64,000 nucleotides of DNA, taken from assembly GCA_948467395.1 (NCBI GenBank), contig CAOKDX010000017.1:1-64000 (forward strand), written 5' to 3'. The position numbers were made by a program, and so were the translations under genes. Under the pieces are notes generated by a model. It searched no databases and had not been told where the DNA came from. It saw only the letters and a list, made by a program, of their open reading frames with translations. Source of the DNA: an uncultured Clostridia bacterium (GTDB lineage: Bacteria; Bacillota; Clostridia; Lachnospirales; Lachnospiraceae). Shown here piece after piece: positions 1 to 64,000 of this stretch. Numbering within the stretch: the stretch's first letter is position 1; every line of letters begins with the position of its first letter.

Positions 1-143
1 TCAATTTTCATTCTCTTGACGGGTGCGTTTACGACCTTAAATATCAGTTCGTCAATGCAGTCTGTATATCTGCCCTGCTGTATGAGCTGGTTATTCAGTT
101 CCACAAGGCTACTTACATGGCATGGCAAAAATATGAATTCCAT
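1..143 (-). CDS. Partial unknown protein, runs off left edge
   Basis: An open frame starts at the ATG at 143 and continues past the window edge. The visible 47 residues begin MEFIFLPC and include a CIDEL...NAPVKRMKI stretch. No known domain could be recognised. The start lies 13 bp after the stop of the upstream phosphoesterase gene on the same strand, so it could be the third gene of that operon. The ribosome binding site is weak (GGGA, more than 15 bp upstream), so the start is uncertain. Its base composition looks less AT-rich than the phosphoesterase gene. Confidence 0.4.
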   Translation of the reverse strand, partial: MEFIFLPCHVSSLVELNNQLIQQGRYTDCIDELIFKVVNAPVKRMKI

Positions 144-156
144 CACTTACAAAAAA

Positions 157-2046
157 TTATTCCCTATCCGCAATTATATTTAAATATTTGTGCATATCAA
201 TAGGAAAAGAATAAAAATATTCCTCAAATATTGCGCCAATAATTTTGTCAATTTCTAAAAAATCAAATACATATAAAAAGTCATCCAATGCATGATTCCC
301 AATCGAAATACCAAAAGTCAATAAAGGGCGCCATTCATCATGCCCATCAATCTCTATTAATACACTATTTTGAGAAAAATTAGGTATAACAGTAATAAAA
401 TTTTTCCAATGCGATTTCATTGAAACATGAGAAATATTTTCATTAACAGAATTTATTAATGTTTCCTTTTTATTAAAACATTCTTTAATCAAACCGCCCC
501 AACTTATATCAGAAAGTGTCTGCTCCTCTCCCCTAGTGTTGCAGGCATATAATTTTAAATACATATCCGTTTTCCAATCATAATATCTAAAATGAACTCT
601 TACACGCTCATTCCTCTGTTCCGCCATTTCATTCATAATATGTGCTAATTGATAGCATATTTGTTCAATCAACAACAAAAGGCTACTAACAATTAATTTA
701 TCCCATTGTTTTTCATGCTTTTCAAAAAGTTCAAGATATCTATGCCTCAAGTCTTTATTTTTTTCGTTATTCCATAAAATATCGGCTAATTCTAAAAATT
801 CTTCTCTAAAGGAATTATCTCCTTTTTCTGCGCACTCTCTTATTTTTAAAAGTAATTCAAATTTACACCTATTTACAATAGACTCTGACTTTCTACTAAA
901 ATCTGCTAATACCTTTGTTGTTTCTTTGAGACTATTTACTAAATTATCGGTTAAGTAGCATACCTTTTCATTTTGTTTATAAGATGTATGCAATTTGATA
1001 TATGGCTGATTTTTATAAGACCGAATGGGGAATACAATTTTACTCAATTCTCTATCCCTTTTATTAGTATAAATACGAAAATCCGTCTCAAAATTCATAT
1101 TCTCATCATTACTTCTTACAAATATGTCTATTGAATTCAATTCCAAATGAAAAACATAAATAGAATAACTATGATTTTGAGTTGCTTCCAAATTTTCATC
1201 ATCTGGCCATCCAAATCCTGTTGTTAATGTTGTTAATGTATGTCTATTATTATACCAATTTACCACATCTCTATTATGTGTGTGACCACATATAAAAACA
1301 TCTGCATTTAAGCTATCTTTACTTAACAAATTTATCCTTGCAAAATCTTCTTCTTTATCCATCAACCAACTTAATGGATGATGCGCCATTACAAAAGTTA
1401 AGTCAACACCTTCAGGCATATTAGCAATTTCAGCCCATTGATTTTTATAATTATTAGCAATTCGCTCTATTTGAAATTTTCCAATTCTCAAGTGTCGTTT
1501 ATCTATTTCTCCTGTACAACACCAAGCACTATTAAGTAAAATAAAAGCAAATTTTTTCCCTTCAATTTCTAATAATTCCACACCAAATGTGTCACTAATA
1601 CATCCTTTTCTACTAGCATCCAGATTTCCATCAAATATTTTATATACTTCCTCCTGCAATCGGCTATACTCTTTAAATGGAATTTTATGAAAATCCCAAC
1701 TTTCTTCAAAATATTTACCTGTTAGTTCCCTTCTGTCCAACAGATTTCTTATCAACTCATTATCCAAGGGCAATCGAATTTTATCATGATTTCCTGGCAC
1801 CAAAAAAATATTTATTACTTTATCTCTTAGAATATTATATAACTTTGTAAAGAAATCAATTACAGCTACACGACATTTATAATTTCCTTTATGTACGATA
1901 TCTCCTGTCACGACAATTACAATATTTTTCAAACACCTTGTTTGATTCTGTATATCTTCTAACATCTTATTTAACGAATAAGAGCAACTTGCATACATAG
2001 AATTAATGTGTAAATCTGATAAATGCAAAATTGTAATGTCATTCAT
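157..2046 (-). CDS. Calcineurin-like metallophosphoesterase with long C-terminal region
   Basis: The protein has about 629 residues. The first 270 carry the metallophosphoesterase motif set in order: SDLH near residue 10, TGDIV near 50, PGNHD near 85, AHHP near 222 and CGHTHN near 253. These are the known dinuclear metal ligands of the calcineurin-like family. The substrate (nucleotide, nucleic acid or other phosphoester) cannot be told. The remaining 350 residues show no domain I recognise. No signal peptide is seen, so it is probably cytosolic. The start was set at the ATG at 2046 because a GGGAGGA site lies just upstream; an ATG 24 bp earlier has none. The gene is strongly AT-rich compared with rlmD and follows the FkbM methyltransferase gene after 27 bp, suggesting one transferred operon. 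Confidence 0.8.
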   Translation of the reverse strand: MNDITILHLSDLHINSMYASCSYSLNKMLEDIQNQTRCLKNIVIVVTGDIVHKGNYKCRVAVIDFFTKLYNILRDKVINIFLVPGNHDKIRLPLDNELIRNLLDRRELTGKYFEESWDFHKIPFKEYSRLQEEVYKIFDGNLDASRKGCISDTFGVELLEIEGKKFAFILLNSAWCCTGEIDKRHLRIGKFQIERIANNYKNQWAEIANMPEGVDLTFVMAHHPLSWLMDKEEDFARINLLSKDSLNADVFICGHTHNRDVVNWYNNRHTLTTLTTGFGWPDDENLEATQNHSYSIYVFHLELNSIDIFVRSNDENMNFETDFRIYTNKRDRELSKIVFPIRSYKNQPYIKLHTSYKQNEKVCYLTDNLVNSLKETTKVLADFSRKSESIVNRCKFELLLKIRECAEKGDNSFREEFLELADILWNNEKNKDLRHRYLELFEKHEKQWDKLIVSSLLLLIEQICYQLAHIMNEMAEQRNERVRVHFRYYDWKTDMYLKLYACNTRGEEQTLSDISWGGLIKECFNKKETLINSVNENISHVSMKSHWKNFITVIPNFSQNSVLIEIDGHDEWRPLLTFGISIGNHALDDFLYVFDFLEIDKIIGAIFEEYFYSFPIDMHKYLNIIADRE

Positions 2047-2073
2047 ATTACTTCGTTCCTCCCTATACATAAA

Positions 2074-3156
2074 TCAAAACGCATATAATACAATTTCCCT
2101 TCTACTACTTCGATAGTGCCTTAAACAAAATTTATATTCTGGCACAATCTCCCATAAAAGTAATGGTATATCGATAATATCCTCTGGCTTATGGTAAACA
2201 GAAATCGCCAATCGTGGTTTATAACGTGCTAGAATTTTTTTTGCTCCTTTTATTGCCTCAATCTCAGCCCCCTCTATATCCATTTTAATAAATGTTACTT
2301 TTTCATTCTCTAATATACTATCTAAATCACATACTGGTACTTTTACACTACCTTTATCCGATATACTAGAACTTGTAAAATTTCCTTCGCAAAGCTTCAA
2401 CTCTGTTTTTTTGCTCCAAACCCCACATTCCATTAACGTGTAGTTCTTTAATTCATGATTACTAATATGTTTTTTACATAATTCAATATTATATCTATCT
2501 ACTTCAAACATAAAAATTTTATCATATTCTCCTTGACACCAATTTGCAAAAGCAATACTTGTATCCCCATCAAATGCTCCACAATCTACAAAAACTTCAC
2601 GTTCTCCTGAAGAGTGTATATAAAAATCAAAATATTGTTTTCCAAAAATCCCCTCCAAAACTCCTCGTCTAGGGCAAAGAATTCTATTTCTTGGAAATTT
2701 GCAATATAATAAATCTTTATATATATCAAAAGCTTTGTCTGAAGATGCAATTAAAACAGCATAATCACAATAGTAAATCACTAATTCTTGATGCGAAATT
2801 GTAGGTATTCCAAATTCTTTTTGCGTATCATTGTCACCAATGTTCACCAAAAATCGAGGATATATTTCACATTTTCCTAACAGCCATAATGTGTAATCCA
2901 ACTCGTATCCTGAACCATAAACAATAATTTTGTCCGCATCCACTAAATTACTCTCAAGAAAATCTTTTAATTCTGGCACTATGTACTTTTTATTTAACTT
3001 TTTAATTTTCTCATATAATTTTGTTTCATCTTGCATAATAGAGGAAAGGTATTTCCCTTCAAATATAATTCTCGATTCTTTATCATACAAATTATTATAT
3101 AGCTTATATATATTATGCAATTTCTCCGAGAAATTTTTTTCTTCATCTATTTTCAT
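2074..3156 (-). CDS. FkbM family SAM-dependent methyltransferase
   Basis: The protein has about 360 residues. The C-terminal half carries the SAM-binding motif VDCGAFDGDTS near residue 190 and the FkbM hallmark KMDIEGAEIEAIKG near 293. FkbM proteins methylate hydroxyls, often on sugars or polyketides. The N-terminal half contains a Rossmann-like stretch (IIVYGSGYELDYTLW) of the kind seen in glycan-linked members. The target is unknown. A GGAGAG site sits 9 bp before the ATG at 3156; an ATG at 3165 is too close to it. The gene is AT-rich like the phosphoesterase after it. It starts only about 40 bp from the stop of rlmD on the same strand, so read-through from rlmD is possible. Confidence 0.75.
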   Translation of the reverse strand: MKIDEEKNFSEKLHNIYKLYNNLYDKESRIIFEGKYLSSIMQDETKLYEKIKKLNKKYIVPELKDFLESNLVDADKIIVYGSGYELDYTLWLLGKCEIYPRFLVNIGDNDTQKEFGIPTISHQELVIYYCDYAVLIASSDKAFDIYKDLLYCKFPRNRILCPRRGVLEGIFGKQYFDFYIHSSGEREVFVDCGAFDGDTSIAFANWCQGEYDKIFMFEVDRYNIELCKKHISNHELKNYTLMECGVWSKKTELKLCEGNFTSSSISDKGSVKVPVCDLDSILENEKVTFIKMDIEGAEIEAIKGAKKILARYKPRLAISVYHKPEDIIDIPLLLWEIVPEYKFCLRHYRSSRREIVLYAF

Positions 3157-3199
3157 TTGTTGCATCTCTCCTCATGTAATATCTATTTCTCAACTGCCA

Positions 3200-4852
3200 T
3201 CAAACCATACGAAAATATTCCAACGCCTCCCTTATAGCCGCTTCTTTCTCTGGCGGGCATTTCGGCTGTCTGGAATTTTCCGATTTTGGCAGATTGTAGT
3301 TCACCCTCTCGATAATCCCACATTTCTCTTTTACCTGTGCGATATACAAACTGCTGACTTTCAATCCAGTATGTTCCAACACATAATCCTTGATTTCCTC
3401 ATAGGTTGCCTTGCTTTCCGCAGCCGTTAAATCAAGCTCGTCCATCTGAAGCTCAACCTCGATATGTTGCTCTGAATGAAGTTTGGACAATAAACATACC
3501 GTCTCTATATTCCCCCCCTGACCGAACATATCTACCGCCCTGACCCTCTCCAGCTTATATCCCTTCCCCCCCAGCTTCTTCACATCCCGGGCCAATGTCC
3601 CCGGATCACAGCTGACATATACGATCCTCTCTGGCGCCATTCCTGTAATGGTATCTAACAAAACCCCGTCACAGCCCTTTCTTGGCGGATCCACCACCAC
3701 CACATCCGCCGGTCTGGCCAGTCTGGGAACCACCTCCTCGGCGGCGCCGCAGAAAAATTCTACATTGTCGATTCCGTTGAGCCGGGCATTTTCCCGGGCA
3801 TTCTGAACCGCCTCCGGCACAATCTCTACACCATAAACCTTTTTTGCCCGCTGGGCCAGAAAGAGAGATATAGTGCCGATTCCACAATAGAGATCCCACA
3901 CCGTCTCCTCACCGGATAAACCGGCAAACGCCAAAGCCGTCTGATAGAGTTTTTCTGTCTGTTCCGGATTCACCTGATAAAATGACTGGGGAGAGATATG
4001 ATAACGGATATGCCCGATCCTGTCCTCGATGTACCCCTGTCCCCAGAGAAGCTTCATCTCCGTCCCCAATATGACATTTGTCCGCTCTGTATTGCTATTT
4101 AGGAAAATACCTGTCATCCCTGGAATCCCTTTTAGATTTTGCAGAAGCGTCTCCTGCAGGGAGGGACTTATGCCGCGGCTGTTTATGACAAGGCATACCA
4201 TTATCTGGCCGGTGTGGTATGCACGCCTGATATAGATGTGCCGTACCAGCCCGCTGTGACTGCCTTCATCGTATGCCGTCACATGCCAGTCCTGCATCCA
4301 GGAAAGTATCACATCCAAAATCCCCTTCATACACGGATGCTGAATTGCACAATCGGTCACCGGAACGATACTATGTGTGCGCTCTGCATAAAAACCCACA
4401 GCCGGATACAACCGTCCCTCATTATCCCTCTGCATCCGAACGGGAAACTGAGCCTTGTTCCGATACTGCCACGGATTCTCCATACCAATGATAGGGAGCC
4501 ATTCCACCTGATCGGTGTCGATTCCTCCGATCCGCACCAGACAGTCCCGTACCTTTTTCGCCTTATAGGCAAGCTGTCTTTCATAGGATAGATGCTGAAT
4601 GGTACAGCCGCCGCATCGCCCCGCCACCGGACATCTGGGATCCACCCGGCCGGAACCAGATTCCTCCAGCACCTCCATTACTCTGGCATAGCCGTAGCTT
4701 TTTCCGCATTTCATGATTCTGGCACGGATCGTCTCTCCCGGAAGTGCATTCTTCACAAAAAGGGCATAGCCATCCACATGGCCAATGCCCTCTCCATTAT
4801 TTCCCAGATCGTCTATCTTTAATGTGATTTCCTGATTCTTCTTTAACTTCAT
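3200..4852 (-). CDS. rlmD: 23S rRNA (uracil-5-)-methyltransferase, RlmD/RumA type
   Basis: This 550-residue protein makes 5-methyluridine in RNA, by family most likely in 23S rRNA. An N-terminal TRAM domain (about 1-60) is followed by the iron-sulfur cysteines CPVAGRCGGC near 75, the SAM site WDLYCGIGTISLF near 317, VDPPRKGC near 385 and the catalytic cysteine in VSCDPGTLARD near 415. After the usual family end near 455 there is an extra segment of about 90 residues (LDLTAAESKATYEEIKDYV, then QPKCPPEKEAA). I have seen this tail in clostridial homologues, but its role is unknown. The exact target uridine cannot be told from sequence. A GGAG site precedes the ATG. Confidence 0.88.
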   Translation of the reverse strand: MKLKKNQEITLKIDDLGNNGEGIGHVDGYALFVKNALPGETIRARIMKCGKSYGYARVMEVLEESGSGRVDPRCPVAGRCGGCTIQHLSYERQLAYKAKKVRDCLVRIGGIDTDQVEWLPIIGMENPWQYRNKAQFPVRMQRDNEGRLYPAVGFYAERTHSIVPVTDCAIQHPCMKGILDVILSWMQDWHVTAYDEGSHSGLVRHIYIRRAYHTGQIMVCLVINSRGISPSLQETLLQNLKGIPGMTGIFLNSNTERTNVILGTEMKLLWGQGYIEDRIGHIRYHISPQSFYQVNPEQTEKLYQTALAFAGLSGEETVWDLYCGIGTISLFLAQRAKKVYGVEIVPEAVQNARENARLNGIDNVEFFCGAAEEVVPRLARPADVVVVDPPRKGCDGVLLDTITGMAPERIVYVSCDPGTLARDVKKLGGKGYKLERVRAVDMFGQGGNIETVCLLSKLHSEQHIEVELQMDELDLTAAESKATYEEIKDYVLEHTGLKVSSLYIAQVKEKCGIIERVNYNLPKSENSRQPKCPPEKEAAIREALEYFRMV

Positions 4853-5004
4853 AAATATTCTCCGTATATCCTCCAGATTAGTTCCAGGCCGCCGGTTTCA
4901 ATCCGTCACAGAACCGAATTATCAAATCATTCAGTCACATTGTAATAGTAAATCCCGCTATTGTCAACAAATACCGCGGTGAGGTATTCCTGCACAGCCT
5001 CACC

Positions 5005-5694
5005 TCAGTACCAATTCAGACTGCCGTCTTTCTTTCTGATCTCTTTCCAGATAATCTGATCCGAGTCAATGGATAAAAATGGCTCTGTCAATTTATCCCA
5101 ATCAGCTTTTGTTAATTTGACATCGGCATCATAATCATTACCGATACTGAATAAGTGTTTGGTTTTAGAGCCCCTCCGCGGTTCTGAAAATCTTGCCACA
5201 AAGAAATCCTTTCCCTTATTATCAAGAACGATATAGGCATAATGCGTACCGTTGGTGGATTCCACTCTCTCAAGTACCGCCCTGTTATTCAGTGGTCGTT
5301 GACGCTTATCTCCTGTATACCATGTAAGAAGGCGGTCATTTCTGATGGTATGAATAGAATATCCGCCGTCCGTTAATACATGAAGTTCGGGCCATTCATC
5401 GCCTGTCATATCAAATAAAGCATAACGAATCTGCGTATGATCTGAATCATTCTGACAAAAATCGTCCAAAAACCTGGACTCATCCTCACCTTTTGAAGGG
5501 ATACCGCCCTGTAAGAAAGCTTTGTATGGTTCCAACGAATCAGCCAATTCTTCGATCTTTTCTATCTCGGCAGCACTTATGCTATGTTGTGTCCCCGAAA
5601 CATTTGAATCACGACCGCTCTTTGATGAACAGGCTGCCAGTGAAAGGCTGGCAGCTGCTATTATATAAAGAAGCGATACTGAAATCCTTTTCAT
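5005..5694 (-). CDS. Predicted lipoprotein, unknown function
   Basis: The 229-residue protein has a short hydrophobic signal ending in a lipobox (LAAC at about 18-21), so it should be a diacylglycerol-anchored surface lipoprotein. The middle holds FDMTGDEWPEL, a loop typical of calcium-binding repeat proteins and of many clostridial lipoproteins of unknown role. A GGGGGAG site precedes the ATG. It lies 41 bp after the large metalloprotease gene on the same strand and may be cotranscribed with it. No enzymatic motif is visible. Confidence 0.65.
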   Translation of the reverse strand: MKRISVSLLYIIAAASLSLAACSSKSGRDSNVSGTQHSISAAEIEKIEELADSLEPYKAFLQGGIPSKGEDESRFLDDFCQNDSDHTQIRYALFDMTGDEWPELHVLTDGGYSIHTIRNDRLLTWYTGDKRQRPLNNRAVLERVESTNGTHYAYIVLDNKGKDFFVARFSEPRRGSKTKHLFSIGNDYDADVKLTKADWDKLTEPFLSIDSDQIIWKEIRKKDGSLNWY

Positions 5695-5735
5695 TGTGTA
5701 CTCCCCCTCTTCTTCAAGGCATTGATCTGCATTAT

Positions 5736-8700
5736 CTATCGTTTCACTCTGACCTTCAACTTTTTGTATATACCGTTTTCTGCAATACAGTACACGTAAG
5801 AGGTCCCGGGCCGGACGCCAGTGATAACCCCCTTCTTTGATACTGTCACAATGCCGGGGCCTGCAGAAATATAACGCAGCCTCTTACTCGCCTTCTTTAT
5901 TCTTTTGCCGGTCACTATTGCATTCAGTCTCAGCTTCTTCCTTGCACGCAGGCTGACAGAGGATTTTTTTAACTGTACCTTTGCGGGATTGCCATATTTT
6001 CCACCCTTCGTTACACTGCACACAGTCAGGGACTTCACAATTTTGATTTGTTTTCCCTGCATATTCCTATAGGCCGCAGCATAATACCTATACGGTGTTC
6101 CTTTCTTTAGTCCCTTCCTCTTCCACCGCAGTACCTTTTTGCCCACAGTGCGTAGAAGCTTCAGCTTTCCGTTTCCTTTCGCCCCATATATATAATATCC
6201 ATCAGCGGATGGGATGGAATTCCAGCGGATTACCTGAGATGTGCCGGTGGATGAAACCCTGGCCAAAAGCGGACCCGATTTCTTAACTGTCCCAACGATA
6301 TCCGGATCTTCTTCCTCATCCGAATCGAAGTCCGAATCCGGATCATCTTCTTCGTCCGGATCATCTTCTTCGTCCGGATCGTCTTCCTCGTCCGGCAGCG
6401 GCGATTCCGGGGGCTGCCCGGAGGTTCCCGGTGAAGCAGAGGGTTCTGTAGAGGGCTTCCCCTCTGGTGTGACAGAGGGTTTCTCTGTCGGCAGCTCTCC
6501 TGGTGAAGCAGAAGGTTCCGCCGTCGGATTCTGTGACGGCAGGACAGATGGCTCCGGTGTTGGTATTTCTGACGGAATAACCGTTGGTACAACCGGCGGA
6601 GTCGTCTCTGGAGCCGCAGTGGGTGTACCTGTCGGTGATGTCGGAGGTTCCGCCGTCGGTACTGCAGGAGTTGTCGGGGTCGGTACTGGTGTATTCGTGG
6701 GTTCGGCTGTGGGCGCGGGAGCAGGCTCCTCCGGTTCTTCCTCGATTCCATAAATGGAATCCGCAAAATCATTTGTCTTAAATAAATATGCCCGGAAGAT
6801 TTCTGCCTTCAGCTGCTCTACCTGCGTCGCCTGTGCCCGGATATTATTAGAGCCTCCCGGCATAACATTGACATTCACCAGATCACTCTCCACCGCCTCT
6901 TTCATCAACTGTCCCAGCTTCTCGAAACTGTCCACTCTGACAGACTGGTTTTTCCACTGGATCGTCACCGGTCTTAATTCATCAACCTTCTCGATCCGTT
7001 TCTGGAACATCGCCTTCTTGAAATCCGCCATTGTCCTGTAAGTGCCCCCAAATATTTTATTGAGGATATAAGTATCGGAAAGGATTGTCTGTTCCGCCCT
7101 GGCCGCCTCCCGGTACTGATTGGAAATATAAGGCACCATGCCGCCGTAATACCCATATTCGGCAAGAAGTTCAAATGCCTGGCGCCGGATCATGACATCC
7201 CCGCTGACGCCATTATCATTCTGCACTCCCGCATAGTTTGCACTGAACAGCGGCACCACATAATAGCCGTTGCTCGCCATGGTTCCCGTTGTCTGGGTGC
7301 CGTTCACCTCATAACGGGATACGAGAATGCTGCTGCGGACAAGATCCTCTATCGTATTCAGACCCGCTGCCTCATCCAGTGTCAGCTCCCTCACGGAATC
7401 CAGAAAGTGTACCGATCCGGTATCCCCCTGGTTGCTCCTTACCTTCGTATCCTCAGGCTGTTCCAGCTTATGGAACCATTTCTTCTTCTCCTCCGGAGTC
7501 TTTTTTAGGATTACATCCGCCTCGGCATAATCCAGGGTATAGATGACATCCAGAAGCCCGCTCATATAGGACTGGAGATCCTCTTCTGTCTGAAACCGTC
7601 CTGGCACCGCATTGTGCAGCCGCTCATTATAGGTGATGCGGTTATAGATCAGATTCAGATTAAAGGCCGGCGGATCGTTCAGCTCATAGGGCTCAAACAT
7701 TCCTCTGGTAAATACCTCAGCCTGCATACCATCCCTGGATCCGTACCCATTCAGCATTAACGATGACACGAGGAGATGTGTCAGCTCATGGGCATAGGTG
7801 GCAAGTCCCCGCTCTGTCAACGCCTTTGACAAGTAATAACGTACACCGGTTCCGGTGGCCACCCCATCTGAAAACATGAAGGTATCATATAAGTTCAGCG
7901 GGGTGAAAAATTCCTTTACCCCCAGTGAAGCATTTTCCCCAAATTTAGCCGACCACTCCGCCTGGGCACTGGCCGACACATTGGTATAAATCCGCAGACT
8001 GTCCATAACAACTCTGTTTGTCACAAGCTGTCCCCGTTTCTGAGGGTTTGCAATGCGATACCAAAGATCGATAAATTCTTTCTGCTGGTCTGCCGTGTCT
8101 TCCAGCTGCTGCCGGAATTCGATGCATTTTTGTGCATAAAGAGCCGGATCCGTATTCTTCAGGTCCCTGTCCACATAACAGTCCACGATTCCATATGTGA
8201 TACTGGCGGAATTGGCAATTACATAAATACTGTTCTGGGAAACTGTCAACAGAGGCAGAATATGATTCTTTAATGCTGCATCACCATAAAGCCTGCTGTA
8301 TAACCCCCGTTCTGCCCCACCGTCCCATGTGGAACGTACCTCAACTATATAGGCATTCCCTGCCTGTATAAACCACTCGTCCATGGAAGTATCCGGAATC
8401 CACTTCTGTCTGTTTTCCTCAAGAAATGCCCCCAGATTGGCCGATCCCGTAACGTCCCAAAATAATTTGCCCCAGCCAAATACATTGGTATTATTGGATA
8501 TCTTCAATGTATTGCCGCCCGCATTTCCAATCTTGATCAGCCACTCCAGAACATTTGTCTGAATCCCATATGCCCCCGGCTCATAGAGAAGGACATCCCG
8601 GATATTCTTCTCTCCCATATTGAAATCGTACAACTTCTCAATGTATGCCAGACCCATCAGGATCTTTTCCTTATTCTGCAGAATCTTTTCCGTGAGGGAA

Positions 8701-9122
8701 GCCGCTCCGGTACTCTGTGCATTGGCCGTGCTGTCCACCACCCTCTGTATGATGGTCCCGATCTCCCCCTGTACCCTGGCAAACGCATCCCCATAGCACA
8801 TATACTGGGCGTTCTCCTGCTTCAGCTCTGCCAGAGCCTCCTCATCCGTAATGTCAAGGAAATTTTTGCCGTCCCGGTTCGCGATCTCCACCTTTTTATT
8901 GGAGATCTGCGAAAAAGTATACCCATTGGGTGCATTGGCCGTGGGGGGAGGTGCCAGCAGATCCGCCACCTTGGGATCCGTGCTGTAGTCAACAGCCTTC
9001 AGCGCTGCTTCCGTATTCTGGCGCACCGTCTCGCCACAGGTGGCCGCTGATGCTGCAATGGACGGAACTGCCATTGCCATCAATAGAAATGCTGTCACCG
9101 CTGCTATCCTTACCTTTTCCAT
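5736..9122 (-). CDS. Large secreted zinc metallopeptidase with PT stalk, FN3 and BIG2 domains
   Basis: The protein has about 1128 residues with a signal peptide (hydrophobic core, cut near SAASAAT). A zinc site HELTH near residue 443 is followed 20 residues after its second His by Glu in MQAEVFTRG, the spacing expected of M26/ZmpB-like gluzincins. The catalytic region is followed by a Pro/Thr-rich stalk (about 795-900), an acidic DEEDDP repeat (about 910-940), a fibronectin type III-like domain and a BIG2-type Ig-like domain at the C-terminus. No LPxTG motif is present, so attachment may be through the C-terminal domains. The start at 9122 follows AAAGGAGG; an upstream in-frame ATG at 9176 lacks a site. 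Substrate unknown, perhaps host or mucus glycoproteins (inference). Confidence 0.8.
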   Translation of the reverse strand: MEKVRIAAVTAFLLMAMAVPSIAASAATCGETVRQNTEAALKAVDYSTDPKVADLLAPPPTANAPNGYTFSQISNKKVEIANRDGKNFLDITDEEALAELKQENAQYMCYGDAFARVQGEIGTIIQRVVDSTANAQSTGAASLTEKILQNKEKILMGLAYIEKLYDFNMGEKNIRDVLLYEPGAYGIQTNVLEWLIKIGNAGGNTLKISNNTNVFGWGKLFWDVTGSANLGAFLEENRQKWIPDTSMDEWFIQAGNAYIVEVRSTWDGGAERGLYSRLYGDAALKNHILPLLTVSQNSIYVIANSASITYGIVDCYVDRDLKNTDPALYAQKCIEFRQQLEDTADQQKEFIDLWYRIANPQKRGQLVTNRVVMDSLRIYTNVSASAQAEWSAKFGENASLGVKEFFTPLNLYDTFMFSDGVATGTGVRYYLSKALTERGLATYAHELTHLLVSSLMLNGYGSRDGMQAEVFTRGMFEPYELNDPPAFNLNLIYNRITYNERLHNAVPGRFQTEEDLQSYMSGLLDVIYTLDYAEADVILKKTPEEKKKWFHKLEQPEDTKVRSNQGDTGSVHFLDSVRELTLDEAAGLNTIEDLVRSSILVSRYEVNGTQTTGTMASNGYYVVPLFSANYAGVQNDNGVSGDVMIRRQAFELLAEYGYYGGMVPYISNQYREAARAEQTILSDTYILNKIFGGTYRTMADFKKAMFQKRIEKVDELRPVTIQWKNQSVRVDSFEKLGQLMKEAVESDLVNVNVMPGGSNNIRAQATQVEQLKAEIFRAYLFKTNDFADSIYGIEEEPEEPAPAPTAEPTNTPVPTPTTPAVPTAEPPTSPTGTPTAAPETTPPVVPTVIPSEIPTPEPSVLPSQNPTAEPSASPGELPTEKPSVTPEGKPSTEPSASPGTSGQPPESPLPDEEDDPDEEDDPDEEDDPDSDFDSDEEEDPDIVGTVKKSGPLLARVSSTGTSQVIRWNSIPSADGYYIYGAKGNGKLKLLRTVGKKVLRWKRKGLKKGTPYRYYAAAYRNMQGKQIKIVKSLTVCSVTKGGKYGNPAKVQLKKSSVSLRARKKLRLNAIVTGKRIKKASKRLRYISAGPGIVTVSKKGVITGVRPGTSYVYCIAENGIYKKLKVRVKR
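6337..6390. repeat. Three 18-bp tandem repeats encoding DEEDDP
   Basis: Three copies of TCCGGATCATCTTCTTCG (third copy with small changes) lie head to tail inside the metalloprotease gene. They encode three acidic DEEDDP units next to the stalk. Copy number could vary between strains by slippage. Confidence 0.9.
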
Positions 9123-9238
9123 ATGCCGTCCTCCTTTTCTGTGAAAGGGCGTCATAATGAGCACGCCATTTTCCATTTAAATTTAATATATTACGATTCA
9201 CCAAAAAAATTAAAGCTGCCAGATTCATTTTTGCATCT

Positions 9239-9257
9239 GCGGGGCTCTCCGCCCCGC
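9239..9257 (-). terminator. GC-rich hairpin after yhaM
   Basis: A 7-bp perfect stem (GCGGGGC / GCCCCGC, 5-nt loop) lies just downstream of the yhaM stop. The U-tract is poor, so its terminator role is uncertain. Confidence 0.35.
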
Positions 9258-9267
9258 GGACGAGCTG

Positions 9268-10218
9268 TTACAGTTCATTTTGGGAAGTCTGCCTCAGGTT
9301 GCTCTCAAACATCCGGTTATAGCCAAGCCAGTTCATATTATCCCCCGCCTGCCCGAAGATCTCGGTCAGGGTCTGAAGCTTGGCGTCCGCATTATCTGCC
9401 AAATGGAGCGCCATGGCCTCCATAATGGCAGGCACCTTGGGGGAGCCAAATTCCAGCTTGCCGTGATGGGCAAGGATACAGTGCACCAGTTCATTTTTTA
9501 ATTTAGCTGGAAACCCTGGTATTTTTTCCGCCGCATCCTCCATGGCGCGGGCGCCGATATAGATATGTCCCAGCATCTGGCCCTCATCCGTATAATCGTT
9601 CTGCGGAAAACCGGATATTTCCTGAATCTTGCCCATATCGTGGAATAAAGCCGCCGTGATCAGCAGATCACGGTTGATCCTGGGATAATGATCGGCAAAA
9701 TACTGACACATATTGGTGACGCTCAGCGTATGCTCCAGAAGACCGCCCATAAAACCGTGGTGCACGCTCTTCGCCGCCGAATGGCTCTTAAAGCTGTCGA
9801 TAAACCCGGCGTCCTCCACGAAAAACATCTCCAGTATCTTTCTCAGATAACGGTTCTGCACGCTTGCCACATACTTCATAATGCTGCCGTACATTTCCGC
9901 TACGTCCTTATCCGTGCTGGGGACATAATCTGCCGGATCGTATTCCCCCTCATCACTGATGCGCACACGGGAAATATTCATCTGAAGGTTTCCCTGAAAG
10001 CTTGTAACCATTCCCTCACAGTGTATATAGTCCAGGGATTCAAAGTCGGCGATGCCATTATTCAGATCCCAGATCTTCCCGTCTGCCAGTCCCGTTTTGT
10101 CCTGAAGCGTCAGAGAATAATATGTCTTTCCTGCCTTCGTCTTAAATACCTGCTTCTGTTTGCAGAGATATGTACCCGTAAATTTCTCACCTTCCCGGTA
10201 ATCCTTCAAATAATTCAT
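9268..10218 (-). CDS. yhaM: 3'-5' exoribonuclease YhaM (OB fold plus HD domain)
   Basis: The protein has about 316 residues. An N-terminal OB-fold nucleic-acid binding domain (about 1-90, GEKFTGTYLCKQK and LQDKTGLADGKIWD) precedes an HD phosphohydrolase domain with HHGFMGGLLEHT near 160, LFHDMGK near 200 and a third His pair near AHHGKLEFGSP. This is the YhaM architecture, a 3'-5' exoribonuclease in RNA and DNA turnover. The start is unclear: ATG at 10218, with GTG (10227) and TTG (10230) just upstream. The only GAGG sits in the arm of a strong hairpin immediately before these codons, so translation may be structure-controlled. Confidence 0.85.
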   Translation of the reverse strand: MNYLKDYREGEKFTGTYLCKQKQVFKTKAGKTYYSLTLQDKTGLADGKIWDLNNGIADFESLDYIHCEGMVTSFQGNLQMNISRVRISDEGEYDPADYVPSTDKDVAEMYGSIMKYVASVQNRYLRKILEMFFVEDAGFIDSFKSHSAAKSVHHGFMGGLLEHTLSVTNMCQYFADHYPRINRDLLITAALFHDMGKIQEISGFPQNDYTDEGQMLGHIYIGARAMEDAAEKIPGFPAKLKNELVHCILAHHGKLEFGSPKVPAIMEAMALHLADNADAKLQTLTEIFGQAGDNMNWLGYNRMFESNLRQTSQNEL

Positions 10219-10230
10219 AATTTGCACCAA

Positions 10231-10334
10231 GCCTCAAGTGAAAATGCTTGCATTTTCATTTGAGGCGCAAACACAAAGGGTGAAAGATGTGTGTTTGCAA
10301 TTTTTCCTTTCTTCTATAATTTCTTTCACCCTTT
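10231..10334 (-). repeat. Three inverted repeats in the yhaM leader
   Basis: Three stems lie directly upstream of the yhaM start. Stem A (10231-10266) has 16-nt arms GCCTCAAGTGAAAATG / CATTTTCATTTGAGGC, one G-T mismatch and a 4-nt loop. Stem B (10267-10298) has GCAAACACA / TGTGTTTGC. Stem C pairs AAAGGGTGAAAGA (10275-10287) with TCTTTCACCCTTT (10322-10334). B and C overlap and exclude each other, as in switchable leaders. Stem A contains the likely Shine-Dalgarno of yhaM. What controls it is not known. Confidence 0.7.
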
Positions 10335-10464
10335 CCCCCATTCAGTGCGGGCCGGACCGCCAGCCCTTCTCTGTCGGGCAGCGGTGCGGCATCATTTTTC
10401 TTACCTCCTATTGTAAGGGGATTATGCGCTAAAATCAAGGCAATGTTTACTTTTCTCACATTTA

Positions 10465-10493
10465 TTGCAAATCTTATCTTTTTATTGTAGAAT
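10465..10493 (+). promoter_or_regulatory. SigA-type promoter for mutS2
   Basis: TTGCAA and TAGAAT are separated by 17 bp, about 65 bp before the mutS2 start. Confidence 0.6.
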
Positions 10494-10556
10494 GTTGTTA
10501 TTGTCCGCCAGTTTTTTACTTAAAATAAGCAAATTTTTAATAGAATGGAGATTTAA

Positions 10557-12926
10557 ATGAATAAAAAAGTATTACAGACATTAGAATACCATAAAATTAT
10601 TTCCATGCTGGTGGAGGAAGCCGATTCACCGCTGGCAAAGGAGAGTGCCAGACATCTGCTGCCCTCTTCGGACAGGTCCCGGATCACCGCATGGCAGACC
10701 GAGACCTCCCATGCGCTCATGCGGCTCTATAAATGGGGAAAACCTGCTTTTCACGGCCTGCGGGACATCCGGCCCAGCCTGCTCCCCCTGGAGAAGGGCG
10801 GTATACTGGGTATGGGCGAGCTGCTGAATATAAGCCGCTGTCTGGAGATTGCCAAAGCAGCCATTGAATACGACCACAAAGATGAGGAAATGAAAGATGC
10901 GCTGTCCGGCCGATTTGCCAGTCTGGTGGATCTGCCGGATCTCCGCCGGGAAATCGGGCGATGCATCATCAGCCCGGAGGAGATGGCGGACGACGCCAGT
11001 CCGGAGCTGAAAAGGATCCGGAGATCCATCCATTCCGCCAATGACCGGATACGGGAACAGCTGAATGCCACCATGAATTCCTCGTCCTCCATGCTTCGTG
11101 ACAATATCGTTACCATGAGGAACGGACGGTACTGCCTTCCGGTCAGACAGGAGTACAAATCCTCCTTTCCCGGCATGATCCATGATCAGAGCGCCACCGG
11201 CTCCACCTTTTTTATCGAGCCCATGGCCATTGTCAAGCTGAACAACGAACTGGCGGAGCTGGCCATGAAAGAACAGGAGGAAATCGAGAAGGTTCTGGCC
11301 TCCCTCAGCGCCCTGGCCGCCCCCTGTACGGATGACCTGCAGAGAAACGTACTGCTGCTGGCGGAACTGGATTTTATTTTTGCCAAGGCGGGGCTTTCAA
11401 AGAAAATGCAGGGCAGCGAACCACTCTTCGATCAGAATTATATCCATATAAAGAAAGGAAGGCATCCGCTTATACCGAGGGACCAGGTGGTGCCCATTGA
11501 TGTGTCCCTTGGCAGGAGCTATGATCTCCTTGTGATCACGGGACCCAACACCGGCGGCAAAACGGTTTCCCTAAAAACGGTTGGTCTCTTTACCCTGATG
11601 GGACAGGCGGGACTGCATATTCCCGCCCAGGATCACTCTCATCTGAGAGTGTATGAGGAGGTGTACGCCGATATCGGGGACGAGCAGAGCATCGAACAGA
11701 GCCTCAGTACCTTTTCCTCCCATATGGTCAATACCGTGGAGATACTTAAGAGGGCAAATAAAAAAACTCTGACTCTTTTTGATGAGCTGGGAGCGGGCAC
11801 GGATCCCACCGAAGGCGCCGCACTGGCCATCGCCATCCTGGATGACCTGCACAGCCGGAATGTCACTGCCATGGCCACCACTCACTACAGTGAGCTGAAA
11901 TTATATGCACTTCAGACAGAGGGTGTAGAAAATGCATCCTGTGAATTCGATGTGGAATCCCTTCGGCCCACTTACCGCCTGATGGTGGGAATACCTGGAA
12001 AGAGCAACGCCTTTGCCATCTCCGGCCGGCTGGGACTGCCGGAGGAGATCATTCAGGCTGCCGGAAGGCTGGTGGACAGCGACGCCAAACAATTTGAGGA
12101 CGTAGTCACGGGTCTGGAGGACGCCCGTGTCCAGGCAGAGAGGGAACGGGAAAAGGCAAAACAGCTCAGGGAAGAGGCTGAACACTATAAACAGAAGCTT
12201 ATGGCCAAAAATGAGCGCATCGATCAGGCAAAGGAAAAAATCCTCCGGCGCGCCAATGAGGAGGCCAATGAAATCCTGCAGAAGGCAAAGGATATCGCAG
12301 ACGAATCCATCCGCAGGTATAACAAATGGATGAATGATTCCGGCATGACAAAGGAGATGGAAAAGGAGCGTGCCGCACTCCGGGAAGAGCTGAATAAAAC
12401 CGGAGATAAGCTGACCCTCCAAAACACCCGGAAAAAAACCGCAAAAGCACCAGAAAAGCTTTCGGCGGGCGATATTGTCATGGTGCATTCCATGGGCGTG
12501 AAGGGCACTGTCAGCTCAGAGCCGGATAACAAGGGCAAATGCTATGTACAGATGGGCGTCCTGCGCTCTCTGGTAGACATCAAAGATCTTGAACTGCTGG
12601 AACAGGAGACGAAAGCAACAAAAAAGGAGGCAGCCATCACCCATGCCCGGAATATGAAAATGTCCAAGGCAATGACCATCTCCTCTGAGATCAATCTGAT
12701 CGGCAAAACAGTAGACGAGGCACTTGCCCTGCTGGACAAGTACCTCGATGATGCTTATCTTGCCAGGCTGCACCAGGTTACCGTAATCCATGGTATGGGC
12801 ACTGGCGCTCTGCGCACTGCCGTTCAGAACCATTGCAAGAAATGCAGATTTGTAAAAAGCTACCGCATGGGAGAATACGGCGAGGGCGGCTATGGCGTCA
12901 CGGTAGTAGAATTTAAGGAGCATTGA
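10557..12926 (+). CDS. mutS2: Endonuclease MutS2
   Basis: The 789-residue protein has the MutS core and ATPase with Walker A GPNTGGKT near residue 330 and Walker B LFDELGAGTDPTEG near 405, a charged coiled-coil segment (about 520-640) and a C-terminal Smr nuclease domain (LIGKTVDEAL, then VIHGMGTGAL near 750). MutS2 lacks the mismatch-recognition domain of MutS. It is known to suppress recombination, and in Bacillus to act on collided ribosomes through its Smr domain. ATGGAGAT precedes the start ATG. Length is normal for the family. Confidence 0.95.
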   Translation: MNKKVLQTLEYHKIISMLVEEADSPLAKESARHLLPSSDRSRITAWQTETSHALMRLYKWGKPAFHGLRDIRPSLLPLEKGGILGMGELLNISRCLEIAKAAIEYDHKDEEMKDALSGRFASLVDLPDLRREIGRCIISPEEMADDASPELKRIRRSIHSANDRIREQLNATMNSSSSMLRDNIVTMRNGRYCLPVRQEYKSSFPGMIHDQSATGSTFFIEPMAIVKLNNELAELAMKEQEEIEKVLASLSALAAPCTDDLQRNVLLLAELDFIFAKAGLSKKMQGSEPLFDQNYIHIKKGRHPLIPRDQVVPIDVSLGRSYDLLVITGPNTGGKTVSLKTVGLFTLMGQAGLHIPAQDHSHLRVYEEVYADIGDEQSIEQSLSTFSSHMVNTVEILKRANKKTLTLFDELGAGTDPTEGAALAIAILDDLHSRNVTAMATTHYSELKLYALQTEGVENASCEFDVESLRPTYRLMVGIPGKSNAFAISGRLGLPEEIIQAAGRLVDSDAKQFEDVVTGLEDARVQAEREREKAKQLREEAEHYKQKLMAKNERIDQAKEKILRRANEEANEILQKAKDIADESIRRYNKWMNDSGMTKEMEKERAALREELNKTGDKLTLQNTRKKTAKAPEKLSAGDIVMVHSMGVKGTVSSEPDNKGKCYVQMGVLRSLVDIKDLELLEQETKATKKEAAITHARNMKMSKAMTISSEINLIGKTVDEALALLDKYLDDAYLARLHQVTVIHGMGTGALRTAVQNHCKKCRFVKSYRMGEYGEGGYGVTVVEFKEH

Positions 12927-12947
12927 CACAGGGCAAGTTCAGCATCG

Positions 12948-14666
12948 CTAATCACCCAGATCCTCCCATGCGTCATCCTCCCCGGGCTCATCCATATCCG
13001 GATCGGCCTCCTCCGTGTCGTCCGACACCACATGGAGCTCCTGAACCACTACTTTTCCGTCCTTTACACGACAGACCAGTGAATTTTCACTGTCCCCCAG
13101 TGTAAAGGACTTTGTTTTTGGCTTAATTCTCTCAATATCACAGAACAGTACGGCTTCGACCCACTCCGAAGTAAAGATCCTCCGGGCATCAAGACGCATA
13201 AATTCTATTCTTGAATTCACCGTTATTCCAAGACCAGTTATATCCAGTGGATAATTGATATAGGCAGCGAGCCTCTTAAGGCTCCGTGCCGCCACAATCT
13301 CCTGGAGTTCCTGGGCTGCCTTATAGCTGTCTGGGCCAGGATCGTCGTTACCATTTCCCTCCTCCGGATCAGATTCGGAATCACTGTCCTCATCCGGAGA
13401 GACAGTTGGCTGCGCGTCCTCTTCCCCATCCGGCTCATTTTGGAATGAGATCTGGAAGATCGACAGCAGGCTGCTGAGGAAATCCGGTGTGATGTCATCG
13501 TCATACTCATCCAGAAACAGGGTGAAGCAGATCTCTTCCTGGGTAAATACCAGAAGTTTCTCATCGCTGTCCCTCTGATACACCTGCACCATTACATTCC
13601 CAACCGGAATACTGCCCACCTCATCATAATCCGACTTTGTGCCCTCCGGGGAACCGCTGCTGCCTGCATATCCGATTATCCAGTTGTCCTCCAGCGATTC
13701 ATCATCATAATAGAAGGCAAAGGATTCATAATCCCCCAGAAGCTTATACGTCACTTCCACTGCCGGATGGTTCAGTATCACACGAAATCCAAGATTATCA
13801 TAGACTTTTTTCAATACCTTCTTCTTTTCCCCGGCACTGGATTCCTGTTCTGTACCATCCCAGCCAACAATATTGGAATTCACCAGTCTCTGGTTCTTCT
13901 CCGGCTCCTCCTCATTATCATCCTTTTTATCTTCCTTCTTCTCCTCTTTCGCGCCGGACACAATTCTTCGGGCATTGTCCGTACTGCATGCCTTAGACAT
14001 CTTTACCGCAAAGGTGCATTCGGATTCCTCCCAGGTCATGGCACTGCACTTCTTCTCTCCATACATTTTTACATCAGCGCCGTCAATTTTCTCTGTGGCA
14101 AGCTCTGCCTCCTCCGAAAACTGACTCTTGATCTCAGGAGAATCCGCCTCTTCCTTATATTCAAAATAGATCTTATCCTCCTTCCGTTTCTTTTTCTGGT
14201 AGGTGATCTTCACATGCTTCTGTGCGTTCGCCACCTGAACCTTCTTAACCTTGTATCTCTTGTTAAGATTGGCAAGGGTATACGTCTTGCAGTCAGTCTT
14301 ACTGGCAATCTCCTCCACTGAGTCCAGCTCCTCCCACACCACTTCCTGTGTCGCTCCCATTGTCACCGGACTTCCCGGAGCATCCTTATGATACTCATGG
14401 TCCAGCGTGATGTACTGGTTCCGGATCAGCACCACACTGACACACAGCACGATGAAAGCTGCCGCAACAGCGCCAATCCTTTTCGGAGAAAATCGCAGTG
14501 ACCTTTCGGGACGGCCCGGATCCGCTTCGTTATCACTGGCGTTGTTTCCCCCGGACGGCAGCTCCGCCGCGTCCCTGCAGGTCTTCAGCACATTTGCAAG
14601 AATACGTGCTTTGTCATTATCACTTAGGGCAATCTTTTCTATCGCAGTCCTATATTCTTCCTTCAT
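12948..14666 (-). CDS. Probable anti-sigma factor, single-pass membrane protein
   Basis: The protein has about 572 residues. An N-terminal cytosolic part (about 1-65) is followed by one membrane helix (GAVAAAFIVLCVSVVLI) and a long extracytoplasmic part with lysine/glutamate-rich and Asp/Ser/Pro-rich stretches. It directly follows an ECF sigma factor gene: the sigma stop TAG overlaps a GTG, and an ATG lies 6 bp on. This position and topology fit a cognate anti-sigma factor, but no ZAS zinc motif or RsgI domain is seen. I chose the ATG at 14666 (10 bp after AGGAG); the GTG at 14672 is the alternative. It converges on mutS2 with only 21 bp between stops and no evident terminator. Confidence 0.6.
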   Translation of the reverse strand: MKEEYRTAIEKIALSDNDKARILANVLKTCRDAAELPSGGNNASDNEADPGRPERSLRFSPKRIGAVAAAFIVLCVSVVLIRNQYITLDHEYHKDAPGSPVTMGATQEVVWEELDSVEEIASKTDCKTYTLANLNKRYKVKKVQVANAQKHVKITYQKKKRKEDKIYFEYKEEADSPEIKSQFSEEAELATEKIDGADVKMYGEKKCSAMTWEESECTFAVKMSKACSTDNARRIVSGAKEEKKEDKKDDNEEEPEKNQRLVNSNIVGWDGTEQESSAGEKKKVLKKVYDNLGFRVILNHPAVEVTYKLLGDYESFAFYYDDESLEDNWIIGYAGSSGSPEGTKSDYDEVGSIPVGNVMVQVYQRDSDEKLLVFTQEEICFTLFLDEYDDDITPDFLSSLLSIFQISFQNEPDGEEDAQPTVSPDEDSDSESDPEEGNGNDDPGPDSYKAAQELQEIVAARSLKRLAAYINYPLDITGLGITVNSRIEFMRLDARRIFTSEWVEAVLFCDIERIKPKTKSFTLGDSENSLVCRVKDGKVVVQELHVVSDDTEEADPDMDEPGEDDAWEDLGD

Positions 14667-14671
14667 AGCCA

Positions 14672-15208
14672 CTATACTCCTTTCTCCATTTTTTTGTACG
14701 GAGAGCCGGTTCCTGTCTCCCCCAGCTTCTCCGCCAGTTTTTCCCGCCCGCGCTTTAAAAGCGACCGCACCGTCGCCTCTTTTTTATCCAGAATACTGGC
14801 TATCTCTTTTGTTGCATATTCCTCATAATAATACAAATGAAGAACGCTTCTATATTTTTCCGGAAGTGACATCAGACTCTGTAACACTTCGCTCTCTTCC
14901 CCAGACACAGGCTGATCCTCTGCCGCAATGTCAAAACCCTCCGGCAGCGGCGTCTGTTTTTTGTAAGCCGCAGATTTCAAAAAATCTTTACAGAGATTCA
15001 CCGCAACCCGGAGCAGCCACGCCTTCATCAGTTCTTCCGTCTCAAAGCATGTCCCGGACTGCATCAGCCGGATCAGGGTATCCTGAACGATATCTTCTGC
15101 GTCCTCACGCCGTTTTAAATAGGAAAATGATAGTCTCAATATATCATTTCCATAAAGATTGAGGGCAAGCTCTACCGCGCCCGATGGATTTGCCTCCACA
15201 TCTATCAT
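14672..15208 (-). CDS. ECF-type RNA polymerase sigma factor
   Basis: The 178-residue protein has sigma region 2 (LRLSFSYLKRREDAEDIVQDTLIRL, about 25-52) and region 4.2 (KYRSVLHLYYYEEYATKEIASIL, then EATVRSLLKRGREKL, about 115-160), without region 3. This is the plan of an ECF sigma factor that directs RNA polymerase to a small stress or envelope regulon. It starts at an ATG after GAGGTGGAG and overlaps the membrane protein gene downstream, its likely anti-sigma partner. A possible autoregulated promoter lies upstream. Confidence 0.88.
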   Translation of the reverse strand: MIDVEANPSGAVELALNLYGNDILRLSFSYLKRREDAEDIVQDTLIRLMQSGTCFETEELMKAWLLRVAVNLCKDFLKSAAYKKQTPLPEGFDIAAEDQPVSGEESEVLQSLMSLPEKYRSVLHLYYYEEYATKEIASILDKKEATVRSLLKRGREKLAEKLGETGTGSPYKKMEKGV

Positions 15209-15278
15209 TACTCCACCTCATTTCTATCTCACCGGCAGGACCGGATCATGTAGGGCCTATATCCATCCTTCTGTAAAT

Positions 15279-15306
15279 AGAACGATCAAATATAAACAAA
15301 TGTTGC
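15279..15306 (-). promoter_or_regulatory. Possible ECF-type promoter upstream of the sigma gene
   Basis: On the minus strand GCAACA is followed after 16 bp by CGTTCT. This resembles ECF promoters, which have an AAC core at -35 and CGT at -10. Autoregulation would be typical, but the match is short. Confidence 0.35.
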
Positions 15307-15461
15307 ATTTTCCCAAAAATTAAATGCTTTTTTATTGTAGCATTATTTTCTGGGATTTTCCAGCACAGATTTTACATACATCTATAGCCAAAGCGTCAAA
15401 ACTGTGATATACTTTTCCCACATAGATTTTGACACAGAATTCGGAACATAGGAGGACGGAC

Positions 15462-16325
15462 ATGGATTCAACCTGGATCAACGCACCTGCCAAGATCAAT
15501 ATCGGGCTGGATGTGCTCAGGCGCCGGGAAGACGGCTATCACGAGGTAAGGATGATCATGCAGAGCATACGGCTGTTTGACCGGCTGACACTGACCCGGA
15601 CAGATATGCCGGGCATCCACCTGACCACAAATCTCTCTTTTCTGCCAGTAAATAAAGATAATCTGGTATACCGGAGCGCCAGCCTGCTTATGGAAGAATT
15701 TGGAATCGAGGATGGTCTTTCAATCCATCTGGAGAAACGCATTCCAGTGGCAGCCGGTATGGCCGGTGGGAGCACCGATGCTGCCTCCTGTATGCTGGCC
15801 ATGAACGAACTGTATGGTCTGGGTCTGAACAAACGTCAGTTAATGAAACGCGGCGTCAGGCTGGGGGCAGACATTCCCTACTGTGTACTAAAGGGCACCG
15901 CTCTCTCGGAGGGTATCGGTGAGAAGCTCTCTACGATCCCCCGGATGCCGGACTGCTATATCCTGATTGCCAAACCGGGGATTCATGTATCCACCCGGTC
16001 CGTATACTCGGCTCTGGAATTAAACGATACCACACCGCATCCAGATATTGACCGGATGATCCAGGCAATGAAACAACGGGATCTGAAAGATCTCTGCCGC
16101 CACATGGGAAATATGCTGGAGACGGTTACAATCCCGGCACATCCTGAAATCGAAGAGATCAAGAGATGTATGATGGCAAACGGCGCCCTCGGCTCCCTGA
16201 TGAGCGGCAGCGGTCCCACCGTATTTGGGATCTTTGATGATCCCGACAGGGCAAAGTCTGCGAAATTGAAATGCTATGAACTGCCCTTTAAATGCTTTGT
16301 ATTTGTAACAGATCTTTACCGCTAA
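15462..16325 (+). CDS. ispE: 4-diphosphocytidyl-2-C-methyl-D-erythritol kinase
   Basis: The protein has about 287 residues and phosphorylates CDP-methylerythritol in the MEP isoprenoid pathway. The N-terminal APAKINIGLDVLRRREDGYHEV and the GHMP ATP loop PVAAGMAGGSTDAAS (about 96-110) are diagnostic, with a C-terminal LMSGSGPTVFG motif. The start at 15462 follows AGGAGGACGG; an upstream TTG frame extension has no ribosome site. A small secreted protein gene follows after 29 bp. Confidence 0.95.
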   Translation: MDSTWINAPAKINIGLDVLRRREDGYHEVRMIMQSIRLFDRLTLTRTDMPGIHLTTNLSFLPVNKDNLVYRSASLLMEEFGIEDGLSIHLEKRIPVAAGMAGGSTDAASCMLAMNELYGLGLNKRQLMKRGVRLGADIPYCVLKGTALSEGIGEKLSTIPRMPDCYILIAKPGIHVSTRSVYSALELNDTTPHPDIDRMIQAMKQRDLKDLCRHMGNMLETVTIPAHPEIEEIKRCMMANGALGSLMSGSGPTVFGIFDDPDRAKSAKLKCYELPFKCFVFVTDLYR

Positions 16326-16354
16326 GGAACTTCACTTTGTTTGGGGAGGATATC

Positions 16355-16774
16355 ATGAGACGGCCTGCATACAGAAAATGGTTCTTTATGATCATCACTG
16401 CTGTTCTGGCGCTGTCCGGTATACGGACAGGGTCTGCCGCCGCATGTTCTGTCAGCCCCCCGGCTGATATCCCCCTCTCCCCGGCAAGGCTTCAACGGAT
16501 CCTGATAAACCCACATCACGATGTCTCTACCTCTGAAATCCTGGGCAGAAAGAATGCCGAAGCCCTTGTTGCCAGCAGTATCCGGAACAGGACGAGAGCC
16601 AATTTCCGTATGGATGATACAGGAATTCTCCCGGAGCAGGCCAATCTCTCCTTCTCCTCCCTGTACACGGAGGCCGCTCTCCGCAGATGGAATAGACAAC
16701 CCCATGTCCGTTCGTGGATCATTCGCTATATCCATGATCAGGACGGTGAGAAGGACGGTGCATTTTCCTCTTAG
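16355..16774 (+). CDS. Small secreted protein, unknown
   Basis: The protein has about 139 residues and starts at an ATG after GGGGAGGATATC. A signal peptide is clear (Arg/Lys start, hydrophobic FFMIITAVLALSGI, cut near GSAAA). The mature part (LSPARLQRILINPHHDVSTSEIL, then RKNAEAL) matches no family I know. It sits 29 bp after ispE on the same strand and is probably cotranscribed. A 27-residue membrane peptide gene follows after 34 bp. Confidence 0.6.
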   Translation: MRRPAYRKWFFMIITAVLALSGIRTGSAAACSVSPPADIPLSPARLQRILINPHHDVSTSEILGRKNAEALVASSIRNRTRANFRMDDTGILPEQANLSFSSLYTEAALRRWNRQPHVRSWIIRYIHDQDGEKDGAFSS

Positions 16775-16808
16775 ATAGGTATGATCAGGAGGAAAGGAGC
16801 CACAGCAT

Positions 16809-16892
16809 ATGATAATAAAGATCATTATCGGTGTAGTGGTCGTTGCAGCCATTGCTGTATTCGCCTACAAGATCGATAATCCAAAGAAATAA
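16809..16892 (+). CDS. 27-residue single-pass membrane peptide
   Basis: An ATG follows a strong AGGAGGAAAGGAG site and opens a 27-codon frame: MIIK, a helix of about 15 hydrophobic residues rich in Ile, Val and Ala, then YKIDNPKK and TAA. A strong terminator begins 56 bp after the stop, so the gene closes the ispE transcript. The strong ribosome site and clean membrane-helix design argue that it is real. Function unknown. Confidence 0.65.
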   Translation: MIIKIIIGVVVVAAIAVFAYKIDNPKK

Positions 16893-16948
16893 ATTTTATC
16901 CATAAAGAAGCAAATTATTTTATCCAATTATTATGTAAAACTCTGACA

Positions 16949-16995
16949 ATGGTTTGCTGGTTTGTCTAAAAAGACTTGCCAGCAGCCATTTTTTA
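16949..16995 (+). terminator. Rho-independent terminator of the ispE transcript
   Basis: Three stacked stem segments (ATGG/CCAT, TGCTGG/CCAGCA, GTCT/AGAC) enclose an AAAA loop and are followed by a T-run. Confidence 0.8.
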
Positions 16996-17007
16996 TTGCC
17001 AAATAAA

Positions 17008-17048
17008 ATAGAATAAGAACCTCCCATATGTGGAGGTTCTTATTCTAT
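17008..17048. terminator. Bidirectional hairpin terminator
   Basis: A perfect 17-bp stem (arms ATAGAATAAGAACCTCC and its complement, 7-nt loop) overlaps the stop codon of the small acidic protein gene on the minus strand. AT-rich flanks allow termination either way. Confidence 0.7.
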
Positions 17049-17192
17049 CCTGTGCTTGCGGATAATTTCCTGATACCGCCGGTTTGAAGCTTCCATTTCG
17101 AGGTCCTCTTCCAACTCCTCCAGTGCAGCTTCTTCCTTATCCAGCTCTTCCAAAAGACCAAACAGGTCATCGTCTGTAAAAAACTGCTCCAT
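17040..17192 (-). CDS. 50-residue acidic coiled-coil-like protein
   Basis: An ATG 6-7 bp after AGGAGG opens a 50-codon frame: MEQFFTDDDLFGLLEELDKE, then Glu/Leu-rich heptad-like repeats (EEAALEELEEDLEM) and a basic end (RRYQEIIRKHRIE). It should form an acidic helix. Function unknown; it may bind a partner protein. A different frame over the same bases has no ribosome site and is a shadow. A TTGTAC-17-TAAAAT promoter lies upstream, and the stop is inside a hairpin terminator, so it is a compact single-gene unit. Confidence 0.65.
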   Translation of the reverse strand: MEQFFTDDDLFGLLEELDKEEAALEELEEDLEMEASNRRYQEIIRKHRIE

Positions 17193-17219
17193 AACCTGAC
17201 CTCCTCTGCCGTTTTCTTT

Positions 17220-17248
17220 ATTTTAACACAAAAAAATACTCTGTACAA
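17220..17248 (-). promoter_or_regulatory. Promoter for the small acidic protein gene
   Basis: TTGTAC and TAAAAT are 17 bp apart on the minus strand, about 28 bp before the start codon. Confidence 0.5.
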
Positions 17249-17258
17249 GCAGTTTCAC

Positions 17259-17287
17259 TTGCAAAAAGAGCTATTATATAATATTAT
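17259..17287 (+). promoter_or_regulatory. Promoter for the DUF4870-like/hydF pair
   Basis: TTGCAA and TATTAT are 17 bp apart, about 50 bp before the start. Confidence 0.55.
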
Positions 17288-17338
17288 GATATCAGGTTCA
17301 GACAAACATTTATTTTGAAGAGAGGAGTTATATTTCAT

Positions 17339-17851
17339 ATGGAAGAAAATATTGTTTTTAACACAGAAGATGTAACAAGTAACAAGGCGATGGGAATTCT
17401 TGCCTATCTGGGTCTGCTGGTCCTGGTTCCTATCTTCGCTGCCAAGGATTCCCAGTATGCAAGATTCCATGCCAATCAGGGCCTTGTTCTGTCCATCGCC
17501 ACAGTAGCTCTTTCTGTCGCAGCCGGTATCGTTATCTTTGTTGTGAGCATTATCACCTTTGGTCTGCTGGCCGTGCCGATTAGCATTATTCTGTACCTGG
17601 CATTGTTTGCTTTCTGGATTACATTTGCCGTGCTGGGCATACTGAACGCCTGCTCCGGCGAGGCAAAGAAACTGCCGCTGCTGGGGAATATTACCATATC
17701 AAATAATCTGGACAGGGAAGTGAACCATTATGTCGATGAACAGTACACCAAATGGAGAGCGCATCCATATCGCCCTCTTTGGACGCCGCAATGCAGGGAA
17801 ATCCAGTCTGATCAACGCCATTACCGGACAGGATCTCGCTATCGTATCTGA
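17339..17851 (+). CDS. DUF4870/Tic20-like small membrane protein with overlong C-terminus
   Basis: The frame gives about 170 residues. The first 120 match the DUF4870 pattern: NKAMGILAYLGLLVLVPIFA, RFHANQG, then two hydrophobic hairpins and a NACSGEAKKLPLLG end. Homologues I recall stop shortly after this point. Here the frame runs on for about 45 more residues, of which about 40 overlap the start of hydF in another frame, and those look like nonsense. A +1 shift near 17700 would give a stop near 17720, before hydF, so a recent frameshift or a sequencing indel is plausible. The start ATG follows GAGAGGAG. Confidence 0.65.
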   Translation: MEENIVFNTEDVTSNKAMGILAYLGLLVLVPIFAAKDSQYARFHANQGLVLSIATVALSVAAGIVIFVVSIITFGLLAVPISIILYLALFAFWITFAVLGILNACSGEAKKLPLLGNITISNNLDREVNHYVDEQYTKWRAHPYRPLWTPQCREIQSDQRHYRTGSRYRI

Positions 17852-18941
17852 TGTGCCGGGAACTACAACCGATCCGGTATTCAAGGCAATGGAGCTCCTG
17901 CCCCTTGGTCCCGTTATGTTCGTGGATACGCCCGGACTGGACGATGAGGGAGCACTAGGTGCGGAGCGGGTGCGGAAGGCGAAGCGTGTTCTGAACAAAA
18001 CAGATATTGCCCTTATTGTCGCAGACGGCCTCCAGGCTGTCCGCGACTTTTCATTAGAACAGACGATCCTTACTATGACAAAAGAGAAAGGTATCCCCTC
18101 TCTCGTAATCCTCAATAAACAGGACAAATGGGACGGTGCCTCCCCAGATGCAGCCCTTCCGGCAGACATCTGCGTCAGTGCAAAGACCGGTTATCATGTG
18201 GAAGAACTGAAGGAGTTGATCGGCCGGCGGCTGCCCGCCGGAGATTCAGACCCCCGGCTTGTGGGAGATCTTGTGGCCCCCGGCGATCTGGTGCTTCTGG
18301 TGATTCCCATTGATTCATCCGCGCCAAAGGGCAGGCTGATCCTGCCGCAGCAGCAGGTAATCCGGGACATTCTGGAATCCGGCGCCATCGCCGCCGCCTG
18401 CCGGGATACCGAGCTCTCCGAAACCCTGGTCCGGCTGGGACAGCCCCCCCGTCTCGTCATCACGGACTCCCAGGCATTTGCCAGGGCTGCCATGGATACA
18501 CCGGATACAATCCCCCTGACGTCCTTTTCCATCCTGTTCTCCCGCTACAAGGGCGATCTGAAAACACAGATAGAAGGAGTGGCCGCCATGGAAACCCTTG
18601 CGGATGGGGATATTATTCTGATGGCGGAGGGCTGTACCCATCACCGCCAGTGCGAGGACATCGGCACGGTGAAGCTGCCCCGCTGGATCCGGGATTACAC
18701 AGGCAGGGAACTTATTTTTGAGACCGCCAGCGGCGGTGAATTTCCGGAGGATCTGTCCCGGTATAAAATGGTCGTGCACTGCGGCGGCTGCACCCTGAAT
18801 CCAAAGGAGATGGCCTCCCGCATTGCCCAGGCAAAGAACCAGCGGGTTCCCATTGCAAATTACGGCACACTAATCGCCCAGCTCAAGGGAGTTCTAAAGA
18901 GAAGCCTCTCCCCGTTACCGGGCTACTGCGATCTATTATAA
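17730..18941 (+). CDS. hydF: [FeFe]-hydrogenase maturation GTPase HydF
   Basis: The 403-residue protein is a scaffold for assembling the 2Fe subcluster of [FeFe]-hydrogenase. The N-terminal GTPase has P-loop GRRNAGKSS near 17, the GTTTDP switch, DTPGLDDEG near 67 and NKQDKW. The C-terminal cluster-binding domain has GCTHHRQC near 301 and HCGGC near 350, the CxH...HCxxC ligand set of HydF. HydE, HydG and the hydrogenase are not in this window. An AGGGAAG site precedes the ATG by 9 bp. The gene lies partly inside the end of the preceding membrane protein frame. Confidence 0.93.
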   Translation: MSMNSTPNGERIHIALFGRRNAGKSSLINAITGQDLAIVSDVPGTTTDPVFKAMELLPLGPVMFVDTPGLDDEGALGAERVRKAKRVLNKTDIALIVADGLQAVRDFSLEQTILTMTKEKGIPSLVILNKQDKWDGASPDAALPADICVSAKTGYHVEELKELIGRRLPAGDSDPRLVGDLVAPGDLVLLVIPIDSSAPKGRLILPQQQVIRDILESGAIAAACRDTELSETLVRLGQPPRLVITDSQAFARAAMDTPDTIPLTSFSILFSRYKGDLKTQIEGVAAMETLADGDIILMAEGCTHHRQCEDIGTVKLPRWIRDYTGRELIFETASGGEFPEDLSRYKMVVHCGGCTLNPKEMASRIAQAKNQRVPIANYGTLIAQLKGVLKRSLSPLPGYCDLL

Positions 18942-18943
18942 CT

Positions 18944-18984
18944 CAACGGCGCCCATCCGAACCAGATTCAGATGGGCGCCGTTG
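18944..18984. terminator. Hairpin between convergent hydF and cca
   Basis: A perfect 14-bp stem CAACGGCGCCCATC / GATGGGCGCCGTTG with a 14-nt loop lies between the two convergent stops. It has no T-run. Its outer CAACGGC/GCCGTTG sequence recurs in other hairpins of this window. Confidence 0.6.
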
Positions 18985-18990
18985 GTATGA

Positions 18991-20385
18991 TCAGATATCA
19001 ATGAACTTTCTGAGTTCCTCCGCCGTATTCTTCGATGGATCCTCCATCACGGCGTCCAGAAGCCGTTCCAGCAGCTTACCCATCTCCGGCCCCGGCTTGA
19101 TTCCCATGGCCTGAAGATCCCTGCCGCTGATGGCGAGATCCTTCCTGGTCACCGCCTCCCCTGCCAGACATATTTCTTCATGGCAGCGCTCCGCCGCATC
19201 CAGCTTGGCAAGCTTCTCTTCCCGGTTATAATCGCTCTGCGCCAGCAAATCCGCGCGCTGTAATACAAAGAGATACGGCATGGCAGAAGAGCCGATCCGG
19301 TTCATCAGGCGGCGCATGGCCCGCTTTCCCTTCGTTGAGTACTCTCCATCGATCAGACAGTTTTCATGCCGGCTGTCATGATACCGTATAATCCTTGTCA
19401 CAAGGGAGATCGTCTCATTGTCGAATTTAAGTCTCTTCAGTATCTGTTCTGCCTTCTCTGCCGCCAGCTCATTGTGATTGTGAAAATGATCGATCCCCTC
19501 ATCGTCCGTTATCCTGCAGCCCGGTTTCGAAACATCGTGCAGAAGGGCCGCATAGACAAGGATAATATGGTTCCGCTCCTCCCGCGGTATCCCCTTCAAT
19601 TTTCCCGTTTTCCAGAGCCGGTTGATCTGGCGCACCGCCTCCAGGCTGTGATTACCCACATCGAAGCAGTGATGCGGATTATTTTGTGATGTGGCGATCA
19701 TGGCATCCAGCTCCGGAAGAAAATACCTGCTGAGTCCGGTCTGAACGGCAAACATCAGACGATCCGATGCATCCGCCAGAAGCAGCTTTGTGAGCTCGGT
19801 GCGAATGCGCTCCGCACTGACATTTACAAGAGTCGGCGCCTTCTCCCGGATGGCGGAAAGTGTCTTTACTTCAATTCCAAACTCCAGCTGGGCCGCAAAA
19901 CGGATTCCCCGCAGCATACGAAGAGCGTCTTCCTCAAACCGCTCCCCCGCCTCGCCCACACAGCGGATGCATTTTCTCTGTATATCCTGTATCCCCTCAA
20001 ACTCATCCACAATCCCTGACGCCGGATTAAATGCCATGGCATTAATTGTGAAGTCCCGGCGTTTCAGATCCTCCAGAAGATTCGGCGTAAAGACCACCTT
20101 CGACGGATGGCGGTGATCCTCATAGTCGCCGTCTCTCCGATAGGTAGTTACCTCATAGCCCTCACTTCCAATCATTACCGTCACCGTGCCATGCTGGATC
20201 CCCGTATCCACTGTACGGTGAAAAATCGACTTTACCTCCTGCGGCTCCGCCGATGTGGTGATATCCCAGTCATCCGGTTCACGCCCCATCACCATATCCC
20301 GTACACAGCCGCCCACCGCATACCCTTCAAACCCATTCTGTTCAAGAGTTTTTATTATATAGTCTACATTCTCCGGAATTCTCAC
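18991..20385 (-). CDS. cca: CCA-adding tRNA nucleotidyltransferase / poly(A) polymerase family
   Basis: The 464-residue protein has the class II nucleotidyltransferase head YAVGGCVRDMVMG (about 23-35) with catalytic carboxylates in DDWDITT, an RDFTINAMAFN motif near 113, EDALRMLRGIRFAAQL near 150, and an HD domain with LLHDVSKPGC near 283. It probably completes the CCA end of tRNAs, though poly(A) polymerase members look alike. The start is GTG, with a GAGAGG site. It is a single gene convergent with hydF. Confidence 0.88.
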   Translation of the reverse strand: MRIPENVDYIIKTLEQNGFEGYAVGGCVRDMVMGREPDDWDITTSAEPQEVKSIFHRTVDTGIQHGTVTVMIGSEGYEVTTYRRDGDYEDHRHPSKVVFTPNLLEDLKRRDFTINAMAFNPASGIVDEFEGIQDIQRKCIRCVGEAGERFEEDALRMLRGIRFAAQLEFGIEVKTLSAIREKAPTLVNVSAERIRTELTKLLLADASDRLMFAVQTGLSRYFLPELDAMIATSQNNPHHCFDVGNHSLEAVRQINRLWKTGKLKGIPREERNHIILVYAALLHDVSKPGCRITDDEGIDHFHNHNELAAEKAEQILKRLKFDNETISLVTRIIRYHDSRHENCLIDGEYSTKGKRAMRRLMNRIGSSAMPYLFVLQRADLLAQSDYNREEKLAKLDAAERCHEEICLAGEAVTRKDLAISGRDLQAMGIKPGPEMGKLLERLLDAVMEDPSKNTAEELRKFIDI

Positions 20386-20467
20386 TATCCTCTCCCCTGT
20401 CGTCCAGTGCCCAGAATAGACGGCACTTATTTTTTTATATTATATACTAATTATACACTGAATTATT

Positions 20468-20496
20468 TTGACAAACAAGCGCTTTTTCGTTAGAAT
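20468..20496 (+). promoter_or_regulatory. SigA-type promoter for the TSCPD-queT unit
   Basis: TTGACA and TAGAAT are 17 bp apart, about 50 bp before the TSCPD protein ATG. Confidence 0.75.
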
Positions 20497-20552
20497 GTGT
20501 TTTAGGGACAGCGGCAGCTGGTTTCCCAATACCATGAAAGGAGGCAGAGAGC

Positions 20553-20822
20553 ATGAAGTATACATATAAGACGAAGGGCACCTGTTCCACCCAGATCGAT
20601 CTGGAGATCAATGGTGATATCGTCTCAAATGTAAAATTTTATGGCGGCTGTAATGGAAATCTCCAGGCAATTCCCGCCCTTATCGAAGGCATGACGGTAG
20701 ACTGGATTGAAGAGCGCTGCAAGGATATCAAATGCGGGTTCAAAAATACATCCTGCGCCGACCAGCTTGCCCATGCAATCCGTGAGGCATACACGGCACA
20801 GCAGAACGCAGCGGCAAAATAA
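20553..20822 (+). CDS. TSCPD domain protein (TIGR03905 type)
   Basis: The 89-residue protein carries GTCSTQIDLEINGDIVSNVKF, GGCNGNLQAI and KNTSCADQLA, the pattern of small stand-alone TSCPD proteins. The domain also forms the C-terminus of vitamin B12-dependent ribonucleotide reductases, where its conserved cysteines suggest metal or redox chemistry. Its function as a separate protein is not known. A GAAAGGAGG site precedes the ATG. The queT gene follows after 86 bp that hold a riboswitch-like element. Confidence 0.82.
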   Translation: MKYTYKTKGTCSTQIDLEINGDIVSNVKFYGGCNGNLQAIPALIEGMTVDWIEERCKDIKCGFKNTSCADQLAHAIREAYTAQQNAAAK

Positions 20823-20858
20823 ATTTCACTGCCGCACCTGTCAGAACAAGGACAGACT

Positions 20859-20900
20859 GAGTGTTCGAAACCATCCACTCATTAAACAAAACTAAGGAGA
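20859..20900 (+). promoter_or_regulatory. Probable preQ1-I riboswitch before queT
   Basis: A 5-bp stem GAGTG/CACTC (20859-20863 with 20876-20880) encloses the loop TTCGAAACCATC and is followed by an A-rich tail ending in ACTAAGGAG. This is the plan of class I preQ1 aptamers: small stem, C-rich loop and A-rich tail whose end pairs back to the loop. The tail contains the queT ribosome site, so preQ1 binding would hide it and reduce translation. The gene behind it, a queuosine-precursor transporter, supports the call. Confidence 0.72.
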
Positions 20901-20908
20901 TGAAACAA

Positions 20909-21403
20909 ATGAATAAGAAAGTATTATTTACCTCTCAGGCAGCGCTGATCGCTGCTCTTTATGTGGTGCTGACCTTTGTCAGCAATGCCTTTGGAATGGC
21001 CAGCGGCGCTGTCCAGATACGGATTTCCGAAGCATTAACCATTCTTCCCTTCTTTACCCCCGCCGCCATCCCCGGCGTCACCATTGGCTGTCTGCTCAGC
21101 AATCTATTTACTGGCTGCGCGCCCCTGGACATTCTGTTCGGTACCTGTGCCTCACTGCTGGGCGCACTGGGTTCCTATGCCCTGCGCAGATACAGATGGC
21201 TCGTCCCCATTCCTCCCATTGCCGCCAATACTATAATCGTTCCCTATATACTCCGCTTTGCCTATGATGTACCGGATGCCATTCCCTATCTTATGGCAAC
21301 AGTTGGTGCCGGTGAAGTGATCTCATGCTATATATTGGGTATGATGCTCCTCTTCGCCCTGAGCCCTTTTAAGAAACAGCTTTTTCAATGCGAAAATAAT
21401 TGA
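20909..21403 (+). CDS. queT: Queuosine precursor transporter QueT
   Basis: The protein has about 164 residues and is a membrane S-component thought to import preQ1 or related queuosine precursors with an energy-coupling factor module. It has an N-terminal helix (QAALIAALYVVLTFVSN), the QIRISEALTILPFF motif and five to six hydrophobic segments, including AIPYLMATVGAGEVISCYILG. The ATG at 20909 follows AAGGAG, which lies within the riboswitch tail. ECF ATPase and T-component genes are not nearby. Confidence 0.88.
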   Translation: MNKKVLFTSQAALIAALYVVLTFVSNAFGMASGAVQIRISEALTILPFFTPAAIPGVTIGCLLSNLFTGCAPLDILFGTCASLLGALGSYALRRYRWLVPIPPIAANTIIVPYILRFAYDVPDAIPYLMATVGAGEVISCYILGMMLLFALSPFKKQLFQCENN

Positions 21404-21428
21404 TTTTTCCCATTATTAAGGGTATAAT
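21400..21428 (+). promoter_or_regulatory. Promoter for the vanY-plsC unit
   Basis: TTGATT and TATAAT are 17 bp apart and overlap the queT stop. Transcription would start near 21436, just before a perfect palindrome. Confidence 0.65.
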
Positions 21429-21440
21429 GCTCATAGGTAG

Positions 21441-21458
21441 CCCGGCGGTACCGCCGGG
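21441..21458 (+). terminator. Palindromic hairpin CCCGGCGG/CCGCCGGG
   Basis: The 18-bp perfect palindrome is followed by TTATTATATTG. It could end the queT transcript. It would also lie at the very 5' end of the transcript from the promoter at 21400. Confidence 0.6.
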
Positions 21459-21493
21459 TTATTATATTGTTTAGAATAGAGGACGATATTTAT

Positions 21494-22429
21494 ATGAAGC
21501 GTATAAGCCTTTCCATACTGGCTGTTATCATATTGGGTGCAGGACTTTTATTCATGTTTTATATGAACCATGGGGATGTCACATCAAAGCAGCCCGCGGC
21601 GGATTTTCCACCGCCCACGGCGGTATCCGACAGCAAAACCGCGTCCCCGCCAGGCACGGACACCGTTTCAGATGGCGCCATAGCTACTGCCCCGGCAGTA
21701 AACAGCCTTCTTCCGGAGGATCTGGACTCCATTCTGGAAACTACGCAGTCGGTTCCTCTCGATACCATTCCGGGCAGCTACACTGCGCTTGTCAACCGCA
21801 ACTATCTTCTGCCCTCTACCTATGCCCCCTCGGATCTCACCGAACCGAAGATCCGCTTCAGCTTTGGCTACCGGGATGATAAAAGAAAGCTCCGGAAGGC
21901 GGCCGCGGCCGCTCTGGAGAAAATGTTCCGGGCTGCCGAGAAGGACGAGGTAATCCTCTACGGTGTATCCGGATACCGCTCCTACGCCAGACAGCAGCAG
22001 ATCTATAACAGAAATGTAGCCTCCCGGGGCAGATCTGCCACCGACAAAATATCGGCAAGACCGGGGAGCAGCGAGCATCAGACTGGCCTGACCATCGATA
22101 TCTCTGCACGAAGTGTAGGCTGTCAGCTCTCCCAGACCTTCGGCAGCACGAAGGAGGGAAAATGGGTGGCTAAAAATGCCCACAAGTACGGGTATATTGT
22201 GCGATACCCCGATGGCAAGTCCAAGGTCACCGGATATCACTATGAACCCTGGCATATCCGGTATGTGGGAGTTACTGTCGCCGCCTATCTGTACAAGCAC
22301 AGTCTCACTATGGAGGAATATTACAATGTCAGCTGTGATGAGGACGAGGAGGATACCGGTGTGGATGTGGAAGACCCGGATAAGGTAAAATATGCCACTC
22401 CGAAACCGAAGAAGAAAAAGAAATCATAA
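21494..22429 (+). CDS. D-alanyl-D-alanine carboxypeptidase, VanY/M15 family
   Basis: The protein has about 311 residues. An N-terminal signal anchor (SLSILAVIILGAGLLFMFY) is followed by a Ser/Pro linker and the M15B domain: VSGYRSYARQQQIYNR, PGSSEHQTGLTIDIS (zinc His and Asp) and EPWHIRYVG (zinc His with its neighbours). It likely trims D-Ala from peptidoglycan peptides outside the membrane. A charged tail (EDEEDTGVDVEDP, then PKPKKKKK) ends the protein. The ATG at 21494 follows AGAGGACG. No vancomycin cluster is nearby, so it is a housekeeping member. Confidence 0.85.
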   Translation: MKRISLSILAVIILGAGLLFMFYMNHGDVTSKQPAADFPPPTAVSDSKTASPPGTDTVSDGAIATAPAVNSLLPEDLDSILETTQSVPLDTIPGSYTALVNRNYLLPSTYAPSDLTEPKIRFSFGYRDDKRKLRKAAAAALEKMFRAAEKDEVILYGVSGYRSYARQQQIYNRNVASRGRSATDKISARPGSSEHQTGLTIDISARSVGCQLSQTFGSTKEGKWVAKNAHKYGYIVRYPDGKSKVTGYHYEPWHIRYVGVTVAAYLYKHSLTMEEYYNVSCDEDEEDTGVDVEDPDKVKYATPKPKKKKKS

Positions 22430-22452
22430 TATTATGGAGGAAAGAGGAAGCT

Positions 22453-23196
22453 ATGAGAACCATATTGATCTTACTATTATATGTACTAATCTCGATCCTG
22501 AGCCTGCCCATGTATCTGGTGGAGTTCATATTGCAGAAGATCGATCCGATGAAAGCGGCCCGGCTGGCTCAGATTATTGTCCGGGGTGCATTTAACCTGG
22601 TAATGTTTATATCCGGCTGCCGCAAAACTGTGGTGGGACTTGAAAATATTCCACGGGATATGCCGGTAATGTATGCCGCCAACCATCGAAGCTTTTATGA
22701 CATTATCCTAGCCTATGCCACCGTGCCGAACCAGACTGCCTTTATCTCGAAGAAGGAGATCAAAAAAATGCCCTGCGTGGCCCAGTGGATGTATTTCCTC
22801 AACTGTCTCTTTATGGACCGTGGTGATGTAAAACAGAATCTGAATGTTATCCTCCGGGCCATTTCCCTTGTAGGGCAGGGATATTCCATCTATATCGCAC
22901 CAGAGGGCACCCGCAACGCCACCGACACCCTGCTGGAATTTAAGGAGGGCAGCATGAAGATTGCCCTAAAGGGAAAATGCCCCATTGTCCCGGTGTGTTT
23001 CCACGGCACAGAGGAAATCTTTGAAAACCGTCTCCCCTGGATACATAAAGGGGACATCCGCATCGAGTTCGGCGAACCCATATACCCCGACACACTGGAT
23101 AAGGAGACCAAAAAGCATCTTGGCGCCTACGTGCGGGAAAGGGTGGCCGTCCTGTATGACAGAGCACAAAAAGATGTTTCCTTTTCTAATAAATAA
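22453..23196 (+). CDS. plsC: 1-acyl-sn-glycerol-3-phosphate acyltransferase
   Basis: The 247-residue membrane-linked enzyme adds the second acyl chain to lysophosphatidic acid. An N-terminal hydrophobic stretch is followed by the catalytic NHRSFYD motif near 78, FMDRGD near 120 and PEGTRN near 150, the classic acyltransferase blocks. It starts at an ATG after GGAGGAAAGAGG, 24 bp after the vanY-like gene, so the two are probably cotranscribed. Confidence 0.9.
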   Translation: MRTILILLLYVLISILSLPMYLVEFILQKIDPMKAARLAQIIVRGAFNLVMFISGCRKTVVGLENIPRDMPVMYAANHRSFYDIILAYATVPNQTAFISKKEIKKMPCVAQWMYFLNCLFMDRGDVKQNLNVILRAISLVGQGYSIYIAPEGTRNATDTLLEFKEGSMKIALKGKCPIVPVCFHGTEEIFENRLPWIHKGDIRIEFGEPIYPDTLDKETKKHLGAYVRERVAVLYDRAQKDVSFSNK

Positions 23197-23235
23197 TGTT
23201 AGAATGTTTAGCATAGAAGTGAATGGAGGAATACT

Positions 23236-23691
23236 ATGAAACCCTTTTTAATCGTACTCGGTATCATTGTTTTAGTTCTGATCATTGTTATGATCGTTTT
23301 GTACTTCGTGGGAAAGAAGATGCAGAAGAAGCAGGACGAATCCCAGGCACAGATGCAGGCAGCCGCCCAGACGGCGACGATCCTTGTCATAGATAAGAAG
23401 AGGATGAAGCTGAAGGATGCCGGGCTCCCCAAGGTCGTTCTGGAGAACACCCCGAAATATCTGCGGGGTTCTAAGGTTCCCATTGTAAAGGCGAAGATTG
23501 GTCCAAAGATCATGTCTCTGATGTGTGACGAGAAGATCTTCCCCGTGCTGCCGGTAAAGAAGGAACTTAAGGTTCTGATCAGCGGCATTTACATTATGGA
23601 AGTAAAGGGCCGGGGCGTTCTTGAAAACCCACAGGAAAAGCTCGGTCTGTGGCAGCGCACGAAGTTAAAGGTCCTGAACAAATCCAAATAA
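23236..23691 (+). CDS. Membrane-anchored protein, unknown
   Basis: The 151-residue protein has one N-terminal membrane helix (FLIVLGIIVLVLIIVMIVLYFV), a basic/Gln-rich linker and a compact soluble domain (ATILVIDKKRMKLKDAGLP, then PKYLRGSKVPIVKAKIGPK). I recognise no family. The helix followed by KKMQKKQ suggests that the soluble part is in the cytosol. A GGAGG site precedes the ATG. It lies 39 bp after plsC on the same strand. Confidence 0.6.
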   Translation: MKPFLIVLGIIVLVLIIVMIVLYFVGKKMQKKQDESQAQMQAAAQTATILVIDKKRMKLKDAGLPKVVLENTPKYLRGSKVPIVKAKIGPKIMSLMCDEKIFPVLPVKKELKVLISGIYIMEVKGRGVLENPQEKLGLWQRTKLKVLNKSK

Positions 23692-23694
23692 AAA

Positions 23695-23719
23695 AGCGTC
23701 GACTGAAAACCGCGACGCT
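23695..23719 (-). terminator. Terminator for the minus-strand gene at 23904
   Basis: AGCGTCG/CGACGCT stem; read on the minus strand it is followed by TTTTTTATTTGG. Confidence 0.55.
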
Positions 23720-23720
23720 C

Positions 23721-23745
23721 CAAGAATCAGCAAAGCTGATTCTTG
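23721..23745. repeat. 11-bp perfect hairpin
   Basis: CAAGAATCAGC / GCTGATTCTTG with an AAA loop, set between two terminator hairpins. It has no T-run, so its purpose is not clear. Confidence 0.6.
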
Positions 23746-23778
23746 CTCCGCACAAGACGGTCTTTCCTATAAGATAAG

Positions 23779-23820
23779 AAAAAATACCATCGACAGAAAT
23801 CCCCTGCCGATGGTATTTTT
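23779..23820. terminator. Bidirectional terminator
   Basis: AAAAATACCATCG / CGATGGTATTTTT stem (13 bp) with A- and T-runs on the two sides, suited to both strands. Confidence 0.75.
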
Positions 23821-23903
23821 CGAATCCACCCTCCCCGCAGAAATGTCCACGCGGCTCTTGCAATACTATTCCCACTGCACCGCTCTACATCCCACGGCGG
23901 GAT

Positions 23904-24164
23904 TCATTCCTTTTCCGACCATTTTTTATTTGCACATCTCATGCTCTTATAAGTCGGCGGTTCCGATGGCCCAACCCTGTCGATATGCAGGGCTGTGATT
24001 CGTCCCAGCATATCTGCCTCATAATCCAGCATATACGCCCCCCGCTGCAGCACCTTCCAGAGCTCCTCCGAAGGCCTGTCCTCATAGGACACGCCTCCCA
24101 CATCGATCCGGATCCCCTGTTCCCTGGCATGCGCCAGCTCTTCTAAAACCCATTTTTTCTGCAT
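23904..24164 (-). CDS. 86-residue protein, unknown
   Basis: The frame starts at an ATG after GGAGGTATT and encodes MQKKWVLEELAHAREQG, then IDVGGVSYEDRPSEELWKVL and YEADMLGRITALHIDRV. It is hydrophilic with no signal peptide. The frame could extend upstream to 24284, but that part looks like noise and has no ribosome site. No family recognised. It lies alone between terminators and the mecA promoter region. Confidence 0.6.
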   Translation of the reverse strand: MQKKWVLEELAHAREQGIRIDVGGVSYEDRPSEELWKVLQRGAYMLDYEADMLGRITALHIDRVGPSEPPTYKSMRCANKKWSEKE

Positions 24165-24453
24165 AATACCTCCGATGCAGCCGCAGATCAAAGAAGGATA
24201 AACCCGTGATGCAATCCATTCCCATGCGGCGCTCCGGCAAAATGGAAAAACAAACGCTCCCGCCTCTTTTACACCTCCCCCCACATCTCTGTCCCATTCT
24301 GCCTTCTCCTCTATTATACTTTGCTGTCTCCCGGTGAATCAAGTGTTGTTCAGACGGATTTCATGTCGTTCAGACGAACACACTCCCTTTCCAGAGGGTG
24401 GTGTATACTGTCCCGGCGATAAAAATTTCCATTTACTTTTTGTCAAGAACCAG
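24165..24453. other. Intergenic region upstream of mecA
   Basis: About 290 bases without a convincing gene. It includes a GTTCAGACG pair (near 24347 and 24369) spaced 22 bp and the AT-rich approach to the mecA promoter. Confidence 0.5.
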
Positions 24454-24482
24454 TTGACTTTACAGCGATTATAACTTATACT
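24454..24482 (+). promoter_or_regulatory. SigA-type promoter for mecA
   Basis: TTGACT and TATACT are 17 bp apart, about 37 bp before the start. Confidence 0.75.
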
Positions 24483-24518
24483 TTTGATACACATATTAAA
24501 CAGAAAGGAAGTGTGCTT

Positions 24519-25325
24519 GTGAAAATTGAACGAATTAGTGAAAACCAGATCCGCTGTACCCTGAGTAAGCATGATCTGTCCGAACGCCATCTCAAGATAA
24601 GTGAGCTTGCTTATGGTTCAGAAAAGGCAAAAGAGCTATTTCGTGATATGATGGAGCAAGCTAGCATCGATTTTGGATTTGACGCTGATGATATTCCTTT
24701 GATGATAGAAGCTATCCCTACATCCCGTGATTCCATTGTTCTGGTGATCACAAAGGTAGATAATCCCGATGAATTTGAAGAACGCTTCTCCCATTTTGGC
24801 ATTGGACAGGACGACTTTGAAGAAGATGACAGCTACGATCTGGAGGAAGAGGAATCAGAAGAAGATATGCCCGAGATCGTTGATTGTTTCGAACAGCTCC
24901 ATGAGCTTATTGAAGAAGCGAATGATAAACAATCTTCTGACGGTTCACGTGAATTTATTCCTCTCAGTGAAGCACTGAAGCAATCCACTGCGAAAAAGAA
25001 GGTTACCAAAAAGAAAAAATCAGAGACCATTTCAGATAAGGTAAAGGTATTTTCCTTTGTCTCCCTAAATCCGATTATTGAAGTAGCGCATCTGGTTTCT
25101 CCTGCCTATTCCGGCAAAAATTCCGTATGGAAGGATGAGACGGCAAGCCGCTATTATCTGATGCTGAACCGCAGCGGGCGCAAAGCTGCTTTTCAGACCG
25201 CCTGCTCCCTGATCTCAGAATTCGGGAAGGAAGAGCTGGTTACTTATGCCACTCAGGATTTCTATAATGAACATTTTAAACTGATTATTAAAGATAAGGC
25301 GCTGGAGCGGCTGGCCCAATTATAG
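24519..25325 (+). CDS. mecA: Adaptor protein MecA
   Basis: The protein has about 268 residues. The N-terminus KIERISENQIRCTLSKHDL is the hallmark of MecA, which delivers substrates to ClpC for degradation by ClpCP. An acidic linker (DDFEEDDSYDLEEEESEEDMP, about 105-125) joins it to a C-terminal ClpC-binding domain (KVFSFVSLNPIIEVAHL, RYYLMLNRSG). It is slightly longer than Bacillus MecA because of the linker. The start is GTG at 24519 (7 bp after GGAAG); an in-frame GTG 6 bp earlier is possible. Confidence 0.88.
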   Translation: MKIERISENQIRCTLSKHDLSERHLKISELAYGSEKAKELFRDMMEQASIDFGFDADDIPLMIEAIPTSRDSIVLVITKVDNPDEFEERFSHFGIGQDDFEEDDSYDLEEEESEEDMPEIVDCFEQLHELIEEANDKQSSDGSREFIPLSEALKQSTAKKKVTKKKKSETISDKVKVFSFVSLNPIIEVAHLVSPAYSGKNSVWKDETASRYYLMLNRSGRKAAFQTACSLISEFGKEELVTYATQDFYNEHFKLIIKDKALERLAQL

Positions 25326-25333
25326 TCTTTAAA

Positions 25334-25360
25334 AGAACCCGGCATAAAGCCGGGTTTTTT
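25334..25360 (+). terminator. mecA terminator
   Basis: AACCCGGC / GCCGGGTT stem with loop ATAAA, followed by TTTT. Confidence 0.85.
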
Positions 25361-27074
25361 AGATTGGCCTAAAATAATAATACTTCCAGTGAGGCGCCAT
25401 CCGTTCCGACGACCGGTCAAACCGGTCTTCTTTCGAATATATTACCTTCGTATACATATTTGAATATTGTATACGGAATGTAACCTCTTTGTGATCATAA
25501 CTTATCTCCAGAAGCAACGGAAATTCCATCACAAGCTTCTGCATCCTGTCTTCCACCAGGGAAATCTTCTCCAGATAAGGTATCCCGTACACCTTACGTT
25601 CATGAAGGTAATCCAAATTGAGCCGGATAAGGCCGCTTTCGTCTTTCTTCCCATATATGGTAAAGTATGTGGCGATATCGCGCACCTCGGAACGATAGGC
25701 TGTCAACAGCCGGTTGATATTATTCAGTTCTCCTTTATATTTGGGAAAACCAGACGGATTAGCAAAATTTACTACCTTTATCCTCACACCCTTCCTAATA
25801 CCGTTGTGTGCCCTGGCATAAATGGTGGCGTATCCCTCTTTCGTGCCGGAGGTAATCATTCCTTTCTTGTCCACCTTCAGAATGGATTCGTCACTGCTGC
25901 TCCATACAATCTTATCCGATACAACCCGCTCTTTGTTGCTGTATGTAGAGTAATCCGGCTCCAGTACTGCCTTCGCCGGCATCCTGCTCTTAAGATTGAT
26001 TTCCTTTCTTTTACCATCCTGCCCTTTTAGCTCTATTTGCACCTGGGATACATTCACAAGCCTGGTGTAACTGCCCTTATATGTCCTTAGCGTTACCGGA
26101 TAGGATTTCTTACTGTATATCCTCTTTCCCCGTATGTTTCGAAAAGCAGCTACCCTATACTCATAAACGTGATAAAGTTCCCGATTCCAGTCCAGCCATT
26201 CCGTTTTTTTATTTCCATAAATCATTTTTACCGGCTTCTCTTTGGCATCATCCTCGTCACGCCGGTATATGCAGTAGCCGTCCGCCCCCTCTGCTTTGTC
26301 CCACCAGATTCCCACTACATTGCTCTTACATAACTCCGCTTGTAGATGAGAGGGGCGATCCAGTCCCACACTGCCGCCGGAGAAAGATGCCCGGATCTTC
26401 ACGGCACTGCTGTACCGTTTCGTGCCGTCCGTTCTGACCGCACAGACCCTGTATTGATACTGACTGCCGGCCTTCACCTTCTTATCGGTATATCCCGTTT
26501 TCCTCCGTTTCGCTATGGTTTTATACTTACCACTGCCGGCCTTTGCCCGTTGGAGTTCATATCTTTTCACTTTTTTCTGTCTCGCCCAGGAAAGCTTTAT
26601 TCTACCCTTACTGCGTGCATCGGATGTAAGACGAAATACATTGTACTGTTCAGCCGGCTTTCCAAGCACAGTGTGGACCGGTATATCTTTCCATTTAACC
26701 TCATCGTCCTTTCCAGAAGAGACAGATACGGTACATGTGGCAGTTATGCTTCCCAATGAGGCTGTAACATATACATAACCGTCCTTTTCCCATGCCGTCA
26801 CCCGTCCGTTATTATCCACTTCCGCGATTACCGGATCACTGCTGCGCCATTTGACGTCATTACCATCCTTTCCGGGAATACCTACATTGGCCGTAAGCTG
26901 GAATGACTCCCCGGCATCCAGACTTATACTCCATTTATTGAGACTGAGTAATTTTTCTTTTTCTTTATCCGGCGGCATAAGTGCCAGCGCGGCACTTTTC
27001 TTCCCGGGTACTGGCACCAGGAGCAGTGAAAGCACAAGTCCCAGAGAGAGAAATGTCTTTATCCTTCTATTCAT
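25359..27074 (-). CDS. Secreted surface protein with BIG2 and FN3 domains
   Basis: The 571-residue protein has a signal peptide (FLSLGLVLSLLLVPVPG), a BIG2-type Ig-like domain (about 45-118, with VKWRSSDPVIAEVDNNGRVTA), two fibronectin type III-like domains (about 145-235 and 240-335), a second BIG2 domain (about 340-430, WSSSDESILKVDKKGMITS) and a C-terminal domain of about 140 residues that I do not recognise. No sorting signal is seen. The ATG overlaps the stop of the DUF1858 gene by 8 bp and lacks a ribosome site, so translation may depend on coupling. That pairing of a surface protein with a redox-type protein is unusual. Confidence 0.72.
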   Translation of the reverse strand: MNRRIKTFLSLGLVLSLLLVPVPGKKSAALALMPPDKEKEKLLSLNKWSISLDAGESFQLTANVGIPGKDGNDVKWRSSDPVIAEVDNNGRVTAWEKDGYVYVTASLGSITATCTVSVSSGKDDEVKWKDIPVHTVLGKPAEQYNVFRLTSDARSKGRIKLSWARQKKVKRYELQRAKAGSGKYKTIAKRRKTGYTDKKVKAGSQYQYRVCAVRTDGTKRYSSAVKIRASFSGGSVGLDRPSHLQAELCKSNVVGIWWDKAEGADGYCIYRRDEDDAKEKPVKMIYGNKKTEWLDWNRELYHVYEYRVAAFRNIRGKRIYSKKSYPVTLRTYKGSYTRLVNVSQVQIELKGQDGKRKEINLKSRMPAKAVLEPDYSTYSNKERVVSDKIVWSSSDESILKVDKKGMITSGTKEGYATIYARAHNGIRKGVRIKVVNFANPSGFPKYKGELNNINRLLTAYRSEVRDIATYFTIYGKKDESGLIRLNLDYLHERKVYGIPYLEKISLVEDRMQKLVMEFPLLLEISYDHKEVTFRIQYSNMYTKVIYSKEDRFDRSSERMAPHWKYYYFRPI

Positions 27075-27279
27075 TCTTTAGGGCAAGATATTCGTTGATC
27101 TTTGCCACCAGCTCATCGCAGTCAAGACTATGCACCATGGCGGCCTCCTCCAGGCTTTCCAACTGGGACGATGGACACCCAATACAATGCATGCCAGATG
27201 CCATCATAATTGGCGCCACTGTGGCGTCCTGCTCCAGAATATGGCCGATCAGCATGTCCTTTGTCACTTCCTTTAACAT
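27067..27279 (-). CDS. DUF1858 protein (hybrid-cluster-associated disulfide type)
   Basis: The 70-residue protein has IGHILEQDATVAPIMMASGM followed by HCIGCPSS, a CxxC pair typical of DUF1858/TIGR03980 proteins. These are small cytosolic proteins in anaerobes whose cysteines are thought to have redox roles. The ATG at 27279 follows AAAGGAGG; an upstream in-frame ATG has none. A perfect TTGACA-17-TATAAT promoter lies upstream. The surface protein gene follows with an 8-bp overlap. Confidence 0.82.
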   Translation of the reverse strand: MLKEVTKDMLIGHILEQDATVAPIMMASGMHCIGCPSSQLESLEEAAMVHSLDCDELVAKINEYLALKNE

Positions 27280-27329
27280 ATCTATGTCCTCCTTTATATA
27301 CCAATTTTGTTTTATTATGTGCAATTTCG

Positions 27330-27358
27330 ATTATAGTTATTATAGCTGGCGTTGTCAA
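27330..27358 (-). promoter_or_regulatory. Consensus SigA promoter for DUF1858 gene
   Basis: TTGACA and TATAAT with a 17-bp spacer on the minus strand, both hexamers perfect. Confidence 0.85.
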
Positions 27359-27406
27359 GTAGTGGCTTTTCTCATGGCCGGGAATCATGTTTTTGCCAAT
27401 TTCCTC

Positions 27407-27435
27407 TTGTATTTTTCCTCGTTTTGTATTATGAT
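27407..27435 (+). promoter_or_regulatory. Promoter for ferredoxin gene
   Basis: TTGTAT and TATGAT are 17 bp apart, about 38 bp before the ATG. Confidence 0.55.
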
Positions 27436-27472
27436 GTGATTATGTTCAATATTAAAAAAGGAGGATACAAAA

Positions 27473-27643
27473 ATGGCATATAAAATTACTGATTCCTGCA
27501 TCAGCTGCGGTTCCTGCGCATCTGAATGTCCGGTAGGTGCTATCGCAGAGGGCGATGCTCATTACGAAATTGATGCATCTGCATGTCTGGATTGCGGTTC
27601 CTGTGCAGCAGCATGTCCTACAGGTGCTATCGAAGCTGAGTAA
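27473..27643 (+). CDS. 2[4Fe-4S] ferredoxin
   Basis: The 56-residue protein has two CxxCxxCxxxCP motifs (CISCGSCASECP near 9 and CLDCGSCAAACP near 38), the clostridial ferredoxin fold with two [4Fe-4S] clusters. It would carry low-potential electrons in the cytosol, for example for the indolepyruvate oxidoreductase or hydrogenases (inference). An AAAGGAGG site precedes the ATG, and a strong terminator follows, so it is a single-gene unit. Confidence 0.95.
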   Translation: MAYKITDSCISCGSCASECPVGAIAEGDAHYEIDASACLDCGSCAAACPTGAIEAE

Positions 27644-27670
27644 AGAGGAAAGAATTATTACTTATTTTTT

Positions 27671-27704
27671 AAGGCTGTCCCATGGGACAGCCTTTTGCTT
27701 TTTC
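27671..27704 (+). terminator. Ferredoxin terminator
   Basis: A perfect 24-nt palindrome centred on CATG (arms AAGGCTGTCC / GGACAGCCTT) is followed by TTGCTTTTT. Confidence 0.85.
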
Positions 27705-27715
27705 CGTTATGATAC

Positions 27716-28537
27716 CTAGAGATTGAGCAGGCTCCGCATAGTCCCTGAGAGAATCTGTTCCTTCTCCTGCCGGGTCAGGGCCGTTCCCTGAATCCATTCT
27801 ACACATTCCCTCTGGGAGCACCATGGGCTGTCCGTGCCAAAGGCAATCCTCTCCGCTCCAAACAGTCTCACCATCTCCACAAATGCATCCTTTGACAGCA
27901 TCCCTTCCACATCCGGCATACAGCTAAGGGAAAATGCCGTGTCGAGATAGACCGGCTGATCCGCCAGTTTCTCTTTCACCTCATCCCATAGACGCCAGCC
28001 GCCCATATGAGCCAGAATCAGCCGGTCGCTGCCCGTCTCCTTCACCACCTCAACAACATAGTCCGGAGGACAGTGGACCGGCTCGGGAAGACCGATATCC
28101 ACCCCTGCGTGTACCATGATATATAATCCCTGTTCCGATGCCTCTGTGATAATCCTCTTCCACCGGATATCGTTGAAGAAGACCTTTTGGTAATCCGGAT
28201 GGATCTTAATCCCCTTTAAGCCAAGAGCTTTCACCCTCCGCAGCACCCCTTTGTAGTCCTGGGTATCCGGATGGATTCCGCCAAAGGATAGAAGCCCTGT
28301 CTCCTCCGCCGCGGCGTTAGTCTCTGCCGCCTCTTCGTTGATAGTATCCACCTGGCCGGGAGAAGTCGCCACAGGGAGAAGCAGGGAATAATCCACCCCT
28401 GCCTCCTTCATGGACTGTATAAGACCGTCCTTCCGGCCGTTTACCTTCGCTTTAATTCCCGATGCCTTCTCCAGCTTCGCAATGGCCCGATCTGCGATCT
28501 TTTCCGGATAGACATGGGTGTGTGCATCTATGATCAT
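27716..28537 (-). CDS. Amidohydrolase family metal-dependent hydrolase
   Basis: The 273-residue TIM-barrel enzyme has IIDAHTHVYP at the start, GIKIHPDYQKVFF near 115, LAHMGGWRLWDEV near 175 and FGTDSPWCSQ near 235, the metal-ligand pattern of the amidohydrolase-2 group (ACMSD-like). These act as decarboxylases or hydrolases on small acids or rings; the substrate is unknown. Its start overlaps the iorB stop (ATGA), so it is translated with iorAB and may act on an aryl-acid intermediate (inference). Confidence 0.78.
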   Translation of the reverse strand: MIIDAHTHVYPEKIADRAIAKLEKASGIKAKVNGRKDGLIQSMKEAGVDYSLLLPVATSPGQVDTINEEAAETNAAAEETGLLSFGGIHPDTQDYKGVLRRVKALGLKGIKIHPDYQKVFFNDIRWKRIITEASEQGLYIMVHAGVDIGLPEPVHCPPDYVVEVVKETGSDRLILAHMGGWRLWDEVKEKLADQPVYLDTAFSLSCMPDVEGMLSKDAFVEMVRLFGAERIAFGTDSPWCSQRECVEWIQGTALTRQEKEQILSGTMRSLLNL

Positions 28538-29103
28538 GCCTCAAAACCTGCCTTAAAGGCTTTCTGATTCAGCTCCACCGTCTTCGGCGGCACTGTCTTT
28601 TCGATAACGGAAAGCCATTCTTCTTCTTTAAAATCCATATTTTTCGCTGCCACACCGATGATCACCGTATTGAACACGCGGGAATTTCCCAGCTTCTTCG
28701 CCTCCGCCATGGCATCTATGCTGACAACCTTATGATCCTTTCCCAGTGTTTCCAAAATGTTCTCTGGATATTCGGCCACACCAGTGACAACCGTCATAGG
28801 ATCCATCCTCTGGTCATTGACAATGAGCACGCCGTCTTTTTTGAGAAAATGGGCATAGCGCATTGCCTCCAGCCGCTCAAAAGCGATAAGCACATCTGCC
28901 TGTCCCTCCTCTACGATAGGCTCATACACCTTGTCGCCGTATCTCACAAAGGTTACAACACTGCCGCCCCTCTGTGCCATACCGTGAACCTCGCTGAGCT
29001 TTACATCATATCCTGCTGCCTGGATGATCCCTCCCAGGATCCGGCTGGTAAGAAGGGTTCCCTGTCCACCCACGCCAACGATCATTATATTCTTCGTCTT
29101 CAT
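28534..29103 (-). CDS. iorB: Indolepyruvate:ferredoxin oxidoreductase, beta subunit
   Basis: The protein has about 189 residues and an N-terminal IMIVGVGGQGTLLTSRILGG loop, EVHGMAQRGGSVVTFVRYG and NTVIIGVAAK, diagnostic of the gamma-type domain of 2-oxoacid:ferredoxin oxidoreductases. With IorA it oxidatively decarboxylates aryl pyruvates from aromatic amino acids to aryl acetyl-CoA, reducing ferredoxin. The ATG at 29103 lies 10 bp after GGAGG; a GTG at 29109 overlaps the iorA stop. It overlaps the amidohydrolase gene. Confidence 0.92.
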   Translation of the reverse strand: MKTKNIMIVGVGGQGTLLTSRILGGIIQAAGYDVKLSEVHGMAQRGGSVVTFVRYGDKVYEPIVEEGQADVLIAFERLEAMRYAHFLKKDGVLIVNDQRMDPMTVVTGVAEYPENILETLGKDHKVVSIDAMAEAKKLGNSRVFNTVIIGVAAKNMDFKEEEWLSVIEKTVPPKTVELNQKAFKAGFEA

Positions 29104-29105
29104 AT

Positions 29106-30845
29106 TCACCTTTCCTCCAATCGAATCGCATCAAATTTACAGAGCTGTCTGCACAGTCCGCAGCCGTTGCACATCGTATCATCTATGGAAATTGTGCCGT
29201 CATCCTTCTTCGTCAGGGCCGGACAGCCAGGTTTCAGACACATGCCGCACTTCCTGCACTTATCGCTGTCCGCCACACATTTATTCGGGAATTTCTGATT
29301 CTTCAATAGAGCACAGGGCGCACAGGCGATGACGACCGATACCTCATCCTTCGCCACCTCTTCCCGGATCGTTTTCTCCATGGCTGTGATGTCAAACGCA
29401 TCCACCTCCACCACATTTTTCACTCCAATGGCTTTGCACAGATGATAGATACTGATGGCGGGAACTTCCTTCCCCTGCAGCGTCTTTCCTGTGGCGGCAT
29501 GGTCCTGATGCCCCGTCATGCCCGTGGTGGAATTATCCATAATCAGTACCGTCCCGGTGCCCTGGTTATATACCATATTCATCAGGGAGTTGACCCCGGT
29601 ATGCATAAAGGTGGAATCGCCGATCACTGCCACCCAGTTTTTGATGTATTCCTTCCCCTTCGCCATCTCCATTCCGTGAAGACTGGAAATACTGGATCCC
29701 ATACAGAGAGTGGTGTCAATCACATTCAGCGGCGCCACTGCACCCAGTGTATAACAGCCGATGTCACCGGCAGCATGGAGCTTCAGCTTGTTTAATACAG
29801 AAAACGTACTTCTGTGAGGGCAGCCAGGACAGAGGATCGGAGGACGGGCTGGCAGATCCCCGTATGCCGCCCCCTGAATCTTTTCACCCAGAACCTTTTC
29901 CCGGATAAGGTTGGCACTGTATTCTCCCTGACGGGTAAACTCTTCCTTGCCAATGCACGGGATCCCCCAGGATCTCACCTGCTCTTCTATCACCGGCTCG
30001 AGTTCTTCAAATACATATAATTTATCCACTCTGGCCGCGAATTCCTGGATCAGCTTCTTCGGAAGCGGATGCACCATGCCAAGTTTCAACACCGATGCCT
30101 CGGGACAGACCTCCTTAACATACTGATAGGGGATGCCGCTTGTGATAAAGCCGACGGATGTATCCCCATACTCCGCCCTGTTTATGGCGGATGCCGAACC
30201 ATCCTCCTCCAGACGTTTCATTCGTTCCTCTACATAAACATGGCGTTTCTTCGCCATACCCGGCATCATTACGTTTTTGCCCGGATTTCTCTCGTAGGGT
30301 TTATCCTCCGGCACCACCCGGTCCTCCAGCGTAACGGGTCCCTGGGAATGTGCCAGACGTGTCGTTGTGCGCAGGATTACCGGCGTATCGTATTCCTCGC
30401 TGATCCGGAACGCCTCCTTCATAAAATCCTTTGCCTCCTGGCTGTCCGACGGCTCCAGCACCGGCACCAGCGCCGCCCTTGCCACACATCTCGTATCCTG
30501 CTCATTCTGTGAGCTGTACAGTCCCGGATCGTCTGCCACCACGAAAACAAGACCCCCGTTAGCTCCGATATAGGAAGCGGTATAAAGTGGGTCGCTGGCC
30601 ACATTCAATCCCACATGCTTCATGGAGGCCATGGCGCGGACACCGCTCATGGAGGCCCCCACCGCCACCTCGGCAGCCACCTTTTCGTTGGGTGACCACT
30701 CGGCATAAATCTCCTTATATTTCACGATATTTTCGCTGATCTCGGTACTCGGAGTACCCGGATACGCGGCGGAGACTTTCACGCCTGCCTCGTAAGCACC
30801 CCGGGCAATCGCCTCGTTTCCCAGCATAATCTTCTGTTCTGTCAT
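29106..30845 (-). CDS. iorA: Indolepyruvate:ferredoxin oxidoreductase, alpha subunit
   Basis: The protein has about 579 residues. The N-terminal pyrimidine-binding part (GNEAIARGAYEAGV, AAYPGTPSTEI) is followed by CPGCPHRSTF, GDIGCYTLG and the TPP site GDSTFMHTG...DNSTTGMTGHQ. The C-terminus has two [4Fe-4S] motifs (CRKCGMC with a following CP, and CNGCGLCRQLC). This is the complete IorA plan. The start at 30845 follows GGAGG. The gene is first in an iorA-iorB-amidohydrolase group and follows a lipoprotein gene after 34 bp. Confidence 0.95.
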   Translation of the reverse strand: MTEQKIMLGNEAIARGAYEAGVKVSAAYPGTPSTEISENIVKYKEIYAEWSPNEKVAAEVAVGASMSGVRAMASMKHVGLNVASDPLYTASYIGANGGLVFVVADDPGLYSSQNEQDTRCVARAALVPVLEPSDSQEAKDFMKEAFRISEEYDTPVILRTTTRLAHSQGPVTLEDRVVPEDKPYERNPGKNVMMPGMAKKRHVYVEERMKRLEEDGSASAINRAEYGDTSVGFITSGIPYQYVKEVCPEASVLKLGMVHPLPKKLIQEFAARVDKLYVFEELEPVIEEQVRSWGIPCIGKEEFTRQGEYSANLIREKVLGEKIQGAAYGDLPARPPILCPGCPHRSTFSVLNKLKLHAAGDIGCYTLGAVAPLNVIDTTLCMGSSISSLHGMEMAKGKEYIKNWVAVIGDSTFMHTGVNSLMNMVYNQGTGTVLIMDNSTTGMTGHQDHAATGKTLQGKEVPAISIYHLCKAIGVKNVVEVDAFDITAMEKTIREEVAKDEVSVVIACAPCALLKNQKFPNKCVADSDKCRKCGMCLKPGCPALTKKDDGTISIDDTMCNGCGLCRQLCKFDAIRLEER

Positions 30846-30879
30846 TTTACTGATTCCTCCTAAAATATATATTTGTCTT

Positions 30880-32268
30880 CTATGAATACATATCATCCGG
30901 CATTATCATCATAAAGCTCTCTTCCAGCTCCGCCTCCTCGTATCCAAAGGCTTCCTTGGCATCCAGATAAGGGATAAAATATTCTTTATCCTCCCTGCTG
31001 ATCAGTTTAAATTCCCTGGAATGCAGATTATAATATGCCAGCTGCTGTCTTGCTGCCCCCATCCGGTTCAGGATCAGTATCACCCGGCCCTCTTCCGTGA
31101 TATTATGGCATCTTCCGGAATTCCAGCGAACGGTGGGTGTGAGTGCGTGGACCGCCTCTACGCTGCGGGACCTGATACAGGTGCTGAGACTCACATCGTA
31201 TTTCAGTTCTCTTTCTTCTCCGGACAGATCCATAGTGAAAACCGCATAGCCCATTCGTTCATATTTCCCGGATTTCCAATTTACCTGCAGCTGTATATAC
31301 AGCCGCCCGTTATAGCAGAAAATCTTCTCCACATATACTTCTGACGGTTTCTGTCCCCCCGTCAGGTCAGATGCCTGCCCGCAGGCCTCCAGAAGCTTTT
31401 TCTGGCCTGCCAGCAGTTCTTTTTCCTTCTTCCTGATATCATAGGCCCACAGGGCGTCTCCACGAACGCAGAAAAGATAACCGGAATGCGCCGCCATGGC
31501 ACTCTCCAGCAGATTTTCCTTATCGTCCCATATTTCCTCCAGTTTGTCTGAGTCCAGATCGAGCTGGTACAAAAATTCATCATTATTGGCGAGATCGGCG
31601 AATATTAGACATTCCTCTCCCACTGCCACAATAGAATTTGAAGCTGACATGGTGGGCAGTTCAATTTTTTCTTTTGTCCTTCGATCGTATTTTATGATAC
31701 ACTCCAGAAAGGGCTGGTACACAATGTAATGGCTGTCTATGTAAGCTGCCTTGTCCTGTACAAAGCCATTGGGCTCCTCCAGAATCCTCTCCTCTTTCTC
31801 CGGTTCCAGCCTTGCTCTGCCGCTCTTTCCCTTCTGGAAAGGGATGCGGTAAAGGGCAGCGGCACATGACTTAGAAGATTCACCGGTCTTTTTGGCATAA
31901 TACACACCCTCATCCGTGACCCCCAGCAGCGTATCAAACCGCTCCGGCCGGAATTCCGTCCGGCTGCCTCCGTTTTTTACCAGCTGGTCAAATCCGGCCT
32001 CCCTGCCGTCCTCTCCCCGGACCTCCATAAAATAACTGGTGTTGTTGGCATAAAAATGTGACTGCCCGCGGTCCAGCTGAAAATCTATTTTTTTTGCTTT
32101 TCCTCCGGAGTCGTCTCTCCTCCGGACAGAGCCGCCGCTGACAGAAGAGCTGCTGACGGAGCTGCCGCTGGCATTCCGTTCCTCTGTACCCTTTTCTGCA
32201 TCGCAGGCGGTACAGGCTGCGCCAAAAAGAAATATCATCATCAGAATAAATATACTCTTATGGTTCAT
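30880..32268 (-). CDS. Predicted lipoprotein, unknown
   Basis: The 462-residue protein has a signal peptide with lipobox-like cysteines (FGAACTAC, about 15-22) followed by a Ser-rich linker (SGSSVSSSSVSGGSVRR). The rest looks like a beta-rich, propeller-like domain with repeated Trp/Tyr strand patterns (YFMEVRGEDG, YYAKKTGESS, HYIVYQPFLECI, GYLFCVRGDALWAYD). It resembles clostridial DUF5050-like proteins, but the match is weak. A GAGGGG site precedes the ATG. Its role next to iorA is unclear; it may simply share a promoter. Confidence 0.6.
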   Translation of the reverse strand: MNHKSIFILMMIFLFGAACTACDAEKGTEERNASGSSVSSSSVSGGSVRRRDDSGGKAKKIDFQLDRGQSHFYANNTSYFMEVRGEDGREAGFDQLVKNGGSRTEFRPERFDTLLGVTDEGVYYAKKTGESSKSCAAALYRIPFQKGKSGRARLEPEKEERILEEPNGFVQDKAAYIDSHYIVYQPFLECIIKYDRRTKEKIELPTMSASNSIVAVGEECLIFADLANNDEFLYQLDLDSDKLEEIWDDKENLLESAMAAHSGYLFCVRGDALWAYDIRKKEKELLAGQKKLLEACGQASDLTGGQKPSEVYVEKIFCYNGRLYIQLQVNWKSGKYERMGYAVFTMDLSGEERELKYDVSLSTCIRSRSVEAVHALTPTVRWNSGRCHNITEEGRVILILNRMGAARQQLAYYNLHSREFKLISREDKEYFIPYLDAKEAFGYEEAELEESFMMIMPDDMYS

Positions 32269-32298
32269 AAAATCGCCCCTCTGTCCTCCATTGTATCA

Positions 32299-33222
32299 CT
32301 ATTTCTGTCTGATGTACACATTTTTCTGGTTGTTGCCCAGATTTTCCACCTGCAGATCCTGCAGGCTGTGCACAAATTTCTGAAAGGTGGAATACCCCAG
32401 CTTCTTTGCCTTAAAATTGGGGTAATGGTCGTAGATCCTCTGGGCCAGCTGTCCGATGTCAATCCCCGTGACCCCCGCCCTGCGGACAGCCTCCACTGTG
32501 AACTCCTCGATCTCCCGGGCATCATTCTTCAATACGACGCTGATACTCGTCTTATTCCGGCGCAGCTCGAAGTTATCTATCTCCTCGATAAAGCGGGAAA
32601 GGGAACTGTAGCCATAGTTCCGCACATCAAAATCAGAGTATTTCTTCAGGAGAGTGCTCCCGATCTCTCCGAGGCCGGTATCCCTTCCATTATTTTCATT
32701 GGTATTGATAATCTCTACGATAGCGTCCGCAATCTTCTTTTTCTTCACCACATTTTTCTTCACCTGTTTTTCCTTGCCGTCATTGTCTGTCTCCGTCAGC
32801 AGTTCAATATTGGTAAAGACCGAACACGCCGCCTTAAAGGACTTGGGCGTCTTGCCCTCTCCCATGCCGATCACTTCCATCCCGGACTCCCGCAGCCTGC
32901 TGGCAAGCCTCGTAAAGTCCCCGTCCGAGGAAACCAGACAGAACCCTTCCACATTTCCAGTATAGAGTATGTCCATGGCATCGATGATCAGCGCCGAGTC
33001 CGTGGCATTTTTTCCAATCGTATTCTGAAACTGCTGGATCGGCGTAATCGAGCGCTCTGCCAGCTCACTCTTCCACCGGTGCATCTGGTTACTTGTAAAA
33101 TCTCCATAAATTCTGCGGTAGGTCGCAGTGCCGTGCTTCGTCATCTCATCCAGGATACAGTCGATGTATTTGGCAGATATGTTATCTGAATCAATCAGAA
33201 GTGCAAATCTCTTATCACTCAT
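32299..33222 (-). CDS. NYN domain nuclease-like protein with two LOTUS/OST-HTH domains
   Basis: The protein has about 307 residues. The N-terminal NYN (PIN-like) domain has conserved acids in FALLIDSDNIS, NATDSALIIDAMDIL and LVSSDGDFTRLA. Two C-terminal OST-HTH/LOTUS units follow (about 165-225 and 235-305, ending YGYSSLSRFIEEI and LGYSTFQKFVHSL). NYN domains are predicted ribonucleases, and LOTUS domains bind RNA, including G-rich RNA, in studied cases. It is probably an RNA-processing enzyme of unknown target. The start at 33222 follows GGAGGAG. It lies upstream of the lipoprotein and ior genes on the same strand, 30 bp from the lipoprotein start. Confidence 0.85.
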   Translation of the reverse strand: MSDKRFALLIDSDNISAKYIDCILDEMTKHGTATYRRIYGDFTSNQMHRWKSELAERSITPIQQFQNTIGKNATDSALIIDAMDILYTGNVEGFCLVSSDGDFTRLASRLRESGMEVIGMGEGKTPKSFKAACSVFTNIELLTETDNDGKEKQVKKNVVKKKKIADAIVEIINTNENNGRDTGLGEIGSTLLKKYSDFDVRNYGYSSLSRFIEEIDNFELRRNKTSISVVLKNDAREIEEFTVEAVRRAGVTGIDIGQLAQRIYDHYPNFKAKKLGYSTFQKFVHSLQDLQVENLGNNQKNVYIRQK

Positions 33223-33302
33223 TTCTTTTTTCTCCTCCATCCACATGCGCCGTCTGTCAACCATGAAATCTGCGCATGTGTTTCACTCTCTCTATTTTCT
33301 CA

Positions 33303-33346
33303 CAAAAAAGGGGGTTCCGTCAACTTATTTCGTTTTCGGAACCCCC
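33303..33346 (-). terminator. Terminator after the secreted protein gene at 33362
   Basis: GGGGGTTCCG / CGGAACCCCC stem; on the minus strand it is followed by TTTTTT. Confidence 0.8.
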
Positions 33347-33361
33347 GGATCTTTCAGATTT

Positions 33362-33865
33362 CTATTTGTAGATGCGTATTTTTTTAATACGTCCCCGAAA
33401 GGGACCAGTATATGAAACATCGCCCATCCTCCGTACTTTTCTTGAGAGCCTGCGGGTATCCACCACAAACTCTGCCACACTTCCATCCCGGTGCTGCCGG
33501 TGATTATTGACTGTATCCCTGTCTGCCTTCATATCTGCCGTAATGCATTTGACTACCTTGCCGCTGCTCATGACCAGGTCCACCTTTGCCCCGATCCGCC
33601 TTGTATAATAAGAGCCAAGCGCGATGCAGTATCTGCCATTTATCATACGAATACCTGTTTTCTTATTTGTCACTGCTTTTTTCTGGAGCTTATATTGCTG
33701 TGAGGCACGATTCCGGATACACCGGTAATCCATATAGGATTTGAACGGGTTCCCCGGTGATGCTTTTGTTACATAATTTTTCTTTCTGGCGTCTGCTGTA
33801 ATGCCCGGCTGAATGGTGCTGATGCACAGAAGGATCATCAGTAACATTGCAATTCGCTTAAACAT
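33362..33865 (-). CDS. Secreted beta-barrel-like protein, unknown
   Basis: The 167-residue protein has a signal peptide (AMLLMILLCISTIQPG, cut near TADA). The mature part contains MINGRYCIALGSYYTRRIGAK, VDLVMSSGKVVKCITADMKAD and AEFVVDTRRL. This order suggests a double-psi beta-barrel like that of 3D/RlpA-type proteins, but the catalytic aspartates cannot be assigned with confidence. A GGAAAGG site precedes the ATG. It is a single gene with its own terminator. Confidence 0.55.
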   Translation of the reverse strand: MFKRIAMLLMILLCISTIQPGITADARKKNYVTKASPGNPFKSYMDYRCIRNRASQQYKLQKKAVTNKKTGIRMINGRYCIALGSYYTRRIGAKVDLVMSSGKVVKCITADMKADRDTVNNHRQHRDGSVAEFVVDTRRLSRKVRRMGDVSYTGPFRGRIKKIRIYK

Positions 33866-34025
33866 AATTTTCCTTTCCTTTTTTGTGCTCTATTACATAT
33901 TACGCACATATTTCAAATTTGTTTCCCCTTTGTTTCTTATTTGTTACAAATTTGTTACGTGAGAGAATATCAGTTAAAATTGTCATTTTTGTTTTAAAAT
34001 TATGTCAAAAATAAGTCAATGCAAA

Positions 34026-34061
34026 AAATATAAAAAGAACGGCTCCATTTTTCGCCGTTCT
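34026..34061 (-). terminator. Terminator of the bioY-folA transcript
   Basis: AGAACGGC / GCCGTTCT stem; on the minus strand it is followed by a long T-rich tract. Confidence 0.8.
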
Positions 34062-34079
34062 CTCATTTTATTCGACATA

Positions 34080-34592
34080 TCACAGGATTCTTTCATACGT
34101 CAGAAAAGCAATATTTCCACTGTTATTTTTATCCCCGGGTCCGGAATAGGCCGTCTCCACCTCCCGCCGCTCTGTTACCCGGAACTCCCTTCTGTCAAAC
34201 TCTGGGAAAAAAATATCTCCCTCCACCTCCCAGGACAATTCGGTGAGACAGAGCCGGTCTGCCAATGGCAGCGCCTCCTGGTACAGGGAAGCACCGCCGC
34301 AGATAAAGATATCCCGGCCCGGCTCCCGCCGGAGCACCTCCGCCAGCGACGACGCCGTATGGCAGTTCTCCTCCTCTATCCTCTTTGTGGAGGATAGAAG
34401 ATATGTTCTCCTCCCAAAAAGAGGATGTCCGATCTCATCAAAGGTACGCCTGCCCATCACAATGACATTTCCCATGGTAAGCTCCCGGAAATGCGCCCTG
34501 TCCTGGGGCAGATCCCAGGGAATCCGACCATTTCTTCCTATCACCCGGTTTTTCGCGATTGCCGCAAGAACCGTTATCTGTCGACCCGTCAT
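34080..34592 (-). CDS. folA: Dihydrofolate reductase
   Basis: The protein has about 170 residues and reduces dihydrofolate with NADPH. The N-terminal ITVLAAIAKNRVIGRNGRIPWDLPQDRAHF, NVIVMGRRTFDEIG near 43 and FICGGASLYQEAL near 95 are classic DHFR blocks. The ATG at 34592 lies 7 bp after GGAG and 1 bp after the bioY stop, so translation is coupled to bioY. No thymidylate synthase gene is nearby. The pairing with bioY places folate reduction under the biotin operator. Confidence 0.95.
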   Translation of the reverse strand: MTGRQITVLAAIAKNRVIGRNGRIPWDLPQDRAHFRELTMGNVIVMGRRTFDEIGHPLFGRRTYLLSSTKRIEEENCHTASSLAEVLRREPGRDIFICGGASLYQEALPLADRLCLTELSWEVEGDIFFPEFDRREFRVTERREVETAYSGPGDKNNSGNIAFLTYERIL

Positions 34593-34593
34593 A

Positions 34594-35169
34594 TTAATCT
34601 CCACCCATCTTCCTGATCTGTCTCCCCAACAGGGGGCCGGCAGCTCCTGCGATCACCATTTTGACCAGATCCCCGGGGATAAAGGGAAACACACACAAGG
34701 AGAGGGCCGCCGCCACCCCTGTCCCGGTGGAAAAACAAAACCAGGCAGTGCCGAAGGCATAAGCTGTCACCGTCCCCAGAATCATTCCCGCCATATTCAT
34801 TGCCATGTGAAACGGCGCTCCTGTATTCCATTTCTCAATAAAAATGCCACAGATCAACGACATCAGTATAAAGCCCACCAGATATCCTCCGGTAGGTCCT
34901 GCAAATTTGCCAATGCCTCCCTCAAAACCAGAAAAAACCGGAAGTCCGCTGAGGCCCAGAAGCAGATAGACAATATAGGTGATGGTGCCCTTTTTCCAAC
35001 CCAGCACATACAGACTAATGTAAATCACAAGATTTGTCAGCGAAATAGGTACTGGCCCAATGGGTACTGCCAGAGGCGCCAGCACACAGGTTATCGCTGC
35101 AAAAAGTGCCATCATCACCATGTTGACTGTCGTAAAGGTTCTGTTCCCTGCCATTGCTTTTCTTTCCAT
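34594..35169 (-). CDS. bioY: Biotin transporter BioY
   Basis: The 191-residue membrane protein is the biotin-binding S-component of an ECF transporter. It has VNMVMMALFAAITCVLAPL, VPIGPVPISLTNLVIYI and GKFAGPTGGYLVGFILMSL, the conserved BioY segments, and about six helices. An AAAGGAG site precedes the ATG. A consensus promoter and a BirA-type operator lie upstream. The ECF module genes are not in the window. Confidence 0.93.
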   Translation of the reverse strand: MERKAMAGNRTFTTVNMVMMALFAAITCVLAPLAVPIGPVPISLTNLVIYISLYVLGWKKGTITYIVYLLLGLSGLPVFSGFEGGIGKFAGPTGGYLVGFILMSLICGIFIEKWNTGAPFHMAMNMAGMILGTVTAYAFGTAWFCFSTGTGVAAALSLCVFPFIPGDLVKMVIAGAAGPLLGRQIRKMGGD

Positions 35170-35204
35170 ATTATAGTTCTCCTTTCACTTTAATCTCAAG
35201 AGCA

Positions 35205-35233
35205 AGTATACCGTGGATTCTTTTATTTGTCAA
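35205..35233 (-). promoter_or_regulatory. SigA promoter for bioY-folA
   Basis: TTGACA and TATACT are 17 bp apart on the minus strand. The -35 hexamer lies within one half of the BirA operator. Confidence 0.85.
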
Positions 35234-35258
35234 CCATTTAATTTATTTTGGTTTACAT
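35227..35258. promoter_or_regulatory. BirA (biotin repressor) operator
   Basis: TTGTCAACC, 14 bp, then GGTTTACAT. This matches the known BirA site TTGT(A/T)AACC-N14-16-GGTT(T/A)ACAA at 8 of 9 positions in each half. It overlaps the -35 of the bioY promoter, so biotin-loaded BirA should repress bioY-folA. Confidence 0.82.
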
Positions 35259-35270
35259 TTCGATCCCTAC

Positions 35271-35299
35271 TTGCCATTTCCTGCTAAAAGTGGTATCCT
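35271..35299 (+). promoter_or_regulatory. Promoter for the flagellin-like gene
   Basis: TTGCCA and TATCCT are 17 bp apart, about 70 bp before the ATG. No SigD (sigma-28) promoter was seen. Confidence 0.5.
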
Positions 35300-35370
35300 T
35301 ATTATAACTAGACATAAAATGTACATAAACATAATCTCAAAATAAATGATCAGGAAAGGAGGGATACGAT

Positions 35371-36138
35371 ATGGGCAATATTTCAAGTGTGGCAGGCAAC
35401 AGCTACTACAATGCCATCAGCCAGATCGCCAGCGGCACCAGGCTTGGCAGTGCGGCAGATGGGGCGGCAGAACTGGCCATTGCTGAAAAGGAGACCGCCC
35501 AGGTCAATGGTCTCAATATGGGACAGCGGAATGCAGAGGACGGAAAATCCCTTTTGAAAACAGCGGACGGAGCCATAGGAAACATCGCAGATAATCTGAC
35601 ACGGATCCGGGAACTGGCAGTACAGGCGTCAAATACAGCCATCTTATCCGATGAGGACCGCCGAATGATCCAGGATGAAGTGGATCAGCTCAAACAGGGA
35701 ATTTCTGACATAGCAAACAATACGGAATTTAATAAGAAGAAACTCCTGGACGGCTCTTACTCTGACGGTTTTATTGCCACTGGCGCAAACGGCTCCGGTG
35801 TTACACTGGATATCGGAAACGCCACTCTGCAGGCTTTGGGGATTGAGGACTTTGATGTCACCGGAGATTTCTCTGTGCAGACCATTGACAAGGCACTCGG
35901 CATGGTATCCTCAGACCGCAGTACAATCGGGGCCCAGAGTAATTCTCTGGAGTATTCCGTCTCTTATAATTCCGAGGCTGCCATTAACCTGAATGCTGCT
36001 GCCAGCAGATTAAAGGACACAGATCTTGCCGAGACCGCGACAGAGATGAGCAAGAAAAAACTCCTGCAGACCTACCAGCTGTTGATGCAGAAGAAACAGC
36101 AGGATCAGGAAAGGCAGAAATTTTCTCTGTTCTTTTGA
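35371..36138 (+). CDS. Orphan flagellin-like protein
   Basis: The 255-residue protein has the flagellin D0/D1 N-terminal helix pattern (SGTRLGSAADGAAELAIAEK, GLNMGQRNAEDGKSLLKTADGA, IRELAVQASNTA, NNTEFNKKKLLDG) and a C-terminal D1-like part (INLNAAASRLKDTDLAETATEM). The very end is unlike flagellin: KKKQQDQERQ and SLFF replace the usual QANQ...LL ending. The normal start MRINxN is also missing. No flagellar gene lies in the window and the promoter looks vegetative. It may assemble into filaments or have been co-opted for another role. A GGAAAGGAGGG site and a strong terminator bracket it. Confidence 0.75.
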   Translation: MGNISSVAGNSYYNAISQIASGTRLGSAADGAAELAIAEKETAQVNGLNMGQRNAEDGKSLLKTADGAIGNIADNLTRIRELAVQASNTAILSDEDRRMIQDEVDQLKQGISDIANNTEFNKKKLLDGSYSDGFIATGANGSGVTLDIGNATLQALGIEDFDVTGDFSVQTIDKALGMVSSDRSTIGAQSNSLEYSVSYNSEAAINLNAAASRLKDTDLAETATEMSKKKLLQTYQLLMQKKQQDQERQKFSLFF

Positions 36139-36158
36139 TCTTTATAAGTCAAAGCTTT

Positions 36159-36191
36159 CCCCCGCAGTTTAACGGACTGCGGGGGCTTTTT
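36159..36191 (+). terminator. Terminator of flagellin-like gene
   Basis: CCCCCGCAGT / ACTGCGGGGG stem followed by CTTTTT. Confidence 0.85.
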
Positions 36192-36246
36192 ACTCTAAGC
36201 AGCCCCTTTTCTTCCTACTCTTTGTAAAGCTGTGCATTTTCTGATG

Positions 36247-37461
36247 TCAGATGCGTTCCAGTGGAAATTTCATGGTAACTACCGTACCGGCACCGTATTC
36301 GCTTGTCACCTGGATGCTCCCTCCCATGGCGTCCATGACATATTTGGCCACACTGAGACCGATACCGGTGCCGTCCCTTCTGCTTCGGGCAAAGGGCATA
36401 AACAGTTTTTTCTTCTGCTCCTCTGTCATGCCCATTCCGCTGTCCGTCACCCGGATGGTAAAGTAATCACTGGTTCCGCTCCCCTGTTGTTTCTCTGACC
36501 ACACCCGCACGTCTCCTCCTGTCCGGTTGTACCGGACGGCGTTCTCCATAATGCCGAAAAATGCCAGCTTGATTCGTTCGCCGTCTCCCCGGTAGCTGCC
36601 GGTTATCTCTCCGCTCCAGACAAGAGAAATCTCCTGATCCCGCACCAGCGACCGGCTGTAGGCATGACATTCCTCCTGTACGTCCCGGACGCTGAAGGTC
36701 TCCCCTGCCAGAGACATTCCGGCACGCTCCACCTCCGCGGTATCCACTACATCGGTCAGCAGTCTCTTCATATATTCTGACAGACGTTCTACCACGCCAT
36801 GATAATATCTTGCCCCCTCCCGGTCTCCCCGTTCCATACTCCGTGCTGCCAGGCGATTCATTCCTGTAACAGCTCCTGCCGGAATCCTCACCTCCTGGCA
36901 GAGATGCTCCATAAATTGCATCCTTGTACGGCTTTCCTGCTTTGCCCTTTGCAACCCCACCTCCAGGGTCCGCCGGGTGTTTTCCACATCCGCCCACCGG
37001 TCACTGATATCGCTGATGTAGTAGATCACTTCACCCTCCGTCCCGTCTCCGGCCTGTGCGATGTATTCTGCCTGAAGCCATCGGTATTCCCCGCCCACAC
37101 TGCGGCGGCTCTTATAGATCAGGCTCTGCCTCCTGTGTCCCTGACAAAATTTTTCCCTGAGATTTTCTGTGCTTAGCTGTGTCGTAAATTCCTCCCGAAA
37201 ATCCGGATGCACCAGTTCCCGGGAGGTCCTTCCCAGCCAGTTTTCGTACTCAATGTGATTATCCCTTCCCAGGTCTGCCAGTCCGGTCAGTTCCATCTCT
37301 TCCGTGTCCGCCCGGACCAAACGGCTGATCCCCGTCTCCATGTCCAGCAGTGCAATTCTGTGACAGGCCGCCGCCATAAGACGCAGTGTCGATACATAGG
37401 TCTTTTCCTGTCGTCTCTCCATTATCTTTTTGTGAATAAATCTTTTGTGCATCAAATGCAT
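36247..37461 (-). CDS. Sensor histidine kinase-like protein lacking the phospho-histidine
   Basis: The protein has about 404 residues, no membrane helix and a PAS-like sensor region (about 35-150, RRSVGGEYRWLQAEYIAQAG) with a following coiled coil. The HATPase domain is intact (N box IMENAVRYN, G1 DSGMGM, G2 GTGIGLSVAKYV). The H-box, normally SHEIRTP, reads CQEVRIP: the phospho-acceptor His is Gln, so autophosphorylation at the usual site is not expected. A nearby His (MEHL) is three residues off. It may be a pseudokinase or scaffold. The ATG at 37461 follows GGAGG by 5 bp. Confidence 0.8.
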   Translation of the reverse strand: MHLMHKRFIHKKIMERRQEKTYVSTLRLMAAACHRIALLDMETGISRLVRADTEEMELTGLADLGRDNHIEYENWLGRTSRELVHPDFREEFTTQLSTENLREKFCQGHRRQSLIYKSRRSVGGEYRWLQAEYIAQAGDGTEGEVIYYISDISDRWADVENTRRTLEVGLQRAKQESRTRMQFMEHLCQEVRIPAGAVTGMNRLAARSMERGDREGARYYHGVVERLSEYMKRLLTDVVDTAEVERAGMSLAGETFSVRDVQEECHAYSRSLVRDQEISLVWSGEITGSYRGDGERIKLAFFGIMENAVRYNRTGGDVRVWSEKQQGSGTSDYFTIRVTDSGMGMTEEQKKKLFMPFARSRRDGTGIGLSVAKYVMDAMGGSIQVTSEYGAGTVVTMKFPLERI

Positions 37462-37632
37462 AGTTTCCTCCATTTTCACTCAATGGCACCAATTTTAACC
37501 CAATGCGGATGGCGCCCTTGAGACAGATTAACCGCCTGAAAGCGGCATGATTTAGCATGAGCAGTATACACTAAAGATTTCCAAAAAAAGGGAAATACCC
37601 TTAAACTATGCTTTTTCGTAACTTAACTCAAA

Positions 37633-38358
37633 TCATCCCGTAAAATGCTCCAGAAAATCGCTCTTCAGGATTATGCCTATTTCCAACACCTCCGTCCGGC
37701 CTCTCAGATATATGTATCTGCTTACCGCATCAATTTTCCTGATAAATTTCTTATTAACAATAGTTCCTCTGCTGCACATCAGAAAATCTTCAGAATCCAG
37801 TTCCTTCAGCAGCGCCTTGCAGGTCTTATACGGAACCGTCACTTCATCCTCTGTCGTGACGATCTTCAGGTCATGTTTTCTGCTCTGGGCATAGATGATC
37901 TTCCTAATCTCTATGGAATATATGATTCCGCTTACCCTGTAAAACAGACATCTGTCCCTTGCATTTTCTGTCTGATACCGGATTGCATCCCGGACAATCT
38001 CTTCCATCTCATGAAAATTACAGGGCTTTTCTATAAATCTGTAACAGTGAATTGATGAGTACATTGTCATCTGTTCATCATATAATGCCGTGAGAAATAT
38101 GATTGGTGTAAAATGATATCTGGACACCATCCTTATATTCTGTGCGAATTCCGCGCCTGACTTATCACGCTCCCGAAGTCCCGGTTTCAGTATGATATCC
38201 AGTATAAACAGGTCAATTGTATTCTGCATTGCAGCTGCATATGCCTCGTCTGCCGTACTTATTGAAAAGATAACTGCCTCGCTGTCTACTTTTCTGACGA
38301 CCTTCTCCAGTGCTTCCCTCGTTGGCTTGTGGTCCTCAAGTATTAATACCTTTTTCAT
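37633..38358 (-). CDS. LytTR family response regulator (AgrA-like)
   Basis: The 241-residue protein has a receiver domain (KKVLILEDHKPTREAL, phospho-acceptor Asp in LFILDIILKPG near 54, FLTALYDE, Lys in IEKPC) and a C-terminal LytTR DNA-binding domain (KIIYAQSRKHDLKIVT, then FLMCSRGTIVNKKFIRKID). Regulators of this type bind pairs of 9-bp repeats upstream of agr-like genes. An AAGGAGG site precedes the ATG. It is divergent from agrB and likely the AgrA of this cluster, fed by the AgrC-like kinase at 39254 and perhaps modulated by the degenerate kinase downstream. Confidence 0.88.
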   Translation of the reverse strand: MKKVLILEDHKPTREALEKVVRKVDSEAVIFSISTADEAYAAAMQNTIDLFILDIILKPGLRERDKSGAEFAQNIRMVSRYHFTPIIFLTALYDEQMTMYSSIHCYRFIEKPCNFHEMEEIVRDAIRYQTENARDRCLFYRVSGIIYSIEIRKIIYAQSRKHDLKIVTTEDEVTVPYKTCKALLKELDSEDFLMCSRGTIVNKKFIRKIDAVSRYIYLRGRTEVLEIGIILKSDFLEHFTG

Positions 38359-38460
38359 CCTATCCTCCTTAATCTGTACTTTAAATCTTCTTCCCTTTGA
38401 TCAAACTCAGATTTGTACATGTAATCCCGCATGTTTTGTCTATTTATGGTAAAAGGGACA

Positions 38461-38510
38461 CGGTTCACCTACATTTAGGGAACTCTGTACTCTCACCTGC
38501 TATACTACAT
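38461..38510 (+). promoter_or_regulatory. Candidate activator-dependent agrBD promoter
   Basis: TATACT at 38501 is a good -10, 23 bp before the agrB ATG. The -35 position holds GGGAAC, a poor match, as expected for an activated promoter. Upstream ACGGTTCAC and an inverted AGAGTTCCC resemble LytTR half-sites. Confidence 0.35.
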
Positions 38511-38528
38511 TATAAAGGCGGTGAGAAT

Positions 38529-39119
38529 ATGTTTCCATATGCATATATAAAAAATAACCTGGGCTTTAGCGAATACGAGACCGCCCAGATCCGGCATTTT
38601 ATCAATACCATTTTATCCGAGATATCCAAGCTCATCTTAATTGGCCTGTTTTTCGGCCTTCAGGGTAAACTTGCCATATTCGCAGCAGCAGCCGTTCTAT
38701 TATGCGTTTTGCGGAGTTTTACCGGAGGCCTTCATATGGAACATTATCTGACCTGCCTGATTACGTCTTTTGTTATTTTTTTTACCGCCATCGATATCCT
38801 GCTGCCTATACAGCTGTCCAAACAGGTACAGCTGCCGGTACTTGCAGCCTGTATCCTGATAAACCTGAGATTTGCCCCTGTAGTCTCCCGGCACCGTCCT
38901 GTCCCGGGAAAGGCCCGGATCCGAAAATCCAGGATAGAGTCCCTTGTTTTGATTGCCCTATTTTCATTGTTTTTATATACCCTGCCATCAAACCAATATA
39001 TCTCTGTTGGTTTTTGGATAATCTTACTGCAGTCAGCTCAGCTGGCCGCGGCATACTACGGAAAAAGGAGGTCTGAAAATGAAATATCGTCTGCAGAAGT
39101 GGATGACAGCTCTTTGTAG
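38529..39119 (+). CDS. agrB: AgrB-like peptide-processing membrane protease
   Basis: The protein has about 196 residues and at least four hydrophobic segments. The signature RSFTGGLHMEHYLTC contains the catalytic His and Cys seven residues apart, as in staphylococcal AgrB, which cuts the AgrD C-terminus and forms the (thio)lactone. A GGCGGTGAG site precedes the ATG at 38529. The 3' end overlaps the small peptide gene by 41 bp in another frame. The gene is divergent from the LytTR regulator and forms, with the peptide, AgrC and regulator genes, a full quorum-sensing set. Confidence 0.88.
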   Translation: MFPYAYIKNNLGFSEYETAQIRHFINTILSEISKLILIGLFFGLQGKLAIFAAAAVLLCVLRSFTGGLHMEHYLTCLITSFVIFFTAIDILLPIQLSKQVQLPVLAACILINLRFAPVVSRHRPVPGKARIRKSRIESLVLIALFSLFLYTLPSNQYISVGFWIILLQSAQLAAAYYGKRRSENEISSAEVDDSSL

Positions 39120-39213
39120 CTTTGCCTTAATATTTGGCTCTTATGCTCATTGGGATGGCATTAGCGTATTCTTATTCGGCGAAACGGCATATCCGGAAAA
39201 TCCTGATATGTAA
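39079..39213 (+). CDS. agrD: AgrD-like cyclic autoinducer peptide precursor (Ser variant)
   Basis: The 44-codon frame has a strong AAAAAGGAGG site. It has an amphipathic N-terminal leader (MKYRLQKWMTALCSFALIFG), then SYAHWDGISVFLF followed by GETAYPENPDM. Lined up with AgrD, the cleavage point falls between SVFLF and GETAYPEN, matching staphylococcal CDFIM followed by DEPEVPKE. The ring-forming position is Ser rather than Cys, predicting a lactone peptide like that of S. intermedius. The only Cys lies in the leader. It overlaps agrB and is followed by a terminator. Confidence 0.78.
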   Translation: MKYRLQKWMTALCSFALIFGSYAHWDGISVFLFGETAYPENPDM

Positions 39214-39219
39214 AAAGCA

Positions 39220-39250
39220 GGAACCCTGATCTTCCGGTCAGGGTTCCCTT
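39220..39250 (+). terminator. agrBD terminator
   Basis: GGAACCCTGA / TCAGGGTTCC stem followed by CTTCTTCTATT. Confidence 0.75.
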
Positions 39251-39253
39251 CTT

Positions 39254-40522
39254 CTATTTATTGATGACCACTTGAAACACAATATACGGTTTACCATCGT
39301 ATTCCTTATTGTGGGTATAAAATATTGCCCCGTATTCCCTGACAATGTTTGCCACATTGGCAAGTCCCCTCCCGCGGCCTGTTCCCTTTGTGGAAAAGCC
39401 CTCCTCCGAAAATTTTGCAATCCGGCTGTTTGGAATCGCCTCCCCGCAAGGGTTCCTGACCTCTATCTTGATCAAAGCCGCATCCTCCAGGATTTCCACT
39501 ACAAGGCTTTTATCTGTGCTCTCCATCTGGGCCTCAATGGCGTTATCGATAAATACGCCTAATATTTCAATCATCCTGAAATGAGGCATGGTACAGGAAA
39601 GAGCTCCTGACCGAATATGATATTCCACCTCGCACCCCATACTCTCTGCATACAGGAACTTGGAATACAGAAATCCAATTACAGGCGATGTTCCAGCCAT
39701 CAGCAGTTTATTATAATGATTATCCTTCTCAATATCCCTGTAATATTCGTTCTGTCTCGCAATCAGATCTTCCAGTGTTGTCGCCACAAACTGCTGACCC
39801 AGAATTGCCTGCATATGATTATCAAATTCATGCTGTCTGCTCCTCACGGAACGAAACAGCTGCATTGTAATATCATTATATATTTGGTATATTTCCAGTT
39901 CTTTTTCTTTATTTGTTTTTTCATCCTTTATTGCTTTCCATTTCAATATCATTGCATAAAGCATAACTGTCCATATACCAAAGATAATATAGTCAGAATA
40001 TCTCAGACTTTCAGAAAATTTAGAAACTATAACCAGATATACTGATCCAAAGAAACACATAAAGCCTGCCACATTTAAAAGCCATTCATGTTCCGACAGC
40101 TTCTCTCCTGTTTTACATAGCAGCCCTGTTCTCCCCAAAATCAATATCATCAGAACCAGCAGGGCATTGGCCAGGACAACAAGATATTGAACAGAAATAT
40201 ATTTTTCAAAAAATGCCGGAAAGGAACAAATAATCTGACCCGTCACTTCCACACAAAAAAGTATAATTGTATTGATGCAATTTTTCCGAAACCCTTTCCG
40301 GAATTTTACTTCCTGATATACAAAAATCAGGATATAGACCAGGACAATAAAAGTCCTGCCGGGTTTATACAGGTTCAGAATGCCCATCAGGGCAAGCTCC
40401 AGAACAAAAAACCCGGCATCATACATTGTCATCCTGTATTTCCGGTCATATATATAGTTAATGCAGAGAAAGATTGAAATTAACTCCAGTGAAGCTGCTA
40501 CAACATTCAGCACACTATTCAT
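39254..40522 (-). CDS. agrC: AgrC-like GHKL sensor histidine kinase
   Basis: The 422-residue protein has six to seven N-terminal membrane helices (about 1-195), a short coiled coil, the H-box RQHEFDNHMQAIL near 233 and a GHKL ATPase domain (IDNAIEA near 330, GRGRGLANVANIV near 390). This is the AgrC/HPK10 plan, a receptor for cyclic peptides. It is convergent with agrBD and overlaps the Xre gene upstream by 8 bp. Its partner regulator is most likely the LytTR protein at 37633, on the other side of agrBD. Confidence 0.87.
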   Translation of the reverse strand: MNSVLNVVAASLELISIFLCINYIYDRKYRMTMYDAGFFVLELALMGILNLYKPGRTFIVLVYILIFVYQEVKFRKGFRKNCINTIILFCVEVTGQIICSFPAFFEKYISVQYLVVLANALLVLMILILGRTGLLCKTGEKLSEHEWLLNVAGFMCFFGSVYLVIVSKFSESLRYSDYIIFGIWTVMLYAMILKWKAIKDEKTNKEKELEIYQIYNDITMQLFRSVRSRQHEFDNHMQAILGQQFVATTLEDLIARQNEYYRDIEKDNHYNKLLMAGTSPVIGFLYSKFLYAESMGCEVEYHIRSGALSCTMPHFRMIEILGVFIDNAIEAQMESTDKSLVVEILEDAALIKIEVRNPCGEAIPNSRIAKFSEEGFSTKGTGRGRGLANVANIVREYGAIFYTHNKEYDGKPYIVFQVVINK

Positions 40523-40856
40523 CTCCCCATTTATTCTCCAGGATATCCAGGCAGTAGCGCAGCATAAGCGCCATCCTCTTTTCTGCTGGAAGCCCGCTTC
40601 TCATCTCTATTGTACGGTATGGAACATCTTCTTTCCTGTATATATAATTCATATCACAGTCCAGCTCATTTGCCAGTATATATGCATAATTAGGAGATAA
40701 ACCCGTTGCTCCGGATTCGATCCGGTACATTGCATCGTCCGAAATATGGAGTATTCCTGCCAGTTCCTTCCGTTCCATGCCTATCATCTCCCGCCATTTC
40801 CGCAGCCGTTCCCCGATCTGCTTGTCAACGCTGGTATTGTCCATTTTTTCGCCCAT
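40515..40856 (-). CDS. Xre-family helix-turn-helix regulator
   Basis: The 113-residue protein has an HTH_3 domain (about 15-70: GERLRKWREMIGMERKELAGIL, ISDDAMYRIESG, LSPNYAYILANELD) and a short C-terminal tail. It probably binds DNA as a dimer. Its stop overlaps the start of the AgrC-like kinase gene, so the two are coexpressed and the regulator may control the agr region. An AAAGGAG site lies 12 bp before the ATG at 40856; ATG at 40844 is an alternative. Confidence 0.8.
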   Translation of the reverse strand: MGEKMDNTSVDKQIGERLRKWREMIGMERKELAGILHISDDAMYRIESGATGLSPNYAYILANELDCDMNYIYRKEDVPYRTIEMRSGLPAEKRMALMLRYCLDILENKWGDE

Positions 40857-40955
40857 TGATCTTCATTGCTCCTTTGTTTTTCTTAATTTTAACAATAAAA
40901 TCATATGTGCATATCGGTGTTTTAGACCGTCTGTTCGGTGCATCATGCCGAACCA

Positions 40956-41477
40956 TTATAAGGAAACAAGGATAATGGCAGCAGCGGCGCCGGCAAAGGT
41001 GGCCGTCATGGCGCCGGTAAGAGTATATCTTGTCTTCGTAACCTTTGCCGTCATAAAATAAACGCTCATGGTATAAAAGATTGTCTCAGAACAGCTCATC
41101 AGAACCGAGGCAAGTGTTCCCAGATAGGAATCTGCTCCGTATGTCTTGTAGACATCCAGAAGAAGACCCGTAGCGGCGGAGGAGGAAAACATTTTCACGA
41201 TAAAGAGTGGAAACAGCTCTCCCGGAAAGTGAAGAAATTCCACTACCGGAGAAAGAAAATGCGCCAGGCTTTCCATGGCGCCGGATTCTCTCAGCACCCC
41301 CACCCCGATCATCAGTCCCACCAGAGTGGGAAGGATTTTGTAGACGGTGACGAAGCCGTCCTTGGCCCCTTCAATAAAGGTATCGAAAATATCCACTTTC
41401 TTTATAAGACCATATCCCACCAGATACAAAATAACAAATGGAATCATGCAGTCAGATATGTAATAAAGGATTCTCAT
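40956..41477 (-). CDS. spmB: Spore maturation protein B
   Basis: The 173-residue membrane protein matches SpmB: GAKDGFVTVYKILPTLVGLMIGVGVLRESGAM, SSSAATGLLLD and GSDSYLGxLASVxxxCSETIFY-type motifs (here GADSYLGTLASVLMSCSETIFY, split here only for naming). With SpmA it helps dehydrate the spore core. The start overlaps the spmA stop (ATGA). Confidence 0.92.
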   Translation of the reverse strand: MRILYYISDCMIPFVILYLVGYGLIKKVDIFDTFIEGAKDGFVTVYKILPTLVGLMIGVGVLRESGAMESLAHFLSPVVEFLHFPGELFPLFIVKMFSSSAATGLLLDVYKTYGADSYLGTLASVLMSCSETIFYTMSVYFMTAKVTKTRYTLTGAMTATFAGAAAAIILVSL

Positions 41478-42058
41478 GATCTTCTGCCCACCTTTCTGGC
41501 AATCACAGAAAATACCACTCCTGCTGCCGTTGAAATAATCGTCGCCACCAATCCCATACCGATAATCGAAGTGGGGGATACCGAACCGTACTGGCTGCGG
41601 TAAGCGATAATATTAACCGGGATCAGCTGCAGCGACGATATATTGATGATCAGAAAGGTGCACATATCCGCGCTGGCAATATGGGAACCGTGGTTCAGGC
41701 TCTTCAATTCTTCCATTGCTTTCAGCCCTGCCGGCGTCGCCGCCCAGCCCAGCCCCAGAACATTGCTGATCATATTTGCCGCCATATACTCATTGGCCTT
41801 GTGATCCCGTGGCACTCCAGGAAAAAGAAAGGCAAGAACCGGACGAAGCCCCCGGGTGAGAGCATCTATAATTCCTGCCTTCTTTGCAATATTCATCAGC
41901 CCTGTCCACATGGACATAACGCCGAGCATTGTGATACAGAGGGTGACAGCCTCCTTGGAGGAATCAATAGCTGCGGTCCCAACATTTCCGATCCTCCCTG
42001 TAAATGCGGCAAATAGAATCCCAATAAGTATCATGAATCCCCATAATTTGTTAAGCAT
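41474..42058 (-). CDS. spmA: Spore maturation protein A
   Basis: The protein has about 194 residues and is a membrane protein related to nucleoside-recognition (gate) proteins. GNVGTAAIDSSKEAVTLCI, VMSMWTGLMNIAKKAG, NMISNVLGLGWAATPAGLKAM and FLIINISSLQLIPVNII are SpmA blocks. It forms an operon with spmB. The start is probably the ATG at 42058, but the upstream sequence is a long hairpin whose 3' arm takes up the weak GGGT ribosome site. An ATG at 42103 would lie inside the other arm. Presence of spmAB indicates a spore former. Confidence 0.9.
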   Translation of the reverse strand: MLNKLWGFMILIGILFAAFTGRIGNVGTAAIDSSKEAVTLCITMLGVMSMWTGLMNIAKKAGIIDALTRGLRPVLAFLFPGVPRDHKANEYMAANMISNVLGLGWAATPAGLKAMEELKSLNHGSHIASADMCTFLIINISSLQLIPVNIIAYRSQYGSVSPTSIIGMGLVATIISTAAGVVFSVIARKVGRRS

Positions 42059-42064
42059 AAAAAT

Positions 42065-42109
42065 AACCCTGTACTTTTCTTCTATATATATGAAAAAAAG
42101 CACAGGGTT
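42065..42109 (-). terminator. Long hairpin at the spmA start
   Basis: AACCCTGT / ACAGGGTT (8 bp) plus an inner CTTTTCTTC/GAAAAAAAG stem; on the minus strand it ends in TTATTTTTATG, where the ATG is the spmA start. It could terminate the upstream unit or restrict spmA translation. Confidence 0.6.
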
Positions 42110-42121
42110 ATGTCTATATGG

Positions 42122-43027
42122 TTACTTAACTTCGATATTCAGCAGTGTCAGGTCGTCCCGGAATACCATCCTCACACTGAGTTTCCCCTGTGAAAAGGTC
42201 AGGGTCTCTTTCACTTCCATCGTCTGCGTATGATTCTCATCATCCGTCACAAACCAGTTTTTCTCCACAGGCAGCTCCTGCTTTTCAAAAGTGCCCAGCG
42301 CCACAATGGTATTCTGCCATCCCCGCCAGTAATCCTCTGTTATCTTCTTCGAAAGCTCGCCGTCCATCCTGCCCCTCATGGCATCATACTGATTGGTGAC
42401 AAGATAATCGTTTAATTCCTCCACCCTGACATCCAGCTGTTCGTCATCAAAAAACTGCCGGTCACGGAAACTGTTCTTTTTATATTCCTCCCGGTAAGAT
42501 TTGCGGTACTCCCTCATCTTCTCGAAATCCGCATAGAATTTGCCGTCCACCCGGTCGAAGTAGAGCGTTATTTCCTGGCTTCCCTTCTCGCCGGATTTAT
42601 CCTGATAGGAAACCGGCGCCGTCAATTTAAGATAATCCCACATTTCCTTTTCTGCGATATTCCCTACCTCGCCGAAGGTGAATCCTTTTTCCTTATTTAT
42701 ATCCTGGAAATGCTGCTCAAATTTTTCCTTTGCCACAGAGGTATGGCAGCGGTTATACGGATTCCACTTTATGGCCTGGGTGAGCAGGATATAACCCCCG
42801 ACTATAATGGTAAAACGAACCAGGGCGGACACCACCGGTTTCTCCCGCAGCCAGTATTTTTGCACAACCTTATACCACAGAGGACAGACCAGAGCCGCCA
42901 GCACGACAAAGATAATGGGATTCTCCCTGGCGAAGGCGAAAGCCAGCGCCATAAGCATGACAATGATTCCGATAAAATCAGCCAGTATCGTTCCTATCTT
43001 CCCCAGTAACTGCATTCTTTTGTCCAT
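42122..43027 (-). CDS. Membrane protein with soluble C-terminal domain, unknown
   Basis: The 301-residue protein has two or three N-terminal membrane helices (IGIIVMLMALAFAFA, IIFVVLAALVCPLWY, ALVRFTIIVGGYILLTQAI, about 20-85) and a soluble domain of about 210 residues rich in charged and aromatic residues (KYREEYKK-like segments, EDYWRGWQNTIVALG). I recognise no family. An AGGAGG site precedes the ATG. It starts 4 bp after the alkD stop, so the two form an operon. Confidence 0.6.
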   Translation of the reverse strand: MDKRMQLLGKIGTILADFIGIIVMLMALAFAFARENPIIFVVLAALVCPLWYKVVQKYWLREKPVVSALVRFTIIVGGYILLTQAIKWNPYNRCHTSVAKEKFEQHFQDINKEKGFTFGEVGNIAEKEMWDYLKLTAPVSYQDKSGEKGSQEITLYFDRVDGKFYADFEKMREYRKSYREEYKKNSFRDRQFFDDEQLDVRVEELNDYLVTNQYDAMRGRMDGELSKKITEDYWRGWQNTIVALGTFEKQELPVEKNWFVTDDENHTQTMEVKETLTFSQGKLSVRMVFRDDLTLLNIEVK

Positions 43028-43031
43028 AGCC

Positions 43032-43730
43032 CTATATCCTCCTGCGCATATTTCGTTTCATTTCCCTAAGCATTTTCTTATCCTCTCCCGTCAGGCAATG
43101 GGACTCTGTCATCTTCTGGATGGCACGGTTGTAGGTCTGGTCGGAAAATGAATTTTCTCTTTTCATCAATGCAAGTGTTTCCTCCGGAAATTTGGCGTAA
43201 GCGGTGGCCAGCGCCCAGGCAATCCCCATACTGGCATAATAGGCTTCATCCTGAAGTCCATCCAGGACATCCAGGACCCGGTCAATATACTCCGGTATCA
43301 AATACTGGTCCATCATCATCACAGCCACTACCCGGATCTCATATTCCTTCCCGGAGTTCCTGTATCCCATTAGAAAATTCCAGAATGGCTCATATTCCCC
43401 AGGCTTTAACTTAATGCCGGAACAGACACTGTCATTCACCGACCAGTTATTGATCCGGGGTATAAAATCAGCAAACAGTGCAATCCTCTCTTCAATGCTG
43501 ACACATGCATAACCGATCACCAGCCCGGCCATCATTGTCTCCTCGAAATAGAGATCCTCCGAGCGGGAAAGAAAACTGCGAAAATCCCCTCTGGCAATCT
43601 CCCTTGCTTTCCTGCGCAGAATGGGAATCCGCACCCCTAGCATATTTTCACAGCCCGGTATGAGCCTTTCCGAAAATGTCTTATATTCTTCTGACGCCTC
43701 ATTTCGAAGCCACTGCCGTAGATCCTCCAA
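43032..43730 (-). CDS. DNA alkylation repair protein AlkD-like
   Basis: The 232-residue HEAT-like repeat protein matches the AlkD family of DNA glycosylases, which remove alkylated purines: MLGVRIPILRRKAREI, DLYFEETMMAGLVIGY, INNWSVNDSVC (active-site Trp/Asp region) and YYASMGIAWALA. The start codon is TTG, 5 bp after GGGGAGG, the only site available. It is cotranscribed with the membrane protein gene downstream. The link is probably only positional. Confidence 0.85.
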   Translation of the reverse strand: MEDLRQWLRNEASEEYKTFSERLIPGCENMLGVRIPILRRKAREIARGDFRSFLSRSEDLYFEETMMAGLVIGYACVSIEERIALFADFIPRINNWSVNDSVCSGIKLKPGEYEPFWNFLMGYRNSGKEYEIRVVAVMMMDQYLIPEYIDRVLDVLDGLQDEAYYASMGIAWALATAYAKFPEETLALMKRENSFSDQTYNRAIQKMTESHCLTGEDKKMLREMKRNMRRRI

Positions 43731-43828
43731 AACTGCCTCCCCGCACGATAATTGTCTGCAATCCTGACTGGCAGAACATTCAATATAATGGATTATACGC
43801 TACTTTCATGGAAACATCAACAGGAAAA

Positions 43829-45289
43829 CTACATTATTCTCCCGGCCTTTCTTTCGTTTTTCATCATGATATGCAAAATAAAAGTCCTCTCCTCAATCAT
43901 CCAGTCCACCGCACCCTCATACCTTTCGACTGCATCTTTAATATTCGTGAGCCCCATCCCGTGGGCCTCTCTATCCTTCTTGTCTGTCTGGGGAAATTCA
44001 TGCCGCTCCGTAATACTGATCCGCCCGTCAAAGCTGTTGGCCGCCTCCAGAAAAAACATCCTCCCCCTTTCCATGGAAGACAGACGGATCCATGGACTGC
44101 TCCCCGATATCCTTTCACACGCCTCCACTGCATTGTCTATCACATTACAGAGAATCACAGCGATGTCATAACTCTGGATCTGGCAATCTTTTGGAAAAAC
44201 AAGCCGATCCGCCTCCATCCTCAGTTCCGGCATCAGGCGCACCGCCTCATGATACTTCATATTTAAGATAGTGTCCGCCACCGTGTTCCCCGTCCGGAAA
44301 CGGAACTCAAGCCCCCTCACCGTCTGCTCTATCTCCGCCAGATAGTCCTTTATCTCCTCCGTGTCTTGTCCTGTACCCCGGTCCAGCATCCGCGTCAGTA
44401 CCGCCAGATGATTCTTCATATCATGCCGGATGCTGCGCATATTTCCGTAGACCCGCTCCATCTCCCCGATGTGCTCCTGTATATTCCCCATCTGTCTCTC
44501 CAATATGATACGGTTACTCTTCTCACGGTTCAGTGCGATCATATCCTGGAATAGTTTTATGCCGGACAATACAGAAAAAAATGACAGAATAAGAATGGCC
44601 GGTACAAGAAGCAGCATCCCGGGATACCTCTCATAAAGGGTCATGGGAACGCGATCCTCCACCGTAATCATCAGCATCCGCAGCAGATTGCAGATCAGGA
44701 GCCCCGCCACTCCCGGCGTCAGAATAAACAGAAGTTCTGTCCGATGTATGCCATATTCCTTTTCCCTGTACCTTCCTGCAATGTTCCGGAGTCCGAAACG
44801 CATCAGCAAAACGGAAACGGCAGACATAACCAACTGCAGGGTAATGACACTGCCATGTACGAGGATCATAAAGGTGCCGGTGGAAGAAAAATATCCCTCC
44901 ATCAGACACCAGCTCCAGAAGGGAAAGACTACCTGCCCCAGTTCCATCGTCAGATGACCAAGAAAAAAACTGATCTCGGTGACAGCAAAAAAAGTAACTG
45001 ACAGATACAATTTCAATTTCCAGTCCGCATCATAGAGAAACATGGTGGCCAGCATCAGAAGCACAAGAGCTGCCAGCCACTTTATCTGTATCATGGCAGG
45101 ATCATATCCCGTTTTCCAAAATATATTTGTGACAGTCCGCCCCAAAACCCAGATCAATACAATAAGAACACGGTTCCCTCTGTATTTGTGAAACCGTGTC
45201 TCCATAAACTGCCCATAAAACCACATCAGATAATATCCCTGAAAGATAAGGCGAAGCACCTCCACCAGGAGACAGAACAAATCATACAC
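43829..45289 (-). CDS. GHKL sensor histidine kinase
   Basis: The 486-residue protein has seven or so membrane helices (about 1-240), a coiled coil, the H-box SIRHDMKNHLAVL near 280 and a GHKL ATPase domain with VIDNAVEACE near 388 and AHGMGLTNIKDAV near 447. It belongs to the AgrC/LytS-like group without a recognisable sensor. The start is GTG after GGGGGGAG and overlaps the stop of the response regulator gene by 8 bp. The ligand is unknown; no precursor peptide gene is seen beside it. Confidence 0.87.
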   Translation of the reverse strand: MYDLFCLLVEVLRLIFQGYYLMWFYGQFMETRFHKYRGNRVLIVLIWVLGRTVTNIFWKTGYDPAMIQIKWLAALVLLMLATMFLYDADWKLKLYLSVTFFAVTEISFFLGHLTMELGQVVFPFWSWCLMEGYFSSTGTFMILVHGSVITLQLVMSAVSVLLMRFGLRNIAGRYREKEYGIHRTELLFILTPGVAGLLICNLLRMLMITVEDRVPMTLYERYPGMLLLVPAILILSFFSVLSGIKLFQDMIALNREKSNRIILERQMGNIQEHIGEMERVYGNMRSIRHDMKNHLAVLTRMLDRGTGQDTEEIKDYLAEIEQTVRGLEFRFRTGNTVADTILNMKYHEAVRLMPELRMEADRLVFPKDCQIQSYDIAVILCNVIDNAVEACERISGSSPWIRLSSMERGRMFFLEAANSFDGRISITERHEFPQTDKKDREAHGMGLTNIKDAVERYEGAVDWMIEERTFILHIMMKNERKAGRIM

Positions 45290-45992
45290 AGGAAACTCCC
45301 CCCTTACGCAGATAATGCATATAAGCCTTTACAAAAGCCGAATATTTCTCTTTCGACATATAGATGGTCTCGCCTGTGCACAATTGTATAAAATCATTGC
45401 CGTATTCTGCAACATACGCCAGATTGACAAGATAACCCCGATGGCAGCGAAAAAAAGTACCGCCCAGCTGCTCCTCCAGTTCATTCATTGTGGCATAGAT
45501 TTCAATAACTTCCCTGATCGTATGGATGTCCACCTTTCTCCGCTGGCTCTCAATATAATAAATGTCCTTTACATACATCATCACCTTCCGGTTCCTGGTC
45601 CGGATCAGCAGTTTTTTTGTATGAGCCTGGTCCCGCTGCCGCACATCTCCCACCGCCCGCTCAAACACATCGGCCAGCTTTCGCTCCGAAACAGGCTTGA
45701 GCAGATAATGAAACGCAGACACATCAAATGCATCAAAAACATAATCCGGAATCGCCGTAATAAAGATCAGCACAACGTCGGCCTTCCTTCGCCGAAGCTC
45801 CCTTGCCGTCCCAATTCCGTCCATGCCGCCCAGCTGGATATCCAGAAATAAAATATCCCAGGAAGAAGGATCCGCCAATAACTCCTCGCCGCTTGCAAAC
45901 TCACCCGTCACGCAGTCCGGCATCCGTTTTTTCACCATCTCCTGTATCTGCTCCCGTATCTGCCTCTCATCATCACAAATAGCAATATTCAA
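45282..45992 (-). CDS. LytTR family response regulator
   Basis: The protein has about 236 residues. The receiver domain (NIAICDDERQIREQI, Asp in ILFLDIQLGGMDG near 54, FITAIPDYVFDAF, LLKPVSE) is followed by a LytTR DNA-binding domain (DIYYIESQRRKVDIHT, FFRCHRGYLVNLAYV). The likely start is TTG at 45992, after GGTGAG; a GTG at 46001 is possible. No ATG lies at the domain start, and the in-frame ATG further up would add 25 residues of no clear homology. Partner of the kinase with which it overlaps. Confidence 0.85.
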   Translation of the reverse strand: MNIAICDDERQIREQIQEMVKKRMPDCVTGEFASGEELLADPSSWDILFLDIQLGGMDGIGTARELRRRKADVVLIFITAIPDYVFDAFDVSAFHYLLKPVSERKLADVFERAVGDVRQRDQAHTKKLLIRTRNRKVMMYVKDIYYIESQRRKVDIHTIREVIEIYATMNELEEQLGGTFFRCHRGYLVNLAYVAEYGNDFIQLCTGETIYMSKEKYSAFVKAYMHYLRKGGVSCV

Positions 45993-46032
45993 CCTGCTCA
46001 CCCCTGTCCATCCCAACGGATTGTAAGTTGTT

Positions 46033-46890
46033 CTATATATCGGCAAGAATAGAATCCGTGGGAACACCGGTTATCGTATCACCAAGCAATTTCTTTAATT
46101 TACCACCCTCTATCATCCTGGCCAGCTTAGCCCTTGCTGCCTGTGCGGAGGCTTCCGCTGTAAACTGTCTTGATATCTCCATGCCATGGGCAATCTGTTT
46201 TTTCCGCCATATTTTTGTGTAATGTGCATTTCTTCTGGCGCGTAAATCCCAGAAATCCTCTTTTTCCTCCCCGGAGGGATCTCCCGAATAAGTAATCCTT
46301 GGCTGACTGGAGGTCACGGCATTGACAATAGTCCCATCCTCCCCGATGGCCACACACTGGGACAATTCCCAGGAACGCCCCGGCATCAGGGCCTCATTCC
46401 GCAGCAGGTCGAAGGTAAACCAGGCGTCTATGCGCGCTGCGATCTCCTTTGCGTATGCCGGATCCCTCTCCATCCTCTCCTGAACCTTCGGATGGATCAC
46501 GGCCGCCCTGCTTCCCGGCGGAACCGAGCCGAGAGCCCGGATTTCCCTGGATTCCGCATACGCCGGATCCGGACCGGACGGTTTCCAGTTCTCAATCTGT
46601 GCCGGGTCCAAATCCTGCTGATACAAAAGATAATGCGGATAATCGTTCCGGTTCCTCCAGTAGCCGCTGCTGGCATCAAAGACGTGGTAAACCAGATTGG
46701 GATATTTTTCCCTGAGAAGGCCCTCCGCCGTCACCTTCTCTGTCTTAGTTACTCCCGCGGCCTCCTGACACTTTAACTCCGCCGCGGCGGCGAAATCATC
46801 CTCCGCTGTCACCAAATTGGCGGCCGGCTGTCTTGCAGAATTCCCGTAAAGTCCCAGCTGATATGCCGTCTGAAATGTTAAATCAATCAT
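46033..46890 (-). CDS. Unknown protein, 285 residues
   Basis: The protein begins MIDLTFQTAYQLGLYGN, has an Ala-rich first third, then an aromatic-rich core (YHVFDASSGYWRNRNDYPHYLLYQQDL) and an Ala/Lys-rich helical end. No signal peptide or membrane helix is seen. I do not recognise the family; it could belong to a clostridial DUF. An AAGGAGG site precedes the ATG. It lies upstream of the LytTR regulator on the same strand, 40 bp away. Confidence 0.55.
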   Translation of the reverse strand: MIDLTFQTAYQLGLYGNSARQPAANLVTAEDDFAAAAELKCQEAAGVTKTEKVTAEGLLREKYPNLVYHVFDASSGYWRNRNDYPHYLLYQQDLDPAQIENWKPSGPDPAYAESREIRALGSVPPGSRAAVIHPKVQERMERDPAYAKEIAARIDAWFTFDLLRNEALMPGRSWELSQCVAIGEDGTIVNAVTSSQPRITYSGDPSGEEKEDFWDLRARRNAHYTKIWRKKQIAHGMEISRQFTAEASAQAARAKLARMIEGGKLKKLLGDTITGVPTDSILADI

Positions 46891-47134
46891 GAAATCCTCC
46901 TTCTCTCTGTCCGGCAGACCCTTTCTAGGGAATATGCCGGTTGATAATCTGTTCTGTATATCGGCATACGGTGTGGAATTTTCTCTCAGATGTAACTAAA
47001 ACGGCCTGGAATGTAACGAATTCCGCATTTGTATTTCACGCCTCTATATTTCTCTATATTTCAGAATATAAAAGATAGGCGTATAGAATTCCAATGGTTA
47101 TTTCATACTATGAGTGAAAGGAAGGTAGATATCT

Positions 47135-47320
47135 ATGGATCTGGATAAAACAATCTGCTACTGCACCGGCGTGACAAACGGGATGATCAAAGATGCCGTA
47201 GAATCCGGGGCAACCACTCTGGAGGAGGTTCAGGAACTCACCAAGGCAGGTACGGTATGCGGCTCCTGCCTTGATAACGTACAGCATCTCATCGATGAGC
47301 TGGTAAGTGAGAAAAAATAA
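47135..47320 (+). CDS. BFD-like [2Fe-2S] protein
   Basis: The 61-residue protein has ICYCTGVTNGMIKDAVESGATTLEEV and VCGSCLDNV. The CxC and CGSC cysteines are the four ligands of the bacterioferritin-associated-ferredoxin-type [2Fe-2S] fold. Such proteins are small electron or iron-transfer factors. A GAAAGGAAGG site precedes the ATG. A hairpin of the CAACGG family follows the stop. Confidence 0.88.
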   Translation: MDLDKTICYCTGVTNGMIKDAVESGATTLEEVQELTKAGTVCGSCLDNVQHLIDELVSEKK

Positions 47321-47353
47321 TATTCTTTGGCGGCCAATCCCAAACCTGTTCTG

Positions 47354-47384
47354 GCTCAACGGTCTCAAATCGACGCCGTTGAGC
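47354..47384 (+). terminator. CAACGG-family hairpin after the BFD gene
   Basis: GCTCAACGG / CCGTTGAGC stem (9 bp). The loop contains TCAAATCGACG, shared with the hairpin at 63127. Confidence 0.6.
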
Positions 47385-47536
47385 TATATTCAGTGTTCAC
47401 AATTTTGTCAAAAAATTTTTTCATAATTAGTGCAATAAATTCATTTCTCCCTGCATTGTCCTATATGTAAGCAAATGAATCAGAAACATTTGCAATAAAA
47501 AATGGTTTGCCAGAAGGCAGAATGGAGGGACTCAGT

Positions 47537-48247
47537 ATGAGAAAATCAACAAAAACAATGGTTACATTAGGAATGGCTGCCGCATTAGTACTTACGGGAT
47601 TCGCAAATGTATCAGCGGCAAAGAAAGAGGGTAAGGACACGGCGAAGGAACAGCCTGCCGCAGCCCAGGAACAGACGGCATTAAAGGCAAAAGCCACCTG
47701 TACTGCAGCTGGCAAGATCAATGTAAGCTTTTCTGGTGCCGTTGAGTGGTCAGAGGATGCAGCGGCTGCACTGATTGATGAGGAACAGAAAGAAATCACG
47801 GTGAGCATTGCGAAGAAAGCAAACCGCTCAGTAGTTGTTAAGGGGAGCGGAATGGTAAAAGGCAAACCTTATACTCTTTCCATTTCCGGAGTGAAAGCAA
47901 AGGGTGCGGCTGAATTCGGCACTGTTACAGCAGCATTTAAAGCAAAAAAGCTGAAGAGCAGCTGCAAGGCTAAGAAGATCTCCAAAAAGGTAGCCGTTAA
48001 ATCCAAAAACACTATCATTGTTAAATGCAAGGGCCAGGTGCAGACAAAGGATGTAACGGTAGAAGTACTGGACGAGGCAGATAACAGATATGATGCAGCA
48101 GTAACCGGTAAATCGAAAGGAAACATTAAGGTGAAGGTTTCCGGACTGAAAAAGGGTAAGACCTATACCATTACCATCAATGGGGTAAAGACAAAAAAAG
48201 AGACAAATTATGCATCCATCCGCACAACATTTGCCACAAAGAAATAA
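47537..48247 (+). CDS. Secreted protein with two Ig-like repeats
   Basis: The protein has about 236 residues with a signal peptide (MVTLGMAAALVLTGFANVSA). The mature part is Lys/Ala-rich and has two related units ending in YTLSISGVKAKGAAEFGTVT and YTITINGVKTKKETNYASIR, each after a beta-rich stretch. The two units suggest Ig-like or FN3-like surface domains from a duplication. No enzymatic motif. The ATG at 47537 follows GGAGGG. It lies just upstream of an ECF sigma/anti-sigma pair and could be one of its targets (inference). Confidence 0.65.
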   Translation: MRKSTKTMVTLGMAAALVLTGFANVSAAKKEGKDTAKEQPAAAQEQTALKAKATCTAAGKINVSFSGAVEWSEDAAAALIDEEQKEITVSIAKKANRSVVVKGSGMVKGKPYTLSISGVKAKGAAEFGTVTAAFKAKKLKSSCKAKKISKKVAVKSKNTIIVKCKGQVQTKDVTVEVLDEADNRYDAAVTGKSKGNIKVKVSGLKKGKTYTITINGVKTKKETNYASIRTTFATKK

Positions 48248-48275
48248 TACGGTATTTTTACTGAGATACGCAGCC

Positions 48276-48298
48276 AGGCAGGAAAGCTCTTCCTGCCT
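48276..48298 (+). terminator. Hairpin after the Ig-like protein gene
   Basis: AGGCAGGAA / TTCCTGCCT stem with a 5-nt loop. No T-run follows. Confidence 0.45.
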
Positions 48299-48336
48299 GA
48301 ATGCATTCCCTACATATCAGGATACAGGAGGAGCAC

Positions 48337-48903
48337 ATGGAAATCGGTAAGCACAGGCAGGGAAAGGTTCGTATTGATGAAACACTATTTTCCCAAATAG
48401 CACAAGGCGACGATAAGGCGTTTGAGCAATTATATTATCTTACATATAAACCGCTGTATGCCTTTATTCTGTCCATGACCTTGTCAAAAGAGGACGCAGA
48501 AGATCTTCTGCAGGAAACCTATATTAGAATACGGGGAGCATGCCATCTGTATAGGAAACAGGGAAATCCCATGGCATGGATGATGAAGATTGCCAAAAAT
48601 CTGTTTTTAATGAAACAGAGGACAGAAAGGAAAACAACCATCGTGGACATAGATAATTATGCAAACAAGCTCTCACTAAACCAGATTCCTGCCACTGAGG
48701 ACCGAATCCTGTTAGAGGAGCTTTTTAAAAAAGTAATTCAGGAGGACAGGGACATTATTATTATGCATGTGATCATGGGGATGCGCCACAAGGAGATTGC
48801 GGAAATTCTCAATCTCCCAGTGGGTACTGTTTTATCTCGTTATCACCGGTCCATGAAAAAATTGAAACAATTTGCCGGTTCTTCCGATGAAAGGGGGGCA
48901 TAG
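48337..48903 (+). CDS. ECF-type RNA polymerase sigma factor (RsgI partner)
   Basis: The protein has about 188 residues. Region 2 (AFEQLYYLTYKPLYAFILSM, SKEDAEDLLQETYIRI) and region 4.2 (DIIIMHVIMGMRHKEIAEIL, PVGTVLSRYHRSMKKLKQ) are clear. It lacks region 3, as ECF factors do. The ATG at 48337 follows GGAGGAG. The next gene, 2 bp after the stop, is an RsgI-type anti-sigma factor, so this is a transmembrane-signalled sigma system. Confidence 0.88.
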   Translation: MEIGKHRQGKVRIDETLFSQIAQGDDKAFEQLYYLTYKPLYAFILSMTLSKEDAEDLLQETYIRIRGACHLYRKQGNPMAWMMKIAKNLFLMKQRTERKTTIVDIDNYANKLSLNQIPATEDRILLEELFKKVIQEDRDIIIMHVIMGMRHKEIAEILNLPVGTVLSRYHRSMKKLKQFAGSSDERGA

Positions 48904-48905
48904 AT

Positions 48906-50189
48906 ATGTACAGGAAAGAAAAGGATAAACTAAATCATGCTTTTGACGCACTGGCTCCCGATCTGTTTTCTCAAATCTGCCAGGCTCCAGTTCCGATGAT
49001 ACATTCGGAAGAAGAATTGTTTTCCTGCCTTCCACAGGAGGAATGGAAAAGAAAAACCTCTTCCTCTCGGATACCTGCTTTTGCGATTACCTGTGCAGCG
49101 GCATGTTTATGCCTGCTTTTAATTATCTCCGCCGTCATTTCTCCTGATATAAAAAATCAGATCATCATTGATGTCAATCCAGGCATACGGATAATAATGG
49201 ATCAGGAGGACCATGTTTCAGCAATTCTTGCCGTGAATAAGGATGCCGAAAAAATTACTGCCTCCCTGCCGGAGACGGATAATCTGGAAACAATTCTGCC
49301 GCTGCTGCTAAAAAATCTGGAAACAAACGGATATCTGAACCAGCCACAGAACGGGATGCTGATTACCTTTTCATATAAAGATAAAAAACCACCTGAAACA
49401 TTAGTAAAAAATACCGTCAGCAGCTGGATGAACAAAAACCAGTGTCAAATGACGATTATTTACCAGAGCGCAGTCCCCAGCAGACAGGATCAGAAACGAG
49501 CCAAAGAAAAGGGCATTTCCACAGGTAAATACCATTTTCTACAGAATCTTAAAAATAAATATAATATGCCGACAGAGGATCTCTACAATAAAAAAATAGG
49601 TGAAATATTAGATACTGCCGAAAAAAATGGGATTCAGCTGTCAGAACAGGATGGCGTAGTTCAGGAAGGAAACAGACCTCCGAAAAAAGATCCAGGGCCA
49701 TCCGATCCGCCAGAGGATGAACCCACTATAGATCATTCCTCCAACCCGGAAAATACTGCCCAGCCAGAAGGATCCAATGAAAAAAACAACAAGGTGAAAG
49801 AAAAGACAGAGGATGATAAAAACACCGCCAAAATATCGCCAGACAAAAAGCAAAAAGCTTCCGATACAAAAACAATTAAGAATACTTCTTCTGGAAACAA
49901 TTCTTCAGACAAGGAAAAAAACAGTAGTGCCGGCAAAAATAAGACAGAGAAGAAAAAGGTGAAAAAGAATGCTGCAAAGAAACCGAAAGAGAAAAAGGCT
50001 AAAAAAGAAAAAAAGAAGAAACCCGCTGATAATTCCGGAAACAATAAAGGGGGTAATAAACCAGCAAAAGCAGACCAGGAGGAATCGGAAGAAGAAGCTC
50101 CGGAAGCGGACACGGAAGAACCGGGGGACACCGATATCCCTGATAATGCTGAAAAAGGTAACGCCGCCGGCAAAAAGGATTTGACTTAA
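48906..50189 (+). CDS. RsgI-type anti-sigma factor with Lys/Glu/Pro-rich tail
   Basis: The 427-residue protein has a cytosolic N-terminus (about 1-55), one membrane helix (AFAITCAAACLCLLLIISAVI), and the RsgI middle domain with IIIDVNPGIRIIMDQEDHV near 88 and VNKDAEKI. The Asn-Pro bond in DVNP is where known RsgI proteins cleave themselves. After residue 250 it has a very biased tail of Pro, Lys, Glu, Ser and Asp with no folded domain, whereas clostridial RsgI proteins often carry carbohydrate-binding ends. It likely holds the sigma factor upstream and releases it on an outside signal. Its stop is 47 bp from the DUF362 gene. Confidence 0.82.
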   Translation: MYRKEKDKLNHAFDALAPDLFSQICQAPVPMIHSEEELFSCLPQEEWKRKTSSSRIPAFAITCAAACLCLLLIISAVISPDIKNQIIIDVNPGIRIIMDQEDHVSAILAVNKDAEKITASLPETDNLETILPLLLKNLETNGYLNQPQNGMLITFSYKDKKPPETLVKNTVSSWMNKNQCQMTIIYQSAVPSRQDQKRAKEKGISTGKYHFLQNLKNKYNMPTEDLYNKKIGEILDTAEKNGIQLSEQDGVVQEGNRPPKKDPGPSDPPEDEPTIDHSSNPENTAQPEGSNEKNNKVKEKTEDDKNTAKISPDKKQKASDTKTIKNTSSGNNSSDKEKNSSAGKNKTEKKKVKKNAAKKPKEKKAKKEKKKKPADNSGNNKGGNKPAKADQEESEEEAPEADTEEPGDTDIPDNAEKGNAAGKKDLT

Positions 50190-50236
50190 CTCCAGAAAGT
50201 ACCTATAATAAAGTAAAAACGATGGGGAGACCAGCT

Positions 50237-51352
50237 ATGGAAAAATCTAATGTATATGTTACCTCTTTTAAGGCGTCCGGACATGAAAATCTTCTGCAGA
50301 AGCTGCACCGTCTGATGAAGACCGCCGGATTTGAAACAATCGATTTTACTGACAAGTACACCGCGATCAAAATTCATTTTGGCGAATATGGAAATCTTGC
50401 CTTTCTGCGTCCCAATTACGCCAAAGTGGTGGCCGATTATGTGAAAGAGCTGGGCGGCAGGCCATTTCTGACCGATTGCAACACCCTGTATGTGGGAAGC
50501 AGGAAAAACGCCCTGGATCATCTGGAAACAGCATATCTGAATGGGTTTTCCCCTTATCAGACCGGTTGTCATGTACTGATCGCGGACGGCCTAAAGGGAA
50601 CGGATGAGACCATCGTCCCCATTGACGGAGAATACGTCAAAGAGGCAAAGATCGGACACGCCATTATGGATGCCGATATCTTTATCTCTCTCACTCATTT
50701 TAAAGGCCATGAGATGGCGGGCTTTGGCGGCACTCTGAAAAACATTGGCATGGGCTGCGGTTCCCGGGCAGGAAAAATGGAACAGCACTGCGATGGAAAA
50801 CCGGTAGTAGGCACCAAATGTATTGGATGCGGCGCCTGCAGCCGGATATGTGCCCATGACGCGCCCCTGATTCAAAACGGAAAGGCCGTTATTGATCAGG
50901 ACAAATGCGTCGGCTGCGGCCGCTGTCTCGCTGTCTGCCCCAAAGATACCATTAAAGCACATTTCAGCGATTCCATTGCCATGCTCAATTACAAAATGGC
51001 TGAGTACAGCCTTGCCGTGTGCAAGAACCGCCCCTGTTTTCATGTATCGCTTATCTGTGATGTATCGCCTAACTGCGACTGCCATTCCGAAAATGATATC
51101 CCGATTATCCCGGATATCGGAATGCTGGCATCCTTCGACCCCGTGGCATTGGATCAGGCCTGCGCCGATCTGTGTAACCAGACCGCCCCCATTCCAGAAA
51201 GTATATTGGGTGAAAATCTGGAGAAGCATGGAAATAAAGAAAATCATGATCATTTTTATATGACTCATCCCGACACAGAATGGAAATCGTGTCTGGCCCA
51301 TGCAAAAAAAATCGGCCTTGGCACAGATGAATATAAACTGATTCCATGTTAA
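50237..51352 (+). CDS. DUF362 iron-sulfur protein
   Basis: The protein has about 371 residues. A DUF362 N-terminal part (AIKIHFGEYGNLAFLRPNYAK, FLTDCNTLYVGSRKNALDHL, GTLKNIGMGCGSRAGKMEQH) is followed by two [4Fe-4S] motifs, CIGCGACSRIC near 196 and CVGCGRCLAVCP near 223, and a C-terminal part with more Cys/His (CDVSPNCDCH). Such proteins are cytosolic redox enzymes or carriers of unknown substrate. The ATG at 50237 follows GGGGAG. A hairpin terminator lies after it. Confidence 0.85.
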   Translation: MEKSNVYVTSFKASGHENLLQKLHRLMKTAGFETIDFTDKYTAIKIHFGEYGNLAFLRPNYAKVVADYVKELGGRPFLTDCNTLYVGSRKNALDHLETAYLNGFSPYQTGCHVLIADGLKGTDETIVPIDGEYVKEAKIGHAIMDADIFISLTHFKGHEMAGFGGTLKNIGMGCGSRAGKMEQHCDGKPVVGTKCIGCGACSRICAHDAPLIQNGKAVIDQDKCVGCGRCLAVCPKDTIKAHFSDSIAMLNYKMAEYSLAVCKNRPCFHVSLICDVSPNCDCHSENDIPIIPDIGMLASFDPVALDQACADLCNQTAPIPESILGENLEKHGNKENHDHFYMTHPDTEWKSCLAHAKKIGLGTDEYKLIPC

Positions 51353-51390
51353 TACACTACAGCAGCTATTTGTTATGACATAAAATACAC

Positions 51391-51430
51391 ATAGCTCAAC
51401 GGCAGCTTTCCTTTGGCACCGTTGAGCTAT
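51391..51430. terminator. CAACGG-family hairpin between DUF362 gene and amidase
   Basis: A perfect 12-bp stem ATAGCTCAACGG / CCGTTGAGCTAT between convergent genes, with moderate T content after it. It would mark the end of the tail operon. Confidence 0.7.
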
Positions 51431-51454
51431 TTATGCTGATTGTACGCTTTTTCT

Positions 51455-52174
51455 CTATCGGATTTCCTCCACCTTCTTTAAGGATATCCACTGCCATCGG
51501 CCCTGGCTGTCCTTCTTCAGGATTCTGCCCCAATTTCCAGAAACCTTCGAAATCGTGACAACCTTCCCTTTTTTTACAGAACTAGTCTTATTCTTTGGTT
51601 TCACTCCCTTACTGGAACGGATAGCGGCATCCTTTACAACCTTGGCCTTATACTGATAATTATTTACCACCTTACTCCGAAAATGCTTCCATTCCTTATT
51701 CTCCTTTCCAGTCATGGGGCCCGGACATTCTTTGCCATTGACATCCCAGTGGCGCACCACCGTCTTCAGCTTCGGACATTTACTTTTCAGCCAGAGATAC
51801 AATTCCCGGGAAGCCAGCATCTGCTCCCAGGATGGCCCCTTGAGACAGTCGCACAGCTCAATGCTTATACTGTTGGAATTGGTCACCTTCCTGTAGTACT
51901 TTCCTGCTCCCTTCTTCTGGGAATATAACCCGCCTACTGCGTTGGCGCTCTTATTAAGCGGTACTGACAGGGCCATATCGCCGTTACGGCTCACAAACAG
52001 ATGGGCTCCCGCCTTTCTTACATTTCCGGTGGCAAAAAAATCGGCGTTATTTTTTGCCGTATCGCCCTTGTTGGCGGTAAAATGAAACACCAGGGCAGTG
52101 ATAGTATCGAGTTCCCTTCCCCCGCTCCAGCTGATCTTCTTTGCCTTTCTTTTATACATTGCCGGTTCTTTCAT
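51455..52174 (-). CDS. N-acetylmuramoyl-L-alanine amidase (endolysin) with SH3-like end
   Basis: The protein has about 239 residues. An amidase_2-type domain (TALVFHFTANKG with zinc His, then AGAHLFVSRNG, SISIELCD and RHWDVNGKECPGP with the later zinc ligands) is followed by a basic linker and a C-terminal SH3-like domain (KGKVVTISKVSGNWGRILK, WQWISLKKV). It should cut peptidoglycan and release tail particles or open the cell wall. It lies last in the tail operon. The ATG at 52174 follows AAGGA; an in-frame ATG at 52252 has no site. No holin gene was found next to it. Confidence 0.82.
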   Translation of the reverse strand: MKEPAMYKRKAKKISWSGGRELDTITALVFHFTANKGDTAKNNADFFATGNVRKAGAHLFVSRNGDMALSVPLNKSANAVGGLYSQKKGAGKYYRKVTNSNSISIELCDCLKGPSWEQMLASRELYLWLKSKCPKLKTVVRHWDVNGKECPGPMTGKENKEWKHFRSKVVNNYQYKAKVVKDAAIRSSKGVKPKNKTSSVKKGKVVTISKVSGNWGRILKKDSQGRWQWISLKKVEEIR

Positions 52175-52275
52175 TTGATCAATCCTTCCCTTTTTCAATT
52201 GGTCTGTGATAAGGTAATTTTTTTCTTTCCATTTAATATATGTAGGTAACATATTACCATGTTCATCAATTTATG

Positions 52276-53616
52276 CTAAGAAACAAATAGCGGCAATATC
52301 CTTGCATATGCCCTGTATACACCGGACGCTCCGCCATCCATTTGAACAAGCAGCTCCAGACCTTCTCCCGGATATAAATAAATAATATTACTCTGTGAGG
52401 ATACTTCCCACGTAGTAAATCTGCCAATAATTTCTATTGCCCTATCCTTCATAGTAGTTGTACCCGGATTAATGATATTCACAAAATATCTTTTTACCAC
52501 ATCATAAGTTTGTGTTATTTCGGAGTATATAATATATCCTTTTATATAATAATATCCACCCACCTTTACTCTGTATATAGAATTTGAATAATCTAAATAA
52601 TCAGAATTCAAAGTGTTCATAGCCACAGATCCTATATTCATGTTGTTTCCATTAGATGAATATGTCTTTCCATTGGCATCGATCATGCTTACCAGATTTT
52701 TATTTATATTGCTGGAAAATATCGGTGGATCAAAGGCACTGGTTATTGCTTTTTGCGTCATAGTTCCATTTGTATTTGACCCTCTTGTGGTATACAATTT
52801 TGTCAGCCCCGCCACAGAAGCAGTGCCCGTACCATATGTCGTATTGGTATCCTGCCCGGGAATCCCCAACTTTGTTATATCTGCCTTAGTCACATCGGCC
52901 GTCCCGGTCACATGGCCGCTGGCGTCGGTGGTAATCTTATACAGCCCGTTTGCTTTCACTCCGGCGGCACTGGCCGGATGGGTATACTTATTTGCCCCGG
53001 CGGCAATTCCTGCCAGCTTCGTTCGTTCGGATGAGGTAAAGTGAATCGTACCGTCATTTATATGATTCTGCAATTCTGCCTGATCTGCTTTCTGGCCAAT
53101 TGCCTCATCCAGGGCATCCACAACCGACATATTCACTTTTTTTTCGTCAAATTCTTCCAGCGCTGTTCTGACTTCCTCTTCGAGAGCGTATAAATTGCTG
53201 GCCGTCCGCACGGTTATATTAACATCATCGCTAACCACTAACGTGAACCGAAATCTCTTCTCCTTGGATACCATTTCGGATTCCGGATCGATATACTCTG
53301 CATCCCCGGCACCTGCATTGTCATAGTAACACAAGGCATGATTCGCAATAATTCCAATTTCCCTGAAATAGAACCCTCTGGGAGCCTGATCGCTGTTCCA
53401 GTCACAGTCGATGGTAACCTCATTATCTTTTCTCGTCACCCTGCTCACCGGAATCTCCATAACCTTATTTGTGAGTTCTGTCTTACTTAAATACGAGCCC
53501 TCATAAATTCCATCCCCCAGCTGCACATGAGTAAAATCCAATGTCTTTTCATTACTGATAGCGGACGCTATCTCATTCCTTCCCTGATTTGTCAGAATCA
53601 ATCCTCCAAAACTCAT
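52276..53616 (-). CDS. Tail fibre / tail-collar protein
   Basis: The 446-residue protein begins SFGGLILTNQGRNEIASAIS and VQLGDG, the N-terminal pattern of phage tail-collar fibres that bind the baseplate. The middle has HINDGTIHFTSSERTKLAGI and YTHPASAAGVKANG, repeats common in fibre shafts. The last 160 residues are beta-rich with no known family and should be the receptor-binding tip. It starts 4 bp before the YmfQ stop (ATGA). The end segment decides the target in phage or tailocin particles. Confidence 0.85.
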   Translation of the reverse strand: MSFGGLILTNQGRNEIASAISNEKTLDFTHVQLGDGIYEGSYLSKTELTNKVMEIPVSRVTRKDNEVTIDCDWNSDQAPRGFYFREIGIIANHALCYYDNAGAGDAEYIDPESEMVSKEKRFRFTLVVSDDVNITVRTASNLYALEEEVRTALEEFDEKKVNMSVVDALDEAIGQKADQAELQNHINDGTIHFTSSERTKLAGIAAGANKYTHPASAAGVKANGLYKITTDASGHVTGTADVTKADITKLGIPGQDTNTTYGTGTASVAGLTKLYTTRGSNTNGTMTQKAITSAFDPPIFSSNINKNLVSMIDANGKTYSSNGNNMNIGSVAMNTLNSDYLDYSNSIYRVKVGGYYYIKGYIIYSEITQTYDVVKRYFVNIINPGTTTMKDRAIEIIGRFTTWEVSSQSNIIYLYPGEGLELLVQMDGGASGVYRAYARILPLFVS

Positions 53617-54155
53617 AAAACCACCTGCCTTATCGTCATTATTTCATCATCCTGCCATACAACGCCTGTCGCCGCCCTGCCCTTGCTGCTCTCTGCCGCC
53701 CTGACTTCATACCATATATTTTGCGGGAGGATCCTGTCAACAACCCGTTCAATCTCCGATACATCATCCTTTTCATAGATACTGAAGGAAATCCTGTAAT
53801 TCTCCAGATCAGAATCAATATCATAATTATTTACTCCGCACAATACATTTAACTGGCGAAGCATCGTCCGGTAAGTATACGGCATAACCGTATTCCATTC
53901 TGCCAGAACTCTTCTCTTCCTTACCTCCAGCTTGTCCTGTGGCACCGGCAGTATTCCCAGTAGCGCCTCATATTTTCTTATGCCGTATTCATCACAATCC
54001 TCAATAAAAGCATTATCATAAATTTTTTCAATGCCAGCCTGAAGCTTATCCATCCACTTTTCTTCCACCCTCATAATCTCCTGCAGCTCACCAAAAGACT
54101 GCATAAACGGCGGAAGGTATTCTATCAGCTTTTTTCTCTCGGGAAAATCAGCCAT
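53613..54155 (-). CDS. YmfQ/DUF2313 (XkdU-like) tail protein
   Basis: The 180-residue protein with LIEYLPPFMQSFGELQEIMRVEEKWMDKL, KYEALLGILPVPQD and RVLAEWN matches XkdU/YmfQ, a small baseplate-linked protein between gpJ and the fibre. It overlaps the J gene by 8 bp and the fibre by 4 bp. Confidence 0.82.
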   Translation of the reverse strand: MADFPERKKLIEYLPPFMQSFGELQEIMRVEEKWMDKLQAGIEKIYDNAFIEDCDEYGIRKYEALLGILPVPQDKLEVRKRRVLAEWNTVMPYTYRTMLRQLNVLCGVNNYDIDSDLENYRISFSIYEKDDVSEIERVVDRILPQNIWYEVRAAESSKGRAATGVVWQDDEIMTIRQVVL

Positions 54156-55371
54156 TTACCTCACCCCTTACCGGTATCTCATCACTCTCAAGTATTACAT
54201 TTTCCGCCTTTTCATTTAACAGGGTCTGTCCAATATCAAGGATTCCTTCTATTTCCATCAGGCGATGCTCCATCTGGCTCATGCGTATGACCAGCCTGTC
54301 CTCCTCTGCCCATTCCTGTCTCAGCTGGAGAAAATAGCTGTCTATTGCGGATTCTATTTCCTCTTTCCGGTTGGCAAAGGTATACCCGCTCTTATATTCG
54401 ATTCCCTGCAAGGTTATATTTATCGGTCTTTCCTTTGCACCGGCCACCCTCACCACATGTCCAATTGGAGCTGTTCCGTCCCCTTCCCCGGCGCTTTGTT
54501 CCGGATCCAATGTCTCCTGTACCAGACGGATCAGTGTCTGGGATGGACTTCTGTACTCCGTATTGATAATCTCAACCTGTACCGTTCCTCCTACAGTCAG
54601 CTTCTTTTCGGATGCGGCACCATATATTCTCCTCAGCCAGTTGTATACCGGCTCGCCAAGTGTTTCCCCAGACTGGTTTTCAAACCACTCCGTTACCCTC
54701 TCCTCCGGAATCAGCTGGGTCGGATGGTAACCTCCGTTCCAGCGCCGGTATACCTTGACGCCGCCTACTCCGTCTATTTCCCCCGCCCTGGCGATGTAAT
54801 CGGCACGGTTTCCGCCAAAGGCTTCATCACGAAAGGAGGAAAAATACCGCTCCCGGAAAGCTTCCACATCCTCGTCATCCTTACCGGGAATCAGAATCTC
54901 CGTAAGGACCGCTTCTTCCATTTCATTCAGGTCATTTTTTGTATCAATGGGAATAAGTTCCCCTGTCTGCTGGTTTGCCATACTCCCCGCCTCTTCGCAG
55001 GTCAGTTGATAGGATCCCTTTGCTCCCTCATCCATCGAGGTGACCATATAATTCAGATCACCCAGGTGAAATCTGTCACCAATAGAAATTGGCGTCTCAG
55101 GGGGCGTCACCACCATGCGGCACAATGCCTGGGTTTCCTGTCGGGGAAATATTCCCCGCTCCGCTGCCCGTTTAATCAGATAATAATACGATGCGGAATC
55201 GGCAAACACTTCATCCAGAACCATATCCAGATTGCCATAAAATTCACCCATCTGGACTGCTGCCGGAGCTGCCGCATCCCATATGGGCGATCCTTCCCTT
55301 TTGTCATATCTGTCATCTACATCATCCAGCATACTTTCCAGAATGGAACTGCTGTCAAATTCTTCAAACAT
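54148..55371 (-). CDS. Baseplate J/gp47 family protein (XkdT-like)
   Basis: The 407-residue protein has DKREGSPIWDAAAPAAVQM, PRQETQALCRMVVTPPE, FRERYFSSFRDEAFGGNRADY and VKVYRRWNGGYHPTQLIP, the order seen in baseplate J/XkdT proteins, which form the wedge of contractile tails. The start overlaps the DUF2634 stop (TGATG). Normal length for the family. Confidence 0.88.
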   Translation of the reverse strand: MFEEFDSSSILESMLDDVDDRYDKREGSPIWDAAAPAAVQMGEFYGNLDMVLDEVFADSASYYYLIKRAAERGIFPRQETQALCRMVVTPPETPISIGDRFHLGDLNYMVTSMDEGAKGSYQLTCEEAGSMANQQTGELIPIDTKNDLNEMEEAVLTEILIPGKDDEDVEAFRERYFSSFRDEAFGGNRADYIARAGEIDGVGGVKVYRRWNGGYHPTQLIPEERVTEWFENQSGETLGEPVYNWLRRIYGAASEKKLTVGGTVQVEIINTEYRSPSQTLIRLVQETLDPEQSAGEGDGTAPIGHVVRVAGAKERPINITLQGIEYKSGYTFANRKEEIESAIDSYFLQLRQEWAEEDRLVIRMSQMEHRLMEIEGILDIGQTLLNEKAENVILESDEIPVRGEVNG

Positions 55372-55820
55372 CAGATCTCAACCTCACTTTCCATATCTAT
55401 TTCCTCCTCTTCGGCAGTGATTACAGTAAATGCCACGGATAATGTTCGCCTTCCCACTCTCTGCACATTAAAATTTTCTACCGATTCAATCCGGTCATCT
55501 GCCAGAAGAGCCTCCGTAATTCTCCGTTTTATCTCACTCATACAATATAAAAGGGGCTCGCCATACAAATCCTGCATCTCAATCCCATAGTCCCAGGAAT
55601 AGATCTCATATTCATACCTCTCTGTATTCAGGATTTTCATAACTGCCTGACGGACTGCCTCTGTGTCGTCTACCTTTCCAACAAAAGAATTTTTATGCTC
55701 ATCCAGTTCCGCCTCACTTATATTCATGGCATAAGTCAATGACGGCATCGCGCGGATCACCATATCAGATGTTGTATCCTCATCCCATTCACTATCGTAA
55801 TTTTCATTATTTGGTATCAT
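55371..55820 (-). CDS. DUF2634 (XkdS-like) baseplate protein
   Basis: The 149-residue protein has MVIRAMPSLTYAMN, TEAVRQAVMKILNTERYEYEIYSWDYGIEM and a C-terminal ITEALLADDRIESV, the gp25-like/DUF2634 pattern of XkdS. Its ends overlap the neighbouring frames by 1-4 bp, showing tight coupling. Confidence 0.85.
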   Translation of the reverse strand: MIPNNENYDSEWDEDTTSDMVIRAMPSLTYAMNISEAELDEHKNSFVGKVDDTEAVRQAVMKILNTERYEYEIYSWDYGIEMQDLYGEPLLYCMSEIKRRITEALLADDRIESVENFNVQRVGRRTLSVAFTVITAEEEEIDMESEVEI

Positions 55821-56140
55821 ACTTCACTCACCACCCTGTCCAGGATCAGATATCTCTGTCCTTTCGGCTTCTGGATCATCCATACCTTATCTCCCTTTTT
55901 TAAAGAATTGTGTACAGTAACCTTCAGGCGGCTTCCCTGTATCGTCACCTCCGTATCAAAATCTGTTACATTCCTCGATAAATCCAGAAATTCCTCATAT
56001 AGAGTCAAAGATTTCGATATGGAAACCTCCAGCGGATTTTCCTTTTTTATAGTTCCGATAACATAGTCACATGGTTTTCCTGCCGCTACTGTCTGAACAG
56101 CAATTCTCCGAATTACCTGCAGCAGATCGGAATCAGCCAT
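55817..56140 (-). CDS. DUF2577 (XkdR-like) tail protein
   Basis: The protein has about 107 residues: MADSDLLQVIRRIAVQTV, then YVIGTIKKENPLEVSISKSL and SLKKGDKVWMIQ. This is the DUF2577/XkdR pattern of PBSX-like tails; its exact role is unknown. The ATG at 56140 follows AGGAGG and overlaps the hub gene end by 8 bp. Confidence 0.82.
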   Translation of the reverse strand: MADSDLLQVIRRIAVQTVAAGKPCDYVIGTIKKENPLEVSISKSLTLYEEFLDLSRNVTDFDTEVTIQGSRLKVTVHNSLKKGDKVWMIQKPKGQRYLILDRVVSEV

Positions 56141-57671
56141 TAAAATCACCTCCTGATACAACCAGTTCCATTTTATGATAACAGTTACTGAATTCGTGTG
56201 TTACCTTTTCCACTATCATATAATTTGCCACCTTGATATCTTTGAGATTAAGGATGACTGGCACCAGAGAGCCCGCACGGACCTTTGTGTTCCCAATCAC
56301 TCCTGTTATCGTAAGGCAGCGTCTCTTTTTGTTGTATAATTTTAAGAGTACCTTCGCTTTTTCTTTCCCTTTATCCGGGCTGTCAATTTTTTCAACATAC
56401 TGCAGGACACCCCACTTATTAATATTCTTCTTATGTCTTGTGACATATAAATCACCGGAATCCTTTTTCTTGTTTTTGTCCTTATTCTCATAAATCAGCT
56501 TAATCTGATTGTAAACCTCATGATCTATGCTTGTCTGATAGGAAAAATCTTCTCCTGTCCCAGCATCAACAAGACAGTTGTTGACCTTCATCTTAGAGAG
56601 ATCACTGAGAGTAAGTTTTCCAGCTTTATCATAAAGTACATAAATTTTTCCATTTGACATAAGCGTATTGTCCAGAGCATTCTGAATCATATCGAATAAC
56701 GTAGTATTATTTTCGATTACTGACATTTTGTGACCAGTATTTGCAAGAGTACCGCAGTTCATATGAAAACGGCCGGCAATGATTTTAATCATTTCATCTG
56801 CCCGCTTTTTCCGAAATATAATTGTATCTTTGTTTTTCAGATACCGCAGCTGATCGTAGACGGTAAATTCCATTCTTCCTGTTTTCGTCATTTTTCGAGT
56901 AAATACAAAACCAAAAAACATCTTTGTGCCATCCACAATTACGGAAACCTCATTTCCTTCTACGATTTTATAAGATTTCTCATATTTTGATGTAAAGGTC
57001 AGCACTCCTGGTGTTCCTTTTCTTTCCCATACTATCTTCATGCCGTCTTCTACCGGGACCTGAAAATATTTGGAACCATTCTTGACCATTACAAGAACAT
57101 TGCCCTCAGGCAGTCTGTATTTGCTTTCAATATCTGCTTTAATGGTTTTTCCCGAAGAAGCTTTTTTATTTTTTAAAATATTTTCCAGATAACTTAAATT
57201 ATTTTTTGATCCGGTACTCTTTTCACTTTTACCAGAGGAAAAATTGTAATTCTTATATTTTGGCACACCATAACCGGTTATGGTTGAATTTGACAGAGGA
57301 TACGTCTTTCTGGCCACTTTATCGGATGTATTCCCCTCTATCGTATGTAAGGTACTGCCCGAAACTTTTTCGACAATACCCACATGGCTTCTATTTGTCT
57401 TGAAATATACAATGTCACCCCTTTTGGGCGTATATTTCCCCTTATACTTAAAAAGCCCTTTTCTTTTAAACCAGTTCATTCCTGTTGTGGTTGATGCCGT
57501 CTTTGGCACAACGGATGTGGAAACTCCTGCCTGATCTGCGCACCATGATACAAACATATGACACCAGGCCGCTCCATTCATACCATACCACTTGCCGTAT
57601 TTGGTTGAGTTCTTTCCCGTCTCCCTGTATCCAAGTTCTCCAATTGCCACATCAACAATATCCTTCGCCAT
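56133..57671 (-). CDS. Fusion of CHAP-type endopeptidase and XkdQ-like tail hub
   Basis: The protein has about 512 residues. Residues 1-140 look like a CHAP cysteine peptidase/amidase (NGAAWCHMFVSWCADQAG with catalytic Cys, PKRGDIVYF, SHVGIVEKVSG with His, HTIEGN). Residues 170-512 match the XkdQ/YqbQ gpD-like baseplate hub (WERKGTPGVLTFT, FGFVFTRKM, YDQLRYLKNKDTIIF, FDMIQNALDNTL). In PBSX the hub lacks the CHAP domain. The fusion would put a wall-cutting enzyme at the tail tip. The ATG at 57671 follows GGGGTG. Confidence 0.82.
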   Translation of the reverse strand: MAKDIVDVAIGELGYRETGKNSTKYGKWYGMNGAAWCHMFVSWCADQAGVSTSVVPKTASTTTGMNWFKRKGLFKYKGKYTPKRGDIVYFKTNRSHVGIVEKVSGSTLHTIEGNTSDKVARKTYPLSNSTITGYGVPKYKNYNFSSGKSEKSTGSKNNLSYLENILKNKKASSGKTIKADIESKYRLPEGNVLVMVKNGSKYFQVPVEDGMKIVWERKGTPGVLTFTSKYEKSYKIVEGNEVSVIVDGTKMFFGFVFTRKMTKTGRMEFTVYDQLRYLKNKDTIIFRKKRADEMIKIIAGRFHMNCGTLANTGHKMSVIENNTTLFDMIQNALDNTLMSNGKIYVLYDKAGKLTLSDLSKMKVNNCLVDAGTGEDFSYQTSIDHEVYNQIKLIYENKDKNKKKDSGDLYVTRHKKNINKWGVLQYVEKIDSPDKGKEKAKVLLKLYNKKRRCLTITGVIGNTKVRAGSLVPVILNLKDIKVANYMIVEKVTHEFSNCYHKMELVVSGGDFNG

Positions 57672-57684
57672 CTTTTTCACCCCT

Positions 57685-58413
57685 TTATTTGGGAAGTTTA
57701 AATTTCGTACCTGGAAAAATCCAATGGCCATTTCCGGGTTTCCCATGTTTTTTTGCGGCTGACTGAATCTTTTTTTTGTTTAGTTTATAAATTTCTTTCC
57801 ACCTGTTCGCATTATTAAGCTGTTTCTTTGCGATTCCACGAAAGGTATCCCCTTTTCTTACCGTATAAGATTTGGCCGCGTTCTTTTTCTTCCCCCTGGC
57901 TCTCTTCATCTGTACAACAATCTGTCCCGACTTTGTCTTCTTACTTTTTGGAATCAGTTTTTTTGAACCAAAATATTTGTACTGCTTCATGCTGAGCTTC
58001 ACACATACATCGAGACCATACCCTTCCGCATCTTCCACGATTTCATAATCTTCTATGGTGACGTCCATGTCGGAATCCCATAAAAAAGAAGATCCATCCG
58101 GCAAACCGCGGAGCAGTTTCCAGTGAACCGGTTTTCTTCCTTTTTTCCATTTCTCCAACAGATCGAGATAATATTTTGCTTCATGAAATTCTGTCATTTT
58201 ACCGGTAACAGGATAATTAGCAAAGGGATATATCTGAACGGCCGGCAGAAGAAGCTCATCTATTTCAATCTCTGTCAGTCCAGGTGATTTGATAAGATTT
58301 ACCTCACCCTCATTTATGAGGGTGAGCGTCTCATTTCTGCCATTGATCTTAGTACTAATTTTCCCTGGTGTAACAGGAAACAGAATATTTTCGAAATACA
58401 TATAATATGCCAT
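57685..58413 (-). CDS. LysM-containing tail protein (XkdP-like)
   Basis: The 242-residue protein begins MAYYMYFENILFPVTPGKI, followed by EGEVNLIKSPGLTEIEI, the XkdP start. The C-terminus is a LysM motif (SYTVRKGDTFRGIAKKQL, about 190-240). It should help the tail tip bind peptidoglycan. The ATG overlaps the tape-measure stop (TAATG) after GGAAGGAG. Confidence 0.85.
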   Translation of the reverse strand: MAYYMYFENILFPVTPGKISTKINGRNETLTLINEGEVNLIKSPGLTEIEIDELLLPAVQIYPFANYPVTGKMTEFHEAKYYLDLLEKWKKGRKPVHWKLLRGLPDGSSFLWDSDMDVTIEDYEIVEDAEGYGLDVCVKLSMKQYKYFGSKKLIPKSKKTKSGQIVVQMKRARGKKKNAAKSYTVRKGDTFRGIAKKQLNNANRWKEIYKLNKKKIQSAAKKHGKPGNGHWIFPGTKFKLPK

Positions 58414-59972
58414 TATGCGTACACTCCTTCCGCAGTAGAACTCAGCTTTTCTTCCAGCTGCGTCTTAAGATGATTCGTGATGCCATCCAGATCCATATTA
58501 CTTGCTATATTATTATTGTTGTTCATGTCCACTTTAATAGTAGAAGATGTATATCTATTGATGGCTTTTGTCGTGGCATAATCCTTCAAATATTTCAGCT
58601 CTTCTGTTGTGACAGAAAGCTGATTCGCCACATCCGCAGTATTGGCAGCTGTTTTCTTCCTATCATCCCCTATATTGGTAATGGTGGCAGATATCTTACC
58701 ATACGGGTTTTTTACCAGGGAACCTTTCCCTTTGTCATCATTATTGTTCGTCGTATACTTCTTATAGAGTTCATCGTATTCCCTCTGGGCCTGGGAGGCA
58801 GCTGTTTCTTTATCTGTAATTCCATCGACAATTTCTTTATTTTTTCTATCTGTCTCCATGGTGGAATCATAAATGGCATCAAATTGATCCTGTGCCATTT
58901 TCCCAATATCATCAATACCTGTCCATGCTACTTCTTTAATTACCCCTATACTGACTCCTGGTATTGTGTTTAATGATTCAATCATTCCATTTATCATTGC
59001 AATTGCGCCATTTACCAGTGAGCGTACCGCATCCCCTATAAAATAAATAATGCCCAGTATAACACCACATACAGAACGTCCAATAATTTCAAAGCCCAGA
59101 CACAAATCGTTCCATGCAATTTGTATACTGCCTACAAATAAAGCCAATCCATAACCCGCCTTTGCTAACAATACTTGTGCCTTTTTAAACACCAGCTCCA
59201 TCGTCTCTCCGGCATCCCCTGTTTTCTCATTTAAATCTTTGATCCAGTCAATCAGGGAAAAAATAGCGAAAGCAACACCTGCGATTGCCACGATACTGAG
59301 AACACCAAATACGATTCCTGCAATTGTACCAAACACAGTCATAACTGTCTGACATATCGTCATGACTGTCGTGACAATACCGATTGCCCCCGCTACGATC
59401 ACATAAGCTGCTGCCAGTGAAAAAAGAACCTGGACAATTCCTAATATCTGTTCCCTGTGCTCAGCAAAGAAAGCAATTCCGGAACCAATGACAGAACCGA
59501 TTGTGGGCAAAATACTTCCCATGATCTCACCGAAGCTTTTTAATCCTTCCTGCACTGTTCCAAATCCTGCTTGTCCCAAAGCATCGTTGATATTTTGTAT
59601 CATGGAAGAAATCCCCTGAATCACGGATTCGTTCATACTGGATATGGCGCCTGACCACGTATTGCTTGCCATGCTGGCTGCGCCAGGTATCCCCACCGTC
59701 ATACTGCGCTCAAATCGAGCCATATTATCCATACTCTGCATTGCCGGTCCCATCTGGCTTTTCACTAAATCCACTACACCGCGGACAGGAGCAGAACTAT
59801 TAAAGGAAGAAAATATTTTGCTTCCAGAATTACTTATTCTCTCCGCCATATTTGCTAGATTTTTAAAGCTCTTTGTCTGGTCTTTCACCGCGTTATTGAC
59901 TAAGTTCAGTTTATTTTGGAAGGAACCGGATATTTTATTTATCATATCCACACTCGTTTGTATTGATGCCAC
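58413..59972 (-). CDS. Tape measure protein
   Basis: The 519-residue protein begins with an amphipathic helical part (INKISGSFQNKLNLVNNAV), then a strongly hydrophobic stretch of several membrane-like helices (about 150-260), and a polar coiled end. Position after the assembly chaperone identifies it. It is much shorter than PBSX XkdO, which exceeds 1300 residues. At the known ratio of about 0.15 nm per residue the tail would be near 78 nm. The start is GTG after AAAGGAGGTG. Confidence 0.82.
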   Translation of the reverse strand: MASIQTSVDMINKISGSFQNKLNLVNNAVKDQTKSFKNLANMAERISNSGSKIFSSFNSSAPVRGVVDLVKSQMGPAMQSMDNMARFERSMTVGIPGAASMASNTWSGAISSMNESVIQGISSMIQNINDALGQAGFGTVQEGLKSFGEIMGSILPTIGSVIGSGIAFFAEHREQILGIVQVLFSLAAAYVIVAGAIGIVTTVMTICQTVMTVFGTIAGIVFGVLSIVAIAGVAFAIFSLIDWIKDLNEKTGDAGETMELVFKKAQVLLAKAGYGLALFVGSIQIAWNDLCLGFEIIGRSVCGVILGIIYFIGDAVRSLVNGAIAMINGMIESLNTIPGVSIGVIKEVAWTGIDDIGKMAQDQFDAIYDSTMETDRKNKEIVDGITDKETAASQAQREYDELYKKYTTNNNDDKGKGSLVKNPYGKISATITNIGDDRKKTAANTADVANQLSVTTEELKYLKDYATTKAINRYTSSTIKVDMNNNNNIASNMDLDGITNHLKTQLEEKLSSTAEGVYA

Positions 59973-59976
59973 AGCC

Positions 59977-60587
59977 TCACCTCCTTTTTCGTTTTATTTT
60001 TCTCTCTTCCCGGCTCCGGCGTTCTGCTTCTATATCTATGCTCGCCATAACAAATGCTTTTTCGTTCTCCGGCAGATTACAGAATTTCGATGGCGGCCAC
60101 CGGAACTGATGCAGGCAATAATGTGCATATATGGATTCCGGATCGCCGCCGTCAATTAGTTTTTTGCCTGGTCTTTCCTATCCTGCAGCGTTTCATCAAA
60201 TCCATTGTAACTCTGGATAAACTGGGCAAATTCATCGTATTCTCCCGGGTCGTCGATCATCTCCCGGATAAGATCCTCTGGAGTTTTGACACCATAAGAA
60301 TCCTGCAGCTGCTGATTGTTCAGGTTTGGTTCCACCACACAGGCACAGATCATCTTTGCAAGGTATTTACCAGTATCAAGATCCTTTTGGTACTGACCCT
60401 TTTTTCCTCGTACCGGGACGTTTTTCATACATTCATCCCGGATTGTCTCATTATCTTTTGTGGATAGAGGACATATTACCCACTCCAGTACTTTTCCGTT
60501 TTCGTCACACAGTGATCTCGTTGCCGGATAAGTTGTATTTTTCTTCTGTTTCTTGTTTTCCTTTAAAAACAAACTTAAATTACTCAT
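59977..60587 (-). CDS. Tail assembly chaperone, frameshifted long form (gpGT-like)
   Basis: The 143-residue XkdN-like frame (60587-60156) ends in a perfect X XXY YYZ site, A AAA AAC at 60165-60159, right before its TAA. A -1 slip continues through 60 further codons to a TGA at 59979, giving a protein of about 203 residues. The extension contains YAHYCLHQFRWPPS and is basic at the end, as in known frameshift products of tail chaperone genes. The long and short forms are thought to bind the tape measure and tube and guide tail assembly. Not tested here. Confidence 0.8.
60156..60587 (-). CDS. Tail assembly chaperone, short form (XkdN-like)
   Basis: The 143-residue protein (ATRSLCDENGKVLEWVICPL, KYLAKMICACVVEPNL, SYGVKTPEDLIREMIDDPGEYDEF) matches the XkdN family that precedes the tape measure in PBSX-like tails. 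The AAAGGAG site before the ATG is strong. It shares its start with the frameshifted long form. Confidence 0.85.
   Translation of the reverse strand: MSNLSLFLKENKKQKKNTTYPATRSLCDENGKVLEWVICPLSTKDNETIRDECMKNVPVRGKKGQYQKDLDTGKYLAKMICACVVEPNLNNQQLQDSYGVKTPEDLIREMIDDPGEYDEFAQFIQSYNGFDETLQDRKDQAKN
60159..60165 (-). promoter_or_regulatory. -1 programmed frameshift slippery site
   Basis: A AAA AAC in frame with the chaperone gene, directly before the TAA stop. Confidence 0.85.
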
Positions 60588-60629
60588 GTTATCAATCTCC
60601 TTTATTCTATAGATTAAACCTGATACTAT

Positions 60630-61124
60630 TTAATCTGCCTTGAATCCCTTCAGAGCCTTAAATTCTTCGTTCATGGACGCCCCCTCAAAGGTAAATTCGA
60701 TTTCTTCATCCAGATATTCTCCATCCGCATCAAATTTCGCCAGGATACCACCGTCGATGTTACAGCCGGTCAGTGTAATATCCTGCCTTCCTGCCGCACT
60801 GGTAGGATCGTCATTGATGATCTGCATTTCGAAATATACATCCTGTCCCGTATTGGCATATTCCAACATCATTTTACGGAAAATAGAGGTATTATAATGG
60901 AGCGTTGCCGTACCTGTCCCGCTCCAGCCCGTAGCCTTATTTCCTTTTCCCGTTCTTCCCAGGATAGGGACCTGTGTTTTTGTTTTCTCAAACTTCGCCT
61001 CAACATTGATGGCCTGCATAAGATTGTATCTTTCGTTACCAATTGAAACATAACATTCCGCCAGTGATGCCGAGATGGTATCTTTGGCTAACATTACTGT
61101 GCTTTTCACGTCTGTATTCTCCAT
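60630..61124 (-). CDS. Phage tail tube protein (XkdM-like)
   Basis: The 164-residue protein has LAECYVSIGNERYNLMQAIN, EKTKTQVPILGRTGKGNKATG and an acidic beta end (GCNIDGGILAKFDADGEY), the XkdM tail-tube pattern. The tube forms the inner channel of the contractile tail. An AGGAG site precedes the ATG. It sits between sheath and chaperone, as in PBSX. Confidence 0.88.
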   Translation of the reverse strand: MENTDVKSTVMLAKDTISASLAECYVSIGNERYNLMQAINVEAKFEKTKTQVPILGRTGKGNKATGWSGTGTATLHYNTSIFRKMMLEYANTGQDVYFEMQIINDDPTSAAGRQDITLTGCNIDGGILAKFDADGEYLDEEIEFTFEGASMNEEFKALKGFKAD

Positions 61125-61140
61125 TCATATTCTCCTTTCA

Positions 61141-62478
61141 CTAAGCAATGGTAGTTGTCATATATAGCTGAGCCATTGCGTTTACTACTGTTACGGTATT
61201 ATCCACCACCACTGCCTTTTTCGTATCACCCGGCGAGACAACCACATCTGTCTCTTTAAAATTCTCGATTGCCTGAATGCGCTGCAGCTCCTGCCGGATT
61301 TTCACGAGATCGTACCAGAGAGCGGAACGGCCGGCTGCATTATTAGGAATCACTCCCAGATACTTTCTGGCAAAGAGAACAGAATCTTCATTTGCCAGCT
61401 GATCAATTACCCGGATAGTCTGATTTTCTTTAAATACTTCGCCCTGCGACTCTGTCGTAGTGACCATAGTATTGATATCATTCAGCACCCTGACTTCTCC
61501 ATTGACTGAATGAAACACAAATTCGCCGGAACTAACTGCCTTTTTAAGCTGATTTTGTGTGTAATCTGTGTCAATAATATACTCGCCATCATAACGACGA
61601 TTCTGACAGGAAGCGTTGACGGCACATCCACCCTGTACACCAGTGGTCCAGTATACTGCCGCTGCTTCATCCGGATAAACCATTCCGGAGCTTCCTTTCA
61701 CTGCTCCATCCATACACTTATTTTTTACACTGATAATTCCCATATAATCCGCTGTGGGATAATGATAGAGGACAAGCTGGAATTTTTTTCCGATCTCGTC
61801 CCTGACGCGTCTGTTAAAAGCTGCAAATAGTTCTTTCGTCGTTTCATCAGTAACAGCCGCTCCCATCGTATTAAAGGAATAGCTTTCGATTCGGTCAAGA
61901 TAATCCTGATACTCCAGTCCTGTGGCGTCACCATTTGTTCCCCCTGCCAGAGCCAGCGGCGCCGTTTCCTTCAGCTCCGCGTCTTCTTTAAATGTCACAA
62001 ACTCATTCGCCGTCAATTCTGCAGCAGAAGAGACTGTCTGAGCATCTACTTCTGTCGTATCCATATAGGTCACCACATCGTAAAGGGTGGTATTGTCCAC
62101 ATTCTGACTGATTTTGATCTTTAACGAGTTCCCTCTCGTTCCTGAATACAGTGCAGTGGCATATTCGTTGTCCGCCTTCACGCCTCCTCCATTGATACGG
62201 TAAGCATAAAGGGTCTGCGCATTCTTAAAGAGATCCCGCAGTCCTTTCATCTCCGGCGCTCCATAAGAACAGCCAAAGATCTGCAATGTCCTTTTCATAA
62301 AGTCTTCATTTGTGACTTCAAAAACTCTGTCCTCCGGTCCCCAGTCAAGAGAAAGAGGCATCGTTACCACTCCTCTGTCTGAAATCGAATCCGATGCGGA
62401 TGCAGCCGATACAAAATTTACATAAGTTCCAGGAAGCACTTTATTTTGTGCTGTCCATTTTCCTCCACCTAGTGCCAT
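61141..62478 (-). CDS. Contractile tail sheath protein (XkdK-like)
   Basis: The 445-residue protein begins ALGGGKWTAQNKVLPGTYVNF and ends TVVNAMAQLYMTTTIA, with RGNSLKIKISQNVD near 117 and VARKYLGVIPN-like segments (LFARKYLGVIPNN, KIRQELQRIQAIENF) near 370. These are XkdK/sheath blocks. Presence of a sheath shows that the tail is contractile. The start follows AAGGAAGGTG. Confidence 0.92.
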   Translation of the reverse strand: MALGGGKWTAQNKVLPGTYVNFVSAASASDSISDRGVVTMPLSLDWGPEDRVFEVTNEDFMKRTLQIFGCSYGAPEMKGLRDLFKNAQTLYAYRINGGGVKADNEYATALYSGTRGNSLKIKISQNVDNTTLYDVVTYMDTTEVDAQTVSSAAELTANEFVTFKEDAELKETAPLALAGGTNGDATGLEYQDYLDRIESYSFNTMGAAVTDETTKELFAAFNRRVRDEIGKKFQLVLYHYPTADYMGIISVKNKCMDGAVKGSSGMVYPDEAAAVYWTTGVQGGCAVNASCQNRRYDGEYIIDTDYTQNQLKKAVSSGEFVFHSVNGEVRVLNDINTMVTTTESQGEVFKENQTIRVIDQLANEDSVLFARKYLGVIPNNAAGRSALWYDLVKIRQELQRIQAIENFKETDVVVSPGDTKKAVVVDNTVTVVNAMAQLYMTTTIA

Positions 62479-62479
62479 G

Positions 62480-62665
62480 TTAAATCACCTTCCTTGTATA
62501 ATAATGTTCTAAATTTTTTTCTACTTCGGAAATGCTGTATTTCCTGCCATTCTCCAAAATAGCGCCCAACAGATCCTTCCGGTTTGAAAACCGGATTGAT
62601 GAGAGAATATCCTTTTTTGAAAAGCCATTTTTTTCGCTTTTCCCTGTTTCCGTCATATCTGACAT
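62480..62665 (-). CDS. Small tail-operon protein, unknown
   Basis: The protein has about 61 residues: MSDMTETGKSEKNG, then FSKKDILSSIRFSNRKDLLGAIL and YSISEVEKNLEHYY. It looks helical and soluble. The ATG at 62665 follows AGGTGAAGG; the gene ends 1 bp before the sheath start. The position between tail terminator and sheath suggests a tail-linked role, but I recognise no family. Confidence 0.6.
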   Translation of the reverse strand: MSDMTETGKSEKNGFSKKDILSSIRFSNRKDLLGAILENGRKYSISEVEKNLEHYYTRKVI

Positions 62666-62673
62666 ACCTTCAC

Positions 62674-63105
62674 CTAACCTTTCACTTTTGTATCCAGGCA
62701 CACTCCATCCATTTTTTCTTCTACGTCTATATTCCAGACAAAGAAGTTGTAATCTACAAAAAAATTTAATATGCCCTCCGCCACCTCAAAACTGACGTTA
62801 CTGCTAAGTACAGGGATACCCTGTATTTTGATTTTCTCCAGACACCATAGCATGTTCTCTGATACACTCCTGCATTCTGAACCAGTATCACTCTCTGATC
62901 CAGGATAGTACCGGATTGAAAATCTGTTTTCTCTTTTGTAACGTTTGCCGGGAAACTGACGTATTGTCTGTTTTTTGGGAGAAATAAAAAAACAGGGCTT
63001 CTCCATGTCCTGTCCCTGTTCACTATCATATATCCCGTAACTGTCTCCAAATGCTGATTTTAGAGCATTTGTAATCCCGTCCGTTATATCCTTGGTCGTT
63101 TGAAT
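62674..63105 (-). CDS. Tail terminator-like protein (DUF6838), probable ATT start
   Basis: The protein has about 143 residues. ITDGITNALKSAFGD, YDSEQGQDMEKPCFFISP, RFSIRYYPGSES and SVSENMLWCLEKIKIQGIPV match the tail terminator type seen in clostridial tail operons. No ATG, GTG or TTG lies in frame close to the strong AAAGGAGG site. An ATT at 63105, 4 bp after the site, is the best placed codon. An in-frame TTG at 63141 lies within a hairpin and lacks a site. Rare ATT starts are known. Confidence 0.7.
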   Translation of the reverse strand: MQTTKDITDGITNALKSAFGDSYGIYDSEQGQDMEKPCFFISPKKQTIRQFPGKRYKRENRFSIRYYPGSESDTGSECRSVSENMLWCLEKIKIQGIPVLSSNVSFEVAEGILNFFVDYNFFVWNIDVEEKMDGVCLDTKVKG

Positions 63106-63126
63106 ACATCCTCCTTTCTCCTGTCT

Positions 63127-63154
63127 CAACAGCGGGATCAAATCGACGCTGTTG
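63127..63154 (-). repeat. CAACGG-family hairpin before the tail operon
   Basis: CAACAGCG / CGCTGTTG stem (8 bp). The loop and right arm (TCAAATCGACGC) are shared with the hairpin at 47354. Confidence 0.6.
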
Positions 63155-63168
63155 GACTTCTGACTATA

Positions 63169-63199
63169 AAGGGCATCCCGCTACAAAGCAGATGCCCTT
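63169..63199 (-). terminator. Hairpin upstream of the tail operon
   Basis: AAGGGCATC / GATGCCCTT stem (9 bp, 13-nt loop). It lies between the regulator gene and the tail terminator gene and may be an attenuator. Confidence 0.5.
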
Positions 63200-63262
63200 C
63201 GTGATTTTGTTCCATGATACAATAATAACACTTTTTTGAGCTCCTGCGTCCCCCTCTTGTAT

Positions 63263-63664
63263 TTATTTCAATTTTTTATCCAGAAGCCAGTAAAACTTTC
63301 TTCTCTTCTCATAATACATGTTTTTTCCACAGGGAATCTCCATACATTGACTAAGATAGGTATATGTAATGCCATCATTAGTCACTGCCTTTATAATAAA
63401 TTTTTTCAAGATTGGATCTGCTTCTTCTGCCGTAGCTTCTACCAAATTAATCTTCTCCTGCAGTCCAACCCTTTTTTCTGCAAGCTCCCCAGTCTGGTCT
63501 TTCAACATTCCAGAGCCTGGCATACCAGACAGAAGGACACTTTTTACAGAATGATTACTGAATCTCAACATGTCCTTCCACTCACTATACTGCTGGCAAA
63601 AATAATATAACTCCTTATACCTGTTCTTACTCAATTTATACTCTCTACAATTTTTACTATTCAT
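63263..63664 (-). CDS. Putative late regulator (RinA/ArpU-like) of the tail operon
   Basis: The 133-residue protein has KLSKNRYKELYYFCQQYSEW, LVEATAEEADPILKKFIIKAV and YTYLSQCMEIPCGKNMYYEKRRKFYWLL. This order is like small sigma-like late activators of Gram-positive phages, but the match is weak. It is the first gene on the minus strand from the control region, behind a consensus promoter, with an AAGGAGG site. Two hairpins separate it from the tail genes, so it may act to let transcription continue or start there. Confidence 0.6.
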   Translation of the reverse strand: MNSKNCREYKLSKNRYKELYYFCQQYSEWKDMLRFSNHSVKSVLLSGMPGSGMLKDQTGELAEKRVGLQEKINLVEATAEEADPILKKFIIKAVTNDGITYTYLSQCMEIPCGKNMYYEKRRKFYWLLDKKLK

Positions 63665-63694
63665 AGAATATATACCTCCTTAATTCTCATTTCC

Positions 63695-63762
63695 TTAGAA
63701 TATTTATATAATACTCTTATATTTTTAGAATGTCAATAGTTTTTTTCTGAGAATATTAGAAT
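63695..63762. repeat. Three TTAGAAT repeats, 30-31 bp apart
   Basis: Copies at 63695-63701, 63725-63731 and 63756-63762, roughly three helical turns apart, span the divergent promoters. An imperfect ATAGAAT lies at 63663. They are likely operators for the Xre repressor. Confidence 0.6.
63708..63736 (-). promoter_or_regulatory. Promoter of the tail-operon regulator gene
   Basis: TTGACA and TATTAT are 17 bp apart on the minus strand. One TTAGAAT repeat overlaps the -35. Confidence 0.8.
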
Positions 63763-63767
63763 TATTA

Positions 63768-63796
63768 TTGACGAACATTCGTTTTAATGATATATT
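63768..63796 (+). promoter_or_regulatory. Promoter of the Xre repressor gene
   Basis: TTGACG and TATATT are 17 bp apart, about 25 bp before the ATG. Confidence 0.75.
63772..63785. promoter_or_regulatory. LexA-type SOS box
   Basis: CGAACATTCGTTTT matches the Gram-positive SOS consensus CGAACRNRYGTTYC at 11 of the 13 specified positions (the third ambiguous base and the last base differ). It lies within the repressor promoter. Confidence 0.55.
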
Positions 63797-63821
63797 ATTT
63801 ATCAAGAGAGGTGATCTGCTT

Positions 63822-64000
63822 ATGAAAATCGGTAATATTTTAAGAGAATCCAGGTTACATACGAAAAAATCAGTAAAGGAAGTTTCTGATTTTCTTATAA
63901 AACGGGGATACAAAGCCTCCGAGAAGACTATTTACAGCTGGGAATCCGGAAACAGCAAGCCGGACATTGACAGCTTTATGAGATTATGTGAGCTTTACGG
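63822..64000 (+). CDS. Xre-family repressor, cut by the window edge
   Basis: The visible 60 residues start MKIGNILRESRLHTKKSVKEV and include an HTH with SEKTIYSWESGNSKPDIDSFMRL, typical of Xre/cI-like repressors. It is divergent from the tail operon, with AGAGGTG before the ATG. As the likely master repressor, it could be relieved by DNA damage if a protease or LexA controls it (inference). The C-terminal part is not visible. Confidence 0.82.
   Translation, partial: MKIGNILRESRLHTKKSVKEVSDFLIKRGYKASEKTIYSWESGNSKPDIDSFMRLCELY

Follow-up and report, generated by a model that had tools for sequence, protein, structure and literature searches.

A headless contractile-tail operon of an uncultured Clostridia bacterium, very probably an R-type tailocin derived from a phiC2-like prophage

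R-type pyocins are under PrtR/PrtN regulation, and injection systems of the Afp/PVC type are marked by an AAA+ ATPase. In phiC2-like loci, terminase and portal genes lie 5' of the contractile tail (phiC2 also has annotated scaffold and capsid genes). The diffocin of the Gram-positive C. difficile (CD1362-CD1372 and on) is a bacteriocin built as a contractile tail. In engineered diffocin, parts corresponding to those found here are reported to form a killing particle, with an 817-aa tape spanning ~1388 A (PMC11329794). PBSX of Bacillus subtilis has a DNA-packaging head; it is reported to act as a tailocin and to package 13.4-kb DNA fragments (PMC12946183).

The window analyzed here is a stretch of 64,000 nucleotides of contig 17 from an uncultured Clostridia bacterium, probably of gut origin, whose genome is 97.7% complete. 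The contig ends at 67778, 3.8 kb to the right of the window. A contractile-tail operon occupies positions 51455-63664 of the minus strand, activator included. Its families were identified by Pfam or PHROGs, except for the tape measure, and are given below in their order from the promoter.

63263..63664, minus strand: late-gene activator candidate (phrog_11237, 1.2e-29), first gene of the operon
62674..63141, minus strand: tail terminator / collar (PF20765, 1.5e-29), start uncertain
62480..62701, minus strand: small protein 5' of the sheath (phrog_966, 4.6e-18), common to many relatives
61141..62478, minus strand: contractile sheath, 445 aa (PF04984, PF17482, PF22671, PF17481; phrog_279, 6e-123)
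60630..61124, minus strand: tail tube, XkdM type (PF09393, 7.6e-52; PBSX XkdM in PDB, 3.5e-25)
60156..60587, minus strand: tail assembly chaperone, XkdN type (PF08890, 3.5e-47)
58413..59972, minus strand: tape measure, 519 aa, named because it follows the chaperone and is homologous to the tape frames of relatives; no Pfam match
57685..58413, minus strand: tube-end / tube initiator with LysM (PF01476, 2.7e-5; phrog_380, 3.1e-52)
56133..57680, minus strand: hub (YQBQ) with N-terminal CHAP peptidase (PF24032, 1.4e-92; PF05257, 1.7e-13)
55817..56161, minus strand: DUF2577 (PF10844, 8.5e-22), candidate central spike
55371..55820, minus strand: sheath initiator, DUF2634 (PF10934, 1.5e-30)
54148..55371, minus strand: baseplate J (PF04865, 4.2e-47)
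53613..54155, minus strand: baseplate wedge, Mu Gp48 / YmfQ type (PF10076, 3.7e-22)
52276..53616, minus strand: tail fibre with collar-fibre N-terminus (PF12571, 1.9e-7)
51455..52252, minus strand: N-acetylmuramoyl-L-alanine amidase, Amidase_2 (PF01510, 3e-15), last gene of the operon

In the ORF listing of the window the 15 frames are all open. Together with the family matches they bear out a preliminary description of this DNA, which had seen a full contractile tail set in one minus-strand unit. The sheath contains four sheath domains (best 5.9e-23), and the LysM protein matches the "tail tube initiator" of PDB 9g8s/9gb2 (4.8e-7). The hub ORF opens at 57746 with a likely start at ~57680 (the 515-aa homologue of G005, a sister species and the closest relative, begins at residue 23); within this ORF, CHAP covers residues 57-139 and the hub 240-529. 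By its position DUF2577 is the candidate counterpart of the diffocin spike CD1369. The HxH motif, which in diffocin forms the His-doublet spike tip, is absent from DUF2577 of the window (read by eye) and from the G005 ORF, and is variable among relatives. The fibre, a candidate receptor-binding protein on sequence grounds, is separated by 23 bp from the amidase, which is 95% identical in G005 and has an uncertain start, the G005 alignment beginning at residue 19.

The absence of head genes, also claimed by that description, holds beyond the window. No portal, capsid or terminase gene was found within the operon. No integrase (PF00589) was matched on contig 17, and 11 PF00589 matches lie on other contigs of the genome. 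To the right of 64000, where the description had proposed to look for head genes as a test of its reading, none was found as far as position 67778, where the contig stops; this flank carries tRNA genes and decayed sensor/transporter fragments in addition to the S24 (LexA-like) repressor. The left end meets ordinary genes, as had been said, with a DUF362 ferredoxin-type gene adjoining the operon. A whole-genome search limited to two families, the SPP1-type portal PF05133 and Terminase_3 PF04466, found neither; both were found in the positive control, G026, another species of the genus. The locus is a complete contractile tail with no head or packaging gene found beside it and no integrase on its contig. 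We consider it very probable that the operon encodes an R-type tailocin, derived from a phiC2-like contractile prophage by head loss, and that the host makes the tail as a bacteriocin.

The same compact operon, which the preliminary description had suggested searching for, is present in G005 at the same site, beside the same DUF362 gene; a matching full prophage, which would have spoken against the description, was not found in this closest relative by the searches given below. A viral-contig record, L024, is 98.8% identical to the readable part of the G005 operon and carries terminator, activator and repressor directly 5' of the sheath, the same regulator-tail junction as in the window. The headless state of G005 is read from two genome-wide searches, in which neither a PF05133 portal nor a PF04466 terminase was found, and from L024. 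Against G005, dN/dS ranges from 0.004 to 0.235 for 12 operon genes, the tube being lowest (0.004). Against the partial record L024 it is 0.056 for the activator, 0.217 for the terminator (partial) and 0.132 for the repressor N-terminus. Purifying selection acts on the 15 genes tested, a 73-aa gene being left out of this set. The tape differs in length between the two species, with 519 aa in the window and 696 aa in G005.

These data bear on the reading of the operon as a decaying prophage remnant, in which leftover tail genes are retained by chance and no longer made or released. Such a remnant could have an operon devoid of a holin, as here; the adjacent decayed sensor/transporter fragments would reflect ongoing deletion in the region, and G006 has repressor-like fragments in its right flank with no tail before the contig end. 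A recently defective prophage would also show purifying selection, though the headless state is common to two species, which keep the tail set yet are without matching head genes. With all 15 frames open and dN/dS far below 1 in all 15 genes tested, a remnant seems unlikely. The nearest tail outside the lineage of the window and G005 lies on contig 49 of G026, in a head-bearing prophage-like locus whose tail is related (65% for the sheath); judged from sequence, it is the expected parent type and not a copy of the window operon. The DUF362 gene is present in 8 of the 39 genus genomes. In 7 fetched DUF362 loci lacking the tail, nothing past the DUF362 gene aligned to the window at the threshold used. 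No clean empty site was obtained.

Of the 137 related sheath places of the order, 64 were examined. Nine loci were headless and 47 headed; eight had been set aside before the count, namely five without a head match near contig ends, and L108, L111 and L112 with a scaffold or capsid match only. Since a terminase, portal or morphogenesis gene lies near the sheath in 46 of the 64 loci (within the fetched stretch), a headed tail of this kind normally has its head genes next to it. To the published impression that capsid genes are retained in Gram-positive tailocin loci, the window locus is a counter-example. The nine other headless loci, spread over nine genomes and apparently six host sites, lead in the same direction. 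In one genus all four of the genomes seen have the headless operon at the same site, beside the gene for DNA polymerase III delta. The sheath tree requires 6 changes of head state, and a single headless clade is rejected. Head gain in place of head loss may be compatible with parsimony alone. We think it probable that heads were lost repeatedly (on the sheath tree at least five times, six being more likely) and that the host has retained the resulting tails as weapons, placed among housekeeping genes. If so, such Clostridia would commonly possess headless R-type tailocins, a class of weapon domesticated again and again and as yet largely undescribed, in contrast to that published impression. 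Pairs of headed and headless relatives offer material for studying the steps from phage to weapon.

Contig 7 of the genome carries another contractile prophage, which runs into the contig end. The operon could accordingly be pictured as a tail donor, with heads supplied in trans by another prophage, a satellite or a gene transfer agent. Yet the contig 7 prophage has its own distant sheath (24-25% identity), tube, hub and J, the genome is without a phiC2-type portal or terminase (the search being limited to that type), and tails of this kind usually have a head-type gene near the sheath; we judge this arrangement very improbable. That the operon is an effector-delivering extracellular contractile injection system (Afp/PVC/MAC type) and not a membrane-puncturing bacteriocin is less credible still: a contractile tail that lacks a head and sits in a host locus would suit it, but neither an AAA+ ATPase nor an effector-like family occurs among the operon ORFs scanned, and the gene order matches phiC2/diffocin tails.

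Of the lysis genes, the operon has the amidase, and a search for a holin gene in it found none. The G006 prophage has an SPP1-type holin at the corresponding place (PF04688, 3.5e-22) and the headless locus L085 has one as well (PF04531); as regards release of the tails, this counts against the tailocin reading. The contig 7 prophage carries a holin (PF05105, 9.2e-24). A DUF4190-like membrane protein (L003:3251-4036) was considered as the missing holin and rejected, its only holin-family match being weak (PF07332, 0.0055); in G005 a resembling ORF lies on the strand opposite to the amidase.

The control region at the head of the operon contains the following elements.

63822..64000 in the window, plus strand: divergent S24 (LexA-like) repressor, ATG at 63822, end at ~64607, past the window
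63768..63796, plus strand: repressor promoter candidate TTGACG-17-TATATT, from the promoter scan
63708..63736, minus strand: operon promoter candidate TTGACA-17-TATTAT, 11/12 consensus matches, aligned in L024
63695..63762, no strand: three direct TTAGAAT repeats (63695, 63725, 63756); 0 of 20000 composition shuffles reach three, a post hoc test of a motif picked after being seen

The regulator and divergent repressor reported earlier are thus recovered as the phrog_11237 gene and the S24 repressor. The repressor (L003:822-1607) matches PF00717 (3.4e-17) and HTH_19 (2.4e-4), and, as read by eye, appears to have an Ala-Gly and Ser/Lys arrangement. Five of 20 members of the activator family match phrog_248 "transcriptional activator". 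A gene of this family lies 0.5-2.9 kb 5' of terminase genes in 6 of 20 fetched loci (L094, L096, L098, L100, L101, L102), as well as 5' of terminase genes in the headed loci L122, L138, L139, L176 and L177, and it adjoins the terminator in the window and in headless L085. Because no head gene was found with the queries used in 13 of the 20 loci, the argument from position draws on the remaining ones. The name of candidate activator is suggested by phrog_248 and by position; a Pfam search of the 20 members gave nothing convincing. A sigma-70-r4 type was rejected, the profile comparison of the activator family (A1, 20 rows) with A2 (4 rows: the proteins before the terminase genes of G026, G001, G017 and G018, one of which matches Sigma70_r4) being weak (16.6% probability).

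The operon promoter candidate is the best of 4 promoter-like sites in the control region, a number not in excess of shuffles (2.7, sd 1.5). A LexA-box-like CGAACATTCGTTT at 63772-63784 falls inside the spacer of the repressor promoter candidate, that is, in the repressor's own promoter and outside the tail promoter; it is weaker and partly kept in L024. As LexA-like boxes number 22 genome-wide and the reversed control gives 39, a single match carries little weight, and this chance rate and the incomplete conservation in L024 rule out the box as proof of SOS control. In the host genome a box of this form also lies ~17 bp ahead of the start of recA (PF00154). The S24 repressor and the LexA-like box are only suggestive of SOS induction of the operon. 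The TTAGAAT repeats, 2 of 3 exact in the stretch of L024 scanned, are possible operators.

We infer how the tailocin might have arisen and might work. Loss of the head block (terminase, portal, capsid, connectors) would have brought the tail terminator next to the late activator. The S24 repressor would hold down the activator/tail promoter until DNA damage led RecA to trigger its self-cleavage, whereupon the activator would drive the long tail operon. Tails of ~88 nm, a length obtained by simple scaling of the 519-aa tape from that of diffocin, would assemble and be freed by the amidase with a holin from elsewhere, perhaps from the contig 7 prophage. The fibre would bind the tails to related bacteria, and contraction would drive the hub, which carries its own wall hydrolase (CHAP), across the envelope, killing by depolarisation.

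Compared with known systems, the layout of a LexA-like S24 repressor adjoining the activator of the tail operon can be likened to that of PrtR/PrtN in the R-type pyocins, the activator here belonging to a late-gene activator-like family (phrog_11237). phiC2 and phiC2-like prophages have the same tail-module order, and the window sheath is 49% identical to that of phiC2. Their head/packaging block 5' of the tail was not found in the window, and the extra hub domain of phiC2 is C-terminal whereas CHAP is N-terminal here. XkdM/XkdN/XkdQ-type tail proteins are common to PBSX and the operon; unlike PBSX, with its head packaging host DNA, the operon has no head genes found beside the tail. The preliminary assignment to bacteriocins of the PBSX/diffocin kind fits the mechanism; in sequence the tail belongs to the phiC2/PBSX type and is distant from diffocin. 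The window sheath matches diffocin CD1363 with E=3.7e-4 over 220 residues (445 versus 354 aa), and the tube is nearer to PBSX XkdM (3.5e-25) than to diffocin CD1364 (1.2e-5). Baseplate J is of the diffocin CD1371 type (PDB 8v3w TRI-2 CD1371, E=6e-15), and CD1372 was matched to the Gp48/YmfQ wedge by gene order only. The close sheath and tube and the C-terminal hydrolase of the diffocin lineage are not found in the window operon: its hydrolase domain is N-terminal in the hub, that of CD1368 being C-terminal, and its tape has 519 aa versus 817 aa. Both systems share the order collar, sheath, tube, tape, LysM/tube end, hub/hydrolase, spike, sheath initiator and triplex proteins, and in both the hub is fused to a wall hydrolase. 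By this analogy the tailocin should work like diffocin, though it is of another lineage; it would add a second lineage to the tailocins that target Gram-positive cells, one in which the hub-hydrolase is built differently and the tape is short.

The tail genes form a single unit of 15 open frames on the minus strand, from 63664 down to 51455, in a genome (G000; 2.99 Mb, 42 contigs, 97.7% complete) of which the window is contig 17, 1-64000. The full contractile tail set proposed in the preliminary description was confirmed by identification of its parts with Pfam, PHROGs and solved structures.

Components of the operon, in operon order
first gene, minus strand: candidate activator, 133 aa, member of phrog_11237
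minus strand: terminator, 73-aa protein, sheath, tube, XkdN-type chaperone (Pfam, PHROGs, solved structures)
minus strand: tape measure (assigned by position and homology)
minus strand: LysM tube-end protein, CHAP-YQBQ hub, DUF2577 protein as candidate spike, sheath initiator (Pfam, PHROGs, solved structures)
minus strand: baseplate J, Gp48-type wedge, fibre, amidase (Pfam, PHROGs, solved structures)

On sequence grounds there is good support for regarding the locus as a new R-type tailocin locus, ordinary in kind. Contig 17 ends at 67778, so the right flank can be read from 64000 to that point, and no head genes were found there, where the preliminary description had proposed to look for them. 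Its observation of no portal, terminase or integrase in the operon also held: neither the SPP1-type portal profile (PF05133) nor the Terminase_3 profile (PF04466) matched anywhere in the G000 genome, and of 11 matches there to the integrase profile PF00589 none lies on contig 17. As a positive control, both head profiles find their genes at the tail locus of G026, a genome of the same genus.

Features of the right flank
beyond 64000, opposite direction to the operon: rest of the S24-domain repressor
right of 64000: response regulator and histidine kinase fragments
right of 64000: transporter fragments (by similarity to the longer-framed G025 locus)
right of 64000: DUF4190-like membrane protein
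right of 64000: tRNA cluster Lys, Phe, Met, Tyr, Thr

In contig 17 64615-65969 (L003:1615-2969), decayed pieces of a sensor kinase, a response regulator and a transporter make up a mosaic; its blocks match longer frames of G025 (L166) at 92-97% with pieces missing. The corresponding flank in genome G006 (contig 95, L165) holds three separate repressor-like fragments beside a DUF4190-like gene, with no tail operon up to the contig end and a phage-type integrase (PF00589) on the other side.

The compact operon, which was to be sought in relatives, is present in the sister species G005, of the same genus, where it adjoins the same DUF362 gene (sheath identity 95%; the comparison spans the 73-aa gene and what lies downstream of it). 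Repressor, activator, terminator and sheath have the window's compact order in L024, a record that matches the open part of G005 at 98.8% identity and whose promoter candidates align. This headless-operon piece is listed as a virus in a public viral-contig collection (IMG/VR 3300005469_000141). Between window and G005, dN/dS (Nei-Gojobori) ranged from 0.004 (tube) to 0.235 (tape) over 12 operon genes and was 0.034 for the flanking DUF362 gene. The tape measure has 519 aa in the window versus 696 aa in G005, the difference lying in stretches of 33 and about 144 residues. Scaled on the tape of diffocin, the R-type tailocin of Clostridioides difficile (817 aa, about 1388 A; PMC11329794), the predicted tail lengths are about 88 nm and 118 nm.

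The window sheath was searched against 392 genomes of the order (E<=1e-60), giving 138 places in 106 genomes, window included, by hand count from the table. At 64 of the 137 other places, taken in batches of 47 and 17, head state was called from BLAST comparison with relatives' head genes: 47 were headed, 9 headless and 8 undetermined. A terminase, portal or morphogenesis match was present in 46 of the 47 headed places, and scaffold and capsid only in L114. All 17 places of the second batch, of lower sheath identity, were headed; headless loci are thus concentrated among the better sheath matches. In some headed loci (L041, L125, L128, L141, L167, L168, L171, L173, L174) the terminase or portal match lies not ahead of the tail but downstream of the baseplate genes, and a locus can be called headless only after both sides are checked. 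Both sides were read in one stretch for L085; for the other eight headless loci, 11.6-12.5 kb upstream and about 22 kb downstream were read.

Neighbours of headless loci (Pfam)
G159: ribosomal L1, L7/L12, exonuclease
G269: SepF
G168: WhiA
G127: sigma factor
G151: penicillinase-type repressor
G230: DNA polymerase III delta, S20, LepA

Of the 11 genomes searched that carry either the window's operon or a headless locus, counting G000 and G005, eight lack any match to PF05133 and PF04466; the remaining three have such matches away from the headless locus. In all four genomes seen of one genus, g31 (L133, L134, L136, L137, with L150-L153), the headless operon with XRE-like and IrrE-type genes occupies one site beside DNA polymerase III delta. 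This delta frame (91-98%) and the divergent regulator pair are common to the four, as are, by reading, the downstream S20 and LepA frames.

The sheath tree has 55 rows, of which 11 are headless, 36 headed and 8 undetermined, and leaves out the 17 second-batch loci. In it the window groups with L024 and next with headed G026 (support 100/99). The headless label requires 6 changes on it; counting only what well-supported branches force, the number is 6 when the undetermined rows are kept and 5 when they are dropped. The hypothesis of a single headless clade, whose members were fixed before the tree was inspected, is rejected (AU test, p = 7e-8). Repeated origin of tailocins in general has already been proposed (PMC12090994); among the matches listed in the open-licence literature, we found no publication on headless tailocins in Lachnospiraceae-type bacteria.

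The nearest tail outside the window/G005 pair is that of G026 (sheath 65%), whose locus carries by Pfam both terminase subunits, small and large, and an SPP1-type portal, with further head-like frames recognised by length and order. Among 20 activator-family loci fetched, terminase lies 0.5-2.9 kb downstream of the activator in six (L094, L096, L098, L100, L101, L102), one (L085) has a contractile operon without a head, and queries found no head genes in 13. The activator also precedes terminase in headed L122, L138, L139, L176 and L177, and a relative in G794 is followed, by reading, by a phage late region with no sheath match. In the window the terminator directly follows the activator, as expected if a head block between these two was lost; we infer head loss, rather than head gain, as the direction of change.

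The divergent region contains promoter candidates for the operon (TTGACA-17-TATTAT) and the repressor (TTGACG-17-TATATT), the latter with a LexA-like box, CGAACATTCGTTT, in its spacer, and three TTAGAAT repeats spaced about 30 bp. Promoter-like sites there number 4 against 2.7 (sd 1.5) in shuffles, which is no excess, so support for the candidates comes from strength, position and conservation rather than number. L024 keeps the promoter hexamers and two exact TTAGAAT repeats, with a weaker LexA-like box. Likely, a RecA-cleavable S24 repressor would control the activator, which would drive the tail genes; this scheme resembles the regulatory logic of pyocin PrtR/PrtN. A divergent S24 repressor is present at headless L085 as well (PF00717 2.9e-25), and the g31 loci have in its place an XRE-like gene together with one of IrrE type (PF06114). 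Elsewhere in G000 (contig 2 123090-123132, L154), two LexA-like boxes 30 bp apart precede a small membrane-protein-like ORF.

No holin was found between fibre and amidase in the window operon, whereas a G006 prophage (L045/L158, contig 6) has an SPP1-type holin and a family-less 97-aa frame there. Its J is distant (22%), its fibre related (67% over the N-terminal 295 residues) and its amidase of the same family, Amidase_2; the related fibre and amidase suggest that the fibre-lysis end may have been exchanged between tailocin and prophage. Besides the window operon, G000 itself harbours a contractile prophage that is distantly related (contig 7 133190-153189, L046; sheath 24-25%) and runs into the contig end; it has genes for a holin (PF05105) and an endolysin-like protein (PF25309), and by reading, sporulation-stage-III-like genes lie beside it.

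The C. difficile phage phiC2 has the same tail order as the window, with a sheath 49% identical. Diffocin and phiC2 carry an extra domain after the hub, whereas the window has a CHAP hydrolase before it. This N-terminal order also occurs in headed relatives (L030, L033, L038, L117) and is therefore not a tailocin mark; hubs of the other 9 headless loci, at 315-351 aa, have about hub length only. The wider interest lies in how headless tails recur across the order and in how far the window tail is from diffocin.
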